Shown one piece after another: positions 1 to 64,000 of a stretch of DNA of 64,000 nucleotides. Within the stretch, counting starts at the first letter, position 1. The number at the start of each line of letters is the position of its first letter. A model generated the notes under the pieces. That model saw only the letters and a list, made by a program, of their open reading frames with translations, had not been told where the DNA came from and did not search any database. The stretch lies in NCBI RefSeq assembly GCF_030913655.1, contig NZ_CP133189.1:1612001-1676000 (forward strand), written 5' to 3'. The DNA comes from Clostridium sp. MB40-C1. GTDB lineage: Bacteria; Bacillota; Clostridia; Clostridiales; Clostridiaceae. The translations under genes were made by a program, and so were the position numbers.

Positions 1-619
1 GTTCATGAATTAGTCCCTCCTTAGAAAAAATATTATTTTTTATTCTCTCAACACTACATTTTTCTGCTGTTATTATACTCTTAATCTTTTCAACAGCCGT
101 ATTTACATCATCATTAACCACTGCATAATTATATCTAGATACATAATTTATCTCTTTATATGCAGCTTTAAATCTTGTCATTAAAGACTCTTGTGTTTCA
201 CTGCCTCTTTTGATTATTCTATTTTTCAATTCTTCCATACTTGGAGGTAAAATAAAAATAAATAATCCTTCAGCGTAATTTTCTTTTACTTTCAAAGCAC
301 CTTGAATATCTATTTCTAATATTACATCTTTCCCATCATTTAGTTTTTCTATAACCTTAGATTTAGGAGTTCCATAATAATTTCCATAAACTTCTGCATA
401 TTCAAGAAAATCCTCTTCATCTACCTTTTTTATAAATTCATCTTTAGTAAGAAAATAGTAATTTTCACCTTCAACTTCTCCTTTTCTCGGAGATCTTGTA
501 GTTGCTGAAACTGAAATCCATAAATCATTTTTTTTAAGAAGCTCTTTGCAAATAGTACCTTTACCTGCACCAGATGGTCCTGATATTACAATTAATAATC
601 CTTTTTTGTTTAATTCCAT
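1..619 (-). CDS. gmk: Guanylate kinase (3' end beyond window)
   Basis: ATP-dependent phosphorylation of GMP to GDP in the cytoplasm. The frame opens at an ATG at 619 and stays open to base 2, about 206 codons, so the C-terminal end lies outside the window; the family is usually about 205-210 residues, so only a few residues are missing. A P-loop GPSGAGKGT is visible at about residues 14-22, followed by the GMP-binding stretch with SATTRSPRKGE and YYFLTKDEF. The start overlaps the remA stop by one base (TAATG), so the pair is translationally coupled. The order yicC, remA, gmk is common in clostridia and bacilli. Confidence 0.95.
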   Translation of the reverse strand, partial: MELNKKGLLIVISGPSGAGKGTICKELLKKNDLWISVSATTRSPRKGEVEGENYYFLTKDEFIKKVDEEDFLEYAEVYGNYYGTPKSKVIEKLNDGKDVILEIDIQGALKVKENYAEGLFIFILPPSMEELKNRIIKRGSETQESLMTRFKAAYKEINYVSRYNYAVVNDDVNTAVEKIKSIITAEKCSVERIKNNIFSKEGLIHE

Positions 620-891
620 TATTCATCAGCCTCATCAATACTTACTTCACCTTTTGATGATAATCTATGAGCTACTGTTTCTGGTTGAACGGCTGATAAT
701 ATTACATGATCACTATCAGTTATAATTACTGCTCTTGTTCTTCTACCATAAGTAGCATCAATAAGCATCCCTCTGTCCCTAGCTTCTTGGATTATTCTTT
801 TAATTGGTGCAGATTCAGGACTTACAATTGCCACTAATCTATTTGCGGAAACAATATTTCCAAATCCAATGTTTATTAACTTTATGCCCAT
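619..891 (-). CDS. remA: RemA-family DNA-binding regulator (DUF370)
   Basis: Small protein of 90 residues of the RemA/DUF370 family. In Bacillus subtilis, RemA is a ring-forming DNA-binding activator of biofilm matrix genes. The body begins [18 protein letters not shown] and contains the conserved core [22 protein letters not shown] longer reading to 915 exists, but the start at 891 is preferred because GGGAGGG lies six bases upstream and because family members begin at this point. The gene sits between yicC and gmk, the usual clostridial and bacillar order. The target genes in this organism cannot be read from the sequence. Confidence 0.9.
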
Positions 892-907
892 GATGGCCCT
901 CCCACTA

Positions 908-1789
908 CTATTCAATATTTTGTACTTGTTCTCTTATTTTTTCTATATAATTTTTAATATTTATAACTGAATTAACAATATCTAAATCGTTAGCTTTAGA
1001 AGCAATTGTATTTGCTTCTCTATTCATTTCTTGAACAATAAAGTCAAGCTTTCTTCCAACTGGCTCTTCTTTTAAGAGATTTTCTTTTAATTGAACCACA
1101 TGACTATTAAGCCTTACAATTTCTTCATCTATTGAGGCTTTATCTGCAAACATGGCAACTTCTGTTGCAATTCTATTTTCATCAATAACTGCACTGTCTA
1201 AAAGTTCACTTAATCTACTTTCAAGTTTTAGTTTATACTCTTTTACAACAATTGGAGATTTTTCTTCAACATTGTCTACTAATTGTTTGATACTATTGCA
1301 CTTTAATAATATATCCTCATGTAACTTTTCCCCTTCTTTTTTTCTCATATCAACAAGACCGTCTAAGGCCTCGCCAAGAGGGGTTTTTAAAGATTCCCAT
1401 ACTTGGTCTAAATCTTCTTCCTTTTTTTCCATAGTAATAACTTCTGGAAACTTTGCAATTAAAGAAATAGATATATCGTTAGCAACATCATATCTATCTT
1501 TAATTTTTTCTAGGCATTTAAAATAATTATCACCTATTTCATGATTAAAGCAGATTTCTCTATCTTGTTCATCATATGAATTTTGAGAAATAAATACATC
1601 CACTTTTCCCCTACTAATTTTACTATTAATCGTCTCTCTAACTTTATTTTCTAGGGATACTAACGTTCTAGGCATCCTTACATTTAAATCAAAGTATCTA
1701 TGATTGACTGTTTTAATTTCAATAGTAAAACTGCGACTGGTACCTTCTTCTGAGATAGCCCTGCCAAAGCCTGTCATACTCTTTACCAA
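908..1789 (-). CDS. yicC: YicC/YloC family endoribonuclease
   Basis: Full-length (293 residues) member of the YicC/YloC family, characterised in other bacteria as an endoribonuclease. The N-terminus [10 protein letters not shown] is the family signature and the C-terminus carries the conserved [18 protein letters not shown] block. The start is a TTG at 1789 with AAAGGATG upstream; an internal ATG at 1777 would lose the residues before MTGFG. It is first in a tight run with remA (16 bases on) and gmk. About 135 bases upstream separate it from the aminotransferase, with no clear terminator. Confidence 0.92.
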
Positions 1790-1924
1790 TTATCATCATC
1801 CTTTCGCAGTACATTGTGAATTTATTTTAATTATACATAAATACTACTTAAAAATTCAAGAACATTTTATTTTAGCTACACATTAATTATAATATCATAT
1901 TTTAACCAATATTAAAATAGACTA

Positions 1925-3076
1925 CTAGTTATACACTTTAAAACTATTTAAAGCTCTCATCAAATTGTTTTTATTAACAGTTAAAGCTATTCTAAAATAT
2001 CCTTCACCATAAATTCCAAAGGCATTTCCTGGTGTAACAATTATACCATATTTAAATAATATTTCCTTGCAAAATCCCTCAGTAGTATAGTTGTTTGGAA
2101 CTTTACACCATACATAAAAGGTTCCCATTGAATCATAAAATTGTATATTTTTCTTTTTTAAAATTTCTTTAGCTAAATTTCTTCTTTCATCATATATCTT
2201 TCTTATATTAATTATATACTCTCTTGGGAAACTTAAAGCTTCCATAGCTGCATATTGAATTGGTTTAAATTGTCCTGAGTCTATATTAGATTTTACTTTT
2301 AATAAATTATTTAAAATTTTTTTATTTCCTACAGCATATCCTATCCTAAAACCAGTCATATTATATGTTTTTGATAATGTCCCAAACTCAACACAAATAT
2401 TCTTATCATATTGTAAAACACTAATATTTTTCTCATCAACTCCAATTATTTCATTATAAGCGCCATCATTGCATAAAACTATATTTTTTCCTTTGCAATA
2501 TTGTATTAATTCTAAATAAAATTTTTCATTAGCAACAGCACCTGTAGGATTATTAGGATAATTTATTATCATGAGTTTACTTTTTTCAGATATGTCATTT
2601 GGTATATCTTTTATATCTAAAAGATATCTGTTTTCTTCTTTTAAAGACACGTTATAAGGTTTTACTCCCCACAAGTATGAGCACTTTTCATAAACAGGAT
2701 AAGCTGGATTAGGCACTATAACATAATCGCCAAAATTACAAGTAGCAGGTATTATATTACTCAATCCCTCTTTTGAACCAATAAGTATTAAAATCTCATC
2801 TAAATCCAAACTTACAGAATACACCTCGTAATAATATTTAGCTATTTTCAATTTCAATTCTTTTATTCCTTCATAAGGAGGATATTTATTAAAATCTGTG
2901 CCCTCTAACCCTTCAATTAAAGCATTTACTATCTTAAGGTTTGTTTTTATATCTGGATCACCTATTCCTAAATCAATAATATTTTTTCCTTCGCTTATTA
3001 ATTTAACCTTTATATCATCAATTTGCTTAAAATGATATTCATTTATTTTTGTAAGTCTATCATTATTAATTTGCAT
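1925..3076 (-). CDS. Class I/II PLP aminotransferase (LL-DAP aminotransferase-like)
   Basis: Pyridoxal-phosphate aminotransferase of fold type I, 383 residues. The Schiff-base lysine is K236 in SKTYNMTGFRIGY; NYPNNPTGA at 172-180 and D204 are the other cofactor contacts. The opening IIDLGIGDPD with KYPPYEG nearby resembles the DapL/aspartate aminotransferase subgroup, but substrate specificity cannot be read from sequence. It starts at an ATG with GGGGGAA upstream. It stands alone between the purine permease and yicC. Lysine or diaminopimelate synthesis is one possibility; alanine or aromatic transaminases are equally close. Confidence 0.85.
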   Translation of the reverse strand: MQINNDRLTKINEYHFKQIDDIKVKLISEGKNIIDLGIGDPDIKTNLKIVNALIEGLEGTDFNKYPPYEGIKELKLKIAKYYYEVYSVSLDLDEILILIGSKEGLSNIIPATCNFGDYVIVPNPAYPVYEKCSYLWGVKPYNVSLKEENRYLLDIKDIPNDISEKSKLMIINYPNNPTGAVANEKFYLELIQYCKGKNIVLCNDGAYNEIIGVDEKNISVLQYDKNICVEFGTLSKTYNMTGFRIGYAVGNKKILNNLLKVKSNIDSGQFKPIQYAAMEALSFPREYIINIRKIYDERRNLAKEILKKKNIQFYDSMGTFYVWCKVPNNYTTEGFCKEILFKYGIIVTPGNAFGIYGEGYFRIALTVNKNNLMRALNSFKVYN

Positions 3077-3319
3077 GAAAATTCCCCCATTTAAAAATAG
3101 TTTACTAATTTATTTTATTCCCATATAAATTTTCTTGTTACTTTATAAATTGTTGATAACCTATAATTTGAAAAACAATTTAAAAACATATTCTTAGACA
3201 TACTAAGGGAAGTTTATACTAAATTTTCTATACTTTTTTAAAACTGAACCTTATAAATATAAAAATTACATAATTAAAAATTCCATATAGCTATAAATTA
3301 TGCAATTTCCTTAAATATA

Positions 3320-3384
3320 AAAATAGACTATGTTTTAAATTGTTCATCTCGTATATTACGAAAATAACAATTTAAAACATAGCC
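3320..3384 (-). terminator. Intrinsic terminator of the purine permease, 17-bp perfect stem
   Basis: A perfect 17-base inverted repeat (3328-3344 with 3366-3382, arm CTATGTTTTAAATTGTT) lies 20 bases after the permease stop and is followed on the minus strand by TCTATTTTTATA. It should end transcription of the permease. A related palindrome recurs at 18740-18787 and partial arms at 6264 and 47813, so this stem also belongs to a small repeat family. The rest of the gap down to 3077 shows no gene. Confidence 0.75.
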
Positions 3385-3403
3385 TTAAAACTCTATATAC
3401 TAT

Positions 3404-4768
3404 CTACATTTTAATTCCTGTAGCAATCAACTTAATTATAAACAATATTGCTAAAATATATATTACAGGAGAAACTTTTTTCTTTTTACTATCTTCTTTA
3501 GTAAATAAATTATTTAAGAAATTAAAAACTGCATAAGATAATATACCCATAGTTAATCCATCACCTATACTATAAGTTAAAGGCATTAATGCTATAGTTA
3601 AAAAAGCTGGTACTCCTTCTGTAAAATCAGCAAAGTCTATTTTAACTATGTTTTCCATCATAAAAAATCCAACTACTATAAGAGCTGGTGCTGTAGCACA
3701 ACCCGGAATAGCAATGAATAGAGGTGAAAGAAACATAGCAATTAAAAATAATATTCCTGTAACAACAGAGGTTAAACCAGTTCTTCCTCCTTCAGCAACT
3801 CCAGCTGAACTTTCAACATATGTTGTAACCGTAGATGTACCTAAAACTGCTCCACATGTTGTACCTATTGCATCAACAAGAAGTGCTTTTCCAGCATTTT
3901 TAACTCTTCCTTCTTCATCTACCATGCCAACTTTAGAAGCAACTCCAACTAAAGTTCCTATTGTATCAAAAAAATCTACAAAGAGAAAAGTCATTGCGAT
4001 AGTTAAAAAGGACCATATCTTTTGAGTATCTACTAAATATGAAAAATCTAATTTAAAAGCAATTGGTTTAATAGATTCATACCTAAAAATACCATCAGGT
4101 AAATATATATGATAAACCTCAGCAGCTAATTTAGGATTTAAAGCTGCATATATCCAAGCTAAAACTGTACTAGCTACAATACCCCACAAAAGAGCTCCTT
4201 TAATATTCTTTTTTGAAAGAATAACTATAACAATAATTCCTATAATTGCTATTATAACAGGTGGTTTAGTGAAATTACCCATCTTAACTAATGTAGCTTC
4301 ATCCTTTATTACAATTCCTGAATTAACAAAACCTATAAAAGCTATAAATAACCCAATACCTGCTGTTACAGCTAATTTTAAAGTTGTTGGTATAGCATTA
4401 ACAACAGCTTCTCTTACATTTGTTAAAGATAATATAATAAATATAATTCCCTCTACAAATACTGCAGTTAAAGCTACTCTGTAATCTACCCCCATACCTT
4501 TACACACACTAAAAGCAAAGAAAGCATTTAATCCCATTCCTGAAGCTAATGCAAAAGGTAAATTAGCATAAAGTCCCATAAATATAGTTGTCAACCCCGC
4601 AGTAAGACATGTAACTGTTAAAACAGCTCCCTTTGGCATTCCTGCCGCTCCTAAAAAATCAGGATTTACAGCTATAATATAAGCCATAGCTAAAAAAGTT
4701 GTAATCCCAGCTATAATTTCTTTTCTTACATCTGTTCCATTTTCTCTTAATTTAAAAAAGTTTTCCAT
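3404..4768 (-). CDS. pbuG: NCS2-family guanine/hypoxanthine permease
   Basis: Integral membrane purine importer of the AzgA/PbuG branch of NCS2, 454 residues with about a dozen hydrophobic segments. The signatures ITTFLAMAYIIAVNPDFL near the N-terminus, ASGMGLNAFFAF and LFVDFFDTIGTLVGVASKVG are characteristic of this branch. The start was set at 4768 because CCTCC at 4776-4780 gives a strong ribosome site; an upstream in-frame start lies inside the terminator hairpin and is not credible. A guanine-type riboswitch and terminator precede the gene, so expression should fall when guanine or hypoxanthine is plentiful. Confidence 0.93.
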   Translation of the reverse strand: MENFFKLRENGTDVRKEIIAGITTFLAMAYIIAVNPDFLGAAGMPKGAVLTVTCLTAGLTTIFMGLYANLPFALASGMGLNAFFAFSVCKGMGVDYRVALTAVFVEGIIFIILSLTNVREAVVNAIPTTLKLAVTAGIGLFIAFIGFVNSGIVIKDEATLVKMGNFTKPPVIIAIIGIIVIVILSKKNIKGALLWGIVASTVLAWIYAALNPKLAAEVYHIYLPDGIFRYESIKPIAFKLDFSYLVDTQKIWSFLTIAMTFLFVDFFDTIGTLVGVASKVGMVDEEGRVKNAGKALLVDAIGTTCGAVLGTSTVTTYVESSAGVAEGGRTGLTSVVTGILFLIAMFLSPLFIAIPGCATAPALIVVGFFMMENIVKIDFADFTEGVPAFLTIALMPLTYSIGDGLTMGILSYAVFNFLNNLFTKEDSKKKKVSPVIYILAILFIIKLIATGIKM

Positions 4769-4811
4769 CGTATAACCTCCAAATGCTATATTTATTATTT
4801 GTCCTAAAAAA

Positions 4812-4849
4812 ACAGCCACCTAGAATAATTGAGTATTCTAAGTGGCTGT
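4812..4849 (-). terminator. Riboswitch-controlled terminator of pbuG leader
   Basis: Inverted repeat with arms ACAGCCAC and GTGGCTGT plus an inner TAGAATA/TATTCTA pairing, followed on the minus strand by seven T residues. It lies between the purine aptamer and the permease start, the usual place for the expression platform that forms when ligand is bound. Confidence 0.85.
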
Positions 4850-4895
4850 AAATTTCATATAAATAGGATGAATTTTATATAAAATATCACTTGAA

Positions 4896-4963
4896 CACTC
4901 ATAGTCTTCAATTTAAGGTATCAGGTAGAAACTCCTAGCCCGTATTACTAGGATTATATGAGC
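4896..4963 (-). promoter_or_regulatory. Purine riboswitch aptamer, guanine type
   Basis: On the minus strand the P1 arms CTCATA and TATGAG enclose two hairpins and the conserved ATAATCC, TTTCTACC and GACTATGAG core. The base that decides specificity (position 74 of the B. subtilis xpt aptamer) is C here, in GACTAT, where adenine riboswitches have T. Guanine or hypoxanthine is therefore the expected ligand. It controls the purine permease through the terminator at 4812-4849. Confidence 0.93.
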
Positions 4964-5073
4964 TTTATTTCTTATTGAATTTTACAAAACTATAGTATCA
5001 AATATAATTGCATTTGTCAACCCGTTACGAATATTTATAATAGATTTTAGTTTCATAATTCGCAATTAATATT

Positions 5074-6048
5074 TTATTCCTCAAATACACTTCTTATCAT
5101 ATTTAAATTTTTATATTTTCCCAAAGCCAGCATAAGCTTTATTCTAGCCTTTTGACCCGGAAGCGTATTTCCAAATATTACGCCCATATTCCTAAGTTGT
5201 CTTCCTCCTCCTGCATATCCATAGGTATCTAGTACTCTGCCTTCAAAACATCTTGAAACAATAACAACTACAATGCTTTTATCTATGGCTCTTTTTATTC
5301 CTTCAATCATTTCAGGTGGTATATTTCCTCTTCCAAACCCCTCTATAACTATCCCCTTAGCTCCTTTTGCTATACAAAAGTCAATAAAACTAGAGTCCAT
5401 ACCAGTAACACATTTTATCAAATAAACATTTTCCTCTATTTTATCGGTACAGATTTTGACTTTTGATAAAGAACTTCTATAAAAAATAACTTCGTTATTA
5501 TCTATTATTCCAATAGGCCCAAACTCCGGACTCTGAAAAGTATTCAACTTCATAGAATGAACTTTTGTAACTTCGCTAGCACAATTTAATTCATCATTTA
5601 AACAAACCATAACCCCCTTATTCTTTGAATTTTCAGAAATAGCAGTACATATAGAAGCAGATAAATTTGCTGGTCCATCATATCCTAATTCCGAACTATT
5701 TCTCATAGATCCTGTTACAATTACAGGTTTATCACTTTCAATTGTTAGGTCTAATAGGTATGCTGTTTCTTCTAAAGTATCCGTGCCATGAGTTACTACT
5801 ACACCTACAATATCCTCCCTCTTTAAGAGATTCTGAATATACTTTGACAACTCCATCATCTTTTTAGGTGTTATATGAGGACCAGGTAAATTTGAAAATG
5901 TAAAACATTCAATTTCTGCATGCTTTTCAATTCCAGTTACCATAGACATTATTTCTTCTCCACTTAATTTTGGTACTGCTGCTTGTATTCTATGGTCTAC
6001 TTTCATTGATATGGTTCCCCCATTAAAAATAACTGCAACTTTCTTCAT
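5074..6048 (-). CDS. L-asparaginase, type I-like
   Basis: Hydrolyses L-asparagine to aspartate and ammonia; the 324-residue length and lack of a signal peptide point to the cytoplasmic type. The first catalytic threonine lies in FNGGTIS at residues 8-14 and the second catalytic block is VVTHGTDTLEETAY. Start at 6048 follows GGAGGAAG. An apparent 28-residue N-terminal extension reads through a copy of repeat family B and is rejected. It is a single-gene unit between the purine permease and spoIVA. A related amidohydrolase role is possible but less likely. Confidence 0.88.
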   Translation of the reverse strand: MKKVAVIFNGGTISMKVDHRIQAAVPKLSGEEIMSMVTGIEKHAEIECFTFSNLPGPHITPKKMMELSKYIQNLLKREDIVGVVVTHGTDTLEETAYLLDLTIESDKPVIVTGSMRNSSELGYDGPANLSASICTAISENSKNKGVMVCLNDELNCASEVTKVHSMKLNTFQSPEFGPIGIIDNNEVIFYRSSLSKVKICTDKIEENVYLIKCVTGMDSSFIDFCIAKGAKGIVIEGFGRGNIPPEMIEGIKRAIDKSIVVVIVSRCFEGRVLDTYGYAGGGRQLRNMGVIFGNTLPGQKARIKLMLALGKYKNLNMIRSVFEE

Positions 6049-6073
6049 TACTTTACTTCCTCCCTGATTTTTC

Positions 6074-6140
6074 ACAAATAGGATTCTTAGCTTTAGGAGG
6101 AACTTTAACCCCATCTCAAGCTTAGAAACCATTATCCATT
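6074..6140 (-). repeat. Family B repeat fragment upstream of asparaginase
   Basis: On the minus strand this begins GGATAATGGTTTCTAAGC and continues through a short imperfect hairpin (GATGGGG...CCTCC) to AAGAATCCTATTTG, matching the 3' half of the elements at 31086-31216 and 47842-47970. The 5' CTAATACTC half is missing. It ends about 12 bases from the asparaginase ribosome site, so it lies in the transcript leader. Confidence 0.6.
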
Positions 6141-6289
6141 AATGTATCATATATAAATATAGTATACTTTATGTGACAACACTTTTAAACTTTTTCAATT
6201 GTTCACTATTTTAATATTTTACAATATATTTTAAATATACATCAATAACTTTCTTTAAATTTAAGCTTTGTTTTAAATTGTTGATTTCA

Positions 6290-6310
6290 TTTTATTTATT
6301 TGAATGTGCC
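6290..6310 (-). repeat. Family A MITE right-end remnant
   Basis: The sequence TTTATTTATTTGAATGTGCC followed by TAA is identical to the right end of the full MITE copies at 10455, 15235 and 30779. No left end is visible nearby, so this is a solo end. Confidence 0.55.
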
Positions 6311-6324
6311 TAATATACAAATAA

Positions 6325-6367
6325 AGCTGTATCAAAAATGATTAATAAATCACCTTTTGACACAGCT
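6325..6367 (-). terminator. Intrinsic terminator after spoIVA
   Basis: Arms AGCTGTATCAAAA and TTTTGACACAGCT pair around a short loop, 12 bases beyond the spoIVA stop, followed on the minus strand by TTATTTGT. Confidence 0.75.
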
Positions 6368-6378
6368 TCATTTCTACG

Positions 6379-7857
6379 TTATAGGATAATACAAATTAGT
6401 CCTCCATTACCTTCATTAATAATCTTCTCTAAAGTCTTTTGGATTTTCACCTGAACATCCTCTGGCATTTTATACAACTTATTGCGCAAACCATCTTTAA
6501 CTAAAACTTCTAATGATTTACCAAACATATTACTTTCCCATATTTTAGCTGGATCACTTTCAAATTGTTCTAACAGAGATTTAACTAATTCTTCACTTTC
6601 TCTTTCTGTTCCCATTATAGGGGATATTTCAGTCTCTATATCAGCTCTTATTAAATGTAACGAAGGCGCACTTGCTTTTAATTTAACTCCATATCTGCTT
6701 CCCTGTTTAACTATCTCAGGTTCCTCGAGCCTCATTTCGTTTAATTGAGGAGATACAAGTCCATATCCTCTTTCTTTAACATCTTTCAAAGCATCTGCTA
6801 CCTTGTCATATTCCAACTTTGCTTCACTTAGAATCTTCATAATATCTAAAAGCTCATTTTCAGTATTTATATTTCTATCGCATACCTCACTTAATACTTT
6901 ATAAAACAATTCTTTCTTAGGATTTAAAAGTACTCTTGCTGTACCCTCTCCCATACTTATTTCACTTATTTTTGAATGTTCTAAAAAATCCACCTCACCA
7001 AACTTGTCTGCAAATCCCTTTATATCTCTTACCTTATATACACTATCACACATATCTTTAATTAATGCTATAAAATCTTTTTTCAACCAATGATTTATAT
7101 TTAATTTTTCAATCCATTCAGGCATATCTATGTTGATTTCCTTGATAGGAAATTCTTTTAGCACCCTTTCAAATACATTAGTAATGTCCTCTTCTTTCAT
7201 ATTAAGTACATCCATTTCTTGTACAGGAATATCATATTCCTCTTCTAGTCCTCTTTTCAATTCTAGTGTCTCGGCAGAATTAGGATCTTTTGAATTTAAA
7301 ACCATTATAAATGGCTTATTTATGGATTTTAATTCATTAACTACTCTTTGCTCTGCTTCAATGTAATCTTGTCTATTAAGTCCAGTAATAGATCCATCTG
7401 TAGTAACAACTAGTCCGATAGTTGAATGCTCATTAATAACTTTTTTTGTTCCTATCTCAGCAGCTTCTTCAAAAGGTATCTCATAATCATACCACGGAGT
7501 ATTTACCATTTTAGGTTGTTCTCCTTCTACATAACCAAGCGCAGATTTAACTATATATCCAACGCAATCTACCATCCTAACTTTAAATTTGGTTTCTCCA
7601 TTTAAGCCTACTTCTACTGCTTCATTTGGAACAAATTTTGGCTCTGTGGTGTGAATAGATTTACCAGAGGCACTTTGTGGAAGCTCATCCTGTGCCCGCT
7701 GTTTTTTATAAGTATTTTCAATATTTGGTATAACCATAAGTTCCATAAATCTTTTTATGAAAGTAGATTTTCCAGTTCGTACAGGTCCAACCACTCCTAC
7801 GTATATGTCCCCTTGAGTTCTATCCGCAATATCTTTGTATATGTTAAAGTCCTCCAA
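6379..7857 (-). CDS. spoIVA: Stage IV sporulation protein A, spore-coat ATPase
   Basis: Mother-cell ATPase that polymerises on the forespore surface and forms the basement layer of the spore coat. At 492 residues it matches the family length. The Walker A motif is GPVRTGKST at about 24-32 and the N-terminus IYKDIADRTQGDIYVGVVG is near-diagnostic. The C-terminus ends in a hydrophobic GGLICIIL, as in the Bacillus protein. It starts with TTG at 7857, seven bases from GGAGGG. In Bacillus this gene is under sigma-E; no sigma-E promoter was assigned here. Confidence 0.96.
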   Translation of the reverse strand: MEDFNIYKDIADRTQGDIYVGVVGPVRTGKSTFIKRFMELMVIPNIENTYKKQRAQDELPQSASGKSIHTTEPKFVPNEAVEVGLNGETKFKVRMVDCVGYIVKSALGYVEGEQPKMVNTPWYDYEIPFEEAAEIGTKKVINEHSTIGLVVTTDGSITGLNRQDYIEAEQRVVNELKSINKPFIMVLNSKDPNSAETLELKRGLEEEYDIPVQEMDVLNMKEEDITNVFERVLKEFPIKEINIDMPEWIEKLNINHWLKKDFIALIKDMCDSVYKVRDIKGFADKFGEVDFLEHSKISEISMGEGTARVLLNPKKELFYKVLSEVCDRNINTENELLDIMKILSEAKLEYDKVADALKDVKERGYGLVSPQLNEMRLEEPEIVKQGSRYGVKLKASAPSLHLIRADIETEISPIMGTERESEELVKSLLEQFESDPAKIWESNMFGKSLEVLVKDGLRNKLYKMPEDVQVKIQKTLEKIINEGNGGLICIIL

Positions 7858-8040
7858 AGTTTCACCCTCCTAGCACATACTTATTTTTTAACATTATATA
7901 TATATTAATAAATATAAAAAATATGCCTATATTCAAATTAACCAAAGTATTTACTAAGCTAATTCTACATCCGTTTTACCTCACGTCTATTCATTCTAAA
8001 ATCTCAATTTTATTTGAATTTTATTTAAATGAACAAAAAT

Positions 8041-8078
8041 AAGCTAAGTAAGTTTTATAATAAAACTTTACTTAGCTT
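8041..8078 (-). terminator. Terminator after gpsA
   Basis: A long stem, AAGCTAAGTA with ACTTAGCTT plus an inner AGTTTTAT/ATAAAACT, lies 17 bases after the gpsA stop and is followed on the minus strand by ATTTTTGTTC. Confidence 0.8.
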
Positions 8079-8095
8079 ATTTGTATTAATACTTA

Positions 8096-9100
8096 TTATA
8101 AATATTCATAAATTTCATGTTTTTTATCTCTTGACATTAATTCATAAACCCCATATTTAGGATCCATTCCTTCAAATAGAACTTTATATAATATATCTGT
8201 GATTGGCATAGGAATGCTTAATTGTTCCTTCAATTTGTAAAAAGCTCTACATGCTTTTACACCTTCAACTACCATACCAACTTCATTACAAGATTCTTCT
8301 AGAGAATATCCTTTTCCTATTAATATACCTGCTCTTCTATTTCTACTATGCATACTAGTACAAGTAACAATTAGATCTCCCATACCAGTTAATCCAAAAA
8401 ATGTATCTTGTTTTGCACCTAATTTTACTCCTATTCGTGTTATTTCACTCATTCCTCTTGTCATAAGAGCTGCTTTTGTATTATCTCCATACCCTGCACC
8501 ATCTGATATTCCAGCTGCTAGAGCTATTATATTCTTAACCGCTCCTCCAATTTCTACACCAATTAAATCATCATTTGTATATACTCTAAATTTACTAGTC
8601 ATAAAAATATCTTGAACTTTTCTTGCAGCGTCCATATTTTTAGATGAAACTACTACAGTAGTTGGAATATCTATTGCTACTTCTTCAGCATGACTAGGTC
8701 CTGTGAGAACTACTATAGGATTATTTTTTACTTCCTCTTCTATAACAACAGAAAGTCTTTTAGATGTTGACTCTTCAATCCCCTTAGATATATTAATAAT
8801 AATAACATCTTCACTAATTTTACTTTTTATTTGAGAGCTTACTTCTCTAATTGCATGAGATGGAACAGCTAAAACTACTGCTTTGCTACCTCTTAAAGCA
8901 TCATCTAAATTAATGAAAGCTGTAACATTAGCTGGTATTACTACATTATGCATATATTTTATGTTTTCTCTTTTCTCATTAATGTCTTTTATCACTAATG
9001 GATCTCTGTCCCAGATACTTATATCGTATCCTTTCTTAGCTAGCATAACACTTAAGGCTGTACCAAAACTTCCTCCACCTATAAACGTAATGTCTGCCAT
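8096..9100 (-). CDS. gpsA: NAD(P)-dependent glycerol-3-phosphate dehydrogenase
   Basis: Reduces dihydroxyacetone phosphate to sn-glycerol-3-phosphate, the backbone for phospholipid synthesis. The 334-residue protein starts [15 protein letters not shown], with the nucleotide-binding GGGSFG at 8-13. The catalytic-lysine region [23 protein letters not shown] is intact. Start at 9100 follows AAGGAAGG; a longer start would run into der. The der stop is one base upstream, so the two genes form an operon, a pairing widespread in Firmicutes. Confidence 0.96.
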
Positions 9101-9101
9101 G

Positions 9102-10418
9102 CTATTCCTTCCTTTCTCTAAATTCAAATTTTATTCCAGTTCCATTAAAATCAAAACTGTTTCTTAATTGATTTTCAAGGTATCTTTTATATGAAAAATG
9201 TAAAAGAGATGGATCATTAACAAAAAATACAAAAGTCGGTGGCTTAACTCCAACTTGAGTTACATAATAGATTTTCAATCTACTTAGTCCTACCATTGGA
9301 GGTTCTTGCATCATAACAGCTTTACCTATTACTTCATTTAATACTCCAGTTTTTATTCTCTTTGTATAATTATTATAGCACTCTTTAGCTTCACTTAAAA
9401 TCTTATGTACTCTTTGACCAGTTTTAGCTGAAATAAATAAGAAGGGCACATAGCTTAAAAATGATAATTTTTGGCTTATTTCATCTTTAAATTTTTTCAT
9501 AGTCTTATCATCTTTTTCTATCAAATCCCATTTATTTACCACTATCATTATAGCCTTATTAAGTTCATGAGCATATCCTATAATTCTTTCATCTTGCTCT
9601 GCTACCCCTTCAGTTGCATCTACCATAAGAATACATACATCTGCATTTTCTATAGATGCTATAGTTCTTACTGCACTATACCTTTCAATTTGTTCTTTTA
9701 TTTTACTTTTTCTTCTAAGTCCAGCAGTATCAACTAAAATAAATTTTCCTTCCTCTTTTTCCACATAACTATCTACTGAATCTCTAGTAGTTCCAGGTAT
9801 ATCACTAACTATATGCTTCTCTTCTCCTAAAATTTTATTTATTAATGAAGATTTACCCACATTTGGTCTTCCTACTATTGCAATTTTTACATATTCCTCT
9901 TCTTCCTCTTCATATTCATTACTTGGGAATTTTGCAATAACTTCATCTAACATATCACCAAGGCCTAATGCTTGAGAAGCAGATATTGCTACTGGATCTC
10001 CTATTCCTAAATTATAAAACTCATATATATTTTCATCTAAAGCATTTCTGTCTATCTTGTTTACTGCTAATACAACTGGTTTGTTAGACTTACGTAGCAT
10101 TTGTGCTACTTCGTTATCTGTGTCAGTTAATCCTTGTTTACCATCAACAATAAATAATATAACATCTGCCATATCAATAGCAATTTGTGCCTGTCTTCTC
10201 ATCTGAGCTATTATTATATCATCACTTTTAGGCTCAATACCACCAGTATCTATTATTGTAAATTTGTTGTTTAACCATTCAGATTCAGCATAAATTCTAT
10301 CTCTAGTAACTCCTGGTGTATCATCAACTATTGCAATTCTTTTTCCTGCTAATTTATTAAACAAAGTAGATTTTCCTACATTTGGTCTTCCAACTATAGC
10401 AACTATCGGTTTACCCAT
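9102..10418 (-). CDS. der: Ribosome biogenesis GTPase Der (EngA)
   Basis: Essential GTPase for maturation of the 50S subunit. It has two tandem G domains, with GRPNVGKST at 10-18 and GRPNVGKSS at about 183-191, each followed by DTPG/DTAG-type switch motifs and NKID/NKWD, and then a C-terminal KH-like domain. Length is 438 residues, normal for the family. It starts at an ATG preceded by AAGGAGG and leads the der-gpsA operon. A full MITE (10455-10612) sits 36 bases upstream of the start, so the promoter must lie in or before it. Confidence 0.97.
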
Positions 10419-10454
10419 TTTTATTCCTCCTTAGGTTTACTGTTACTTGTATAA

Positions 10455-10612
10455 GGCATATGAAAATAAATAACAAATCAAAGATGCAACGGGGATATTT
10501 TGTCAAATACAATGACTTGGGTTCTGCTAATAGTTATTCTATTAGTAGGTTCCAATGAAGAAGTAGTTCACAAAAGACTAACATACTTACTAGTTATTTA
10601 TTTGAATGTGCC
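10455..10612. mobile_element. Family A MITE-like element, copy 1
   Basis: A 158 bp ORF-less element with imperfect terminal inverted repeats GGCATATGAAAATAAATAAC and TTATTTATTTGAATGTGCC. Inside, TTTTGTCAAA pairs loosely with TTCACAAAA, and CTAATAG-TTAT-TCTATTAG forms the tip, so almost the whole unit folds as one hairpin. It is flanked by TAA on both sides, possibly a target duplication. Near-identical copies lie at 15235-15389 and 30779-30935. The surrounding 10419-10905 gap holds no gene, only this unit, its 33 bp derivative and the phoU terminator. Confidence 0.85.
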
Positions 10613-10766
10613 TAAGTTCATTTAACTATATTATCACTTACTTAATAACATAGTCAAGATTTTACAAGCTATATCTTAAATTCTTGTATGTACTAAGTAT
10701 TGACTTCCCAATAATGCATGAAAATATTTTTCTCCTCTAAAGGAGAAAAGCATCATTTTCTAATTA

Positions 10767-10799
10767 GGCATAAGAAAATAAATAACATTTGAATGTGCC
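10767..10799. repeat. Family A end-to-end fusion (33 bp)
   Basis: GGCATAAGAAAATAAATAAC is followed directly by ATTTGAATGTGCC, the outermost left and right ends of the MITE joined with all internal sequence missing. It lies 155 bp from the full copy at 10455-10612, between phoU and der. Confidence 0.75.
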
Positions 10800-10875
10800 T
10801 TACTTACATTATTCATTGAAGTTTTTAATACTCATTTGTAATAATAGTATACCCCAAAATATAATTGAAAATAAA

Positions 10876-10895
10876 AGCAACCCTATTTAGGTTGC
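10876..10895 (-). terminator. Intrinsic terminator of the pst operon
   Basis: AGCAACC and GGTTGCT pair just beyond the phoU stop and are followed on the minus strand by TTTATTTTC. It marks the end of pstSCAB-phoU. Confidence 0.8.
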
Positions 10896-10905
10896 TAAAT
10901 ATTTA

Positions 10906-11565
10906 TTATTCATTTAAGTCCACTTGTTCTCCTGTTACTATATAAATAGTCCATTCACATATATTAGTAACATGGTCCGCAACCCTCTCTAGAAACTTGC
11001 ATATAAACAAAAATTGAGTTCCTTGCTCTATTTTACTAGGATCATTGCTCATTACTGAAAACATTTCATTAAATACATTCTTAAATATTCCGTCTATTAG
11101 ATCATCTCTTTTAGAAATTTCACAAGCTTTATCTAAGTCTCTTTCTACATAAGCATCTAGGCCATCCTTAATCATACCAGTTACTATGTCGGCCATTTTA
11201 GGTATATCTATAAGTTGTTTCATATACTTTTGACCTTTTAGTCTAATAGCGATTTTAGCAATATCTACTGCATGATCTGCTATTCTTTCTAAATCAGTAA
11301 CTATATTTATACAAGTAAATATAAATCTTAAGTCAGTTGCTATAGGTTGCTGCATTGCAATTAACTTAATACTCTTATCTTCAATTTCTCTCATTAAATT
11401 ATCTACTATATCATCATTTTTTATAACTTCTTCAGCTATATTAATATCTTGTTCTTTTAAAGCCTTTATAGACTGATGTATTTGTTTTTCAACAATACTC
11501 CCCATTCTTAGTAAATCATTGTGTAATTCCTTCAATTCCGTTTCAAAAACTTTTCTTGCAGCCAC
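10906..11565 (-). CDS. phoU: Phosphate transport system regulatory protein PhoU
   Basis: Cytoplasmic two-repeat helical-bundle protein that links Pst transporter activity to the PhoR kinase. The two copies of the family motif are visible (near LERIADHAVDIAKIA and LERVADHVTNICEW). The GTG at 11565 is chosen because AGGAAGG lies about eight bases upstream and the product then begins like other PhoU proteins (AARKVFETELKEL); the longer reading begins at a TTG with no ribosome site. Length is 219 residues. Last gene of the pst operon, 45 bases after pstB. Confidence 0.93.
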   Translation of the reverse strand: MAARKVFETELKELHNDLLRMGSIVEKQIHQSIKALKEQDINIAEEVIKNDDIVDNLMREIEDKSIKLIAMQQPIATDLRFIFTCINIVTDLERIADHAVDIAKIAIRLKGQKYMKQLIDIPKMADIVTGMIKDGLDAYVERDLDKACEISKRDDLIDGIFKNVFNEMFSVMSNDPSKIEQGTQFLFICKFLERVADHVTNICEWTIYIVTGEQVDLNE

Positions 11566-11610
11566 AACCTTCACCTTCCTATACAATATATATTTTCTTA
11601 AATAAAAACA

Positions 11611-12363
11611 TCATCCAAACCTTCCTGTAATATAATCTTCTGTTCTTCTATCTTTAGGCTTATAAAAAATATCCTCTGTTTTGCTATATTCTATAATAAC
11701 ACCATTATAAAAAAATGCTGTATCATCTGAAATTCTTCCTGCTTGCTGCATATTATGAGTAACTATTACTACAGTATAATTTTTCTTTAATGTATCCATA
11801 AGCTCTTCTATTTTTGAAGTAGATATTGGATCTAGTGCTGATGTTGGTTCATCCATTAGTATAATTTCCGGTTCAACTGCTAAAGTTCTTGCAATACAAA
11901 TTCTTTGCTGTTGACCTCCAGAAAGTCCTAATGCACTTTTTTTAAGTCTATCTTTTACTTCATCCCATAAAGCTGCACCTTTTAAACTTTTTTCTACAAT
12001 CTCATCCAATGCATTTTTATTAGTAATCCCATGAATCCTTGGTCCGTATGCAATATTATCATATATACTCATAGGAAAAGGATTTGGTCTTTGAAATACC
12101 ATACCTATTCTTTTTCTTAATTCAATAACATCATAATTAGATTTAAATATATCTTCACCTTCGTATATTATTTCTCCTTCTATTCTTACTCCTTCAATCA
12201 AATCATTCATTCTATTTAAACATCTTAAAAAAGTAGATTTTCCACAACCAGAAGGACCAATTAATGCTGTAACACAGTTTTTCTTTATAGACATATTTAT
12301 ATCATTTAACGCCTGCTTATTTCCATAAAATAAATTTAAATTTCTAACATCTATTATGTTCAT
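11611..12363 (-). CDS. pstB: Phosphate ABC transporter ATP-binding protein PstB
   Basis: ATPase of the high-affinity phosphate importer, 250 residues. Walker [10 protein letters not shown] is at 36-44, the signature is LSGGQQQR, and Walker B with the D-loop is [24 protein letters not shown] is the Q-loop region typical of PstB. The start at 12363 follows a run of six G residues; an upstream in-frame start would overlap pstA. It follows pstA by ten bases. Confidence 0.97.
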
Positions 12364-12373
12364 TTTATCCCCC

Positions 12374-13240
12374 CTATTTAGTCCCTGTATATCTTTCATA
12401 TATTTTTTTCCCTATTATTCTAGCTAAGACATTAAATAAAAGAACCATTATAATAAGCACAGCCGATGCCCCATTAGCTATTTTACTAGCATCAGGTACC
12501 ATCCCTTCAGAATTCAATTGCCATATATACACTGATAAAGTTTCTGCTGGTCTAAATAAATTTAAAGCAGATCCATCACTAATTCTAACAAGTGGCGCAC
12601 TCATCCCTGCTGTATATAAAAGTGCTGCAGCTTCTCCAAATATTCTTCCTGCAGCTAAAATTATTCCTGTTAATATTTGTGGTATAGCTGATGGTAAGAT
12701 AACTTTTATCATTGTTTGCCATTGAGTTGCTCCTAATCCTAAACTAGCCTCTTTTACTTTTTTAGAAGCATCTACTATAGCACTTTCACTTACTCTTGTC
12801 ATAGCAGGTATATTTAAGATAGTTATAGCCATAGCTCCTGCAAAAATGGAATAACCCCAACCTGTCATATTTACAAAAACTAATAATCCAAATAATCCCA
12901 CAACTATAGAAGGTAATGATGCCATAGTATCAATACATAATCTTATAATATTTAGCACTTTACCCTCTTTTGCATATTCAGCCAAATATATGCCTGCTCC
13001 TACTCCTAAAGGAACAGTAATAATTAATGATATTACTAGCATATAAAACGAATTAAATAAATGAAGTCCGATACCTCCTCCAGCTTCCATTGATGGCTTG
13101 CCAAATAGGAATTCGGGATTGAAACAATGTCTGCCATTATAAATTATGTATCCAATAAGACCTATTAAAAGCGCCACTACTAAAACAGCAATTACATATA
13201 AAGTACCGGTAGCAATTTTATCTATTTTCTTTGCATTCAC
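12374..13240 (-). CDS. pstA: Phosphate ABC transporter permease PstA
   Basis: Inner-membrane permease, 288 residues with six hydrophobic segments and the permease loop [24 protein letters not shown] start at 13240 with GGGGGA upstream is preferred to the longer frame, which would overlap pstC by 85 bases. The start overlaps the pstC stop by one base (TAGTG), showing coupled translation. Confidence 0.95.
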
Positions 13241-14130
13241 TAAACTTTCCCCCTTCTCCCAATGGCTCTTATAACTAATATAAATATAAAGGATATAACC
13301 AAAAGCAATAGTGATAAAGACCAAAGTGCATTATTGGACTGTGTTCCAAATATAGTGTTAGCCATATCCATAGTAAGAATACTTGTAATAGTGGTTGTAG
13401 TATCTAATAATCCACTAGGAATTTTAATTGAATTACCTATTACCATTTGCACTGCTAAAGCTTCTCCAAATGCTCTGGCCAATCCTAATACAACCCCAGT
13501 TAATATACCACTTTTACATGCTGGTATAATTACTTTTACAATTGTTTGCCATCGCGTTGCCCCTAATCCATAAGAACCTTCTATATACTCTATTGGTATA
13601 GCTTTTATAGCATCTGAAGATATACTGGTTATTGTAGGTAATATCATTATGCTTAATACTAAAATACCTGCAATTAAACTAAATCCAACTCCTCCAAAAC
13701 TACTTTTAAGCATAGGAATTAATACAGTAATTCCTATCCAACCATATACTACCGAAGGTATACCTACAAATAATTCCATAGCTGGCTGAATAATTTTTTT
13801 TCCTAACTTAGGTGAAATTAAATTCATGAATATAGCTAAAGCTATACCTATAGGCGCACTGATTAATACAGCTCCAATAGACACAAGAGTTGATCCAACA
13901 ACAAATGTTAATGCTCCAAATTGAGGAGTTTCTCCTTCTGGACTCCAATGAGTTGAAAATAAAAATTCTTTTATAGAATAACTATTCTCAAAAAAAATAC
14001 TAAGACCCTTTGAAGCCACAAAACCTATAATAGCTACAGTCAATATTACAATAATATATCCGCAAATAATTGAAAAACTCCTACCTAAATATTCATTTTT
14101 AATTTTTTTCCAAAATGATTTTTTATTCAT
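13240..14130 (-). CDS. pstC: Phosphate ABC transporter permease PstC
   Basis: Second membrane subunit of the phosphate importer, 296 residues. It has the N-terminal hydrophobic segment and a permease loop, EGSYGLGATRWQTIVKVIIP, closely parallel to the one in PstA. It begins at ATG after GGAGTAGG, about 85 bases downstream of pstS. It is paired with pstA through a one-base stop/start overlap. Confidence 0.95.
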   Translation of the reverse strand: MNKKSFWKKIKNEYLGRSFSIICGYIIVILTVAIIGFVASKGLSIFFENSYSIKEFLFSTHWSPEGETPQFGALTFVVGSTLVSIGAVLISAPIGIALAIFMNLISPKLGKKIIQPAMELFVGIPSVVYGWIGITVLIPMLKSSFGGVGFSLIAGILVLSIMILPTITSISSDAIKAIPIEYIEGSYGLGATRWQTIVKVIIPACKSGILTGVVLGLARAFGEALAVQMVIGNSIKIPSGLLDTTTTITSILTMDMANTIFGTQSNNALWSLSLLLLVISFIFILVIRAIGRRGKV

Positions 14131-14214
14131 GATATCCTACTCCAAACTGAATTTTTCAAAAAATCGAGACCAGTTATAGAACAACTAGCCTCAGTTCTTA
14201 TTTTTAAGTATAAT

Positions 14215-15126
14215 TTATTGTTTAGTTTTCATATCTGATACTGGAATATATCCTTTGCTTTCAATTATAGTTTTAACTTCATCTGAAACTATATAATCTA
14301 GAAAAGCTTTAGTAGCTCCTTTTGGCTCTCCCTTTGTATACATGTGTTCATATGACCAAAATGGATACTTACCACTTACTATATTTTCTTTATTGCCCTC
14401 TACTCCATCAATTTTTATTAAGTTCATTCCTTTTTTTGATTCTTCACTTACAAAATAAGATAGTGCTAGATATGAAATGGAGCCTTTAGTAGCCTCTATT
14501 GACTTTTGTACCGCTCCGCTTGAATCCTGAGTTGTTCCTATTCCTTCTGCCTCTTCTTTATTATCCATTATATTTTTTTTAAATGTAGTTCTTGTACCAG
14601 AAGATTTACCTCTATTAACAATTTCTATCTTCATATCATCCCCGCCAACTTGTTTCCAATTAGTGATTTTGCCTTGAAATATATCTTGAATTTGTTGTTT
14701 TGTTAAAGAGTCCACTTTCACATCTTTATTTGTTACTATAGCAAACCCTATTACACACACTTTATGGTCCACTAGTTGTTTAGCTATTTCTGCTTTATCT
14801 CCTGTTAGTTTTTCTTCAGCTAACACATCTGAGTTTCCAATTTGTACTGCTCCTTGTGCCACTTGAGATAATCCTGTTCCACTTCCACCGCCTTGTATAT
14901 TTATCTGAACCTTAGAGTTTTTTTCCATAAATTTATCTGCTACTACTTTAGCCAGTGGTTGAAGAGCTGATGAACCTGATGCTGTTATAGAACCACTTAC
15001 TTCTTCTATTTTAGTAGAATCTTTCTTTTCATTACTTTCTGAAGATTTACCACATCCTATAAAAATACCTGCTATTATACTTGTGGCTAAAACAACTCCA
15101 ACTAAATTTAAAATCTTTTTTTTCAT
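14215..15126 (-). CDS. pstS: Phosphate-binding lipoprotein PstS
   Basis: Extracellular phosphate-binding subunit tethered to the membrane as a lipoprotein. The 303-residue product has a positively charged start, a hydrophobic stretch and a GIFIGC lipobox near residue 25. The binding-domain signatures SGSITASGSSALQPL, GGGSGTGLSQV and NRGKSSGTRTTF are present. Start at 15126 has GGAGGA seven bases upstream. It leads pstSCAB-phoU, and a candidate Pho box with a -10 element lies just upstream at 15202-15235. Confidence 0.96.
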   Translation of the reverse strand: MKKKILNLVGVVLATSIIAGIFIGCGKSSESNEKKDSTKIEEVSGSITASGSSALQPLAKVVADKFMEKNSKVQINIQGGGSGTGLSQVAQGAVQIGNSDVLAEEKLTGDKAEIAKQLVDHKVCVIGFAIVTNKDVKVDSLTKQQIQDIFQGKITNWKQVGGDDMKIEIVNRGKSSGTRTTFKKNIMDNKEEAEGIGTTQDSSGAVQKSIEATKGSISYLALSYFVSEESKKGMNLIKIDGVEGNKENIVSGKYPFWSYEHMYTKGEPKGATKAFLDYIVSDEVKTIIESKGYIPVSDMKTKQ

Positions 15127-15201
15127 ATAACAATCCTCCATTCGATTTAATTACCCTAATTTATTTTTCAATTAATATCTTATACCTATAAAGTTAAAAT
15201 A

Positions 15202-15235
15202 ATATTATGCTTATGTTAAGTTAAATTAACATAAA
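15202..15235 (-). promoter_or_regulatory. Candidate PhoP box and promoter of pstS
   Basis: On the minus strand three hexamers spaced by five bases (TTTATG, TTAACT, TAAGCA) resemble the TT-A-CA direct repeats bound by PhoP in Gram-positive bacteria. TAATAT at 15202-15207 is placed as a -10 box directly after them. The position, 75-110 bases before pstS, is suitable. The repeats are imperfect, so this rests partly on context. Confidence 0.45.
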
Positions 15236-15389
15236 GCATATGAAAATAAATAACAAATCAAAGATGCGACAGATATTTTGTGAATACAATAACCTTCGTT
15301 CTGCTAATAGTTATTCTATTAGTAGGTTCCAAGAAAGAAGTTGTTCACAAAAGACTAGTATACTGACTAATTATTTATTTCAATGTGCC
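15235..15389. mobile_element. Family A MITE-like element, copy 2
   Basis: A 155 bp copy of the element seen at 10455 and 30779. It retains the CTAATAG/CTATTAG hairpin tip and the TTTTGTGAA/TTCACAAAA stem, while the left terminus has decayed (AAGCATATG) and the right terminus reads TTATTTATTTCAATGTGCC. It lies between the phoR terminator and the candidate pstS Pho box, touching the latter. The 15127-15506 gap otherwise holds only these control sites. Confidence 0.85.
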
Positions 15390-15404
15390 TAACAACAATA
15401 AAAA

Positions 15405-15444
15405 AGGCTTACAGTACTTATTCTTTCATAAATACTGTAAGCCT
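15405..15444 (-). terminator. Intrinsic terminator after phoR
   Basis: Arms AGGCTTACAGTA and TACTGTAAGCCT form a 12-bp stem about 60 bases after the phoR stop, followed on the minus strand by TTTTTATTG. It separates phoBR from pstS. Confidence 0.85.
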
Positions 15445-15506
15445 ATACTTTTAATTTAATATTAAATTTACATAAAGCTTAGTTTTATTATTTAAAACAT
15501 ATCCTT

Positions 15507-17219
15507 TTATAACTCCTTGACCAAAGGTATTTTTACTATAAATTTAGTTCCCTTACCTAGTTCACTTTCAACATATATTTGTCCCCCGAAACTAATAACT
15601 ATATGTTTTACAATAGCCAAACCTAATCCTGTCCCCCCCCTTGCTCTTGCTCTTGCTTTATCTACCTTGTAAAATCTTTCAAAAAGCCTAGGTATGTGCT
15701 CTTTTGGAATTCCAGGTCCTGTATCTTTTATCCAAATAATACATTTATCATTGTCTATTTCACTACCAATATAAACTTTATCCCCTTTTTCTGAATACTT
15801 TATAGCATTATCTACAAGATTTATAATCATCTGCTTAAATTTATCCCTATCCCCACAAATTTTAGGAGAATAGCTATTTATAACTTCTATAGCTATATTC
15901 TTTGAACTAGCTGTATTTTTCATAAGATTATATACATCTTTTATTATAGAATTCACATCAATAATATCCCTAACATTTAATTCCTTATGCTGTTCAATGT
16001 CAGACAAAATTAATATATCACTTATTAATCTTGTAAGCCTATCTGTTTCATCATCAATTATACCTAAAAATTTATCTCTTGTGGCTTTGTCTTCAACATA
16101 TCTTAAAGTTTCCGCAAATCCCTTTATCGATGTTAAAGGAGTTTTTAATTCATGGGAAACATTAGTTACAAACTGTGTTCTCATATTCTCTAATCTTCGA
16201 ATATCTGTTATATCTTGAACAACAGCAACTGTTCCTATCCGTTGATTATAACTAATAATATCTGCTGTTTTAACTTTTAAAGTTTTTTTATCTGGCCATA
16301 GAATTTTAATTTCTTTTTGCTCAATATTATTATTAAAGATATCTTCAAGTTCATAGTCTCTTATACAATCCATTAAGTTATGCCCTATTATCTCTTTTTC
16401 AATTCCAAATATTTTTTCAGCATATGGATTTATTATAATAACCTTATTTTCTCTATCGACAGCTATAACACCACTATCCATACTTTTCAAAATAGATTCC
16501 AATTTGGTTTGCTTCTCAACTGAATCTCCTATAGTATATTGAAGCTTATCTGCCATATCATTAAATGTCTTAGCAAGCTGACCTATCTCATCTCTAGAAC
16601 TAATAGAAACCCTTCTGTCTAATTCTCCTTTTGCAATTCTAGATGTTATAAATTCTAAATCTTTTATAGGTTTTACAATTACATAAGATAGTTTAGAAGA
16701 AATTATAATAGATATGAAAAACACCAATATTAAGACAAATATATAATATTTAAAATACTTACCTTCAAATCCTGTTACAACCTCTATAGGCATACCACTT
16801 CTAATGATATATCCATCACCAAACTTAGAAGCATAATAAAGCATTATTTTTTTAGTAGATTTGCTGAGTCTTGTACTATAAGCATTTCCATATTTTCTAG
16901 CTTCTATTATTTCTTCCCTTGTACTATGATTATCCATTACTTCCGTAGATTTTTCTGAATCATAAAGCACATTTCCATCTAAACCTATTAATGTTACTCT
17001 AAAATTGGATTTTTCAAAATTTTTAAAATAAATCCCTTTATCTTTAATAACATTTGAATTTAATAACCCCATAACTAGTTTGTTATTTTCTTTTAAACTC
17101 TTTTTAATATTCTCTTCTCTTTGATAATTAACTATAGTCATGTATAATGTCGTTACTAAAGATAAACTTACAATTATTGTAGCTAAAATGGAAATCATAA
17201 GTTTCTTTTTCATATTCAT
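15507..17219 (-). CDS. phoR: Phosphate-sensing histidine kinase PhoR
   Basis: Membrane sensor kinase of 570 residues. Order: transmembrane segment at about 7-30, extracytoplasmic domain, second segment at about 157-177, HAMP, a PAS domain at about 240-340, HisKA with phospho-acceptor H356 in NVSHELKTPL, then an HATPase domain with NLVDNAIKYS, DTGPGIP and GGTGLGLAIV. Start ATG at 17219 is one base after the phoB stop and has AGGTGA upstream; a GTG at 17228 overlaps phoB. Assignment to phosphate rests on the neighbouring regulator and pst operon. Confidence 0.92.
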   Translation of the reverse strand: MNMKKKLMISILATIIVSLSLVTTLYMTIVNYQREENIKKSLKENNKLVMGLLNSNVIKDKGIYFKNFEKSNFRVTLIGLDGNVLYDSEKSTEVMDNHSTREEIIEARKYGNAYSTRLSKSTKKIMLYYASKFGDGYIIRSGMPIEVVTGFEGKYFKYYIFVLILVFFISIIISSKLSYVIVKPIKDLEFITSRIAKGELDRRVSISSRDEIGQLAKTFNDMADKLQYTIGDSVEKQTKLESILKSMDSGVIAVDRENKVIIINPYAEKIFGIEKEIIGHNLMDCIRDYELEDIFNNNIEQKEIKILWPDKKTLKVKTADIISYNQRIGTVAVVQDITDIRRLENMRTQFVTNVSHELKTPLTSIKGFAETLRYVEDKATRDKFLGIIDDETDRLTRLISDILILSDIEQHKELNVRDIIDVNSIIKDVYNLMKNTASSKNIAIEVINSYSPKICGDRDKFKQMIINLVDNAIKYSEKGDKVYIGSEIDNDKCIIWIKDTGPGIPKEHIPRLFERFYKVDKARARARGGTGLGLAIVKHIVISFGGQIYVESELGKGTKFIVKIPLVKEL

Positions 17220-17220
17220 T

Positions 17221-17916
17221 TTATTCACCTAAATTGAACCTGTATCCAATACCTCTTATAGTTTCAATATATCTGGGGTTTTTATCATCTTCTTCCACTT
17301 TTTTTCTTAAGTGTCTTATGTGAACATCAACAGTTCTTGTCTCTCCTATATATTCATATCCCCATATTTTATCTAATAAAAAATCCCTAGTCATAACTCT
17401 TCCTTTATTTTTTATTAATACTTCAAGCAATTCAAATTCTTTTAAAGTTAAATCTATCTTCTCGTCATCTTTTAGTATTTCATGCTTTTGAAAATCAATA
17501 CTTACATTTCCAAAACAATATACATTATCCGTATATTGTATTCTAGTTCTTCTTAAAACTGCCTTTACTCTAGCTACTAATTCTCTTACTGAAAAAGGTT
17601 TGATTATATAATCATCTGCCCCTAATTCTAATCCTAGAATCTTATCTAGTTCCTCTCCCTTAGCAGTAATCATTATTATAGGTATATTGGATATAGTATT
17701 ATCTTTTCTAATCTCTTTACACACATCATATCCATCCATTCCTGGAAGCATCACGTCTAATAAAATTAACTGAGGCATATGTTTTTTAGCAGTTTTTAAA
17801 GCTTCTATTCCATCGCTAGCACATAAAACCTCATATCCATTATTCTCTAAATTAAATTTTATAAGTTCTTGTATATGTACTTCATCGTCTACAATTAAAA
17901 TTTTATCTTTACTCAT
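17221..17916 (-). CDS. phoB: Phosphate response regulator PhoB/PhoP
   Basis: OmpR-type response regulator, 231 residues. The phospho-acceptor is D54 in LLDVMLPGMDG, with the acidic pair DD at 10-11 and K in IIKPFSVREL. The C-terminal winged helix carries LTLKEFELLEVLI and RTVDVHIRHLRKK. Start follows GGAGGTAGAATA. It lies 17 bases after pgeF and one base before phoR. It is expected to activate pstSCAB-phoU under phosphate limitation. Confidence 0.94.
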   Translation of the reverse strand: MSKDKILIVDDEVHIQELIKFNLENNGYEVLCASDGIEALKTAKKHMPQLILLDVMLPGMDGYDVCKEIRKDNTISNIPIIMITAKGEELDKILGLELGADDYIIKPFSVRELVARVKAVLRRTRIQYTDNVYCFGNVSIDFQKHEILKDDEKIDLTLKEFELLEVLIKNKGRVMTRDFLLDKIWGYEYIGETRTVDVHIRHLRKKVEEDDKNPRYIETIRGIGYRFNLGE

Positions 17917-17933
17917 TATTCTACCTCCTTATG

Positions 17934-18650
17934 TCATCTAAGTAAAATAAAAGAAAACATTCTCCCACTCTTTTCTTTATCTTTTCTATAAGAATGCATA
18001 CTATAATCAGCATTACAAAAAGTACATATGTCTAAAGTTTTGACCTGATGCTCATTTACCCCCAAACTATTTAGCTGAATTAAAATACATTTCTGTAAAT
18101 TTAACTTTCTATCTTCTGATATATTAGAATTCTCATATAAACTTAAAGACTTAAAATCATTTATTAGTTCCTCACTAACCTCATAACAGCAGTTTTGATT
18201 ATGTGGTCCTATATATATCAACAAATCCTCTATAGAAGTATTAAATTCTTTTATCATCCTATTTATAGCATTTATACATATAGACTTTATTGTTCCTCTC
18301 CAACCACTGTGAACAGCAGCAGCAACTTTATTTTTTTTATCAAATATAATTATTGGTACACAATCTGCGGTAAAAACCCCTATAGCAATCCCTTTTTCGT
18401 TGGTTATAAGTGCATCTCCATCTCGTATTTCTCTATTATAAATATGTACTAGATCACTATGAACCTGATTTAAATATCCAACTTCTGATACATGAAACCA
18501 TTTTTTTATATTATCTATATTTTTAAGACCTTCTTTTGTACTCTTGTTAAAATCCAAACCGCCTTCAGCTGTTGAAAAAAATATTTCAGCACCACTTTCT
18601 ACAAATTGTAAAAATTTATAATTTTCTATATTAACTATTCTCTTATTCAA
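17934..18650 (-). CDS. pgeF: PgeF/YfiH-family multicopper-like protein
   Basis: Member of the YfiH/PgeF (laccase-domain, DUF152) family, 238 residues, described variously as a purine nucleoside phosphorylase and as a peptidoglycan-editing factor. The metal-binding motifs are TADCVPIIIFD, AAVHSGWRGTIKSI and IGPHNQNCCYEV. A TTG at 18650 with GAGGAG eight bases upstream is the likely start; the GTG three codons earlier lies against the ribosome site. It lies just before phoB and may be co-transcribed with phoBR. Confidence 0.88.
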   Translation of the reverse strand: MNKRIVNIENYKFLQFVESGAEIFFSTAEGGLDFNKSTKEGLKNIDNIKKWFHVSEVGYLNQVHSDLVHIYNREIRDGDALITNEKGIAIGVFTADCVPIIIFDKKNKVAAAVHSGWRGTIKSICINAINRMIKEFNTSIEDLLIYIGPHNQNCCYEVSEELINDFKSLSLYENSNISEDRKLNLQKCILIQLNSLGVNEHQVKTLDICTFCNADYSMHSYRKDKEKSGRMFSFILLR

Positions 18651-18739
18651 AATATACACTCCTCATATAAATATATTTTAACATATTTATAAAATATTTT
18701 ATAAATGCAATTTAATATTTTTAACTAGTTTTTAACAAA

Positions 18740-18787
18740 GCTATGTTTTAAACTGTTATATATAACAAACAATTTTTAAAACATAGC
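18740..18787. repeat. Palindromic repeat related to 3328-3382
   Basis: GCTATGTTTTAAACTGTT pairs with AACAATTTTTAAAACATAGC across a short loop. The arm is nearly the same as the perfect 17-base arm at 3328-3344. It lies between nrdR and pgeF, beyond the nrdR terminator. Confidence 0.6.
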
Positions 18788-18806
18788 CTTTAGTAAAATA
18801 AAAAAT

Positions 18807-18826
18807 ACTCCAATGTTATTTGGAGC
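18807..18826 (-). terminator. Terminator overlapping the nrdR stop
   Basis: CTCCAA and TTGGAG pair around the nrdR stop codon (18816-18818), and the minus strand continues TATTTTTTATTTT. Confidence 0.7.
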
Positions 18827-19283
18827 ATTTTTTATTTGATAACAAATGTTTTATTTCGTCAATGAAAGTATTAACATCTTTAAATTGTCTATATACAGAA
18901 GCAAATCTCACATAAGAAACTTCATCTATATCTTTTAATCTCTCCATTATCATTTCACCTATAATTTCTGATTTAATTTCAGTAATCATGTCATTAGATA
19001 ATTTTTTTTCAACTTCATCTGCAATACCATCTATTTGAACCCTTGATACAGGTCTCTTTTGACAAGCTTTCACAAGTCCACTAATTATTTTAGACTTATC
19101 AAAATACTCCCTATTACAATCTCTTTTTATAACTAATACAGGTATGTCATCTACCTTCTCATATGTAGTGTATCTTTTATTACACTTTAGACATTCTCTT
19201 CTTCTTCTAATTGCTCTATGATCCTCTGTAGATCTTGAGTCAACAACCTTGCTCTCTTCAAAGCCACAGTAGGGGCACTTCAA
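18816..19283 (-). CDS. nrdR: Transcriptional repressor NrdR
   Basis: Nucleotide-sensing repressor of ribonucleotide reductase genes, 155 residues. It begins with the zinc ribbon [15 protein letters not shown] and [12 protein letters not shown], followed by an ATP-cone domain ([18 protein letters not shown]). Start is a TTG at 19283 with AAGGA upstream. It lies between ylmC and pgeF and ends in its own terminator. No NrdR box was found here, and no ribonucleotide reductase gene lies in the window. Confidence 0.96.
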
Positions 19284-19347
19284 TCTATCACGTCCTTTAA
19301 ATAGTATTTTTCAACTATATTATACATTTTTTTTATAAAAATTGCTA

Positions 19348-19602
19348 CTATTTCTCATTTCTTAAAATATTATTTTCATTTACCAGTATAACGTCAACAC
19401 CTATTTTAACAATTTTATCCCAAGGTATTTCAATATAATCATTTTTGCCAAACCAAGAAATTTTTTCTGCAGGTATTATCATTGATATTACTTTATGGTC
19501 ATTACAATCTATTTTCAAATCTCTAATATATCCAATTTTAGATCCAGTATTTATGTCTATAACTTCCATTAATTTCAAATTACCTATTGAATATAATTCC
19601 AT
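19348..19602 (-). CDS. YlmC/YmxH-family PRC-barrel sporulation protein
   Basis: An 84-residue single-domain PRC-barrel protein. LKLMEVIDINTGSKIGYIRDL, followed by the IPWDKIVKIGVDVILV end, matches the YlmC/YmxH family linked with sporulation. It starts at ATG after GTAGGAGG. Placement directly after sigG is conserved in clostridia. Its biochemical activity is unknown. Another PRC-barrel protein is encoded at 41835-42326. Confidence 0.85.
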   Translation of the reverse strand: MELYSIGNLKLMEVIDINTGSKIGYIRDLKIDCNDHKVISMIIPAEKISWFGKNDYIEIPWDKIVKIGVDVILVNENNILRNEK

Positions 19603-19726
19603 ATTTACCTCCTACACAACTTAACAGTATAGTATGTATTTAAAATACATATTTTAAATATAAGTTCTTATTAATATATAATATATATATTTTTTTTATA
19701 TTATTACTAGTTTTTATGTACAAAAA

Positions 19727-19749
19727 TATAGAGCCTTTAAGGCTCTATA
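19727..19749 (-). terminator. Terminator overlapping the sigG stop
   Basis: TATAGAGCC and GGCTCTATA pair across five bases and are followed on the minus strand by TTTTTGTAC. The stem includes the sigG stop. Confidence 0.75.
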
Positions 19750-20518
19750 CATATTTTCTCATATGTTTTAATGCTGTTTTTTCAAGACGTGAAACTTGAG
19801 CTTGAGAAATCCCTATTTCATCAGCTACTTCCATTTGCGTTCTTCCTTGAAAAAACCTCATATTTAATATTAATTTTTCTCTATCATTTAATTTTTTCAT
19901 AGCCTCTTTTATAGATATGTTCTCTAACCAACTTTCATCAACACTTTTGCTATCACTAATTTGATCCATTACATATAAAGCATCTCCTCCATCATGATAT
20001 ATAGGTTCAAATAAAGATACTGGATCTTGAATAGCATCTAATGCAAAAACTACTTCTTCTCTAGGAAGATTTAATTCTTTAGCAATTTGAGAAATAGTAG
20101 GCTCCTTGTTTTCTTTACCTACAAGTCTATCCCTTACCTGCAAAGCTTTATAAGCAATATCTCTAAGTGATCTGCTTACTCTTATTGAATTATTATCTCT
20201 TAAATATCTTCTTATCTCTCCAATAATCATAGGAACTGCATAGGTAGAAAACTTAACGTTTTGGCTTAAATCAAAGTTGTCAATTGCTTTTATAAGTCCG
20301 ATACACCCTACTTGGAATAAATCATCCACATTTTCTCCTCTATTATTGAACCTCTGGATTACACTTAATACAAGCCTCAAATTTCCTTTTATAAACTTTT
20401 CTCTTGAACTAGAGTCACCATCTTTCATCTTTAGTAACAATTCCTTCATCTCTTTTTCTTTTAAAACAGGTAATTTTGCAGTATTTACCCCACAAATTTC
20501 TACTTTGTTTATTATCAT
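19745..20518 (-). CDS. sigG: Sporulation sigma factor SigG
   Basis: Late forespore sigma factor, 257 residues. The opening INKVEICGVNTAKLPVLKEKEM is the SigG signature, including the region bound by anti-sigma factors in Bacillus. Region 2 (DLFQVGCIGLIKAIDNFD, FSTYAVPMIIGEIRRYLRD) and region 4 (RTQMEVADEIGISQAQVSRLE) are complete. Start ATG with GAGGGAG ten bases upstream. It is the last gene of spoIIGA-sigE-sigG, 73 bases after sigE. It should drive the SASP genes at 61.6-62.7 kb. Confidence 0.97.
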   Translation of the reverse strand: MIINKVEICGVNTAKLPVLKEKEMKELLLKMKDGDSSSREKFIKGNLRLVLSVIQRFNNRGENVDDLFQVGCIGLIKAIDNFDLSQNVKFSTYAVPMIIGEIRRYLRDNNSIRVSRSLRDIAYKALQVRDRLVGKENKEPTISQIAKELNLPREEVVFALDAIQDPVSLFEPIYHDGGDALYVMDQISDSKSVDESWLENISIKEAMKKLNDREKLILNMRFFQGRTQMEVADEIGISQAQVSRLEKTALKHMRKYV

Positions 20519-20591
20519 AAAAATCAGCTCCCTCAGATTAGTCGCATTTTAATTATCTCCTTAGAAACTGATTTTTATACTTGAGACAATC

Positions 20592-21299
20592 CTATACCAT
20601 TTTATTAATTTCTTTTTTTAATCTTTTTATAATACGTTTTTCTAGCCTAGAAATATAAGATTGAGATATACCTAAAATATCTGCCACTTGCTTTTGCGTT
20701 CTTTCTCCAGTACCACTTAAACCAAACCTTAATTTTATTATTTCTTTCTCCCTTTCACTTAACTTTCTCATAGCAATAAATAAAAGTTGCTTATCAACTT
20801 CATCTTCAATTAAATTATACACAGTATCATTTTCAGTACCTAATATATCTGATAGAAGAAGTTTATTTCCATCCCAATCTGTATTTAAAGGCTCATAAAA
20901 AGAAATTTCAGCCTTCACTTTATTGTTCCTTCTTAAGTACATTAATATTTCATTTTCTATACACCTTGAAGCATAAGTAGCTAATTTAATCTTCTTCTCA
21001 GGGTCAAAAGTGTTTACTGCTTTAATTAATCCTATAGTGCCAACGGATATTAAATCCTCAACTAAAATACCTGAATTTTCAAATTTTCTTGCTATATATA
21101 CAACTAGTCTCAAATTTCTTTCTATTAATGTACTTCTCACATTTTCTCCTTCATCTTTTATTCTTCCAACTAGGTTCTCCTCTTCCTCCTTTGAAAGTGG
21201 AGGTGGGAGAGCATCATTCCCACCTATAAAGTAAACACCCTTAATAAAAATTTTAAATCTTGTAAGAAATCTGTTTAAAGCTAATAATATCTTTTGCAA
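20592..21299 (-). CDS. sigE: Sporulation sigma factor SigE (pro-form)
   Basis: Early mother-cell sigma factor made as an inactive precursor, 235 residues. The first 25 or so residues form the hydrophobic/basic pro-sequence, ending near [14 protein letters not shown], the conserved processing region cut by SpoIIGA. Regions 2 and 4 are complete ([41 protein letters not shown]). Start is a TTG at 21299 with AGGAGGG upstream. It lies 23 bases after spoIIGA, its processing protease. Confidence 0.97.
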
Positions 21300-21322
21300 A
21301 ACTTCATCCCTCCTCTACTTTT

Positions 21323-22117
21323 TTAAAAAATTCCTCTTGATAATAAAGCATTATAATCATTTAATTGACTCAACTTATTTTCACATAATGCAATTATGAC
21401 CTGGCAACTTTCAACTTCATTGTCTTTATAGATTTTTATCATTTTAGGTTTAAATCCCTCTAACTTTGCTGAAAATCCATTAACAACTCTATAAGGAATA
21501 ATAAACTTATCCTTATCTTCAATATTTAGATTGTGAAATAAACTTCTCTCAACAATCATAACTGGCAAATTTGTAGCTGGCTCTCTTAATTCATTACCTG
21601 TGTCAAAAAATGCTTTAACTTTTTCTTCAAAATTATCGTCAATAATCTCAACATCATATATTAATTGATCTATTTTTTTTCTGTCCCTTATATGAATAAC
21701 CATTCTATGTATGACTATATATATTGCCATTAAAGAACAAATCAATGATTTGTAAGAAAAACCTTTAAAACTTAGATCAATACTTGAGCTTTTATTAAAT
21801 TCAATGAATATACACATCCCTCCTAAAAGAATTGAATATAAAATAAACATAATAACTGCTTTTGTATTAAATAGAAAATCTTTTTTATTAAAAGATATTA
21901 AAACCATACTTATAGCAATAAGTAATTTTACTGGAATATAAAATAAGAATTTAAAACTAGTGCAAATAGTAAGAACCGCATATATGGCACCAAAAACAGC
22001 TGCAAAAATATTATTTTTAATTTTAATATTAATTTTCAAAGTTTGAGATGTAATATATAGTAAAAATAAATTCACAATAAAATTTTGAATAAAAAATATA
22101 TCCATATAAATTATCAA
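21323..22117 (-). CDS. spoIIGA: Sigma-E processing protease SpoIIGA
   Basis: Membrane-embedded aspartic protease that activates pro-sigma-E, 264 residues. The N-terminal half has about five hydrophobic segments, and the C-terminal domain carries the catalytic motif FFDTGNELREP. The C-terminal end NDYNALLSRGIF is typical. Start is TTG at 22117 following GGGGGAAGG, aligning with the Bacillus start; an ATG at codon 5 has poor spacing. It leads the spoIIGA-sigE-sigG cluster. Confidence 0.94.
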   Translation of the reverse strand: MIIYMDIFFIQNFIVNLFLLYITSQTLKINIKIKNNIFAAVFGAIYAVLTICTSFKFLFYIPVKLLIAISMVLISFNKKDFLFNTKAVIMFILYSILLGGMCIFIEFNKSSSIDLSFKGFSYKSLICSLMAIYIVIHRMVIHIRDRKKIDQLIYDVEIIDDNFEEKVKAFFDTGNELREPATNLPVMIVERSLFHNLNIEDKDKFIIPYRVVNGFSAKLEGFKPKMIKIYKDNEVESCQVIIALCENKLSQLNDYNALLSRGIF

Positions 22118-22243
22118 CTACCTTCCCCCTTTGAAATAATTATATAACTATTTTTTTCAAAATTTTGTCATTTCATATAATGAGATGTGTTTTTATGCTT
22201 TACAATTAATGCCATATTTTTCCATAGTGCATCAAAAAATAAT

Positions 22244-22271
22244 AAAACCTGTGTAAAAATACACAGGTTTT
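22244..22271 (-). terminator. Terminator after ftsZ
   Basis: AAAACCTGTGT and ACACAGGTTTT pair perfectly across six bases, and TATTATTTTTTG follows on the minus strand. It separates ftsAZ from spoIIGA. Confidence 0.85.
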
Positions 22272-22301
22272 ATCTTCATATTAAAATTTTGTAAACAATA
22301 T

Positions 22302-23426
22302 TTATCTGTGATGTCTTCTTAAAAAGGCTGGCACCTCTAAATCCATCTCTTCATATCTTGATTCTCTAGAGGCAGCTGTTTCCTCAAATGATGGTTTAAA
22401 CTCCTCTTTATCATTAAATGTTTTTTCCTTATTTTCAGGCTCACAAGACATTGTTGGTCTTTCACTCTCTGCCTTTTCTTCAAATCCTGTAGCAATAACC
22501 GTAATTCTTATCTCATCTTTTAAATTTTCATCAATTACAGCACCAAAAATAATATTAGCATCAGGATCCGCTGCTTCTTGAACTATTTCAGCAGCCTCAT
22601 TTATTTCAAGCAATCCTAAATCTGCTCCACCAGTGACATTTAACAATACACCTGTTGCTCCTATAATAGACGTTTCCAATAATGGACTTGATATTGCTTG
22701 TTTAGCTGCTTCTTGAGCTCTATTATCCCCAGTTCCATTACCAACTCCCATATGAGCTAGTCCTTTATCTAACATAATAGTTCTCACGTCTGCAAAATCT
22801 AGGTTTACAAGTCCAGGAATAGTTATCAAATCTGAAATACCTTGTACACCCTGTTTTAATACTTCATCAGCTAATTTAAAAGCTTCCATTAATGAAGTTT
22901 TTTTATCAACCATAGCTAATAATCTTTCATTAGGAATAGTTACTAAAGTATCTACTGTTTCTTTTAAATTTTTTATACCCATTTCAGCATGAAGCATTCT
23001 TTTTCTTCCCTCAAAAGGAAATGGTTTGGTTACAACTCCAACAGTTAAAATCCCCATAGATTTAGCTATTTCAGCAACAACCGGTGCTGCCCCTGTACCT
23101 GTTCCACCACCCATTCCTGCTGTAATAAAGACCATATCAGCCCCTTTTATAGATTGTGAAATTTCATCCTTGCTTTCTTCTGCAGCTTTTCTTCCTATCT
23201 CAGGATTAGCTCCTGCTCCTAAACCTTTTGTTAGTTTATCTCCAACTTGGATTTTAAGAGAAGCTTGAGAAACCGCTAATGCTTGTTTATCTGTATTTAT
23301 ACCGATAAATTCAACATTTTTAAGACCTTCTTTAATCATTCTGTTAACGGCATTGTTTCCTCCTCCACCGCAACCTATTACCTTTATTTGTGCAAATTGT
23401 TGAACATCTACATCGAAATCTAGCAC
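22302..23426 (-). CDS. ftsZ: Cell division GTPase FtsZ
   Basis: Tubulin-like GTPase that forms the Z ring, 374 residues. [17 protein letters not shown] and the tubulin signature [20 protein letters not shown] are intact. The C-terminus ends in [10 protein letters not shown], a standard interaction peptide. Start is GTG at 23426, seven bases from AGGAGG, in place of an out-of-frame ATG. It follows ftsA by 15 bases. Confidence 0.98.
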
Positions 23427-23441
23427 ATTAATACCTCCTTA

Positions 23442-24695
23442 CTAAAAAAATTCTGCAAAAAAATCTTTTAGCCTTGAAAAAAAGCCACCATTATCATCAT
23501 TTTCTGTAATCTTAGTTTTTTCTCTTGAAGAAACAACTTCTTTCTTTAAATCATTTGAATTTTTGTTTATTTTTAAACTTTTAACAATATCTTCAACAAT
23601 TCCAACTGATGTGGAGTATACTGGGCTTACTGCCCCTATATAGCTTGGACACCCTACTTTTACTGACTTCCCTAATACCTTTGAAGCACAACTACTAATT
23701 CCTTTAAATAAGGCCAATCCACCTCCAACAATTACGACGCCTGAAATTTCGTCTAAATATTTGCTTTCTTCTAGCTTGTCTCTAACATAATACAATAATT
23801 CTTCTACTCTTGCTTCAATTACATCTTTTAAAAACTCAATATCAACTTCAGAAGAATTATTATATCCTGTATCAATATTTATTTTTCTATCTCTATCAAG
23901 CTCTTTGTTACTTAAAGTACCATATTGGATTTTTAGCTTTTCTGCTTCTACAAAAGGAATCTTCAAACAAATTGATATGTCATTTGTAATATTATCTCCT
24001 CCAAGTGGAACCATACTAGTATAGCAAAGATTTTCCTTCTTATAAATAGAAATATCTGTAGTTTGAGCCCCTACATCAACAAAAGCTACGCCCATATTTA
24101 TTTCTTCTTTATTTGATACAACCTGTGCAACAGCTTGTTGTTGTAGTACTTCACCTGCAATATTTATTCCTGCTCTAGTAACACTTTTTCTAAGATTGTT
24201 TACCACATTACTCTTTGCTAAAACTACTTGAGCATCTACTTCAAGTCTAGTACCACTCATTCCTATAGGCTCCATAATATTATCATATCCATCTACTATG
24301 TATTGATAAGGAACAACGCCTATAATTTCCTTATCTTGAGGCACAGATATTAATTTTGCAGCATCAAGAACTCTAAATAAATCTTTTTCTCTAATCTCTT
24401 TATCATCTGATGACACTGCCACAATTCCTTTATTCCAAAATATCTCACTGATACCTGTTGGCAAAGTTATATAAACATCAGAAATACTTATATCTACCAT
24501 TCTCTCCAAATTATTAATACATTCTCTAATTGATTGAGAGGTACTATCTATGTCCACAACAACAGACTTTTTTAGTCCATTGCATTTCACACTAGTAATT
24601 CCAATTATTCGGATCTCTCCCTCATTATCTACTTTTCCAACAGCACCATATACATTAGAAGATCCAATATCTAATCCTACTATATATTCGTGCAT
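23442..24695 (-). CDS. ftsA: Cell division protein FtsA
   Basis: Actin-like ATPase that anchors FtsZ filaments to the membrane, 417 residues. Visible motifs are the N-terminal VGLDIGSSNVYG phosphate loop, VGAQTTDISIYK, and GVVIVGGGLALFKGI. The last residues, GFFSRLKDFFAEFF, form a basic/aromatic amphipathic helix for membrane binding, preceded by a linker. The sequence is more divergent than usual for FtsA, but adjacency to ftsZ is decisive. Start ATG after GGAGGGAAACCAG. Confidence 0.93.
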   Translation of the reverse strand: MHEYIVGLDIGSSNVYGAVGKVDNEGEIRIIGITSVKCNGLKKSVVVDIDSTSQSIRECINNLERMVDISISDVYITLPTGISEIFWNKGIVAVSSDDKEIREKDLFRVLDAAKLISVPQDKEIIGVVPYQYIVDGYDNIMEPIGMSGTRLEVDAQVVLAKSNVVNNLRKSVTRAGINIAGEVLQQQAVAQVVSNKEEINMGVAFVDVGAQTTDISIYKKENLCYTSMVPLGGDNITNDISICLKIPFVEAEKLKIQYGTLSNKELDRDRKINIDTGYNNSSEVDIEFLKDVIEARVEELLYYVRDKLEESKYLDEISGVVIVGGGLALFKGISSCASKVLGKSVKVGCPSYIGAVSPVYSTSVGIVEDIVKSLKINKNSNDLKKEVVSSREKTKITENDDNGGFFSRLKDFFAEFF

Positions 24696-24893
24696 CTGGT
24701 TTCCCTCCCTTATAGCAATCCACTAACTATATATTCAACAAGAGAATCGTTTTCCCTTTAAATTTAATCAGATTTTGTATTTAATATACTTTTTTAATAA
24801 ATATATTATAAACAAAATGCTATTATGTAATCTTTTCCCATGAATATATTGCAGTATTAATTATAATTTTATCACAAATAAAATTCATATACC

Positions 24894-24974
24894 ATATTTT
24901 CTACACAAAATATTGTATACAATATTTTCTATATAAGATTTTGTATACAATATTTCATACATAATATTTTATAA
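24894..24974. repeat. Tandem repeat, about 2.9 copies of a 28-bp unit
   Basis: Units at 24894-24921, 24922-24949 and a partial one at 24950-24974 share ATATTTTCTA...TTGTATACA; each carries the palindrome TTGTATACAA or a close relative. They lie between pilT and ftsA, in the likely ftsA promoter region. No gene is seen in the 24696-24992 gap. Confidence 0.7.
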
Positions 24975-24992
24975 TCAATAAATATAATTAGT

Positions 24993-26048
24993 TTATATTT
25001 GAATCATTCTATTTATTATATCTTTGTCTATTGAGGCAGTTATTATATCTTCATAAGAAACTAATCCTTGTTTATATAACTCCACTAAATTCATATCCAT
25101 AGTCTTCATTCCATACTTCATTCCTGTCTGAATAGACGATTGTATTTGATGAGTTTTTCCTTCTCTTATTAAATTTTGGATTGCTGAATTCATAACCATT
25201 ATTTCCATAGCTGCAATTCTACCTTTACCATCAGCTTTAGGTATTAATTGCTGAGAAATAATACCCTGTAATACAGCTGATAATTGTATTTTTATTTGTT
25301 CCTGCTGATGAGGAGGGAAAACATCTATAATTCTATCTATAGTTTTGGCAGCTCCTATAGTATGCAATGTTGATAAAACTAAATGCCCTGTTTCTGCAGC
25401 AGTAACAGCTATAGATATAGTTTCCAAATCGCGCATTTCTCCAATAAGTATAACATCTGGATCTTCTCTTAAAGCAGATCTGAGCGCCGCTTTATATGAT
25501 CGAGTATCTTTTCCAATTTCTCTTTGGTTTATTATTGATTTATTATGTTTATGTAAATATTCAATAGGATCTTCAAGAGTAATAATATGAGCAGCCCTAG
25601 TTGAATTAATTTCATTAATCATAGCAGCAAGAGTTGTACTTTTACCACTTCCAGTTGGTCCAGTAACAAGTACAAGCCCTCTTTTTCTTTTGGTTAGCTC
25701 TTTAACTACAGAAGGCATCTTTAATTCATTTAAAGTGGGCACCTTTAATGCAACAGCTCTTATTGCAACCGCATGACTTCCTCTTTGTTTATATGCATTA
25801 ACCCTAAACCTTCCTATTCCTGACAATGATAAAGAAGTATCTATTTCACCAGTTTCTTCATATAAGTGGTATTTATCTCCTAAGATTTCTTTTACATAAT
25901 TTTCAGTATGACTAGCTGTTAGCTTTTTGTCTCCTAATTTCTTAAGTTCACCATTAACTCTTATAGTAGGATAAATACCTACAGTTAAATGTAAATCAGA
26001 AGCATTTTCTCTAACAGTTATTTCCAGTAATTCGCTTAATGTAATCAA
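24993..26048 (-). CDS. pilT: Type IV pilus retraction-type ATPase PilT
   Basis: Hexameric secretion-superfamily ATPase, 351 residues. It has the N-terminal PAS-like domain (ASDLHLTVG), Walker A GPTGSGKSTT, the Asp box and Walker B region (TLEDPIEYLH, REDPDVILIGEMRD), the histidine box STLHTIGAAKTIDRI, and the AIRNLI-like IQNLIREGK C-terminal helix. The TTG at 26048 with GGAGGA seven bases upstream is preferred to the longer frame, in which that ribosome site would be coding. No pilin gene is nearby; pilT next to ftsA is seen in other clostridia. Confidence 0.92.
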   Translation of the reverse strand: MITLSELLEITVRENASDLHLTVGIYPTIRVNGELKKLGDKKLTASHTENYVKEILGDKYHLYEETGEIDTSLSLSGIGRFRVNAYKQRGSHAVAIRAVALKVPTLNELKMPSVVKELTKRKRGLVLVTGPTGSGKSTTLAAMINEINSTRAAHIITLEDPIEYLHKHNKSIINQREIGKDTRSYKAALRSALREDPDVILIGEMRDLETISIAVTAAETGHLVLSTLHTIGAAKTIDRIIDVFPPHQQEQIKIQLSAVLQGIISQQLIPKADGKGRIAAMEIMVMNSAIQNLIREGKTHQIQSSIQTGMKYGMKTMDMNLVELYKQGLVSYEDIITASIDKDIINRMIQI

Positions 26049-26217
26049 AACAATTTCCTCCATTTTAGTTAAAAAATACATAAATACCTTTTTAACTTTA
26101 TTATTACTCTTATTTTCGTAAAATATCTACAAATTTTAATACTTTACTAAATGTATTTTTATAAATCTTTAAATATTTCACAAAAATTTTATCCAATACT
26201 TCTAATATCATTAAGTT

Positions 26218-26922
26218 TTATTTTTTATCTCCTCCAATAAATTCTTTATATAATTTTTTTAATGCTCTTTTTTCTATTCTAGATACATAAGATCTTGATA
26301 TTTTTAAAAACTTTGCTATTTCTCTTTGAGTCCTTGGCTTACCATCCACAAGCCCATATCTCATCTTTACTATTATCTTTTCTCTTTCAGTTAAGCAATA
26401 ATTGATATTATCATATAATTTTTTTATTTGTATTCTATTTTCTACAACTTCAATAACAGAATCTTCCCTACTGCTTAAAACATCCATAAGGGAAATTTCA
26501 TTTCCTTCTTTATCCACACCTATTGGATCTTGAAGGTAAACTTCATTTTTAATTTTTTTTGTGTTTCTAATAAGCATTAATATTTCATTTTCAATGCATC
26601 TTGCAGCATAAGTCGCAAGTCTCGTTCCTTTTGCGCTATCAAAAGAATCTATAGCCTTTATAAGTCCTACTGTTCCTATAGATATTAAGTCATCTACATC
26701 TTTATGTGGATACGAGTACTTTTTAACAATATGAGCAACTAATCTAAGATTTCTTTCTATAAGTATACTCTTAGAAAACAAATCTCCATCTTTAAATTTT
26801 TTTAAGTAATATTTCTCTTCTTCTTCGTTTAAAGGTTGAGGAAAAGATGTTCCATTACTCACATAAGCTATTAAAAAAGTTATATTATCTATTATTGTAA
26901 AAAGGTAATTAATAATAAACAC
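26218..26922 (-). CDS. sigK: Sporulation sigma factor SigK, uninterrupted
   Basis: Late mother-cell sigma factor, 234 residues. It opens with a hydrophobic segment of about 20 residues (pro-sequence-like), then YVSNGTSFPQPLNEEEEKYYL, the SigK junction. Region 2 (DDLISIGTVGLIKAIDSFD) and region 4 (RTQREIAKFLKISRSYVSRIEKR) are complete, so the gene is not split by a skin element. Start is GTG at 26922 after GGAGGA. SigE is the nearest relative, but the gene lacks the SpoIIGA neighbour and the SigE cleavage sequence. Confidence 0.9.
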   Translation of the reverse strand: MFIINYLFTIIDNITFLIAYVSNGTSFPQPLNEEEEKYYLKKFKDGDLFSKSILIERNLRLVAHIVKKYSYPHKDVDDLISIGTVGLIKAIDSFDSAKGTRLATYAARCIENEILMLIRNTKKIKNEVYLQDPIGVDKEGNEISLMDVLSSREDSVIEVVENRIQIKKLYDNINYCLTEREKIIVKMRYGLVDGKPRTQREIAKFLKISRSYVSRIEKRALKKLYKEFIGGDKK

Positions 26923-26988
26923 AAGGATATCCTCCCATTAGTGCTTATTACTATAATATGATTTATTATAATAAATTTGCATGTACAC

Positions 26989-28647
26989 CTAAAAATTATT
27001 TAAGTATTCTTTTGTTTCTTTTACTATTTCTTTGAAAATTGGAGCAGCTGTGCTGCCACCTCCCTTATCAGAACCTATGTTTTTAACGAAAACTATCATG
27101 GAATAATTCTTTTTATCTATAGTAAAAAATCCAGCAAACCATCCATCATAAAATTTATTTTTCCCCTCTTCTCTTTCTGCCGTACCTGTTTTCCCTCCAA
27201 CAATAGTATCATTAAGGTATGCTTGTTTTCCTGTACCTCGAGATGATGCTACCACTTCTATCATTTGATTTTTTAATATATTGGATGTAGTTTCACTTAA
27301 AATTTTAGATTTGGTAGTATTACATTCTTCCATAGGGACATTATCTTTATTTACATATGCCTCTATAATATGTGGCTTAACATAAATACCTTTATTTATT
27401 ACGGTATTAGGTATGCTTATAGCCTCAATAGGAGTTATTCTCTGCTTTTGGCCAAAAGCGGTTAGTTCTATATCTCCAACCTCTTTGTCATTCCCTTCAA
27501 AAAAACCATTAGTTTCTTCATCTAAATTTAACACTTTAGTTGTAAACCCTTGTTTTTCAGAAAAATCTTTAATGTCTTTTATCCCTACATCGATTCCAAT
27601 TTGAGCATATATATCATTTGAAGACTGAATTAACGCTTCTCCACAATCCATAAATTCTTCCCTTTCATGCCCTTTATATCTTAAACTTAAATCAGTATTA
27701 AGTCTATATTTTTTACTCAAAGATATCTTTCCAGTTTCTAAACCTGCTTCTTCTACAACTACCTTAAAAATAGATCCTGGGAAAAAACCATGATTTGTAG
27801 AGATTCCTAGATTAACATTCGGATTTGTATCATCTTTTTGAACCATAGCCTTAATTTTTCCAGTATCACTTTCCATTAAAACTACTCCGGCTTGTTCATA
27901 AGAATTGTATGACTCCTTATTTAAAATTTCTTTTATTTTGTCTTGAAGATATTTGTCTAAAGTTGTTCTAATATGTGTATTGTCTTTGCCACTAGTTGTA
28001 TATTGTTTATATACATTCCCATTTACATCTTTTTTTAGCATGTTATAAATATATTTGTTATTAGATGTCTTATCTTTCAACATATGTTCTAATGAATCTT
28101 TATCCTTATCTATTTTTTCTCCTTTAGAATTAATTTTATATGGATTAGTTAAAATGTTTTCTATACTCCACCACTTATTTTCTCTATCTACCTTTACATA
28201 TTTATATGTATAAAAACCCTTTATTCCTTTTATTTTAGTTAACTTATTATAAGTAGTTTCATCAATTATCCATTTTATTTTTTGGCTTTTTTTCTGAATA
28301 TCTATATCATCTAAATTATATTCTTTGTTGTAATTCTTTAAAGTTACATTTAATGCATATAACTCATCTTTTTTAGTATAATAGTTATTAAATTTAAAGC
28401 TATAAGGATCTATAACTACATAGTATTCATTAGAATATGTTAGCAGATCTTTTCCGTTACAATCTAGAAGTAAATAATTTAACTCGCTTACTTTTTCTTT
28501 ATATTGGTACTGATTTTCAGCTATTGTCTTTAAGTCTTTAGAATTAAAATATTGATATATAAATATTTTTAAAGTTAATAAAACAAATATTAAAATAAAT
28601 ACTATCCTTATAATACGAACTCTTTTTTTAAATATTTTACTATCCAA
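26989..28647 (-). CDS. Class B penicillin-binding protein (transpeptidase)
   Basis: Membrane-anchored peptidoglycan transpeptidase, 552 residues. One transmembrane segment lies near 12-34, followed by a non-catalytic region and the penicillin-binding domain: S292-x-x-K295 (GSIFK), S342-S-N344 and K486-T-G (GGKTGTAERE). No C-terminal PASTA domains are present. The TTG at 28647 is preferred because AAAGGGG lies eight bases upstream; the longer reading puts that site in coding. Whether it serves growth or spore cortex synthesis cannot be decided. Confidence 0.9.
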   Translation of the reverse strand: MDSKIFKKRVRIIRIVFILIFVLLTLKIFIYQYFNSKDLKTIAENQYQYKEKVSELNYLLLDCNGKDLLTYSNEYYVVIDPYSFKFNNYYTKKDELYALNVTLKNYNKEYNLDDIDIQKKSQKIKWIIDETTYNKLTKIKGIKGFYTYKYVKVDRENKWWSIENILTNPYKINSKGEKIDKDKDSLEHMLKDKTSNNKYIYNMLKKDVNGNVYKQYTTSGKDNTHIRTTLDKYLQDKIKEILNKESYNSYEQAGVVLMESDTGKIKAMVQKDDTNPNVNLGISTNHGFFPGSIFKVVVEEAGLETGKISLSKKYRLNTDLSLRYKGHEREEFMDCGEALIQSSNDIYAQIGIDVGIKDIKDFSEKQGFTTKVLNLDEETNGFFEGNDKEVGDIELTAFGQKQRITPIEAISIPNTVINKGIYVKPHIIEAYVNKDNVPMEECNTTKSKILSETTSNILKNQMIEVVASSRGTGKQAYLNDTIVGGKTGTAEREEGKNKFYDGWFAGFFTIDKKNYSMIVFVKNIGSDKGGGSTAAPIFKEIVKETKEYLNNF

Positions 28648-28887
28648 AAAAACACCCCTTTCAGGCAAAATTATAACCTAAAAGAAGGTGAATTATTCCA
28701 AATTATTTATTTTATGATAAAATTTGTTTTATTTTTGATACTAATAATTCCACTACAACTTCATTTCTGCCACCTTTTAGTATTATTATACTATTCTATT
28801 ATACCTACATAACTCTTTGTTAGCTCAATAAATTGAATATGCATAGGTTTTACTACAGTTAAATATCAGTATTGGTTTGGTTTATAA

Positions 28888-30111
28888 TTATTTTTCCTTA
28901 GCCTTTATTAATATATCCTTTTCTTTTAATTCAATATCTGTTACCGCTGTAAATATCATTTGTGCGGAACGAGCTGCATCAATCTTATTCCCGTTCTTAT
29001 CTTTCATATCCCTTAAAGTTACCTCAAAACTATCTGATGATGCTCTTAATATTTCTACTTTTTCTCCTTCAAAAACTCTATTTCTTTGTTCTATTAAAGC
29101 TGTAAAAGTGTCTTTGTCATATTTCTTCACAATACCAACTATATCATAATCCCTTACATATGCTGAAGATTCATAATTTTGTATATTTTCATCTCCAAAA
29201 TAAAATCCCGTTGAATACTCTCTGTGGCTAGGTTTCATTAAATATTCTAGCCATTCTTGTTTAAACTTGTATTCTTTAGGATTTGCTAAATATGCATCTA
29301 AGGCTTCCCTGTAGGCTTTAACTACTGACGCAACATAATATGAACTCTTCATTCTTCCTTCAATTTTAAATGATTGAATTCCAGCCTCAACTAATTCAGG
29401 TATATGTTCAATCATACACATGTCTTTTGAATTTAATATGTAAGTTCCTCTTTCATCTTCATTTATTGGAAAATATTCTCCTGGTCTTTTTTCTTCCACT
29501 ATATAATACTTGTATCTACATGGCTGAGCACAAAGTCCTCTATTTGAATCTCTTCCTGTCATATAGTTTGACAATAAACATCTTCCAGAATATGACATAC
29601 ACATAGCTCCATGCACAAATGCTTCTATTTCACAAGTTTGTGGAAGCTTTTGTCTAATTTCTTTTATTTCTTCTAAAGATAATTCTCTAGCTAAAACAAT
29701 TCTTTTAACTCCTACTTTATGCCAAAATAAACCAGACTTCCAATTTACATTATTAGCTTGTGTACTCAAATGTAATTCCAACTCTGGCACTACTTCTCTT
29801 GCAGTACTTATAATTCCTGGATCAGAAACTATTAAAGCATCTACTCCCATTTCATACAATTCTTTTAAGTAATCTTCTAATTCATCTAAATCTTCATTAT
29901 GAGGAAAAACATTTAGCGTTACATAAACTTTTCTATTTCTATCATGAGCATATTTTAACCCTTCTACTAATGTTTCATTATCAAAGTTGTCTGCTAATGC
30001 TCTTAAGTTTAATTTACTTCCTCCTAAGTATACAGCATCTGCTCCAAAATCAATAGCAGTTTTTAATTTTTCTAAGTTTCCTGCAGGAGCCAATATTTCA
30101 GGTTTATTCAT
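28888..30111 (-). CDS. U32-family peptidase/collagenase-like protein
   Basis: Peptidase U32 family protein, 407 residues. The family signature EAFVHGAMCMSYSGRC, with nearby GRDSNRGLCAQPCRY, is complete; these cysteines bind an Fe-S cluster in hydroxylation relatives (RlhA, UbiU/V). A C-terminal beta-barrel domain with ERNRVFEGEKVEI-like sequence follows. It may therefore be an RNA-modifying enzyme rather than a protease. Start 30111 with AAGGAGG; it overlaps the O-methyltransferase by eight bases, so the pair is an operon. Confidence 0.88.
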   Translation of the reverse strand: MNKPEILAPAGNLEKLKTAIDFGADAVYLGGSKLNLRALADNFDNETLVEGLKYAHDRNRKVYVTLNVFPHNEDLDELEDYLKELYEMGVDALIVSDPGIISTAREVVPELELHLSTQANNVNWKSGLFWHKVGVKRIVLARELSLEEIKEIRQKLPQTCEIEAFVHGAMCMSYSGRCLLSNYMTGRDSNRGLCAQPCRYKYYIVEEKRPGEYFPINEDERGTYILNSKDMCMIEHIPELVEAGIQSFKIEGRMKSSYYVASVVKAYREALDAYLANPKEYKFKQEWLEYLMKPSHREYSTGFYFGDENIQNYESSAYVRDYDIVGIVKKYDKDTFTALIEQRNRVFEGEKVEILRASSDSFEVTLRDMKDKNGNKIDAARSAQMIFTAVTDIELKEKDILIKAKEK

Positions 30112-30760
30112 GAGTATTCCTCCTTGTAGTAACTGCAATACCATCGCCCATAGGTATAACAGAAGTGATAAGTTCTTTATCATTAGAAACTAATTCTAAG
30201 TAAGTTCTCATCCTTTTAACAATTGTTATTTTTCTTCTCTTAACCAGCTCATCAGAAGCTACCATTCCTCTAAACAATACATTGTCCGCTACAATAACAC
30301 CATCTTCATTTAACAATCTTAAACAATGAGGTAAAAAATGATTGTAATGTCCTTTACCCGCATCCATAAAAATCATATCATATTTACCATCTAATCCTTC
30401 TAGAACTTCTAAACAATCACCTTCTAATATTTCAATACTATCTTCAAATCCATATTTTTTTATATTTTCTTTAGCTAACTTTATCATTTCTATATCACGT
30501 TCAATAGTTGTAATCTTACCTATTTCATTTGAAGATAAAGACATCAAAATTGATGAATAACCTATTGCAGTACCTAATTCCAATATTCGCTTAGGTTTAT
30601 TCATAGTAACCATTAACTTTAAAAAATTTGCAACTTCCTTTTGAACAATAGGCACTCTATGTTCCTCTGCATAATCTTCTAATTCTTTTAAAATTCCATC
30701 TTCTTTTGGAATTAAATTTCTTATATATTCAACCATATACTCATGTGCTATTCCGCTCAT
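30104..30760 (-). CDS. SAM-dependent O-methyltransferase (class I)
   Basis: Soluble methyltransferase of the catechol-O-methyltransferase-like group, 218 residues. Motif I is ILELGTAIGYSSILM, an acidic residue follows in TIERD, and KYDMIFMDAGKGHYNHFLPH carries the metal-binding region. Related clostridial and bacillar YrrM proteins act in tRNA wobble uridine methylation (TrmR), which is plausible here. Start 30760 follows GGAGGAAT; an apparent 39-residue extension is a translation of the MITE at 30779-30935 and is rejected. The start codon lies only 19 bases from the MITE. Confidence 0.85.
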   Translation of the reverse strand: MSGIAHEYMVEYIRNLIPKEDGILKELEDYAEEHRVPIVQKEVANFLKLMVTMNKPKRILELGTAIGYSSILMSLSSNEIGKITTIERDIEMIKLAKENIKKYGFEDSIEILEGDCLEVLEGLDGKYDMIFMDAGKGHYNHFLPHCLRLLNEDGVIVADNVLFRGMVASDELVKRRKITIVKRMRTYLELVSNDKELITSVIPMGDGIAVTTRRNTHE

Positions 30761-30778
30761 TAAAATTCCTCCATTTAA

Positions 30779-30935
30779 GGCATATGAAAATAAATAACAA
30801 GTCAAAGATGCGACAGATATTTTGTGAAATACAATGACTTGGGTTCTGCTAATAGTTATTCTATTAGTAGGTTCCAAGGAAGAAGTAGTTCACAAAAAGA
30901 CTAGCATACTGACTAGTTATTTATTTGAATGTGCC
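30779..30935. mobile_element. Family A MITE-like element, copy 3
   Basis: A 157 bp copy with both ends intact: GGCATATGAAAATAAATAAC and TTATTTATTTGAATGTGCC, TAA-flanked. It carries the TTTTGTGAA/TTCACAAAA stem and CTAATAG-TTAT-TCTATTAG tip. It ends 11 bases before the ribosome site of the O-methyltransferase, so it forms most of that transcript's leader. Translation of its minus strand gives a misleading N-terminal extension to that gene. Confidence 0.88.
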
Positions 30936-30974
30936 TAAGTAGACAAAAAAATCATCTTAAACAATGTTACAAGT

Positions 30975-31216
30975 CCTAAATGAAATTTTAGTTTCACCTA
31001 GAACTTGGAATTTATTATTTATATCCATATTGCCACTTACACCCACCTACATTGATGGACGTATTAGCAGCAGTAAGTATAGTACAAATAGGGTTTTTGG
31101 CTTAAGGTGGAGTCTTTAAACTCCACCTTAAGCCTTAGAAACCATTATCCAGGGTCATAGTGCCTCTCATCTTCACCCTATTGAAGATAGAGTATTAGTG
31201 GCGGCACACATCGGAT
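30975..31216 (-). repeat. Family B element, two tandem modules
   Basis: On the minus strand the first module runs from ATCCGATGTGTGCCGCCA and CTAATACTC to CCCTGGATAATGGTTTC and a hairpin whose arms are GGCTTAAGGTGGAGT and ACTCCACCTTAAGCC. A second, diverged module follows (GCTGCTAATACGTCC ... AATATGGATATAAAT) with its own stem (CAAGTTCTA/TAGGACTTG). It abuts the mltG stop. The 30936-31219 gap contains no gene. Confidence 0.65.
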
Positions 31217-31219
31217 AAA

Positions 31220-32224
31220 TTACTTAAATTGTTTTTTATATCTTTCTTTAGCCTTTAAAAAATCTTTATAATTATTGGTAAAATAATGTTTTTCATTATC
31301 TTGTAGTACATAATATATATTTTCTGTATTTTTAGGATTTAGTGCAGCTTTAATAGACGGCTTCCCTGGTGAACATATCGGACCAACTGGAAGACCTTTT
31401 ATCTTATAGGTATTATAGGGTGAATTAACTTTTAAGTCTTTCAAATACAACCTATCTTTATGCTCTCCTAAAGCATATAAAACTGTAGCATCTATTTGAA
31501 GCATCATCTTTCTTTTTAATCTATTAAAAACCACAGATGCAATTTCAGCTCTATCCTCGTCTATTCTAGCCTCTTTTTCCACTATTGATGCAATTATAAC
31601 TATATCTTTTAGATTAGTAATTTCTTTATTCTCTTCTTTTTCAACTTCTTTTAAAACTTCTTCAAATCTATTTAACATAGCAGAAATTATTTTATTAGAT
31701 GAAAAGCTTTTGTCAAACTCATAGGTATCAGGAAATAAATAACCTTCTAAAGGATATTTAGCTTTAATATTAGCTTTAATATTCTCTGGTAATTTATACT
31801 CCTTACAACTTTTAAGAAAATCTTTTTTTGAAACCAAACCTTTTTTTTCTAACAAATCACCTATACGCTCTACATCATATCCTTCAGGAATAGTGACACT
31901 TATCTTCATTCCTTTATTTAATGTGTCCACAAATTCTTTAATTGAAATATCACTAGGAATCACATATTCTCCTGATTTTATAGTAGTATTTAGCTTATTA
32001 TTTTTAATATATATTTTCATTAATTGTTTATTTTTCATTAATCCATCTTTGTTTAATTTATCAATAACATAAAAAAGAGATTCTCCTTTATTTACAACAA
32101 ATTCAACTTTATTGTTTTTGGTAATAAATGGATGGTTAATGTCATTTTTAACCTTTATTAATATCAATAAAACTAGAGCTACTACAATAATTATAACTGC
32201 ACTGAATATCCTCTTCTTATTCAT
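31220..32224 (-). CDS. mltG: Endolytic transglycosylase MltG (YceG)
   Basis: Membrane-anchored lytic transglycosylase that cuts nascent glycan strands, 334 residues. A single transmembrane segment lies at 6-25, followed by a LysM-like region and the YceG domain with catalytic E216 in IVEKEARIDEDR, then DATVLYALGEH and SPYNTYKIKGLPVGPICSPG. Start ATG after GAGGTGA. It follows typA by 21 bases, giving a typA-mltG operon. A family B repeat touches its stop codon. Confidence 0.94.
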   Translation of the reverse strand: MNKKRIFSAVIIIVVALVLLILIKVKNDINHPFITKNNKVEFVVNKGESLFYVIDKLNKDGLMKNKQLMKIYIKNNKLNTTIKSGEYVIPSDISIKEFVDTLNKGMKISVTIPEGYDVERIGDLLEKKGLVSKKDFLKSCKEYKLPENIKANIKAKYPLEGYLFPDTYEFDKSFSSNKIISAMLNRFEEVLKEVEKEENKEITNLKDIVIIASIVEKEARIDEDRAEIASVVFNRLKRKMMLQIDATVLYALGEHKDRLYLKDLKVNSPYNTYKIKGLPVGPICSPGKPSIKAALNPKNTENIYYVLQDNEKHYFTNNYKDFLKAKERYKKQFK

Positions 32225-32245
32225 AAATTCACCTCATAAATAAAT

Positions 32246-34069
32246 TTATTTGTTTCTTGAGGCTCTTTTTCTTTCTGTACTGTCAAGTAAGCTTTTTCTC
32301 ATTCTAATACTCTTAGGGGTAACTTCAACATACTCATCTGAAGCTATAAATTCTATACATTGTTCAAGACTCATTTCTGGTATTGGTACAAGTTTTAAAG
32401 CATCATCTGAACCAGATGATCTTGTATTAGTAAGATGTTTTTTCTTACATACATTAACGTCTATATCATCAGCTCTTGAACACTCTCCTGCTATCATTCC
32501 TGCATAAACTGGTGTTCCTGCCTCTATAAACAATCTTCCTCTTTCTTGAGCATTAAATAATCCATAAGTTACAGCTTCCCCTGTTTCAAAAACTACAAGA
32601 GATCCTCTAGTTCTTTCTGGAATATCTCCTTTATATGGTTCATAAGCTTCAAATACATGGTTCATTATACCATTTCCCTTTGTATCTGTCATAAACTCAT
32701 TTCTAAATCCTATTAACCCTCTTGCAGGTATCTTGAATTCTAATCTAGTGTAGCCATTAACAGCTGATGTCATATTTATCATTTCAGCCTTTCTTGGTCC
32801 AAGTTTTTCCATAACTACACCCATAAATTCTTCTGGAACATCAATAGTTAATAATTCTATTGGTTCTAACTTAACTCCATTTTCTTCATGGTATATAACA
32901 GATGGTTTTGAAACTTGGAATTCATATCCTTCTCTTCTCATAGTTTCAATTAATATAGAAAGATGTAATTCCCCTCTTCCACTAATTTTGAAACGATCTG
33001 GTGAATCAGTTTCTTCTACTTTTAAACTTACATTTGTTTCTAATTCTTTAAAGAATCTATCTCTTAATTGTCTAGATGTAACAAAATCACCTTCTTGACC
33101 TGCAAAAGGAGAATTATTAACCATAAAGTACATGCTAAGAGTAGGTTCATCTATATCCACAAATTCAACTGCTTCTGGACAAGATGTATCTGCTATAGTT
33201 TCTCCTATATTTATATCTGGTATACCAGAAACAGCTACTATTTCCCCTAGTTGAGCTTTATCAACTTCTTCTCTCTTTAATCCATTATAAACATACAAGT
33301 TTGCAGCTCTAACATTTCTTTTAGACCCATCTCTTCCTATTACAGTTACTTGTTGATTCTTTTGTATAGATCCTCTTTCTAATTTACCAATTCCAATTCT
33401 TCCAACATACTCATTATAATCAATTGTAGTGACTAATAATTGAAGAGGTTTGTCTATATACCCTGTTGGAGCCTTAACATTTTTTATAATAGTATCAAAT
33501 AAAGGTTCCATATCCACTTCAGGATCTCCTAATTCTTTCTTAGCATGACCCGCTTTTGCAGAAGCATATACTATTGGAAAATCTAATTGCTCATCATCTG
33601 CACCTAATTCAACAAATAAATCAAAAATTTCATCTATAACCTCTTCTGGTCTTGCATTAGGTTTATCTATTTTATTTATTACAACTATAGGCTTTAAATG
33701 TAATTCCAAAGCTTTTTTTAATACAAATTTAGTTTGTGGCATTGCACCTTCATAAGCATCTACAACTAAAAGAACGCTATCTACCATTTTTAATACACGT
33801 TCAACTTCTCCTCCAAAATCAGCATGTCCTGGAGTATCAATTATATTTATCTTAACTCCATTATAAGAAACAGAAGTATTCTTAGAAAGTATTGTTATTC
33901 CTCTTTCTTTTTCTAAATCATTAGAATCCATTACTCTTTCATCCATTTTTTCATTTTCTCTAAAAACATGGCTTTGCTTTAGCATAGCATCTACTAAAGT
34001 TGTCTTACCATGGTCAACGTGTGCAATAATTGCAATATTCCTTATGTCATTTCTTTCAAATAACTCCAT
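32246..34069 (-). CDS. typA: Translational GTPase TypA/BipA
   Basis: Ribosome-associated GTPase of the elongation-factor family, 607 residues, needed in other species for 50S assembly at low temperature and in stress. The G domain shows [32 protein letters not shown] and NKIDKP. EF-G-like domains and the BipA C-terminal domain with [24 protein letters not shown] complete it. Start ATG follows GGAGGAAG. A promoter at 34166-34194 is very close to a hairpin at 34135-34149. Confidence 0.97.
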
Positions 34070-34134
34070 TTTACTTCCTCCATCGTTTATCTATTATTTA
34101 ACATTAATTGTATACACAAATAAAAATTGGATAC

Positions 34135-34149
34135 TCAATGTATCCAATT
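34135..34149 (-). terminator. Hairpin with T-run in the typA leader
   Basis: The short palindrome AATTGGATAC...GTATCCAATT is followed by TTTTATTTG on the minus strand, a standard terminator layout. It lies 233 bases past the rnj stop but only about 10-20 bases after the start point predicted for the typA promoter, so it could act on either transcript. Confidence 0.5.
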
Positions 34150-34165
34150 CATACTTACCATATCT

Positions 34166-34194
34166 ATGATAATATTATAAAATTAAAAAGTCAA
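34166..34194 (-). promoter_or_regulatory. Sigma-A-type promoter for typA
   Basis: TTGACT (34189-34194) and TATCAT (34166-34171) are separated by 17 bases on the minus strand. No other promoter-like pair is as good in the 34070-34382 gap, which otherwise shows no gene. Confidence 0.55.
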
Positions 34195-34382
34195 CATTTG
34201 CAGAAAAAAGTTGCTTTTCATCGTCAAAATTAAGGTTTACATTTATGGGGACATCTAACATTTCGGTCACATTTTTCCATAAAACTAAAACCTGACTTCT
34301 GCTTAACTACATCCCATTATTTTAAATAAGATGCAAATTCATATATTTTATCATATATACTTAGATGACTGATACTTCTAAA

Positions 34383-36050
34383 TTATATTTCCATAATTAT
34401 TGGAAGTATCATCGGTTTTCTCTTCGTTCTCTCATATAAAAACATTCTTAACACTTCTTTTACTTTCGATTTTATTACTGCCCATTCCGTAATATGTTTA
34501 TCTTCACATTCCTTTAAGGCATCTCTAACTATTAATCTTGCTTCTTCCATTAAATCTTCTGATTCTCTAACATATACAAATCCTCTAGAAATTATATCTG
34601 GTCCAGCTATAACTTTACCATTTTCTTTAGCAATAGTTACAACTACTGTTAATATACCATCTTGAGATAAATGTCTTCTATCTCTTAAAACAATATTTCC
34701 AACATCTCCAACGCCAAGTCCATCAACAAACACTTGACCAGATGACACAGTCCCACTTTTCTTAATATAGTCTCTAGTTACCTCAATAACATCTCCATTA
34801 TCAGCTATAACAACATTTTTATCTTGCAATCCTAATTTAACTGCTAAATCTCCATGCTGTTTTAACATTCTATACTCCCCATGAACAGGTATGAAAAATT
34901 TTGGTTTTACTAAAGTATGCATTAATTTCAATTCTTCTTGACAAGCGTGCCCCGAAACATGGACATCTGCAAGAGCTTCATATATTACATTAGCTCCCTG
35001 TTTAAATAATTGATTAATAACCTTAGACACTAATTTCTCATTTCCCGGAATAGGTGTTGCTGAAATAATAACCATATCTCCTGGTATAATATTAACTTTC
35101 TTATGATCAGAAGATGCCATTCTAGAGAGAGCAGACATAGGTTCCCCCTGACTTCCCGTAGTAATAATAGTTATTCTGTTACTAGGATATTTTTTTATGT
35201 CATCTATACTTATTAAAGTACCTTCTTCATATTTTAAATATCCTAATTCAGATGCTACTCCAACAATATTTTCCATACTTCTGCCTGAAACCGCAACTTT
35301 TCTTCCAAACTTAGCCGAGGCAGTAATAATCTGTTGGATTCTGTGAATATTAGATGCAAAAGTTGCTACTATTATTCTACCATCTGCCTTTAAGAAAATA
35401 TTTTCAAAGGTTTCACCTACTGTTCTTTCTGACATTGTATAGCCCGGTCTTTCAACATTAGTACTATCCGCCATCATTACTATTACCCCTTCTTTCCCAA
35501 GCTCAGCAAACCTAGCTAAGTCAGCTACTTGGCCATCGATAGGTGTATAGTCTATTTTAAAATCTCCAGTATGTAAAATTATACCTACAGGTGTATGAAT
35601 AGCTATTGCAACTGAATCCGCAATACTATGACTAGTTCTTATAAATTCTAAAGATAAATTATCTAATTTTATTATATCTTTATGTTGTACTCTATATAAT
35701 TTACAAGAGCTTAGAAGTCCATTTTCTTTTAGCCTGTTTTCTACAATACCTAAAGTTAATTTAGTACCATATACAGGCACATTCAATTCCTTTAGAACAT
35801 ATGGTAAGGCCCCAATATGATCTTCATGACCATGAGTTAAAAATATGCCTTTGACTTTATCTCTATTTTTAACTAAGTAACCTATATCAGGTATAACTAC
35901 ATCTATACCTAACATCTCATCATCTGGAAAACTAAGTCCGCAATCTATAACAACTATTTCATTTTTGTATTCAATAGCTGTTAAATTTTTGCCTACTTCA
36001 TTTAATCCGCCTAAAGGAATAATCTTTATTTTATCTTTTTCTCTTCTCAA
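34383..36050 (-). CDS. rnj: Ribonuclease J
   Basis: Metallo-beta-lactamase/beta-CASP ribonuclease with 5' exonuclease and endonuclease activities in RNA decay and maturation. The 555-residue protein carries the zinc-binding HGHEDH at 73-78, the TGDFKID and HVSGHACQEELKL beta-CASP motifs, and the C-terminal domain. TTG at 36050 with GGAGGG seven bases upstream is preferred; an ATG at 36119 overlaps fur by 16 bases and lacks a ribosome site. Only one RNase J is seen in this window. It follows the Fur-family gene by about 53 bases. Confidence 0.94.
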   Translation of the reverse strand: MRREKDKIKIIPLGGLNEVGKNLTAIEYKNEIVVIDCGLSFPDDEMLGIDVVIPDIGYLVKNRDKVKGIFLTHGHEDHIGALPYVLKELNVPVYGTKLTLGIVENRLKENGLLSSCKLYRVQHKDIIKLDNLSLEFIRTSHSIADSVAIAIHTPVGIILHTGDFKIDYTPIDGQVADLARFAELGKEGVIVMMADSTNVERPGYTMSERTVGETFENIFLKADGRIIVATFASNIHRIQQIITASAKFGRKVAVSGRSMENIVGVASELGYLKYEEGTLISIDDIKKYPSNRITIITTGSQGEPMSALSRMASSDHKKVNIIPGDMVIISATPIPGNEKLVSKVINQLFKQGANVIYEALADVHVSGHACQEELKLMHTLVKPKFFIPVHGEYRMLKQHGDLAVKLGLQDKNVVIADNGDVIEVTRDYIKKSGTVSSGQVFVDGLGVGDVGNIVLRDRRHLSQDGILTVVVTIAKENGKVIAGPDIISRGFVYVRESEDLMEEARLIVRDALKECEDKHITEWAVIKSKVKEVLRMFLYERTKRKPMILPIIMEI

Positions 36051-36103
36051 TAACCTACCCTCCTTCTTTATGTTTTTATTTGAATTGTTTTTGTTAATCT
36101 TAT

Positions 36104-36556
36104 TTATTTTTTCAAACATTTACTACAAACTCCATAAAATTTAACACTATGATTTTCTATTTTAAACTCATACTCTTTTTCAACTTTTCTTTCTATTGAA
36201 TCAAGCAAGTCTCCTTCTACTTCTATAACATTACCGCATCTTGTACATATCAAATGATGATGCTGATGTATCTCATCCTCATTTACTAACTCATATCTAT
36301 TACAACCATCATCTAAATTTAATTTACAAATCACATTAATTTCTTCTAACAATTGTATAGTTCTATACACTGTAGCTAATCCTATTTCAGGGCATTCTAT
36401 CTTCACAAGGTCATACAATTCCTCTGCAGTAAGGTGTTTCCCTTTATTATCTATAACCATATTAACAATAGCTCTTCTTTGTGGTGTTAATTTATATCCT
36501 TTTAATTTTAACTTATCTTTTAATTTTTCAATTTGCGTTGGAGACACTTTTGACAT
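36104..36556 (-). CDS. Fur-family metal-responsive repressor
   Basis: Fur/Zur/PerR-family repressor, 150 residues. The winged helix includes LTPQRRAIVNMVIDN and GLATVYRTIQLLEE. Metal ligands are HQHHHLICTRCGN and the C-terminal CSKC, the two CxxC pairs of the structural zinc site. Whether iron, zinc or peroxide is sensed cannot be read directly. Its promoter is flanked by a 7-1-7 Fur-type box at 36641-36655, which suggests an iron regulator with autoregulation. It precedes rnj. Confidence 0.88.
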   Translation of the reverse strand: MSKVSPTQIEKLKDKLKLKGYKLTPQRRAIVNMVIDNKGKHLTAEELYDLVKIECPEIGLATVYRTIQLLEEINVICKLNLDDGCNRYELVNEDEIHQHHHLICTRCGNVIEVEGDLLDSIERKVEKEYEFKIENHSVKFYGVCSKCLKK

Positions 36557-36610
36557 TTTAATACCTCACTTTGAAAAACATAATAATATAATATTTTATA
36601 GTTTAAATTT

Positions 36611-36655
36611 AGTTTAATATTATTTTATCATTTTGTCAATTGATAATCATTATTA
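36611..36655 (-). promoter_or_regulatory. Promoter of the Fur-family gene with Fur-type box
   Basis: TTGACA (36634-36639) and TAAACT (36611-36616) are separated by 17 bases on the minus strand. Directly upstream of the -35 box, TGATAAT-C-ATTATTA (36641-36655) matches the 7-1-7 Fur consensus TGATAAT-N-ATTATCA with one mismatch. Confidence 0.6.
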
Positions 36656-36666
36656 TTTTTTTACAT

Positions 36667-36933
36667 CTAGTTAAGATTGTCACTTTCCATACTTAATGTC
36701 TCATAGGCTTCAGTAATCATTCTAAATTCCTCATCATCTTCAATAGTTACAAATACATCTTCTCCATTTGTATCTTTATCTATTCTAAAAGCTATAGCTT
36801 CATCTTCTTCGGTATCTACTGGGATTACTATTACATATTCTTTATCTTCTATGTCAAATTTCATTAATAACTCAAATTCAACTTCACTACCATCTTCATC
36901 TTTTAATACTATAGTATCAAACTCTTCGTTCAT
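36667..36933 (-). CDS. yrzB: DUF1292 family protein (YrzB-like)
   Basis: Acidic 88-residue protein of the DUF1292/YrzB family, function unknown. VLKDEDGSEVEFELLMKFDIEDKEYVIVIP is the recognised core. Start at 36933 is chosen because AGGAGTG lies upstream; an earlier in-frame GTG lies within that site. It is the last gene of ireB-ruvX-yrzB, 14 bases after ruvX, a cluster conserved across Firmicutes. Confidence 0.9.
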   Translation of the reverse strand: MNEEFDTIVLKDEDGSEVEFELLMKFDIEDKEYVIVIPVDTEEDEAIAFRIDKDTNGEDVFVTIEDDEEFRMITEAYETLSMESDNLN

Positions 36934-36947
36934 TATTATCACTCCTT

Positions 36948-37355
36948 TTATAAACTATCTAAATACCCCTGTAATATATATACTGCAGCTACTTTGTCAA
37001 CTATTTTTTTTCGTTTTGCTCTCGATAAATCTGCTTCAAGCATAGCTCTATGGGCAGCAGAAGTTGAAAGTCTCTCATCCCACATTTTTATTGGAAGAGT
37101 GATATCTTGTTTTAATAATTCACAAAATTTCAAAACCTTCTCTCCTTGTTCTCCCACTGTACCATTCATATTTTTAGGAAATCCACAAAGTATATTTTCC
37201 ACTTCATATTCTTTGCATATTTTCTGCAACTCTTCAATATCACTTTTTATGTTTTTTCTTCTAATTGTAGTTATACCTTGTGCAGTTAGTCCCAAAGGAT
37301 CACTTATAGCAACTCCTATTGTTCTATCTCCAACATCTAATCCTAGTACTCTCAT
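36948..37355 (-). CDS. ruvX: Holliday junction resolvase-like/pre-16S rRNA nuclease YqgF (RuvX)
   Basis: RNase H-fold nuclease of 135 residues, implicated in pre-16S rRNA 5' processing and possibly junction resolution. [22 protein letters not shown] carries the first catalytic aspartate; the second acidic site is [12 protein letters not shown] and the last is [18 protein letters not shown]. Start at 37355 follows GAGGAG. It lies between ireB and yrzB. Confidence 0.95.
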
Positions 37356-37397
37356 ATAGTTTCTCCTCACAGATATATTATACGTAATGTTAAAATA

Positions 37398-37419
37398 AAA
37401 ATGCCCAAAAGGGCATTTT
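37398..37419 (-). terminator. Terminator between ireB and ruvX
   Basis: AAAATGCCC and GGGCATTTT pair across four bases immediately beyond the ireB stop, followed by TTATTTTAAC on the minus strand. It should reduce read-through into ruvX. Confidence 0.7.
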
Positions 37420-37672
37420 ATTTAATTGACAAATAAGCTTTTAGAACTTCTTCAAGAATTTCATCTCTTTCCAATTTTCTAACTAAAGCTCTTGCTCCAT
37501 TATAGTTAGTAATGTAAGTAGGATCACCTGAAATTAAATATCCGACCAATTGGTTAATAGGATTATATCCTTTTTCTTTTAAAGAGTCATTTACTTGTGT
37601 CAAAATAGTTCTTGTTAAATCCTTTTTGTTTTTAGGAATATCAAATTGCATTGTATTTTGATCAATACCCAT
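37418..37672 (-). CDS. IreB family regulatory protein (UPF0297)
   Basis: An 84-residue protein of the IreB/UPF0297 family. In Enterococcus, IreB is a substrate of the PASTA kinase IreK and affects cephalosporin resistance. The whole sequence matches the family: [18 protein letters not shown], then [20 protein letters not shown] and [19 protein letters not shown]. It lies directly downstream of alaS, its usual place in Firmicutes. Start ATG with AAGGTGA upstream. Confidence 0.93.
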
Positions 37673-37756
37673 AACTGCTTCACCTTCCTTTTGAGATATG
37701 CAGCCTAAATTATTTATCTTTAAACTTATTATAAACTAAATTAAATAAAAAGTACA

Positions 37757-40396
37757 CTATTTTGATAGATTTTCCACTATATATTGAACCTGACTTATTG
37801 CTTCATTAATTTTTTCTGGATTTTTACCACCAGCTTGAGCCATGTCAGGTCTTCCACCGCCGCCGCCGCCAGCTATTTTAGCAACTTCTTTTATTATTTT
37901 ACCACAATGGATACCTTTTGAAACAGCATCTTTAGTAGCCATAGCAATTAATTGAACTTTTTCTCCATCTGTACTTCCTAGAACAACTAATCCACTACCT
38001 ATTTTATCTTTTATTTTATCAGCTAAGTTTCTCAAAGCCTCTCCATCTACATCCTTCAATACTCCAGTAGCATACTTAATCCCATTTGCTTCTTTAATAT
38101 CTTTTATGATTTCATCCTCTGATCCACTAGCAAGTTTTGCTTTAAGTGCAGATATTTCTTTTTCTTTTTCCTTGAGATCATTCAATTGTTGTTGAATTCT
38201 ATTTAATATATCTTTTTGTGAACATTTAAGAGCATTGCTTATGTCATTTAAAAGTTCATTTTTACCTTCAACATATTTTAATGCATTCTCACCTGTAACT
38301 GCTTCTATTCTTCTTATGCCTGCAGCAATTCCATTTTCAGATAAAATTTTGAATAAACCAATTTTTCCTGAATTGCTTATATGAGTTCCTCCACAAAGTT
38401 CTGTACTAAAACCTCCTACACTTACAACTCTAACTTTATCTCCATATTTTTCATCAAATAATGCCATAGCACCAGATTCTCTAGCTTCTTCTAAAGTCAT
38501 TAATTGAGTTTCTACATTGTAAGTTTTCATTATATTATTATTTACAATCTTTTCAATTTTTATTAATTCTTCTTCACTTACAGAAGTAAAATGAGTAAAG
38601 TCAAATCTTAATCTTTCATCATCTACATATGATCCTGATTGATGAACATGTTCTCCAAGAACCTCACGTAATGCTTCATGAAGCATATGTGTAGCTGTAT
38701 GATTTTTTGCTATACTCTCTCTTCTATTCTTATCAACTTTAAGAGTTACAATATCTTCTAAACTAATTGATCCTTCTTCAACTTCTACAAATTGAACTAT
38801 TTTGCCTCCAATATTCTTTTTACAATCTTCAACCTTTGCTTTAAAGTTGTCACTACATATAACTCCTTTATCTCCTACTTGACCACCCATTTCTGGATAA
38901 AAAGGAGTAACTTCTGTAACTATAATTCCTTTTTCACCTTTTTCTATAGAAGATGCAAATTCATCATTTTTAATTATAAAGCTAACTTTAGAATCTAATT
39001 CTACTTTACTATATCCATCAAATTCAGTTTCTATTTCAGATGGTATTGTATCAAGAACTTTAACATCAGTTCCCATATAAGTACTTTCTTCTCTTGCAGC
39101 CCTTGCTCTTTCTCTTTGAATTTTCATTTCCTCATTAAATCCATCTAAGTCGATATCAATTTCTTTTTCTTCAAGTATTTCCTGTGTTAATTCAACTGGG
39201 AATCCATAAGTATCATATAACTTAAATATTTTCTCTCCTGAAAGTACCTTTACTCCCTCTTTCTCCATATCTTCAATGTATTGTCTTAATATTTCTATAC
39301 CAGCATCTATAGTCTCTCCAAATCTTTCTTCTTCTATGGAAATAACTTTCTTAATATATTCTTGTTTTTCCTTAATTTCAGGATAAGCTTCTCCTGAATT
39401 TTCTACAACCGTATCTACTAATTTATTTAAAAATGCATCTTGAAGTCCAAGTAATCTTCCATGTCTAGCAGCTCTTCTTAAAAGTCTTCTTAAAACATAT
39501 CCTCTTCCTTCATTAGATGGAAGTATTCCGTCGCTTATCATAAATGAAACACTTCTAACGTGGTCTGTTATTATTCTTAAAGATACATCAACTTTTTTGT
39601 CTTCTCCATATTTTACCCCAACTAATTCAGAAACCTTGCCAAGTATGCTTTTTATAGTATCCACTTCAAAGATAGTGTCTACTCCTTGCATTATTGTTGC
39701 CATTCTTTCAAGTCCCATACCTGTATCTATGTTAGGGAATTGTAATCTATTATAATTTCCTTCTTCATCTTTATCAAATTGAGTGAAAACAAGGTTCCAA
39801 AATTCAACTGCTCTATCCGCTTCTGATTTTTCTACAAAGTCTTCTGCTGACTTTATTTCTCCACTATCCTTGTAAAAATGTATTTCTGAGCACGGTCCAC
39901 AAGGTCCTACCCCATGTTCCCAAAAGTTATCTTCTTTTCCTAATCTAAAGATATGTTTTGGATCTACATCTGTTTTAGTAGTCCATAATTCATAAGCTTC
40001 ATCATCGTCTAAATATATAGTTACATATAATTTTTCCTTTGGAAGCTTTAAAACTTCTGTTACAAATTCCCAAGCCCAAGGAATAATTTCATTTTTAAAA
40101 TAATCTCCAAAAGAGAAGTTTCCAAGCATCTCAAAAAAAGTAGCATGTCTTGAAGTCTTACCTACGTTTTCTATATCACCTGTTCTAATACATTTTTGGC
40201 ATGTAGTAACCCTTTTACTTGGTGGAACTTGTAATCCAGTAAAATAAGGTTTTAATGGTGCCATACCTGCATTTATTAATAATAAGCTTTTGTCATTTTT
40301 AGGAACTAATGAAAAACTATCTAATCTTAAGTGTTTTTTACTTTCAAAAAACTTTAAGTAAGCTTCTCTAACCTGGTTTAATCCCATTTTCTCCAT
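37757..40396 (-). CDS. alaS: Alanyl-tRNA synthetase
   Basis: Class II aminoacyl-tRNA synthetase charging tRNA-Ala, 879 residues. The catalytic domain begins [16 protein letters not shown] and includes [15 protein letters not shown]. The editing domain has [11 protein letters not shown] with the zinc-binding [10 protein letters not shown], and the C-terminal C-Ala region ends in [16 protein letters not shown]. The start at 40396 has GGAGG eight bases upstream; a frame five codons longer begins inside this site. A T-box leader precedes the gene. Confidence 0.97.
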
Positions 40397-40432
40397 TTGT
40401 AATTCCTCCATACATAAATTATTTTTTTATAA

Positions 40433-40650
40433 AACAAAAAACTCTCATCTCCTTAAATAAGGGACGAAAGTCTATTCCGCGGTACCACCCTAGTTATATA
40501 AAACACATATTATTAAAAATATACGTTTATTATATCACTCCATTACACAAGCTCAAAGATAGCTTCAATATCTACTTTAAGAAGTTTTCACCATACACTT
40601 CCTCTCTGAATAAAGATCAATATCTACTCGTTCTTGTCATCACTTAATAC
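40433..40650 (-). promoter_or_regulatory. T-box leader of alaS, alanine specifier
   Basis: The conserved T-box sequence AGGGTGGTACCGCGGAA is seen on the minus strand at about 40476-40493, followed by a terminator stem (CTTTCGTCCCTT/AAGGAGATGAGAG, 40440-40471) and six T residues. Upstream lies stem I, with AGAGAGGAAG and GGTGAAAA; its 3' side reads GAAGCTATC, giving a GCT (Ala) specifier codon. Binding of uncharged tRNA-Ala should allow read-through into alaS. The remainder of the 40397-40803 gap has no gene. Confidence 0.92.
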
Positions 40651-40803
40651 TATAAAGTTGTAAATAAATACATTTTGATTATAAGTAAAATTATTCTTTA
40701 TGTCAATAATATTATGAATGCATAACTTAAATTCATATTAACTTCAATAATAATTTAAATAAACTAAAGATATTTTTAAAAAACCTAATATAAATAATTA
40801 ACA

Positions 40804-41838
40804 TTAAAATAAATAATAATTTAAATCCTCATATATTACTTTAATTATAACACTTATAGGAACTGCCAAAATCATTCCTAAAAGCCCTCCAACCTTCTCT
40901 CCTATAAGCAAAATTATTATAACACATACAGGATGTATACTTACACTTTCTCCTATTACTTTTGGAGAAATTATATTTCCTTCAACTAATTGAATTAAAT
41001 ACAACCATAACGCCGTATATAATGCAACTTTATTTGAAGTTAAAAATGCTACTATTATACAAGGCAAAGCGCCGAATATAGGTCCAAAGTATGGTATTAT
41101 ATTTAATACTCCATTTAAAATTGCCAACATAAGAGGAAACTTTACTTTCAAAAAAAATAATACTACAAAAGTGAGTATGCTAATAAATATAGAAAGCATA
41201 AACTGGGTTATTATATATCTACCCAAAATCCTATCCACATCTTTATTTATTTTCTTAATTATACACCTACTGCTTAACGGAAATAAGGTCAGCATCTTAC
41301 TTTTTAAATATTTATTATCACATAAAAAATAATATGTAATTATAGGAATTACAAAATAAGATAATATATTTTCACTAAATTGAGCACCAAATTCAATTAT
41401 CTTATTAAACATCTGTAAAAATGAAGCTCTTATTTTATTGTTTATAGTATTAAAAATAGTATAAATAATTTTATTGTTTCCTTCTGGCTTTAACTTATAA
41501 TATAAATTTTGAAAATACCTTCCCATCTCTTCTAAAGTACTTTTAATATTGGAACTTTCTCTCACTATTGATGGTATCAAAATTGTAAACATAATTACTA
41601 TACACAATATTAGCCCTAAAACTAATAACAAAGATGAAGTTCTTCTTGTAACACCCCTTTTAATCAGGGCATTTTGAATAGGTTTTAGAGAATATGCTAA
41701 AATGAAAGATGCTAATAATAATGACGTTATTTCTGTTATTATAGATACTTTTAAAATAAAAAAAATGCAAACTAAAAAAATAACTATCCACAACAAGTTT
41801 TTTGCAAACTTTTTTCTTCTATCTTCTTTTATATTCAT
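40804..41838 (-). CDS. AI-2E family transporter-like membrane protein
   Basis: Integral membrane protein of the AI-2E/YdiK/TqsA family, 344 residues with about seven hydrophobic segments. LNGVLNIIPYFGPIFGALPCIIVAF and PKVIGESVSIHPVCVIIILL are the family motifs. Members export diverse small solutes or act in ion homeostasis, so the cargo is unknown. Its ATG overlaps the upstream PRC-barrel gene by four bases (ATGA), so they form an operon. Confidence 0.85.
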   Translation of the reverse strand: MNIKEDRRKKFAKNLLWIVIFLVCIFFILKVSIITEITSLLLASFILAYSLKPIQNALIKRGVTRRTSSLLLVLGLILCIVIMFTILIPSIVRESSNIKSTLEEMGRYFQNLYYKLKPEGNNKIIYTIFNTINNKIRASFLQMFNKIIEFGAQFSENILSYFVIPIITYYFLCDNKYLKSKMLTLFPLSSRCIIKKINKDVDRILGRYIITQFMLSIFISILTFVVLFFLKVKFPLMLAILNGVLNIIPYFGPIFGALPCIIVAFLTSNKVALYTALWLYLIQLVEGNIISPKVIGESVSIHPVCVIIILLIGEKVGGLLGMILAVPISVIIKVIYEDLNYYLF

Positions 41839-42326
41839 TTGTTTATACCTGTAATGTGATGTGGCATTGTTTTAAATTTTATTTTACTTTCATCTCCATA
41901 ATATAAAATATCTCTATCTCCTAACAATAATTGTCTAATAAGAAGCACTTTTTTTCCATTTATAAAGTTATTTATTAAACCTCTTGATAATATTAATCCA
42001 TAAATTTCAAAAGAATTATCATCAAAGATAATGTCTTCCACTATGCCCATATTATCGCCATATCTATCTATAACTTCCATACCTTTTAATTTAAAAAACC
42101 TTAATTTTTCTTCTTTAACACTTTTCTTAACTATCATATTATCATTAAAAGATATAATATCTTCTTTCAATATAGACATATTCTTATTTAATAAATTACT
42201 ACAGCATACACCAAACCCTTCTATATAACCTCTATTAAAATTAATTAAAATATCATTGATAAATCCCATTCTTTTCCCTTGTATATTCAATACCTCCATC
42301 AATAGAAAATCTTTGCTTCTATACAT
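41835..42326 (-). CDS. Two-module PRC-barrel protein
   Basis: Soluble protein of about 163 residues with two PRC-barrel-like modules (SKDFLLMEVLNIQGKRMGFINDIL and LKGMEVIDRYGDNMGIVEDIIF). The function is unknown; PRC-barrels often occur in proteins associated with sporulation or RNA processing. The start is uncertain: ATG at 42326 aligns best with relatives but has a weak ribosome site; ATGs at 42338 and 42413 are alternatives. The last would begin inside the 31-bp palindrome of family C and is unlikely. It is coupled to the AI-2E family gene. Confidence 0.7.
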   Translation of the reverse strand: MYRSKDFLLMEVLNIQGKRMGFINDILINFNRGYIEGFGVCCSNLLNKNMSILKEDIISFNDNMIVKKSVKEEKLRFFKLKGMEVIDRYGDNMGIVEDIIFDDNSFEIYGLILSRGLINNFINGKKVLLIRQLLLGDRDILYYGDESKIKFKTMPHHITGINK

Positions 42327-42389
42327 AAAATCATCCATTTCTACGAGTTTAATATGCTTAGTATTTCCAAACTTTATGAAAGTATTCAA

Positions 42390-42420
42390 TAAAATAATGT
42401 TGCGACACAACATTTTTCTA
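42390..42420. repeat. Family C 31-bp fused-end palindrome
   Basis: TAAAATAATGTTGCG meets ACACAACATTTTTCTA to form a near-perfect palindrome, as if the two ends of a family C element were joined. The same structure occurs at 55181-55211. It forms the left edge of the family C region before mnmA, 64 bases upstream of the PRC-barrel start. Confidence 0.7.
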
Positions 42421-42970
42421 GAGAATAGAAAATAGTGAATATAGTATAGGATAGGATAAGAGTATAATGAAAATTAATTTTTCATTATACTCTTTGTCGT
42501 TAATCTAAATAAAAGAGCTGATAAGCTCTTAAAAGCGGTAGCTTGAGGAAACATTACTAAATTTTAGATTAAGCATTTTTATTTATAGTATATTCTGAAC
42601 ATAATAAGATAAATGTTAAGTCGTAGGATGTAATAAGTTTTAATATTAAAGTAATATTATTAATACTATTTATATCATTACAGCATTATATCTTATAAAC
42701 CTTTTAATTTTAAGGTTTTATTTACTATTAATTTTATAAATAGTTTTTTAATTTTAAATACTGATGGTTTGTTTTAAAATAACTTTCTATTTAGTTTTAA
42801 GGTTTTCTGACCTAAGGAAGAAAATCATCCTTTAGTCTTCCTCATCTTCCCAATATTCATGTTAAACTATATTAATTATAAAAAATCAAGGCATAGGAAT
42901 AAGGTTTTCTTATATATGTAGTTAGCCAATTAAACTTTGAAGTAGCAATTAGAAGTACTTAAGGTGTAGA

Positions 42971-43057
42971 ATTCTAAAAATCCGTAATTGCAGGAATGGA
43001 CTCCTGCAGCCGAACTGCGTCATGGACGACGCATAGTGAGGGTAGGATTTTTAGAAG
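42971..43057 (+). ncRNA. Candidate TwoAYGGAY RNA
   Basis: Two adjacent hairpins have the same six-base loop ATGGAC: GCAGGA-loop-TCCTGC (42990-43007) and TGCGTC-loop-GACGCA (43016-43033), separated by AGCCGAAC. An outer stem TTCTAAAAATCC/GGATTTTTAGAA (42972-42983, 43045-43056) closes the unit. This matches the published description of the TwoAYGGAY motif, an RNA class of unknown function known from Clostridia and gut metagenomes. Strand is set by the loop sequence. It is noticeably richer in G and C than its surroundings. Confidence 0.72.
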
Positions 43058-43168
43058 GCTACGCCTTTAGTACTTCTTTGCCTTCTGAAGATTTAATGGA
43101 TAACTACATATATTTAGAAAAACCTATTCCTATGCCGTTACTAATTACTTCATAATATTCTTCTATTG

Positions 43169-44206
43169 CTAACAAATCTCTTCTATAGTTCCACCACCTA
43201 CAAGTAAATCTTTTGAATAAAACACTACACATTGGCCTTTTGTAATGGCTCTTTGCTTATTTTCAAACTCAACCTTAACCTTATTATTTTCAATAGGTAT
43301 TATAGTCGCTTTGCTCTTTTTCATAGAATATCTTATTTTAGCCTCCACTTCCATAGGAAATTCAAGTTTGTCAAAAGGTATGAAATTCACATTTTTAGCA
43401 ATTAACGTAGTCTTAAATATTTCTTCTTCTTCTCCAATTACTACATCATTTGTACTTGGGCGAATATCTGTTACAAAAGCAGGTTTGCCCAATGACAGTC
43501 CTAGCCCTTTTCTTTGACCTATAGTATAATTTATTATTCCCTTATGTTTACCTAATACATTTCCTTCTTTGTCAACAAAATTTCCTTCTTTAGACTTTCT
43601 ATCACTTGTCTTATTAATATATTCTCCATGATTATCATTAGGTATAAAGCAAATCTCCATACTATCTTTTTTATCATGGACTTCAAGTCCTATTTTTTTT
43701 GCTATTTTTCTTATTTCATCTTTTGAATATTCACCACAAGGCATCAATACATGCTTTAAAACATCTTGACTTAAACTATACAGCATATATGTTTGATCTT
43801 TTTTTTGATCTTCTGCAGTAACAATAACATATCTTCCATCATGCTCTTCTATTCTAGCATAATGTCCAGTAGCTATATAGTCTGCCCCTAGTTCCTTTGC
43901 TTTATCTAACAAAACTCCAAATTTAATATATTTATTACATACAGCACAAGGATTTGGTGTTCTGCCACTTAAATACTCACTTATAAAATTATCTATTACA
44001 TGATTTTTAAATGGTTCCCTTAAGTCAATAGTATAATGAGGAATATTAAGTTTCTCAGCTACTTTTTTCGCATCTCCAGAAACATCTACTTCTGAACATA
44101 AACGCATTGTTAATCCTATAACATCATACCCTTTTTCTTTTAAAAGATAAGCTGTAACAGAACTATCCACTCCTCCACTTAACCCTACTGCTACTTTTTT
44201 CTTCAT
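43169..44206 (-). CDS. mnmA: tRNA 2-thiouridine(34) synthase MnmA
   Basis: Thiolates the wobble uridine of Lys, Glu and Gln tRNAs. The 345-residue protein has the PP-loop GLSGGVDSS at 8-16, ATGHYARIE, and cysteines C90 (in [12 protein letters not shown]) and C186 (in SMEICFIP) at the positions of the E. coli catalytic pair. C87 adds a CxxC where the E. coli enzyme has aspartate, a pattern resembling Fe-S-dependent thiouridine synthases. Start ATG follows AGGTGATT. Downstream of iscR-iscS-iscU, so sulfur would come from the neighbouring cysteine desulfurase. Confidence 0.95.
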
Positions 44207-44321
44207 ATAATCACCTATTTTTCATTAAGTTTAATTTATCTAACATATAATATACTATGGAATTTTCAACTTGTTAAACATAAACTTACGATGGTTAGAC
44301 ATCATATAATAGTTTTTAAGC

Positions 44322-44357
44322 TTGAAATAGAGTCTTTAATCCATTTCAAGCTTAAAA
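44322..44357 (-). terminator. Hairpin after iscU
   Basis: TTTTTAAGCTTGAAATAGA and CCATTTCAAGCTTAAAA form a long stem about 20 bases beyond the iscU stop. The T-run is weak (TATTAT), so termination is probable rather than certain. It lies between iscU and mnmA, and GATGTCTAACCAT nearby (44291-44303) resembles the start of family B. Confidence 0.5.
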
Positions 44358-44376
44358 TTCCATCTTAAAATTCTAT

Positions 44377-44808
44377 TTATTCGTGTCCATGAACATGATC
44401 ATGAATATGTTCTGAATGATTTTTCATTTCTAATGGCTCAGCACCACTTTTTACTCTATAATCATTTATAGCTTTGTGAATTGCTTCTTCTGCTAAAACA
44501 GAACAATGCATTTTTATTGGTGGAAGTCCGTCTAGTGCTTCAGCAACTGCTTTATTGCTTAATTCCCATGCCTCATCTACTGTTTTTCCTTTTATAAGTT
44601 CTGTAGCCATACTGGAAGAAGCTATTGCTGAACCGCACCCAAAAGTCTTAAATTTAACATCTTTAATAATATTATCTTCAACTTTTAAATATATTTTCAT
44701 AATATCTCCACACTGTGGATTCCCAACTTCTCCTATTCCACTGGCATTTTCTATTTCGCCTACATTTCTTGGATTTCTAAAATGATCCATTACTTTTTCA
44801 CTATACAT
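44377..44808 (-). CDS. iscU: Fe-S cluster scaffold protein IscU (NifU-type)
   Basis: Scaffold for assembly of Fe-S clusters, 143 residues. The three conserved cysteines are C33 (GNPQCGD, with D35), C58 (KTFGCGSAIASSS) and C102 (IKMHCSVLAEEA). Beyond the normal end the protein has an unusual histidine-rich tail, with H131, 134, 136, 138, 140 and 142. It lies three bases after iscS. Start ATG with AAAGGAG upstream. Together with IscS it serves the Fe-S and tRNA thiolation pathways. Confidence 0.95.
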   Translation of the reverse strand: MYSEKVMDHFRNPRNVGEIENASGIGEVGNPQCGDIMKIYLKVEDNIIKDVKFKTFGCGSAIASSSMATELIKGKTVDEAWELSNKAVAEALDGLPPIKMHCSVLAEEAIHKAINDYRVKSGAEPLEMKNHSEHIHDHVHGHE

Positions 44809-44811
44809 AGA

Positions 44812-46002
44812 CTATCTTTCTCCTTTCTCTTTCATAAATTGCTCCCAATATGGAGACATATCTCTTCTTCTTTGCACTATTTCTGGTATCACATCTATTG
44901 CATAATCTACATCTTCTTCTGTAGTTCCTTCTCCTAATGTTAATCTTAAAGAACCATGAGCAACTCCATGAGATAATCCTATAGATAGCAAAACATGTGA
45001 AGCTGCTAAGTCACCTGAAGCACAAGCACTTCCTGTAGATGCATATATTCCTTTATCATCCAAGTCTAATAATAAAGTTTCTCCTTCAACTCCTACAAAA
45101 CTCATATTTACATTCCCTGGTAACCTTTTATTCCCAATAGGACCATTTAATTTTGCATAAGGTATTCTTTCTGTAAGCTTCTTAATGAGCTTATCTCTAA
45201 ATTTTATCAACTTGCTATTTTCTTCATTCATATGAGAAACAGCCAATTCAATAGCTTTACCCATACCTACTATTCCTGGAACGTTCTCTGTGCTAGCTCT
45301 CTTTCCTTTTTCTTGTCCCCCACCATGAATAAGATTTTCTATTCTTAAGCCTCTTTTTATATAAAGCGCACCCACTCCCTTAGGTCCATAAAATTTATGG
45401 GCTGCCATAGATAACAAATCAATATTCATATCTTTTACATCTATAGGCACATGTCCAACTGCTTGAACAGCATCTGTGTGGAATAATATTCTTTTTTCTC
45501 TGCATATTTCTCCTATTTCTTTTATTGGCTGTATAGAACCTATTTCATTATTAGCAAACATTATCGAAACTAGTATAGTCTTATCAGTTATAGCTTCTTC
45601 TAAATCTTTAATATCTATAAGACCATATTCATCAACTGGCAAATAAGTAATTTCAAACCCATTTTCTTTTAAAAACTCACAAGTATTCAAAATAGCATGA
45701 TGTTCTATTCTTGTAGTAATTATATGATTACCCTTATTTCTTTTAGCCAAAGCAACTCCCTTTAAAGCCCAGTTATCTGCTTCTGAACCACCTGCAGTAA
45801 AGTAAATCTCATCTTTCTCAGCATTTATAGCCTTCGATATTCTTTCCCTTGATTCATTTATAGCTTCTCTACTTTTATTTGCTAAAGTATAAAATGATGA
45901 TGGATTTGCAAAATTCTGTGTAAAAAAAGGAATCATTTCCTCAAGGACTTCAGGTTTTGTATATGTAGTTGCAGAATAATCCATATATACCTTTTTTGTC
46001 AT
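44812..46002 (-). CDS. iscS: Cysteine desulfurase (IscS/NifS)
   Basis: PLP enzyme that removes sulfur from cysteine and passes it to IscU and MnmA, 396 residues. The PLP lysine is K203 in AAHKFYGPKG, and the persulfide cysteine is C327 in STGSACASGD. Start ATG follows AAGGAGTG. It lies six bases after iscR and three before iscU, so iscR-iscS-iscU is one operon. Confidence 0.96.
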   Translation of the reverse strand: MTKKVYMDYSATTYTKPEVLEEMIPFFTQNFANPSSFYTLANKSREAINESRERISKAINAEKDEIYFTAGGSEADNWALKGVALAKRNKGNHIITTRIEHHAILNTCEFLKENGFEITYLPVDEYGLIDIKDLEEAITDKTILVSIMFANNEIGSIQPIKEIGEICREKRILFHTDAVQAVGHVPIDVKDMNIDLLSMAAHKFYGPKGVGALYIKRGLRIENLIHGGGQEKGKRASTENVPGIVGMGKAIELAVSHMNEENSKLIKFRDKLIKKLTERIPYAKLNGPIGNKRLPGNVNMSFVGVEGETLLLDLDDKGIYASTGSACASGDLAASHVLLSIGLSHGVAHGSLRLTLGEGTTEEDVDYAIDVIPEIVQRRRDMSPYWEQFMKEKGER

Positions 46003-46008
46003 ATTTCA

Positions 46009-46440
46009 TCACTCCTTATCTTTAATCATTCTTCTATAATCAGCAGCCATATCTTGTAGTGTAACTGACTTCATTATATCTTCCATACTGTTTTTTACCT
46101 TTTCCCATAAAAGCCTGGTTGAGCAACACTCATAATTGCTATTACTGCACACGCCTTCATCAACACAAGTAGAAATTTCAATAGGTCCTTCTAATACTTC
46201 CATAACATCTGCTGCAGTAATATCTTTAGGCTCTCTATTTAATACATACCCTCCTTGAGCTCCTCTAATACTTTTGATAAGCTTAGCTTTTCTTAAAGGG
46301 GAAAATAATTGTTCTAAATAACTCTCGGAAATCCCTTGCCTTTCAGCAATGGACTTAATTGACACTGGCATTTCACCATAATGAATAGCTAAGTCAACCA
46401 TAGCTCTTACACCATATCTTCCTCTAGTTGATAACTTCAT
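46009..46440 (-). CDS. iscR: Rrf2-family Fe-S cluster regulator IscR
   Basis: Winged-helix Rrf2 regulator, 143 residues. The DNA-binding part (STRGRYGVRAMVDLAIHYG, GISESYLEQLFSPLRKA, IRGAQGGY) is full-length, and C92, C98, C105/C106 form a loop able to bind a cluster as in IscR. It leads the isc operon and likely represses it when Fe-S clusters are sufficient. CymR is another Rrf2 member but lacks the cysteine loop. A strong promoter lies at 46489-46517. Confidence 0.93.
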   Translation of the reverse strand: MKLSTRGRYGVRAMVDLAIHYGEMPVSIKSIAERQGISESYLEQLFSPLRKAKLIKSIRGAQGGYVLNREPKDITAADVMEVLEGPIEISTCVDEGVCSNSNYECCSTRLLWEKVKNSMEDIMKSVTLQDMAADYRRMIKDKE

Positions 46441-46488
46441 TAAATCACTCCTTTTAATCCCGAGTGTTTTGCTTGGTTTTATGTTTTT

Positions 46489-46517
46489 ATATTATCAAAC
46501 CCGACTAATTTTGTCAA
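46489..46517 (-). promoter_or_regulatory. Promoter of the isc operon with candidate Rrf2 site
   Basis: TTGACA (46512-46517) and TAATAT (46489-46494) are spaced by exactly 17 bases. The spacer contains AATTAGTCGGGTTTGAT, and a related ACTCGGGATTA lies downstream at 46455-46465; the shared TCGGG element could be an IscR-type operator. Confidence 0.65.
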
Positions 46518-46527
46518 CTTTATTTTT

Positions 46528-47790
46528 TTACTTTTCTTCATAATAATTTCTTCTTTTCATTTCTTTTGGTAAATACTCCTGCTGAACATAGTTTCCTTCA
46601 TAATCATGAGGATATTTATACCCAGTATTTCCAAGTTCTTTTGCACCATGATAATGCGTATCTCTTAAATGAACAGGAACCCTATATTGATATTTTTCAG
46701 CATCCTTTAGTGCACTATCTACCGCCTTAATTACAGCATTAGATTTGTTAGCTTTTGCAAGATATATAATAGCCTGTGCAATAGGAATTCTAGCCTCTGG
46801 CATTCCTACAGTTTCTAAAGCGTTCCAAGCCGCATGGGCAATAAGCATTGCCTGTGGGTCTTTCATTCCTATATCTTCCGAAGCGTGTACTATTAACCTT
46901 CTTACTATAAACCTAGGATCTTCTCCTCCAATAATCATCCTACCAAACCAATATAAAGCAGCATCTACATCAGATCCTCTAATACTTTTTATAAAAGCCG
47001 ATGTTATATCATAATGATTATCACCACTAGAATCATAATTTACTACAGGCTTTTGAATACATTCCTTTATAATATCTTTATTTATAACACTAATTCCATT
47101 TTCATTTTTAGGAGTAGATAAAACTGCAAGTTCTAAAGTGTTAAGAGCACTTCTTGCATCACCTGCGGACATACTTGCTATAAGTTCAATACTTTCTTTG
47201 TCCATATCTATTTTTAAGTTTCCATATCCTCTTTCTTTATTTTTTAAAGTTTGAACTATAACTTGATACAAATCATCTTCCCTCAACAAGTCTAATTGAA
47301 ATATTTTTGATCTACTAAGAAGGGCTCTATTAATTTGAAAATAAGGATTTTCAGTAGTAGCACCTATTAGCGTAACACTTCCCTTTTCTACAGCATCTAA
47401 AAGAGCATCTTGCTGAGCGCCTTTCTTCAATGAATGTATTTCATCTATGAAAAAAATTGTTCTCTTCCCGTAAAATTTTATCAATTCTTCTGATTTTTTT
47501 ATGTACTCTCTTATTTCTTTAACTCCTAAAGTTGTAGCATTTAACTTTATAAACTCACATTTAGTTTCTAAAGATATTATATATGCAAGAGTTGTTTTTC
47601 CTACCCCTGGAGGTCCAAATAAAATGATAGATGTAAGACTATCATTTTCTATCAATCTTCTTAGCAACTTTCCCTTACCTATTATATGATCTTGCCCTAT
47701 AAATTCATCTAAATTTCTAGGTCTCATTTTTTCTGCCAAAGGTTTTTTAATATTATTATTTTTACTCATAGCTAAATCAAATAAATCCAT
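46528..47790 (-). CDS. rarA: Replication-associated recombination protein RarA
   Basis: AAA+ ATPase of the MgsA/WHIP/RarA family, acting at stalled forks, 420 residues. Walker A is GPPGVGKTT at 59-67, Walker B is FIDEIHS, and sensor 1 is LIGATTENPYFQIN. The C-terminal tetramerisation region includes PEARIPIAQAIIYLA and the SVPVHLRDTHY-type motif (here RVPVHLRDTHYHGAK). Start ATG follows GGAGAG. It is immediately downstream of iscR but read in the same direction ahead of it; a family B repeat lies upstream. Confidence 0.94.
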   Translation of the reverse strand: MDLFDLAMSKNNNIKKPLAEKMRPRNLDEFIGQDHIIGKGKLLRRLIENDSLTSIILFGPPGVGKTTLAYIISLETKCEFIKLNATTLGVKEIREYIKKSEELIKFYGKRTIFFIDEIHSLKKGAQQDALLDAVEKGSVTLIGATTENPYFQINRALLSRSKIFQLDLLREDDLYQVIVQTLKNKERGYGNLKIDMDKESIELIASMSAGDARSALNTLELAVLSTPKNENGISVINKDIIKECIQKPVVNYDSSGDNHYDITSAFIKSIRGSDVDAALYWFGRMIIGGEDPRFIVRRLIVHASEDIGMKDPQAMLIAHAAWNALETVGMPEARIPIAQAIIYLAKANKSNAVIKAVDSALKDAEKYQYRVPVHLRDTHYHGAKELGNTGYKYPHDYEGNYVQQEYLPKEMKRRNYYEEK

Positions 47791-47841
47791 TAATCTCTCT
47801 CCTATTCATAGTAAGCTATGTTTTAAGGAATTTTTTATTTT

Positions 47842-47972
47842 ATCCGATGTCTAACCATTCTAATACTCCCATCTTCTCTAAAGTGGGAGTAAAGTATGGA
47901 ACGACCCTGGATAACGGTTTCTAACTTTCAGATGGAGTGAAAACTCCACCTGAAATTAAGAACTCTGTTTAT
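47842..47972 (+). repeat. Family B element, single module
   Basis: Starts ATCCGATGTCTAACCATT, then CTAATACTCC, a short stem (CTCCCATCTTC/AAGTGGGAG), CCCTGGATAACGGTTTC, a hairpin with arms CAGATGGAGT and ACTCCACCTG, and ends AAGAACTCTGTTT. This is the same order as the minus-strand copy at 31086-31216. It is the main content of the 47791-48107 gap. Confidence 0.65.
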
Positions 47973-48071
47973 ATAACTTTGAAATCACAGCTCTATTATA
48001 TTCAGACTTTCCATTAATTTGTAGTTAAAACAAACTATAAATTAACCGAATACTATTTTAATTACAATATT

Positions 48072-48096
48072 AAAGTCAGCAATAACTGCTGACTTT
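48072..48096 (-). terminator. Terminator after the EAL-domain gene
   Basis: AAAGTCAGC and GCTGACTTT pair across seven bases, 12 bases after the stop; the minus strand continues AATATTGT with a weak T-run. Confidence 0.55.
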
Positions 48097-48107
48097 AATG
48101 TTTTTCT

Positions 48108-49340
48108 TTAAATATTTATATCATTAGGATTAAAATCTATACATAAAATATATCTTTTATTATCTTTGCTTTCAAATACAGAAGATATTGTAGTACATAA
48201 ATTTCCTGTAGCTAAAGATATGTAAGGCTCAGTGATATATTTTGTAAGTCCCATATTTTTAAGGAAATAATAATATTTCTTTAGAGAATGATTTGTTCCT
48301 TCTTTTGCAGGCTGAAATATTAGAGCTTTTTGTTGAAGCATGTTCTTGTAATAAGTAAATGTCTTACTCACCTGCACTCCTTTGTCATTTAATAAGTAGA
48401 TACATTCAAACTTCTCATTAATACAAATAACATCATTAAGAATTTCATCAAATTCTTTCTCTGTTCTCTTTGATAATTCTGCTAAAACATTTTCCATCAT
48501 TTCTTCATAGTCTTTATGTTTCGCTTTCTCTAATTTTATCTTATCTTTCATGTAGTCTTCATACTGCTTAGCTACACCTTGAACTTTAGTTTTTGCTTTT
48601 TCAATAAACTTTTCCCCTATTTCTTCAGAATTTCCAAAATAAATTCCTTCTAACATATCAGACCCTAATTCAATTATAGTTAAAGCTTGCTCATAACTTT
48701 CTATACCATCTACAATAACAAGGGCCCCTATGTTTTTTGATAAGTTTACTAAAGCTTTAAAAATTTCCTGTTTATAATAATCACATTCTACATTTTTACT
48801 TATAGCTCCACTAATTTTAATGATATCTGGCTCTACATAAGATATCTTATCTAAATTAGAAAATCCATGTCCCATATCACTTAAACATACCAAAAATCCT
48901 AAGCTTCTATAGTTATTAATAAACGTTTTTAAGCTTTCTATGTCTTTTACATTGTCTTCTACAATTTCTAAAACTACATTTCCATGATTTATTTCAAATT
49001 CATTTATTAAATCTTTAATAATTCCAGATCCCACATATTTTGAAATTATAGATGCGTTTATATTAATAAACAATAAAAACTCTTTATTTTTTTCATAAAC
49101 CTTTTTAAAAGCTTCTATTGCCTTTTCTCTATAAAGTCTATCTAATTCAATAGCACACTCTTCTTTTTCAGCTAAATCTACAAGTGTTTCCATAGCTATT
49201 ATTTCATTATTATTTTCTGCTCCTATACTAGTTACTTGAAATCCAATAACAGAGTGTTTTATTACTGATACTACAGGTTCAAAAATAATTTTTAAATTTC
49301 TATTTTTTATTATATCTTTAATATCTATATTATCTACCAT
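48108..49340 (-). CDS. EAL-domain protein with altered catalytic motif, YkuI-like
   Basis: Protein of 410 residues: an EAL-type TIM barrel in the first 250 residues and a C-terminal sensor-like domain (about 290-410) as in B. subtilis YkuI. Intact EAL phosphodiesterases have E-(A/V)-L after VxGx; here the motif reads VIGFQVTS, so the catalytic glutamate is replaced by Q. Other sites (NINASI, VLEIVED, LSDMGHGFS) are only partly conserved. It is therefore more likely a c-di-GMP binding or signalling protein than an active phosphodiesterase. No transmembrane segment. Start ATG after AAAGGCGG. Confidence 0.82.
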   Translation of the reverse strand: MVDNIDIKDIIKNRNLKIIFEPVVSVIKHSVIGFQVTSIGAENNNEIIAMETLVDLAEKEECAIELDRLYREKAIEAFKKVYEKNKEFLLFININASIISKYVGSGIIKDLINEFEINHGNVVLEIVEDNVKDIESLKTFINNYRSLGFLVCLSDMGHGFSNLDKISYVEPDIIKISGAISKNVECDYYKQEIFKALVNLSKNIGALVIVDGIESYEQALTIIELGSDMLEGIYFGNSEEIGEKFIEKAKTKVQGVAKQYEDYMKDKIKLEKAKHKDYEEMMENVLAELSKRTEKEFDEILNDVICINEKFECIYLLNDKGVQVSKTFTYYKNMLQQKALIFQPAKEGTNHSLKKYYYFLKNMGLTKYITEPYISLATGNLCTTISSVFESKDNKRYILCIDFNPNDINI

Positions 49341-49580
49341 ATATATTCCGCCTTTCTTATGTATTAGTAATTAATTATATTAGGCTATATTTTAATAAAA
49401 AGAAGTTTTAAAGAAGATATAATATATTATCTTTAAAAATACACCTTTATATTAAAATTTAAAATTAAGTATATAATAAGTATACTATACTATTATACTA
49501 CATTTTTAAAATATAAATTTGAGTTTTATTTATATATATAATACTTATTTTCACTACAGGTTTCAATAAAAATAATTATA

Positions 49581-49609
49581 TTGACATACTATACATTTTC
49601 CAATATACT
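49581..49609 (+). promoter_or_regulatory. Sigma-A promoter of the flavin oxidoreductase gene
   Basis: TTGACA (49581-49586) and TATACT (49604-49609) are 17 bases apart, about 60 bases before the ATG at 49671. The remaining 49341-49580 portion shows AT-rich divergent regulatory sequence and no gene. Confidence 0.75.
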
Positions 49610-49670
49610 TTCATTATCAAATATTTTGTCAATCAAAGTATTCACATTAAATACAGAAGGAGTAGATATC

Positions 49671-50744
49671 ATGAATTTGCCACCTTTAAAAATAGGCGAA
49701 TTGACCGCTAAAGTTCCTATAATCCAAGGAGGTATGGGCGTTGGAATTTCCCTTTCTTCCTTAGCTTCTGCCGTTGCAAATGAAGGGGGTATAGGAATTA
49801 TTTCTGGCGTTCAGATTGGTTATAGAGAAAAAGACTTTGAAGAAAATACTCTTCAAGCAAATATAAGAGCTCTAAAAAAAGAAATTAGGAAAGCTAGAGA
49901 ATTAAGTCCTAAAGGTATATTAGGAGTTAATATTCTTGTAGCCGCAACTCATTATGCAGAACTTGTTTCCACTGCTGTAAAAGAAAAAATAGATTTGATA
50001 ATTTGTGGTGCTGGTCTCCCTTCAACTTTACCTAAATTTATAAAAGGTACTAAAACTAAAATTGCTCCAATTGTCTCATCTGGTAAAGCCGCTTCAGTTA
50101 TAACAAAGCTATGGAAAAAAAAATTCGATTATCTTCCCGATTTAATAGTAGTAGAAGGTTCTAACGCAGGAGGTCACCTAGGATTTTCTAACGAAGATTT
50201 AGAATCATCAAATGCTAAAGATTTAAATACTATATTAAAAGAAGTTCTAGAAGTTACAAAATCATTAGAAGATAAGTATAATAAACATATACCCGTAGTA
50301 GCTGCTGGGGGAATATTTACTGGAAAAGATATTGCAGAAGTTATTAAACTAGGGGCTGATGGAGTTCAAATGGCTACTAAATTTGTTGCCACAGAAGAAT
50401 GTGATGCTCATATAAACTTCAAAAAAGCATATACTAACTCAAATAAAGAAGATATCATAATAATAAAAAGTCCGGTTGGTATGCCTGGTAGAGCCATCAA
50501 TAATAAATTTATTAAATCACTAAATGAAGAGGATCATAAAGTAAGAAAATGTTATTCCTGTATAAAACACTGTGATCCTTCAACAACTCCCTATTGCATT
50601 TCAAAAGCTTTAATAAATGCAGTAAATGGCGACGTAGATAATGGACTGATTTTTGCAGGAACAAACGCTGAAAAGTTAGATAAAATCACAACAGTAAAAG
50701 AACTCATTAATGAATTAGTAACTGAAGCTGAAAATAACCTTTAA
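49671..50744 (+). CDS. NAD(P)H-dependent flavin oxidoreductase (nitronate monooxygenase/FabK type)
   Basis: FMN-dependent TIM-barrel enzyme, 357 residues. The opening PPLKIGELTAKVPIIQGGMG, the GSNAGGHLGF phosphate/FMN loop, AAGGIFTGKDIAEVIKLGADGVQMATKF and the ending SCIKHCDPSTTPYC are characteristic. The cysteine-containing C-terminus favours the nitronate monooxygenase-like group over true FabK; no fatty-acid genes are nearby. Start at 49671 follows GAAGGAG; the longer reading begins inside the -35 box. The stop codon lies at the left boundary of family C copy 2. Confidence 0.88.
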   Translation: MNLPPLKIGELTAKVPIIQGGMGVGISLSSLASAVANEGGIGIISGVQIGYREKDFEENTLQANIRALKKEIRKARELSPKGILGVNILVAATHYAELVSTAVKEKIDLIICGAGLPSTLPKFIKGTKTKIAPIVSSGKAASVITKLWKKKFDYLPDLIVVEGSNAGGHLGFSNEDLESSNAKDLNTILKEVLEVTKSLEDKYNKHIPVVAAGGIFTGKDIAEVIKLGADGVQMATKFVATEECDAHINFKKAYTNSNKEDIIIIKSPVGMPGRAINNKFIKSLNEEDHKVRKCYSCIKHCDPSTTPYCISKALINAVNGDVDNGLIFAGTNAEKLDKITTVKELINELVTEAENNL

Positions 50745-51217
50745 ATAATGTTACGACATAATATTATTTAGTAACCAGATACCAGTAAAAGAGGTTTTTT
50801 CCCGGTGTTAAAAAATTCTTAAATTTAAAGGGACTGTAGCATTAAGAAACTTAAATACAATATACTGTTTTGGAAGTTTAAATTCAACACAATATATTGT
50901 AGAATCTATTATTAGTGCGACAGCCCCTTGTTGTTATTTTCAAAGAGCTGGTAAGCTCTTAGAACGATAGTTCAATAGGATTAGCGCTTATCCTCGATTA
51001 ATTTCTTATACTTTAAAATATTCTTTTGTCCGTTAGGACTTAGAGAGTTTCTTTAAAAATTTTGTTTCACATCTAAATTCTATATGACCACTCAAATCAT
51101 GAATAAAGCATTTAAATTCAAAGGTTTTCTGACAGCTGAAGATTTAATGGATAACTATATATATTTTAGAAAAACCTATTCCTATGCCGTTATTCATTAC
51201 GTCACAACATTTTTCTA
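50742..51217 (+). mobile_element. Family C ORF-less element, copy 2
   Basis: About 476 bp with no supported gene. Left end TAAATAATGTTACGACATAAT, right end ATTACGTCACAACATTTTTCTA (inverted). It includes a GGGACTGT/ACAGCCCC stem (50830 to 50926), AAAGAGCTGGTAAGCTCTTA, AAGGTTTTCTGACAGC and the shared block TTTAATGGATAACTATATAT through CCTATTCCTATGCCGTTATT. It sits between convergent genes, and each element end contains the stop codon of its neighbour. Confidence 0.75.
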
Positions 51218-51886
51218 TATTGAACCAAGTTTTTTTATATACTCTAAATTTCTTCTCACCAAATCATAATCAGTAACCTCTCCATGACCTGGAACAATAA
51301 CCTCCGCCCCTATGGATATATAATCAGTTAACGTTTTTTTATATTCATTAAAATTATTATTATTTAAATAAGGGCTAGGACTCTCTACATTGTCCCCTAC
51401 AAATAATATATTGTCTACCTTATCAATACAAGATGCAGAATCATTAGTATGTCCAGGAGAATAAATAAATTCTATACCTTCTTCATAAAAATAAATTCTA
51501 TCTGTAAATGTAAAATTTGGCGTACATATACTTACTTTACCTTGACAATAATCCTTATACTTGTTTAACTCAGTATTAGCGTTTTTCTCTATATTTTCTC
51601 TACATTTTTCATGAGCTACGATTAATTCCTCTTTAAAAAAACAATTTCCCCAAATATGATCCCAATCTGAATGAGAATTAAATATCACAATATCTTTCTT
51701 TACTAAATACTTATCAATAAATTTTTTTATTAACAACATTGATTTAGGTCCCAAAAAAGTATCACATATAAATATATGACTTTTTCCATCTATAAGATAC
51801 ACATTAGTAGTACAGTTAAATTCTGTGTTTAACAGTTCATCAAAAGTAAATATAAAACCTCTTGAACCAATTCTATTAACTTTCAT
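51215..51886 (-). CDS. MBL-fold metallo-hydrolase
   Basis: Metallo-beta-lactamase-fold hydrolase, 223 residues. The zinc motifs are HSDWDH, SPGHTNDSAS, FVGDNVESP and VPGHGEVTD. The substrate is unknown; the second histidine of the first motif is intact, so a dinuclear site is likely. Start ATG follows AAGGAGTAG. It follows the propeller protein by three bases. Its stop codon TAG is the first three bases of the inverted end of family C copy 2. Confidence 0.85.
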   Translation of the reverse strand: MKVNRIGSRGFIFTFDELLNTEFNCTTNVYLIDGKSHIFICDTFLGPKSMLLIKKFIDKYLVKKDIVIFNSHSDWDHIWGNCFFKEELIVAHEKCRENIEKNANTELNKYKDYCQGKVSICTPNFTFTDRIYFYEEGIEFIYSPGHTNDSASCIDKVDNILFVGDNVESPSPYLNNNNFNEYKKTLTDYISIGAEVIVPGHGEVTDYDLVRRNLEYIKKLGSI

Positions 51887-51889
51887 ATA

Positions 51890-53221
51890 CTACTCCTTAT
51901 TCTGTTTCTTTGAACCATTATTTAAATTTATACCTCTTCTTAATAATGTATCATCTAACTCTTTTTTAAGTTCATCATCAACCTTATAAGAAGAATTAAC
52001 TGCTTGTACACCTTTCCTTAACAATATATATATATCCGATCTTTTAACTATTCTTGATCTCTTTATTAAAGAAATATATTTTCTAGCATCCTCATTAGTT
52101 ATTTCTCCTTGAATGTTATTTACATACTTAGTTATTTTATGTGTTGATATTAACTTCCATACCTCCATAAAAGTAGCAGTACCAACTATTAATAAAACAA
52201 TAATAATAGATGATGTACTCATTTTTTCATCTTTGGGTTTTTCATCTTTTCCTATTTTAAAAACTTCTTTAGATGATCCATCTTTTTTCACTCTATTAAG
52301 TTTTGTGGAATCAAAACTTACTCCTTTAGAAGGATCTGATGTGGCCTTCCAATAATAAATATAATCACCAATTACATTCATTTCTCCAACACCTTCATCA
52401 GTTAACTTAATCTTATCTTTTCCATCTAGTTTAATCTTATATAGTTTCATATTGTCTTTTATATTAGAATAATATATATAATTATCTGATATATTTCCAA
52501 AAGAAATGCTATCATCATTTATTTTTAAATTATTTTGCCCATTTGTGTTTATTTTATATATTTTATCTTGTTTAGCATGGTTTTGGTAATATATATTATT
52601 ATCTACAATGTCAATTAAAATGGATTCTTCATCATTTAATTTTGTTTTTTCATTTCCATCTAATTTAATCTTATATAATTTGTTTTTATCTGATTCATTT
52701 GAATAAAAAATCCAATCATCTTTTATTATAAACCCAAATATCCTATCTTCTATAACTTTTGTTTCTTCACTGCCATCTGTTTTTATTTTATATAATTTTT
52801 GTCCTTTATTATCTCTTTTGGCATAATAAATCCACTCACCAATTACTTTAACCCAATGAGAACTTGCTTTATTTAATGCTGTTCTTTCAGTTCCATCTTT
52901 CTTTACTTTATAAATTTTAAATCCATCTTTTACATTGGAATAATAAATATAATCTCCAACTACATTTATATAATTGGGTATATCTTCAACTATTAGTTTT
53001 TCTTCCTTACCATCTGATTTAGCTTTATATAATTTGCTTCCTTGTGCTATATTAGAATAATATATGTAATCCCCTTCCTTAGAAATATAACCTAAATTAG
53101 AAATATTACAGTTTGTATTTCCTTGAAAACTATCTTGTCCATAAGCAAATCCTTGAAAACTAAAAAATACACTACATATTAAAAACAATAAACCAAATCT
53201 AACTCTATATTGTCTCTTCAA
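51890..53221 (-). CDS. Secreted/membrane DUF5050-type beta-propeller protein
   Basis: A 443-residue protein. Residues 1-28 are a signal peptide ending in SFQGFAYGQ; about seven repeats of roughly 44 residues, each with a GDYIYYSN...KLYKIK-DG pattern, follow to about 320, the DUF5050 propeller-like repeat. A hydrophobic segment near 335-355 (TSSIIIVLLIVGTATFME) probably anchors it, with a charged tail of about 90 residues on the other side. The function is unknown. Start is TTG at 53221 with GGGGGAA upstream. It forms a two-gene unit with the MBL hydrolase. Confidence 0.78.
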   Translation of the reverse strand: MKRQYRVRFGLLFLICSVFFSFQGFAYGQDSFQGNTNCNISNLGYISKEGDYIYYSNIAQGSKLYKAKSDGKEEKLIVEDIPNYINVVGDYIYYSNVKDGFKIYKVKKDGTERTALNKASSHWVKVIGEWIYYAKRDNKGQKLYKIKTDGSEETKVIEDRIFGFIIKDDWIFYSNESDKNKLYKIKLDGNEKTKLNDEESILIDIVDNNIYYQNHAKQDKIYKINTNGQNNLKINDDSISFGNISDNYIYYSNIKDNMKLYKIKLDGKDKIKLTDEGVGEMNVIGDYIYYWKATSDPSKGVSFDSTKLNRVKKDGSSKEVFKIGKDEKPKDEKMSTSSIIIVLLIVGTATFMEVWKLISTHKITKYVNNIQGEITNEDARKYISLIKRSRIVKRSDIYILLRKGVQAVNSSYKVDDELKKELDDTLLRRGINLNNGSKKQNKE

Positions 53222-53488
53222 AGTCTTTCCCCCTCATCAAATATGGTATAAGCTAATCTAAAACCGTTTCCATAAATTTTATCATAAAAAATTTTTTTTT
53301 ACAAATTAAACTAAACTATCTTAACTTTACATTAACTATTTTTCAATAATTTTAATATTATGCTTTATTTTTAGAGAATTATAATAATATAATTGGATAC
53401 AATCTTAAATTTCTGTTATTATATTAGATGAATATAGTAGCTCTTATTACAAAATACATTTTGCTATTATAATAAGGAGACATTTAAA

Positions 53489-54226
53489 ATGAGAAACATA
53501 AGACTAACCATACAATATGACGGTTCTAGATATAAAGGATGGCAAAGACTTGGAAATACAGAGAACACAATTCAATATAAAATAGAAAAAGTACTTAGCA
53601 CTTTATTAAATGAGAATATAGAATTAATTGCATCAGGAAGAACAGATGCAGGCGTTCATGCTGAAAATCAAATAGCTAATTTTCATACTAAATCCAATAT
53701 ATCCATTAATACTATATTAAACTACTGTTACAGATATTTGCCTTACGACATTGTAGTAAAAAAAGCAGAAGATGTAGAAGAATCTTTTCATTCAAGATTT
53801 AATGTATCTCAAAAAATTTATACTTATAAAATATGTAACTCTACCTTTCCTGATGTTTTTACTAGAAAATACTCTTATCATGTTACAGAAAAATTAGACG
53901 TAGAAAAAATGAAGGAGGTAGCCTCTCTCTTTATTGGTACACATGACTTTAAAAGTTTTACTGCTTTAAAGTCAAAAAAGAAATCCACTATAAGAGAAAT
54001 ATTCTATATTCAATTTAAACCCTCTGAAAATGGGATTGATATAATCTTCTCTGGAAATGGATTCTTGTACAAAATGCTTAGAATCTTGTCAGGAACATTA
54101 ATACAAGCAGGGCTAGGAAAGATATCTCCAAAGGAAGTAAAAGAAATACTTGATGCCAAAGATCGTTCTTTAGCACCTGATACTGCACCATCCCATGGAC
54201 TATTTTTAACTAGTGTTTTGTATTAA
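53489..54226 (+). CDS. truA: tRNA pseudouridine(38-40) synthase TruA
   Basis: Modifies uridines 38-40 of tRNA anticodon arms. The 245-residue protein carries the catalytic D53 in ASGRTDAGVHA, plus SFHSRFNVSQKIYTYKI and the C-terminal FSGNGFLYKMLRILSGTLI. Start ATG after AAGGAGAC. It is monocistronic and on the plus strand, divergent from the propeller gene; a MITE derivative lies just downstream. Confidence 0.96.
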   Translation: MRNIRLTIQYDGSRYKGWQRLGNTENTIQYKIEKVLSTLLNENIELIASGRTDAGVHAENQIANFHTKSNISINTILNYCYRYLPYDIVVKKAEDVEESFHSRFNVSQKIYTYKICNSTFPDVFTRKYSYHVTEKLDVEKMKEVASLFIGTHDFKSFTALKSKKKSTIREIFYIQFKPSENGIDIIFSGNGFLYKMLRILSGTLIQAGLGKISPKEVKEILDAKDRSLAPDTAPSHGLFLTSVLY

Positions 54227-54283
54227 AAATATATAATAACTCATATATTTTTAGGATATTGTTAATTTTAAAAACATAATTTA

Positions 54284-54338
54284 AGCATATGAAAATAAAT
54301 AACAAGTCAAAGATGCTAGTTATTTATTTGAATGTGCC
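54284..54338. mobile_element. Family A MITE, internally deleted copy (55 bp)
   Basis: Left end AGCATATGAAAATAAATAAC through GTCAAAGATGC joins directly to the right end TAGTTATTTATTTGAATGTGCC. All internal sequence, including the hairpin tip, is missing. The element lies ten bases before the ribosome site of the hemerythrin gene. Confidence 0.8.
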
Positions 54339-54363
54339 TTATAATCATAAGGAGGTATGTCAA

Positions 54364-54756
54364 GTGATAAAATGGAAAGATGAATTTCTTACTGGTATAG
54401 AACTTATAGATAATCAACATAAAAAACTATTTGAAATAGCAAATAGAGCTTACAAATTACTAAAAAGCGACTTTTTTACTGATAAATATGATAGAATCTT
54501 AGAAATATTAGAAGAATTAAAAAGTTATACAAAATATCATTTTAAATCAGAAGAGGAATATATGATGAGTATTAACTATAAAAAATTTTTCTCTCAAAAG
54601 ATGGAACATGACAGTTTTATAAAAAAACTTGATGAAGTTAATCTTAAGGCTCTTGATGAAAATCAAGATAAGTATTTAATGGACATCCTAGAATTTATTG
54701 TAGATTGGATTGTGAATCACATATTAGGAAAAGATAAGCTTATAAATGCAGAATAG
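54364..54756 (+). CDS. Bacteriohemerythrin with an altered iron ligand
   Basis: Four-helix oxygen-binding protein, 130 residues. Expected iron ligands found are H19 (IDNQHKKLF), H59 and E63 (YHFKSEEEY), H82 (KMEHDSF) and H119 with D124 (NHILGKD). The other histidine of the usual HxxxH pair is glutamine here (Q78). Start is GTG at 54364 after AAGGAGG; the apparent longer N-terminus is MITE sequence. Its TAG stop is the first triplet of the left end of family C copy 3. Confidence 0.82.
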   Translation: MIKWKDEFLTGIELIDNQHKKLFEIANRAYKLLKSDFFTDKYDRILEILEELKSYTKYHFKSEEEYMMSINYKKFFSQKMEHDSFIKKLDEVNLKALDENQDKYLMDILEFIVDWIVNHILGKDKLINAE

Positions 54757-55211
54757 AATAATGTTGCGACGTAATGAATAACGGCATAGAAATAGGGTTT
54801 TCTAAATATATGTAGTTATCCATTAAACCTTCAGCACACAAAGAAGTACTAAAGGATGATTTTCCTCCTAACGTCAGAAAATCTTTAAACTAAACCGTTT
54901 TTTCAGACTTTTATCGGTAGTATGTATGTTTATTTAGTATTTTATAGCAACTACCTTTTAATCTTAAGTTAAGAGATGACTCCCATAAGCTATGGCTTTT
55001 AAGAGCTTACCAGCTCTTTTGTTTAAGTCAAAAACAAAGCTCATAATGAAAAATTAAATTTTCATTATGAGCTTATTCTTTTACTTAATTCAAAGATTTT
55101 CTGACATTAGGAAGAAAATCAACCTCTACTAGTACCTTCCTACTAGAAGTTTAAATATCTAGCACCTAGTACCTAATTCTTAGAATAATGTTGCGTTGCA
55201 ACATTATTCTA
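54754..55211 (-). mobile_element. Family C ORF-less element, copy 3
   Basis: About 458 bp with inverted ends TAGAATAATGTTGCG and its complement; the right end (55181-55211) is itself a 31-bp palindrome. On the minus strand the order is AAAATCTTTGAATTAAG, an ATGAAAATT/AATTTTTCAT stem, AAAGAGCTGGTAAGCTCTTA, AAGATTTTCTGACGTTAGGA, then the shared block AATGGATAACTACATATATT to CTATGCCGTTATTCATTACG. It sits between the convergent hemerythrin and DUF523 genes. No gene was found inside. Confidence 0.75.
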
Positions 55212-56177
55212 TCATGTCAAAGCTTTTCCCGAATCCCTCATTTCTACTAATTCTTCAGGGTAAGGATTAAACAAACTTTGATCAATTATTTCTATATCAT
55301 TAAACCTAAAAGCATAAGACTTAATTAAATATAAAGGCACACTATATGGAATATGTCCTTCTTTATGTTTTTCAATAGTTTTTAAAACAAATTTTCTTTC
55401 TTCTTCTGAAACTTTATAAGAAAAACGCTTAAATACAGTTAAAAGTAAGTTATTTTTTGATGTGTTTCTTGCATTTCTTATAAAAATAAGTTTCAAAGTA
55501 TTTTCATAATCATTTAAAATTTCATCTATACACTCAACTTTGCCCTTACTAATTATATTATTTAGAATATTCAACCTACTTTTGTTATACATTAAAAATA
55601 ATAAATTATTTTTCTTATGAAACTCCATCAATTCGTTTATCTTTCTTTTTTGTTTTACTTTCCTAAATTCATACATAATAAAAACCTTAGTTAAAAAATG
55701 CTCTCTTATATCGAAATCCTTAAGCCTTCCATCATCTTCAATGGCTATTCCCAAAATCTTATCTATTAATATTGTTCCAAATATACCCTTTCCCTTAGAA
55801 CTAGCACTTCCCTTATCTATGCTGTTATATATTTTTACATCCTTTATGCCACAAGAAGGAGATCTACTTTTTAATATACATCCATCAATCTCACCAACAT
55901 TATCTAAAAATTCTTTAGAAAACTTCTCCATACTTTTAGTGTAATCTTTCCCTGTCTTAGGCTGTACAAGTCTAATTTGATTCTCTTTTTTCACTAGTCT
56001 TATGGGGTCTCTAGGTGTACTCATGCCTATTTCTATTTCAGGACATACTGATATAAAATTAACATATTTGCCCAGATTTTGTATAAAATCATCTTTAACT
56101 ATTCCACCATTATATCTACACGCTTCAAACCCTATGCATCTACTAATTAATATTATTGGTTTTTCAAAGCCATTCAT
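55212..56177 (-). CDS. DUF523/DUF1722 fusion protein
   Basis: A 321-residue two-domain protein. The N-terminal DUF523 domain has SRCIGFEACRYNGG, CPEIEIGMSTPRDPIRL and KSRSPSCGIKD, with conserved cysteines C-x(4)-C, CPE and SCG. The C-terminal DUF1722 domain (about 180-310; also in YbgA) begins LTKVFIMYEFRKVKQKRKI. Homologous fusions have recently been linked to tRNA dethiolation, which is only a suggestion here. Start at 56177 has GGTGAT upstream. The stop TGA is directly adjacent to family C copy 3. Confidence 0.88.
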   Translation of the reverse strand: MNGFEKPIILISRCIGFEACRYNGGIVKDDFIQNLGKYVNFISVCPEIEIGMSTPRDPIRLVKKENQIRLVQPKTGKDYTKSMEKFSKEFLDNVGEIDGCILKSRSPSCGIKDVKIYNSIDKGSASSKGKGIFGTILIDKILGIAIEDDGRLKDFDIREHFLTKVFIMYEFRKVKQKRKINELMEFHKKNNLLFLMYNKSRLNILNNIISKGKVECIDEILNDYENTLKLIFIRNARNTSKNNLLLTVFKRFSYKVSEEERKFVLKTIEKHKEGHIPYSVPLYLIKSYAFRFNDIEIIDQSLFNPYPEELVEMRDSGKALT

Positions 56178-56311
56178 ATTATCACCATCCAAATACAGAA
56201 TTCATAATATATGTTCTGTACAGATGATTTATTTATTCTCATTTTAAGTAATTAAATAACCTATTTTCTATATCAACACCTACTAATCAATTATTTAAAT
56301 AAGCCAATTTT

Positions 56312-56638
56312 CTATCCAAACATAATTTTATAGTATCTTTCTATACTTTTATCTAATTCTTCAATGCTTATAAATCTAGCTCTTCTAATATATTCTTTTC
56401 CATTTATATACAACATTACTGTTGGCACTGTAAATATTGAAAACTCTCCTGCAACTTCAGTACAATCATCAATGCTTATAACTTTTAACTTTATTTCAGG
56501 ATACTTTTTAAGAAGGAATTTAATTTTTGGTAATAATGCATGGCAAACACTGCATTGTCTTGAATAAATGTATAATAATACCAATTTATTATCTTGAATA
56601 AGATTTTTTATACTTTCTATTACACTCACTTTAATCAT
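56312..56638 (-). CDS. Thioredoxin-like protein (CSVC active site)
   Basis: A 108-residue protein with a thioredoxin fold. The active site is C29-S-V-C32 (YSRQCSVCHALLP), and the cis-proline loop is FTVPTVMLYINGKE. It lacks the WCGPC of classical thioredoxin, so it may be a specialised reductase. Start ATG with AGGAG upstream at 56638. It stands alone between DUF523 and UPF0316. Confidence 0.85.
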   Translation of the reverse strand: MIKVSVIESIKNLIQDNKLVLLYIYSRQCSVCHALLPKIKFLLKKYPEIKLKVISIDDCTEVAGEFSIFTVPTVMLYINGKEYIRRARFISIEELDKSIERYYKIMFG

Positions 56639-56763
56639 ATACAACTCCTAAACTATAAACCTTTTATAATTTAATCACCCTTACGTTAGTCACTAATACA
56701 TAAACAAAAATACTTGTTTTATAAAAATATATGTTTTTATAAAGTCATTAACTTAATATAACA

Positions 56764-57273
56764 TTATTTTTTTATACCATATCCACCATAAACCGTTTTT
56801 GTATCATTAATAGAAATTACTGCTGATATATTAGTATTTTCAATAATCTTTATTATATCATTCTTTCTTTTACGCTTAGCATGAATAATTAAAATCTTTC
56901 TTTTAGAATGAATTCCTTCTCCTTCAACTATAGTAACCCCTATACTTTGCTCTCTCAATACACGAGATAACTCTATACTATCTTTTTCACCAACTATTAC
57001 ATTCATAGTTAATATCCCCAAAGCAAGTTTATCTTCTATAATACACCCTATATAATTTCCACAAGCAAATCCCAATGCATATATAACCATCTTTTTAGGA
57101 TCCTCTTGTATGCCACTTAATACTCTTCCTATTACATACAACCATATTGAAACCTCAAAAAAACCTATTACTGCAGCTAAAAGTTTTTCACCCCTTGTTA
57201 TGAAAACCGTTCTAATAGTAGTTAAGGATACCTCTAATATTTTTGCAAAAAAAATAAAAATATAAGTAATCAT
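56764..57273 (-). CDS. UPF0316/DUF2179 membrane protein
   Basis: A 169-residue protein with three hydrophobic segments in residues 1-75 and a soluble C-terminal domain. The opening FFAKILEVSLTTIRTVFITRG and the segment YALGFACGNYIGCIIEDKLALG match the UPF0316 family, and the C-terminal half resembles DUF2179. The function is unknown. Start ATG after GAGGAGGAGA. It is monocistronic. Confidence 0.85.
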   Translation of the reverse strand: MITYIFIFFAKILEVSLTTIRTVFITRGEKLLAAVIGFFEVSIWLYVIGRVLSGIQEDPKKMVIYALGFACGNYIGCIIEDKLALGILTMNVIVGEKDSIELSRVLREQSIGVTIVEGEGIHSKRKILIIHAKRKRKNDIIKIIENTNISAVISINDTKTVYGGYGIKK

Positions 57274-57354
57274 ATGCTCTATCTCCTCCTCTACATTAAA
57301 TAGTATACTTTGTATTATATACTATATTCATCCATAAAAAAATCTTTAAATATT

Positions 57355-57394
57355 AAAATAAGATGACTTTTATTTTTTATTGTCATCTTATTTT
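57355..57394 (-). terminator. Terminator after the LysM-CAP gene
   Basis: AAAATAAGATGAC pairs with GTCATCTTATTTT, followed on the minus strand by AATATTT; the stem starts about 45 bases past the stop. Confidence 0.7.
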
Positions 57395-57437
57395 AGTTCT
57401 AAATACTATTTAATGTTTTCCTAAATTCCAGTGATTG

Positions 57438-58064
57438 TTAGCGTCTAATAAACATCTGTGTCCAATACAGTTGTCCATTAGACGATTTAGCTACTCCTAC
57501 ACCTATTTCTGTGTATGTTGAATTTAATATGTTTTGTTTATGTCCTGGAGAATTCATCCATGATTTCATAACTTCACTTGGACTATTTTGACCATAAGCA
57601 ATATTTTCTCCTGCACTCCTATAATTTATTCCAAAGTTACGCATCATATCAAAAGGTGATCCGTAGGTAGGAGAAGTATGAGAAAAATATTTTTTATTTA
57701 TCATATCTTGCGATTTATACCTTGCTACTCTTGAAAGTTGCCAATTAGCTTTTAATTGTCCAAGGCCTACCTTACTTCTTTCTACATTAACAAGTCTTAT
57801 TACCTCATTTTCTAATTTTTTTACCTCAGTTAAATTCGGTATTTTAATTGTTGTATTAGGATATATCATGTTTGGATTTGTAATATTAGGATTTAGTGCC
57901 AATACATCTGATACACCTACTTCATACTTTACACATATTTTCCAAAGACTATCTCCACTTTTAACTACATAATTAAATGTTTCTTGTCCTAAAGCATTTA
58001 TACTTCCAGTTAAAAATAAAAATATAGTTGAAAACAGGAATTTCTTAAATCTTTTATTTTTCAT
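57438..58064 (-). CDS. Secreted LysM-CAP domain protein
   Basis: A 208-residue exported protein: signal peptide to about 26 (LTGSINALGQ), one LysM domain at 31-76 (YVVKSGDSLWKICVKYEV...), and a CAP/SCP domain at 85-205 with VARYKSQDMINKKYFSHTSP and SAGENIAYGQNSPSEVMKSWM. The layout resembles the clostridial and bacillar YkwD/SafA spore-associated proteins; a cell wall or spore role is likely but not proven. Start ATG with AAAGAGG upstream. Confidence 0.86.
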   Translation of the reverse strand: MKNKRFKKFLFSTIFLFLTGSINALGQETFNYVVKSGDSLWKICVKYEVGVSDVLALNPNITNPNMIYPNTTIKIPNLTEVKKLENEVIRLVNVERSKVGLGQLKANWQLSRVARYKSQDMINKKYFSHTSPTYGSPFDMMRNFGINYRSAGENIAYGQNSPSEVMKSWMNSPGHKQNILNSTYTEIGVGVAKSSNGQLYWTQMFIRR

Positions 58065-58213
58065 AATATAACCTCTTTCTAAAATATTTTTTTCTTTATC
58101 TTTTCAGAACTATTTTCTGCAAAATAAAACTTTTTATTATAAAAATAATTTAAGTTATTAAGTAGAAGAAATTTAAATTGTATAACTTTCTTAAATAATT
58201 AATTTTTAAATTA

Positions 58214-58247
58214 AAAGAAGCTGTTTAAATTACACAACAGCTTCTTT
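58214..58247 (-). terminator. Terminator after the beta-CASP gene
   Basis: AAAGAAGCTGTT pairs with AACAGCTTCTTT just beyond the stop at 58253; followed on the minus strand by TAATTTAAAAATT. Confidence 0.75.
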
Positions 58248-58252
58248 CAAAT

Positions 58253-59785
58253 TTATTTATTATTATCATTTCTATTTATAACTTTATCTATTTCTTTCAT
58301 TAAATCTTCTTTATTCATACTTTCAATATCTTCTATAGAATTTAATAATTTTATTATTCTATGTTTAACATTTTCATCACTACGATTAAAATCTTCATTT
58401 ATATAATAAGTTTCTCCAATATCCATTATTCTTGACTTATATTCTTTAGATTTCAGAAGTTCATTGAAACTATTTTGAGATTTTTCATCACCATGAACTA
58501 ATAATATCTCTTTTGGCTTATCCATTAATTTATCTACCCAATTAATAAGTCCATCTCTATCTGCATGTCCTGACAATCCTTCAAGAGAATAAATTTTTGC
58601 ATTAACCGCTATAGTTTCTCCAAATATTTTAACCTTTTTCTCTCCATCTAATATAGCTCTTCCCAATGTTCCTTCTGCTTGGTATCCTACAAACACAATT
58701 GAAGACTCTTTTCTCCATAAATTATGCTTCAAGTGATGTTTTATTCTACCAGCTTCACACATTCCACTAGCGGAAATAATAATGGCTCCTTTTTGAGTCT
58801 TATTTATTGCTATTGATTCTTGCATAGAAGTAGTAAACTTAACACCTTTAAATCTTAGAGGATCTACTCCTTTATATAAAAACTTTTTAGTTTCTTCATC
58901 AAAATATTCAGTCCATTTTTCAAATATCTCAGTAGCATTTGTTGCAAGAGGACTATCTACAAATACAGTTATATCTTTCAACTCATTATTTTCTACATAT
59001 TTATTCAGTGCATATAAAACCTCTTGAGTTCTTCCTACTGAAAAAGATGGTATAACTACATTACCTCCTCTCTCAAAAGTTATTTTTATAATATTTATAA
59101 GTTCTTTAAAAGCCCAGTCAATATCTCCATGAACTCTATCACCGTAGGTGGTTTCCATTATTAAGTAGTCTGCATAATTTATATATTCTGGATCTCTTAT
59201 TATGGGCTTGTTAATATTCCCCAAATCTCCTGTATAAACAATTTTAACTTCTTCTTCTTGTGCTTCTTTAACATATAATTCTAATATAGCTGACCCTAAC
59301 AAATGCCCAGCATCTTTAAACCTTACTCTTAGTCCATCAAATACTTCTACAAATTCCCCATAGTTAACTCCCCTAAAAAGACGAATAGATTCCTCAGCAA
59401 TTTTTGATGTATATAATGGTTCTATAGGTTTTAATCCTTGTCTTATTCTTTTTCTATTTTTCCATTCAACTTCACTCTCTTGTATATATCCACTATCCGG
59501 AAGCATTATATTACAAAGGTCTCTTGTACCATTTGTACATAAAACTTCTCCTCTAAAACCTCTTTTATATAATAAAGGAATTCTCCCACTATGATCTATA
59601 TGTGCATGAGACAATATTACATAATCAATAGCTTTAGGATCAAAATTAAATTCTTCATTTCCTTTTTCTTTTGCATCTTTTCCCTGGTAAAGACCACAAT
59701 CTAAAAGAACTATCTTATTATTTATCTTTAGAATATGGCAAGAACCAGTTACACATTTTGCTGCACCATAGAATTCAATTTTCAT
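58253..59785 (-). CDS. MBL/beta-CASP family ribonuclease (CPSF/Ysh1-like)
   Basis: A 510-residue metallo-beta-lactamase protein with a beta-CASP domain. Motifs: LLDCGLYQG, SHAHIDHSGRIPLL, YTGDLGN, MISASGMCEAGR-type (here IISASGMCEAGRIKHHL), and GLSGHADRDGLINW followed by LVHGDEKSQ. This subgroup (YSH1/Exo-type) is distinct from RNase J at 34.4 kb and acts on RNA in archaea and some bacteria. The bacterial role is unclear. Start ATG after GAAGGGA. Monocistronic. Confidence 0.88.
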   Translation of the reverse strand: MKIEFYGAAKCVTGSCHILKINNKIVLLDCGLYQGKDAKEKGNEEFNFDPKAIDYVILSHAHIDHSGRIPLLYKRGFRGEVLCTNGTRDLCNIMLPDSGYIQESEVEWKNRKRIRQGLKPIEPLYTSKIAEESIRLFRGVNYGEFVEVFDGLRVRFKDAGHLLGSAILELYVKEAQEEEVKIVYTGDLGNINKPIIRDPEYINYADYLIMETTYGDRVHGDIDWAFKELINIIKITFERGGNVVIPSFSVGRTQEVLYALNKYVENNELKDITVFVDSPLATNATEIFEKWTEYFDEETKKFLYKGVDPLRFKGVKFTTSMQESIAINKTQKGAIIISASGMCEAGRIKHHLKHNLWRKESSIVFVGYQAEGTLGRAILDGEKKVKIFGETIAVNAKIYSLEGLSGHADRDGLINWVDKLMDKPKEILLVHGDEKSQNSFNELLKSKEYKSRIMDIGETYYINEDFNRSDENVKHRIIKLLNSIEDIESMNKEDLMKEIDKVINRNDNNK

Positions 59786-59901
59786 ATTTATCCCTTCTTC
59801 CCTTTAAGTTTTATAATAAGTATTATATTACATTTTTTGATTGTTTTCAAAATGTTTTGACATTTTTTTATATAAAAAAGAAGTTTTTACTTCTTTTTAT
59901 A

Positions 59902-60126
59902 TGATATCTACCACCACTAATACTCCAATACACTTTGTGAAAACGATTCATAGCAAATCAAAAATTTTGTTTCTCTGCTTTTCTATAAATTGGAGATAAA
60001 TGACGCTAACACCCTGAATAACAGTTTTTCCTAAAGGATAAGGACTTCTAGGAGTAAACTCCTAATAATTCTGTTAATAAGCTTTTGAGGGAGTAAATCT
60101 CCCTCTAAAGACAAGAATCCTGTTCA
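59902..60126 (+). repeat. Family B element, copy with two hairpins
   Basis: Begins GATATCTACCACCACTAATA, carries a longer central segment, then ACACCCTGAATAACAGTTTT, a hairpin (ACTTCTAGGAGT/ACTCCTAATA), TTCTGTT, a second hairpin (GAGGGAGT/TCTCCCTC), and AAGAATCCTGTT. It ends one base from the murG stop, convergent with it, in the 59786-60127 gap. Confidence 0.6.
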
Positions 60127-60127
60127 T

Positions 60128-61198
60128 CTAATTACTATATTTTTTTATTAAGTTAATTATCTCACCTACTGCATCTTTAACTTTACTCTTTCCCATATTA
60201 TTCTTATATTGTTGCCTATTATTATATAAATTTTCTATTTTGCTAATAATAATCTCTTTATTTAACTCTTCTTCCTGAATAATCATACTATATCCACTTT
60301 TTTCAAAAGAAGTTGCATTTAATATCTGGTCTCCTCTGCTGGCTTTTGCAGATAGTGGTATTAATAAATTCGGCTTAGTTAAAGCTAAGAGCTCAAATAT
60401 AACATTTGCTCCTGCTCTAGAAATAAATACATCCGCTGAAGCCATTAAGTGCGGTAGTTCTTCTTTTACATATTCATATTGAATATATCCTTTTTTATTT
60501 TTTAACTTTTCATCTAAATTTCCTTTTCCACATATATGTATAATATTAAATCTAATCAAAAGTTCATTTAATGCCTCTCTTATAGCATCATTTATAATTT
60601 TTGAACCTAGGCTTCCACCTATTATCATGAGAATAGGTTTTTCATCCTTAAATCCACAAATATTTTTCCCTTTGATTTTACTTCCCTCTAATAATTCTTT
60701 TCTAATAGGTGTCCCTGTGAGAACTCCTTTATTTCCTTTAATAAACTTTAATGATTCTGGAAACGTAACACATACATTAGTACAAAATGGAGCCGAAATT
60801 TTGTTAGCAAGACCTGGTGTCATATCTGATTCATGAACAATTACTGGAACTTTATTTAAATATGCTCCAATTACCACAGGTACCGATACAAATCCCCCTT
60901 TAGAGAATACTACCGTTGGTTTTTCCCTTTTTATAATGTTTTTAGCCTCTATTACTCCCTTAATAACTTTAAAAGGGTCTGAAAAATTTTTTATATCAAA
61001 ATATCTTCTTAATTTACCACTAGAAATAATATGATATTTTATTTTTTCATCTTCAATAATTTTTCTTTCAATTCCATCTTTAGTACCTATGTATTGTATC
61101 TCATATCCTAACTCCTCTAGCCTAGGAACAAGTGCAAGATTAGGAGTAACATGTCCGGCAGATCCTCCTCCTGTCATAATGATCTTTAGCTTTTTCAA
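60128..61198 (-). CDS. murG: UDP-GlcNAc:lipid I transferase MurG
   Basis: Peripheral membrane glycosyltransferase that makes lipid II, 356 residues. The N-terminal loop [15 protein letters not shown] is conserved, and the C-terminal domain has [13 protein letters not shown] and [23 protein letters not shown]. The TTG at 61198 is preferred because GGGAGA lies seven bases upstream; a longer frame begins inside this site. It is not in a dcw cluster, so this may be a lone murG. A family B repeat lies downstream. Confidence 0.94.
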
Positions 61199-61550
61199 AT
61201 CACCATCTCCCAACTACTATTACTTTCATATTTTAGTTTTATTCCATACTTATTGTCTATTATTCATTATACCTTGTCAATTATAAAACAAAAAAAAATT
61301 AATAAGAAACCACCATTACTATCTATTTTACTAGATTAAATATAAAATTGTTCTTATTTCATTAAAATTCTTAATATATTTTAAAATAGTCTCACGATGA
61401 AGACTAACATTGCTAAATGTAATTCATTATTTTATATTTATTTTCCTTATACATTCTTTTATAACCTTAATTTATTTAAGTTTCTTATTATCAATATCTA
61501 ATTCATAATTATTTTTTAACTATATACTTCAAAAATAAACTTTATAAAAA

Positions 61551-61581
61551 AAACTAACTTTACAAAATGTAAAGTTAGTTT
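61551..61581 (-). terminator. Terminator after the first minus-strand SASP gene
   Basis: AAACTAACTTTACA and TGTAAAGTTAGTTT form a perfect 14-bp stem, followed by TTTTTTATAAAG on the minus strand. Apart from it, the 61199-61604 gap holds only a short palindrome near 61390 and no gene. Confidence 0.85.
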
Positions 61582-61604
61582 TCTTGTACTTAAATACCTA
61601 TTTA

Positions 61605-61823
61605 TTATTTACCACTTAAATTTCTTTCATAAGATTCAACCATCTTTTTAACCATTGTTCCGCCTACATAACCATTTTGTCTTGAAGGTAAGTTTCCTTT
61701 ATCCATTTGATCATAATTTGACATTCCTAATTCTGATGCAACTTCCATTTTAAATCTGTTCAATCCTTGTTTTGCTTCTGGAATTAATGTTCTATTTCTA
61801 CCTGTATTATTATTTGCCATAAA
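61605..61823 (-). CDS. Small acid-soluble spore protein, alpha/beta type
   Basis: DNA-binding spore core protein of 72 residues, abundant only in the forespore. LIPEAKQGLNRFKMEVASELG, with GNLPSRQNGYVGGTMVKKMVE, shows both SASP signatures and the GPR protease cleavage region EVASELG. Start 61823 follows AAGGAGG. It is expected to be driven by sigma-G; a conserved block upstream at 61859-61920 is shared with the next SASP gene. Confidence 0.95.
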   Translation of the reverse strand, partial: FMANNNTGRNRTLIPEAKQGLNRFKMEVASELGMSNYDQMDKGNLPSRQNGYVGGTMVKKMVESYERNLSGK

Positions 61824-61858
61824 TACTTCCTCCTTCATAAAAATCTTTTTATTAGATT

Positions 61859-61920
61859 TATGCTACAATAATAGTTTGTAACTTATTTTTAATATTATTA
61901 CATGTAATTTCATGTAATCC
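61859..61920 (-). promoter_or_regulatory. Conserved upstream block of first SASP gene, candidate sigma-G promoter
   Basis: On the minus strand ATTACATGTAATA, AAAATAAGTTACAAACTATT and TTGTAGCATAAAT also occur, nearly unchanged, upstream of the second SASP gene at 62282-62340. CATAAAT is a plausible -10; the -35 could not be placed with confidence. Confidence 0.4.
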
Positions 61921-61980
61921 AAGCAATGGTTGGTTTAACACTTTAAATTTATTAATTAATATTTTTACTATTACTACACA

Positions 61981-62018
61981 AAAAGACTAACCCAATAAAA
62001 TCATTAGGTTAGTCTTTT
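61981..62018 (-). terminator. Terminator after the second SASP gene
   Basis: AAAAGACTAACC and GGTTAGTCTTTT pair perfectly, and TTTTGTGTAG follows on the minus strand. Confidence 0.85.
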
Positions 62019-62032
62019 CTATATTTTCTATA

Positions 62033-62248
62033 TTATTTCAAACCTTGTTCGTATGATTCAACCATCTTTTTAACCATTGTTCCGCCTACATAACCATTTT
62101 GTCTTGAAGGTAAGTTTCCTTTATCCATTTCTTCATAGTTTGCCATTCCTAATTCTGATGCAACTTCTGCCTTAAATCTATTTAAACCTTGTCTTGCTTC
62201 TGGAATTAAAGTTCTGTTTCTACCTGTATTATTATTATTATTTGTCAT
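62033..62248 (-). CDS. Small acid-soluble spore protein, alpha/beta type
   Basis: A 71-residue SASP, about 85 percent identical by eye to the neighbour at 61605 (TGRNRTLIPEARQGLNRF, ASELGMANYEEMDKGNLP, RQNGYVGGTMVKKMVESYEQ). It appears to be a tandem duplication including the upstream region. Start ATG after AGGAGGA. Sigma-G dependent expression is expected. Confidence 0.95.
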   Translation of the reverse strand: MTNNNNNTGRNRTLIPEARQGLNRFKAEVASELGMANYEEMDKGNLPSRQNGYVGGTMVKKMVESYEQGLK

Positions 62249-62281
62249 AAATAGTTCCTCCTCTATAAAACTTTATTTAAT

Positions 62282-62340
62282 TTATGTTACAATAATAGTT
62301 TGCAACTTATTTTTAATTATATTACATGTAATTTAATATA
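62282..62340 (-). promoter_or_regulatory. Conserved upstream block of second SASP gene, candidate sigma-G promoter
   Basis: On the minus strand this holds ATTACATGTAATATAATT, AAAATAAGTTGCAAACTATT and TTGTAACATAAAT, matching 61859-61920 almost base for base. The rest of the 62249-62565 gap, up to the divergent SASP start, has no gene. Confidence 0.4.
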
Positions 62341-62565
62341 ATTAAAGCAACAAATGACAGTATTAGAATTTATGTTAATAGAGTATATTTAAACTTACTT
62401 AGGGAACTATAATTTATGTGTATAAGAAGTGGTTGAAAAATATGTAGTTAAATGAATTTAATGTACTATATACTAAAACTATGAATTTTTACCTCTAGTT
62501 TTCTATAATATATGCAATTATATTGGATAAGCTATTAGTACAAACAAATAAGGAGGTGAAAATTA

Positions 62566-62745
62566 ATGGCACAAAAATTAGTACCTGAAGCTAAACAAGG
62601 ATTAAATAGATTTAAAATGGAAATAGCTAGTGAATTAAATGTTCCATTTACAGATTACAATGGAAACCTTTCTTCAAGAGAATGTGGTAGTGTTGGTGGA
62701 GAAATGGTTAAAAGAATGGTAGAACAATATGAAAGAAATCTATAA
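62566..62745 (+). CDS. Small acid-soluble spore protein, divergent type (59 residues)
   Basis: A short gene with a strong AAGGAGGTGA ribosome site and an ATG at 62566. The product begins MAQKLVPEAKQGLNRFKMEI and continues ASELNVPFTDYNGNLSSREC, then GSVGGEMVKRMVEQYERNL. The SASP fold and the GPR cleavage-type sequence EIASELN are recognisable, but the linker is shorter and a cysteine (C40) is present where the other copies have none. It faces the opposite way to the other two SASP genes. Confidence 0.93.
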   Translation: MAQKLVPEAKQGLNRFKMEIASELNVPFTDYNGNLSSRECGSVGGEMVKRMVEQYERNL

Positions 62746-62797
62746 TTACTAAATAAAAAATAACTATATTAAAATAAGTTGTAGTTATTGAATAATT

Positions 62798-62828
62798 AAG
62801 ACACATTTGGCTTAGCCTTATGTGTCTT
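62798..62828. terminator. Hairpin shared by the divergent SASP and the kinase gene
   Basis: AAGACACAT and ATGTGTCTT pair around GGCTTAGCC, itself a palindrome; the stem overlaps the kinase stop codon at 62818. It lies between the two convergent genes and could terminate both. Confidence 0.65.
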
Positions 62829-64000
62829 GTTCTATTATATCTGAAAATTCTATATCTACTTTATCATTTATGTTATCTTCATACTCAAAGCAATCAATTT
62901 GTAAATGACCTTTTAAAATCTCTCCTTTAAATAGCACATTAAATTCTGTACCTTTTCCTTTCTCACTTTTTACTAATATTTCTCCATCCATAATATCAAC
63001 AAATTTTTTTACCAAAGCTAATCCTAAACCAGTTCCTTGTACCCCTCTACATAATGAATTATTTATTTGAGAAAACCTATCAAAAACTTTGTCTATTTTA
63101 TCTGGATCAATGCCTATACCCTCATCTTTAATACTTATTGATACTTTATCTTGTTTAATATTAATTATTATCCAAATGTTTTTTCCAGAAGGTGTGAATT
63201 TTATTGCATTTGAAAGTAAATTCAATATGATTTTTTCATACTTATCCTTATCCAGCCCTACGCAACATTCTTCTATGTTAGTGTCAAAAATCAACATTAT
63301 ACCTTTACTTTTAGCATATAAATTAACAGAAGATACAATATTCTCAGTGACATAAATTATATCAAAATCAGAATAATCTAATTCTAAAAACCCCGATTCT
63401 GCTTTTGATATATCAAGAGTATTGTTTATTAGCTTTAATAGTCTACTACAATTTTGATTTACTCGTGACAATACTTTTTTTATGTTGGGAGTTATTTCTT
63501 TATCATAAATGTCATTAGCTAATTGTAGCGAGGAATAAATTACTGTAAGTGGAGTTCTAAGTTCATGAGATATCATATTTAAAAATTCATCTTTCATTCT
63601 AGTAACTCTTTCTAATTCTAAATTTTGTTTTTTTATCATAATTTCATTAAGTTTTATTTCTGTAATGTCTTTTATAGATATTACTATGTATACTAATCTA
63701 TTTTTATCATTCCTAATATAATCACAATTAACCATTATGTATTTACACTTGCATTTATTGTTATCATCCCTAATTTTAACAACTGCATTTCTTAATTCAA
63801 TTGAGTTTTTCAAAAAATAGTTAAGCACTTCCTCAAAATCATTTCCATACTCTTTATAATTGACTACTTCTACATACTTTATTATTTCCTTTATACTTTT
63901 AATTTCTTCTAATGTAAGTCCAGTAATATTTAAACTTGACTTATTGCAAAAATTAAATTTTTTATTTTTATCTAATACAACTATGCCTTCTGATATGTTA
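62818..64000 (-). CDS. PAS-domain sensor histidine kinase (5' end beyond window)
   Basis: The reading frame stays open to base 63999 at the right edge, so the N-terminus lies outside the window. Visible order, N to C: a PAS domain (NISEGIVVLDKNKKFNFCNK, then EYGNDFEEVLNYFLKN), a short coiled linker, HisKA with the phospho-acceptor in NMISHELRTPLTVIYSSL, and an HATPase with NLLSNAIKFTPSG, DEGIGIDPDKIDKVFDRF and GTGLGLALVKKFV. No transmembrane segment appears in the visible part. The kinase family is similar to those starting sporulation in clostridia, but the partner is unknown. Confidence 0.9.
   Translation of the reverse strand, partial: NISEGIVVLDKNKKFNFCNKSSLNITGLTLEEIKSIKEIIKYVEVVNYKEYGNDFEEVLNYFLKNSIELRNAVVKIRDDNNKCKCKYIMVNCDYIRNDKNRLVYIVISIKDITEIKLNEIMIKKQNLELERVTRMKDEFLNMISHELRTPLTVIYSSLQLANDIYDKEITPNIKKVLSRVNQNCSRLLKLINNTLDISKAESGFLELDYSDFDIIYVTENIVSSVNLYAKSKGIMLIFDTNIEECCVGLDKDKYEKIILNLLSNAIKFTPSGKNIWIIINIKQDKVSISIKDEGIGIDPDKIDKVFDRFSQINNSLCRGVQGTGLGLALVKKFVDIMDGEILVKSEKGKGTEFNVLFKGEILKGHLQIDCFEYEDNINDKVDIEFSDIIEQDT

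Follow-up and report, generated by a model that had tools for sequence, protein, structure and literature searches.

A palindromic MITE-like element of Clostridium sp. MB40-C1 probably carries a TwoAYGGAY RNA with predicted CsrA-dimer binding as cargo

The window, i.e. the whole stretch of 64,000 nucleotides analysed from the genome of Clostridium sp. MB40-C1, contains a repeat element with a long palindrome and an RNA core in its right-hand part (Table 1). A PRC-barrel open frame (41835-42413, minus strand) begins inside the left end of the element, its native start being probably further in. Upstream of alaS (37757-40411), a T-box leader was recognised (40457-40649, minus strand) and a purine riboswitch (4882-4981, minus strand) lies upstream of an open reading frame without NCBIfam match (3404-4819); both are ordinary. 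Being short and non-coding, with inverted ends and many dispersed copies, the repeat element displays the traits of a MITE. Its end pattern, AATAATGTTGCGACR, gave 93 matches in the genome, compared with 18 for the reversed control. The ATGGATAACTACATATATTT block was found three times in the window at up to three mismatches (0.08 expected), two of these occurrences being located in sibling elements. Another module, which includes a small hairpin (AAGAGCTGRTAAGCTCTT and the following bases), is likewise conserved and was observed at about 42507-42560, and in the siblings at 50945-51000 and 54990-55030. Such elements occur with or without the RNA core, and both siblings of the window are devoid of it.

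Table 1. Features of the repeat element and of its siblings, in coordinates of the window
Feature	Position	Strand	Evidence
Whole repeat element, about 770 bp	42393-43162	+	bounded by end repeats
Left end, 25-nt palindrome with A and T runs	42393-42417		sequence; solo copies elsewhere in the genome
Long imperfect palindrome, 256 nt, arms about 75-105 nt	42885-43140		inverted-repeat blocks, fold, dispersed copies
Inverted-repeat block pair	42951-42983/43045-43077		88% complementary
Inverted-repeat block pair	42912-42937/43088-43113		85% complementary
Inverted-repeat block pair	42879-42910/43116-43147		78% complementary
TwoAYGGAY (RF01731) match	42938-43088	+	38.3 bits, E 2e-4 for 801 bases; gathering score 43
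RNA core	42972-43056	+	closed by 12-bp stem 42972-42983/43045-43056
R1 covariance-model match	42978-43056	+	26.6 bits, E 9.6e-6 for 228 kb
Hairpin 1	42989-43008	+	7 pairs (42989-42995 with 43002-43008), loop ATGGAC 42996-43001; matched stem changes among copies; both-sided changes across genera
Hairpin 2	43016-43033	+	6 pairs (43016-43021 with 43028-43033), loop ATGGAC 43022-43027; matched stem changes among copies
Right end half-site, related to the left-end palindrome	43149-43162	-	10/14 matches to the consensus end in the window copy
Sibling element, ends and right-end block of the same kind, RNA core absent	50744-51214	+	block and end-pattern matches
Sibling element, opposite direction, no RNA core	54757-55208	-	block and end-pattern matches

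The original prediction placed the RNA between two diverged inverted copies of a repeat module, and the three inverted-repeat block pairs are in agreement with this. The palindrome has a predicted folding energy of -122.1 kcal/mol, compared with -54.9 ± 4.8 kcal/mol for shuffled sequences (z = -14.0, none of 200 shuffles being as good), and the fold of the opposite strand is similarly strong against its shuffles (z about -14). At the centre of the palindrome, the two identical ATGGAC loops were found exactly where they had been announced and the outer stem of 12 bp is perfectly paired. Both hairpins had been described as 6 bp long, which is correct for hairpin 2; the stem of hairpin 1 is one pair longer. 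The distance from GGA to GGA in the window copy is 23 nt.

Two adjacent AYGGAY-loop hairpins within an outer stem constitute the architecture of the TwoAYGGAY RNA (RF01731), and the window copy possesses it. A covariance-model score below the family threshold had been named beforehand as refuting this assignment and, taken literally, this is what the window copy gave, with 38.3 bits for a gathering score of 43; it is therefore absent from an Rfam gathering scan. The sister copy at C1:1717462 of the same genome reached 43.9 bits and passes the cut-off. A second covariance model, R1, was trained on 34 of the 59 RF01731 loci, originating from 31 genomes; most of the extra copies per genome were left out and so was, to avoid circularity, the own genus of the window (g1). 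R1 matched the window copy and located 31 of the 33 own-genome copies correctly, with E < 0.1 for 29. The copies L034 and L040 were missed and four matches elsewhere have E values of at least 1.1. As the training loci of R1 are themselves RF01731 hits, this result shows family membership and not function. The assignment to TwoAYGGAY is thus supported by the sister copy and by a model built without the own genus, the window copy itself staying under the Rfam cut-off.

The conservation of the core was analysed over the 33 own-genome copies. The GGA triplets are conserved at 97%, the hairpin stems at 81% and the remaining palindrome at 93%. Both GGAs are kept in 28 of the 33 copies and one is lost in the other five. 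The stem of hairpin 1 occurs as TGCAGGA, TGTCGGA, TGTCAGA and TGCCGGA, each with a fitting partner, and that of hairpin 2 as TGCGTC, TGGGGA, TGGGGC and TGGGAC, the changes being matched here too. In a cross-genus alignment, both-sided changes were detected at 7 of the 8 predicted pairs of hairpin 1; hairpin 2 aligns poorly across genera and falls outside the predicted structure. The stems of the TwoAYGGAY core vary with their pairing kept, and the GGA loops persist.

A search of the genome (one contig of 3.89 Mb) with a 266-bp query revealed at least 33 near-complete copies of the palindrome, the window's included, together with several partial ones, 40 of 88 candidates having been scored. Copies L044 to L050, which are core-less or partial, stand outside the 33-copy counts, and L044 and L045 are counted among the 17 recognised left ends. 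For the flanking genes a simple criterion was applied, an open frame of at least 90 codons. The right-hand gene is convergent in 26 of the 33 copies and ends between -6 and +13 nt from the right end of the element in 22 of these 26. On the other side, 12 of the 17 recognised left ends have a gene running towards them, and 10 of these genes end within -5 to +10 nt. At the 33 copies (L011-L043) and at window positions 43162-43171, the ends of the element abut stop codons, a few nucleotides away at most, the stop being often formed by the end repeat itself. Solo copies of the left-end palindrome were also observed (L083, 1461-1485 and 6823-6847; L084, 1840-1864; L088, 1071-1095; L091, 1146-1170), often against a stop codon. 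From its sequence, the 25-nt left-end palindrome looks like a two-way terminator.

The position of these gene ends and the A and T runs flanking the end palindromes would fit an element that is chiefly a mobile transcription terminator placed at gene ends, with an incidental RNA core. This explanation is nevertheless very improbable, since it leaves the conserved GGA loops unexplained and since seven copies from a genome of another family (G090, see below) occupy mixed positions relative to genes. As a general rule of the RNA class, the targeting of gene ends was not borne out, these seven G090 copies being variously oriented to genes. In the own family, the ends may have termination as a genuine secondary function.

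The mobility of the own family was explored by comparison with related species. In Clostridium brassicae (G007), the site corresponding to 54757-55208 contains an element that is turned round and bears the RNA (L241, about 12478-12900). The two elements run in opposite directions and the RNA is present in one of them, as if the cargo had been exchanged or the target palindrome hit twice. Beside mnmA, C. brassicae has an element in which other DNA takes the place of the RNA core. In Clostridium sp. ZS2-4 there is no element beside mnmA, and this genome is too diverged to give a junction. No exact empty site was thus obtained from C. brassicae, where elements are at the same sites in rearranged form, or from Clostridium sp. 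ZS2-4. No target-site duplication was detected in 15 copies of the own family. A TA target, suggested by the TAG/CTA edges, was dropped because the edge letters frequently coincide with the stop codon of the neighbouring gene.

Three transposase families were sought in the own genome and no transposase with the ends of the element was found among them: the IS630-type (PF13358) and IS110-type (PF02371) models gave no match, and two genes of Y1/RAYT type (PF01797) were detected, neither locus holding the element. One Y1-type, RAYT-like gene of 318 amino acids (L243, 1450-2406, C1:835401 region) is flanked by a palindrome with GGGACGGTTAATT, unlike the studied element. A copy of 1.9 kb, L025, was seemingly autonomous and proved to hold a nested insertion sequence (about 2290-3740) with a DDE_Tnp_1 match above the Pfam cut-off; IS1182/IS5 models are the nearest in NCBIfam, the best of them, IS1182, being below its own cut-off. 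Among plasmids and phages the palindrome gave no match at E 1e-5. As neither a target duplication (15 copies) nor, among the three families sought, a transposase with these ends was found, the case for mobility in the own family is made by the number of copies, their dispersal and the differences between species.

The carriers of the RNA were then compared in other genomes. Hits to RF01731 were found in 9 of 58 relatives, above the cut-off in 8, and 7 of the 9 have two or more; of 391 class genomes, in each of which no more than 7 candidates were scored, 26 carry hits and 17 of these have at least two. At 47 of the 59 RF01731 loci the hit lies between the arms of an inverted repeat of 40 nt or longer, a figure to which the outer stem of the model itself contributes in part. 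The copies share a block extending beyond the model in 9 of the 11 other genomes in which two or more loci were compared, the two compared copies of G138 and of G250 sharing no more than about the core.

The clearest case of mobility comes from G090, where the elements have terminal inverted repeats of about 26 nt and lengths of 121 to 598. We examined 27 of the 32 end-repeat matches of this genome; five of these loci have no recognisable right end and stand outside the 22 two-ended elements. In one of the five, L284, the paired loops are still visible. Among the 22, paired GGA loops are present in 14 and absent from 8. Exact duplications of at least 8 nt (range 8-11 nt) were found within 1 nt of the ends in 14 of the 22, namely in 10 of the 14 with the RNA and 4 of the 8 without it. 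As a control, 4 of 462 mismatched flank pairs reach at least 7 nt, the longest being 9. Target duplications around core-less elements indicate that the RNA is cargo in G090 and not a part of the transposition process. The RNA had been expected to travel in a repeat element, as cargo or as a working part: the dispersed copies of the own genome and the discrete repeats of other genomes, one family having terminal inverted repeats and target-site duplications, agree with the first point, and on the second the G090 data favour cargo. In G163, six copies were viewed and L261, L262 and partly L264 lie between palindromes of quite different sequence, which presumably recall RAYT-linked REPs. No fewer than three unlike carriers, those of the own genome, of G090 and of G163, consequently contain the RNA core.

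These carriers also bear on the idea that the two hairpins are transposition machinery at the DNA level, i.e. a recognition site for a transposase or for single-strand DNA, with an accidental RNA reading. Single-strand transposons have recognition hairpins at the centre of palindromes, a place similar to that of the core studied here, and the core is kept in 14 of 22 G090 elements. It is however found with unlike ends in the three carriers, and G090 elements with the same ends and target duplications can dispense with it (4 of 8). The link with csrA described below would also be unexpected for a DNA site, and we regard this explanation as improbable.

The distribution of csrA (PF02599) was analysed in the same 391 class genomes, 125 of which possess the gene. 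It is present in 22 of the 26 RF01731 genomes and in 103 of the 365 others (odds ratio 14, p = 1.4e-8). When the sample is restricted to genomes of 90% completeness or more, the proportions are 18 of 19 and 92 of 299 (p = 2.5e-8). Counted by genus, with csrA in at least one sampled member, the gene occurs in 19 of 19 RF01731 genera and in 58 of 203 others (p = 3.6e-10). By family it occurs in 11 of 11 and in 26 of about 75-77 (p about 3e-5); the highest family code served to estimate the number of families. These tests are not tree-based and csrA goes with flagella, so that lineage effects are possible. The own genome was counted as RF01731-negative because 7 candidates were scored per genome, which works against the link. 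In four RF01731 genomes (G226, G267, G306 and G368), one of them 98% complete, a lax search for csrA gave no match above the cut-off. The own genome contains three csrA matches (C1:752159, 2561030 and 2564073). Three were also observed in G412, the genome with the best TwoAYGGAY scores.

In the excerpted SELEX study of CsrA (PMC7652899), the selected sites present GGA in a hairpin loop, of six bases in the majority; ACA always precedes GGA, contiguous pairs are mostly four or fewer, and bridging by the dimer is best over 18 nt within a range of 10-63 nt. On these excerpted values, the 23 nt separating the two GGAs of the window copy lie within the range for one CsrA dimer. The AUGGAC loops of the window copy lack ACA, and so depart from the full consensus RUACARGGAUGU as given there. 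Together with stems of 6-7 pairs, longer than in most SELEX sites, this counts against strong CsrA binding. Loops of other genera include ACAAGGATGT and ACATGGATGT, which are close to the consensus.

Relative to the upstream gene, the copies are oriented almost at random (21 of 33 are sense) and promoter-like sites are at chance level (5 for 4.6 expected). With the loss of one GGA in 5 of 33 copies, these observations argue against a tuned sponge. They would also be expected of an ordinary MITE with a fossil, in which a single capture brought in an sRNA gene, the element multiplied to its own benefit and the RNA is now without effect, a history for which the absence of the core from 8 of 22 G090 elements also speaks. 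A dead passenger, however, would not keep matched stem changes together with its GGAs, within one genome and across genera, and the RNA is concentrated in csrA genera; we consider the fossil rather unlikely.

We therefore favour, with a probability of roughly two in three, the view that the element is palindromic, MITE-like and non-autonomous and that it carries as cargo a TwoAYGGAY RNA with predicted binding of a CsrA dimer. A copy of the element would most likely be transcribed now and then, by read-through or from an unseen promoter, and the resulting RNA would offer its two GGA loops, 23 nt apart, to one CsrA dimer. The bound RNA could then sequester CsrA, or bring it to the joined transcript, and the elements would in this way scatter CsrA decoys through the genome. 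As most of the sampled RNA-carrying genomes also possess CsrA, the repeats may be spreading such decoys. A wider proposal, which we make tentatively and at somewhat less than even odds, is that TwoAYGGAY is in general a mobile CsrA decoy, a CsrB-like RNA turned cargo of unlike non-autonomous elements across Clostridia, the copy number and insertion sites of which would set the level of free CsrA or place CsrA sites on new transcripts.

In the excerpts consulted for the literature, TwoAYGGAY was described as probably an RNA and not cis-regulatory, from the human gut, gamma-Proteobacteria and Clostridiales (PMC2864571), it was proposed in 2014 as a CsrA-binding RNA (PMC4333381), and its helices are treated in PMC11701678 and PMC7657543. 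Titles and abstract beginnings of the open-access literature searched contain no report of mobile TwoAYGGAY carriers or of co-occurrence with csrA. A class of structured RNA that has been on record since 2010 with no function assigned is here set in a context, as MITE-like cargo concentrated in csrA-bearing clostridial lineages, and this setting makes the CsrA-binding guess of 2014 directly testable. The mobile-repeat setting could also explain why no cis-regulatory role has been seen. If it is true that the RNA titrates CsrA, transposable elements would dose a global regulator and, in annotation, RF01731 hits should be handled as repeats. A warning about MITE-derived microRNA families, as far as its excerpt goes, was given for Rfam (PMC4383904).

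Compared with known systems, the window copy shares with the TwoAYGGAY RNA its paired AYGGAY-loop hairpins in an outer stem and the covariance-model similarity; it differs by a score under the Rfam cut-off and by its setting, the known entry being described, in the excerpted sources, as an RNA motif and not as cargo of a transposable repeat (PMC2864571, PMC4333381). With the CsrA-sequestering sRNAs CsrB, CsrC and RsmX/Y/Z it has in common paired GGA-loop hairpins spaced for one dimer, whereas the window family has two sites per copy in many dispersed copies of a mobile element, and its CsrA binding is predicted. The elements resemble bacterial MITEs in being short and gene-free with inverted ends and many copies, and in G090 by target duplications of 8-11 nt; they are distinguished from them by their cargo, a structured RNA whose conservation extends over unlike carriers, and, in the own family, by the absence of target duplication in 15 copies. 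Finally, SINEs and MITE-derived microRNA families of eukaryotes are likewise non-coding RNA families that are dispersed repeats, according to the excerpt of PMC4383904, whereas the present family is bacterial and carries a presumed protein-binding RNA as cargo, being neither a retroelement nor a microRNA.
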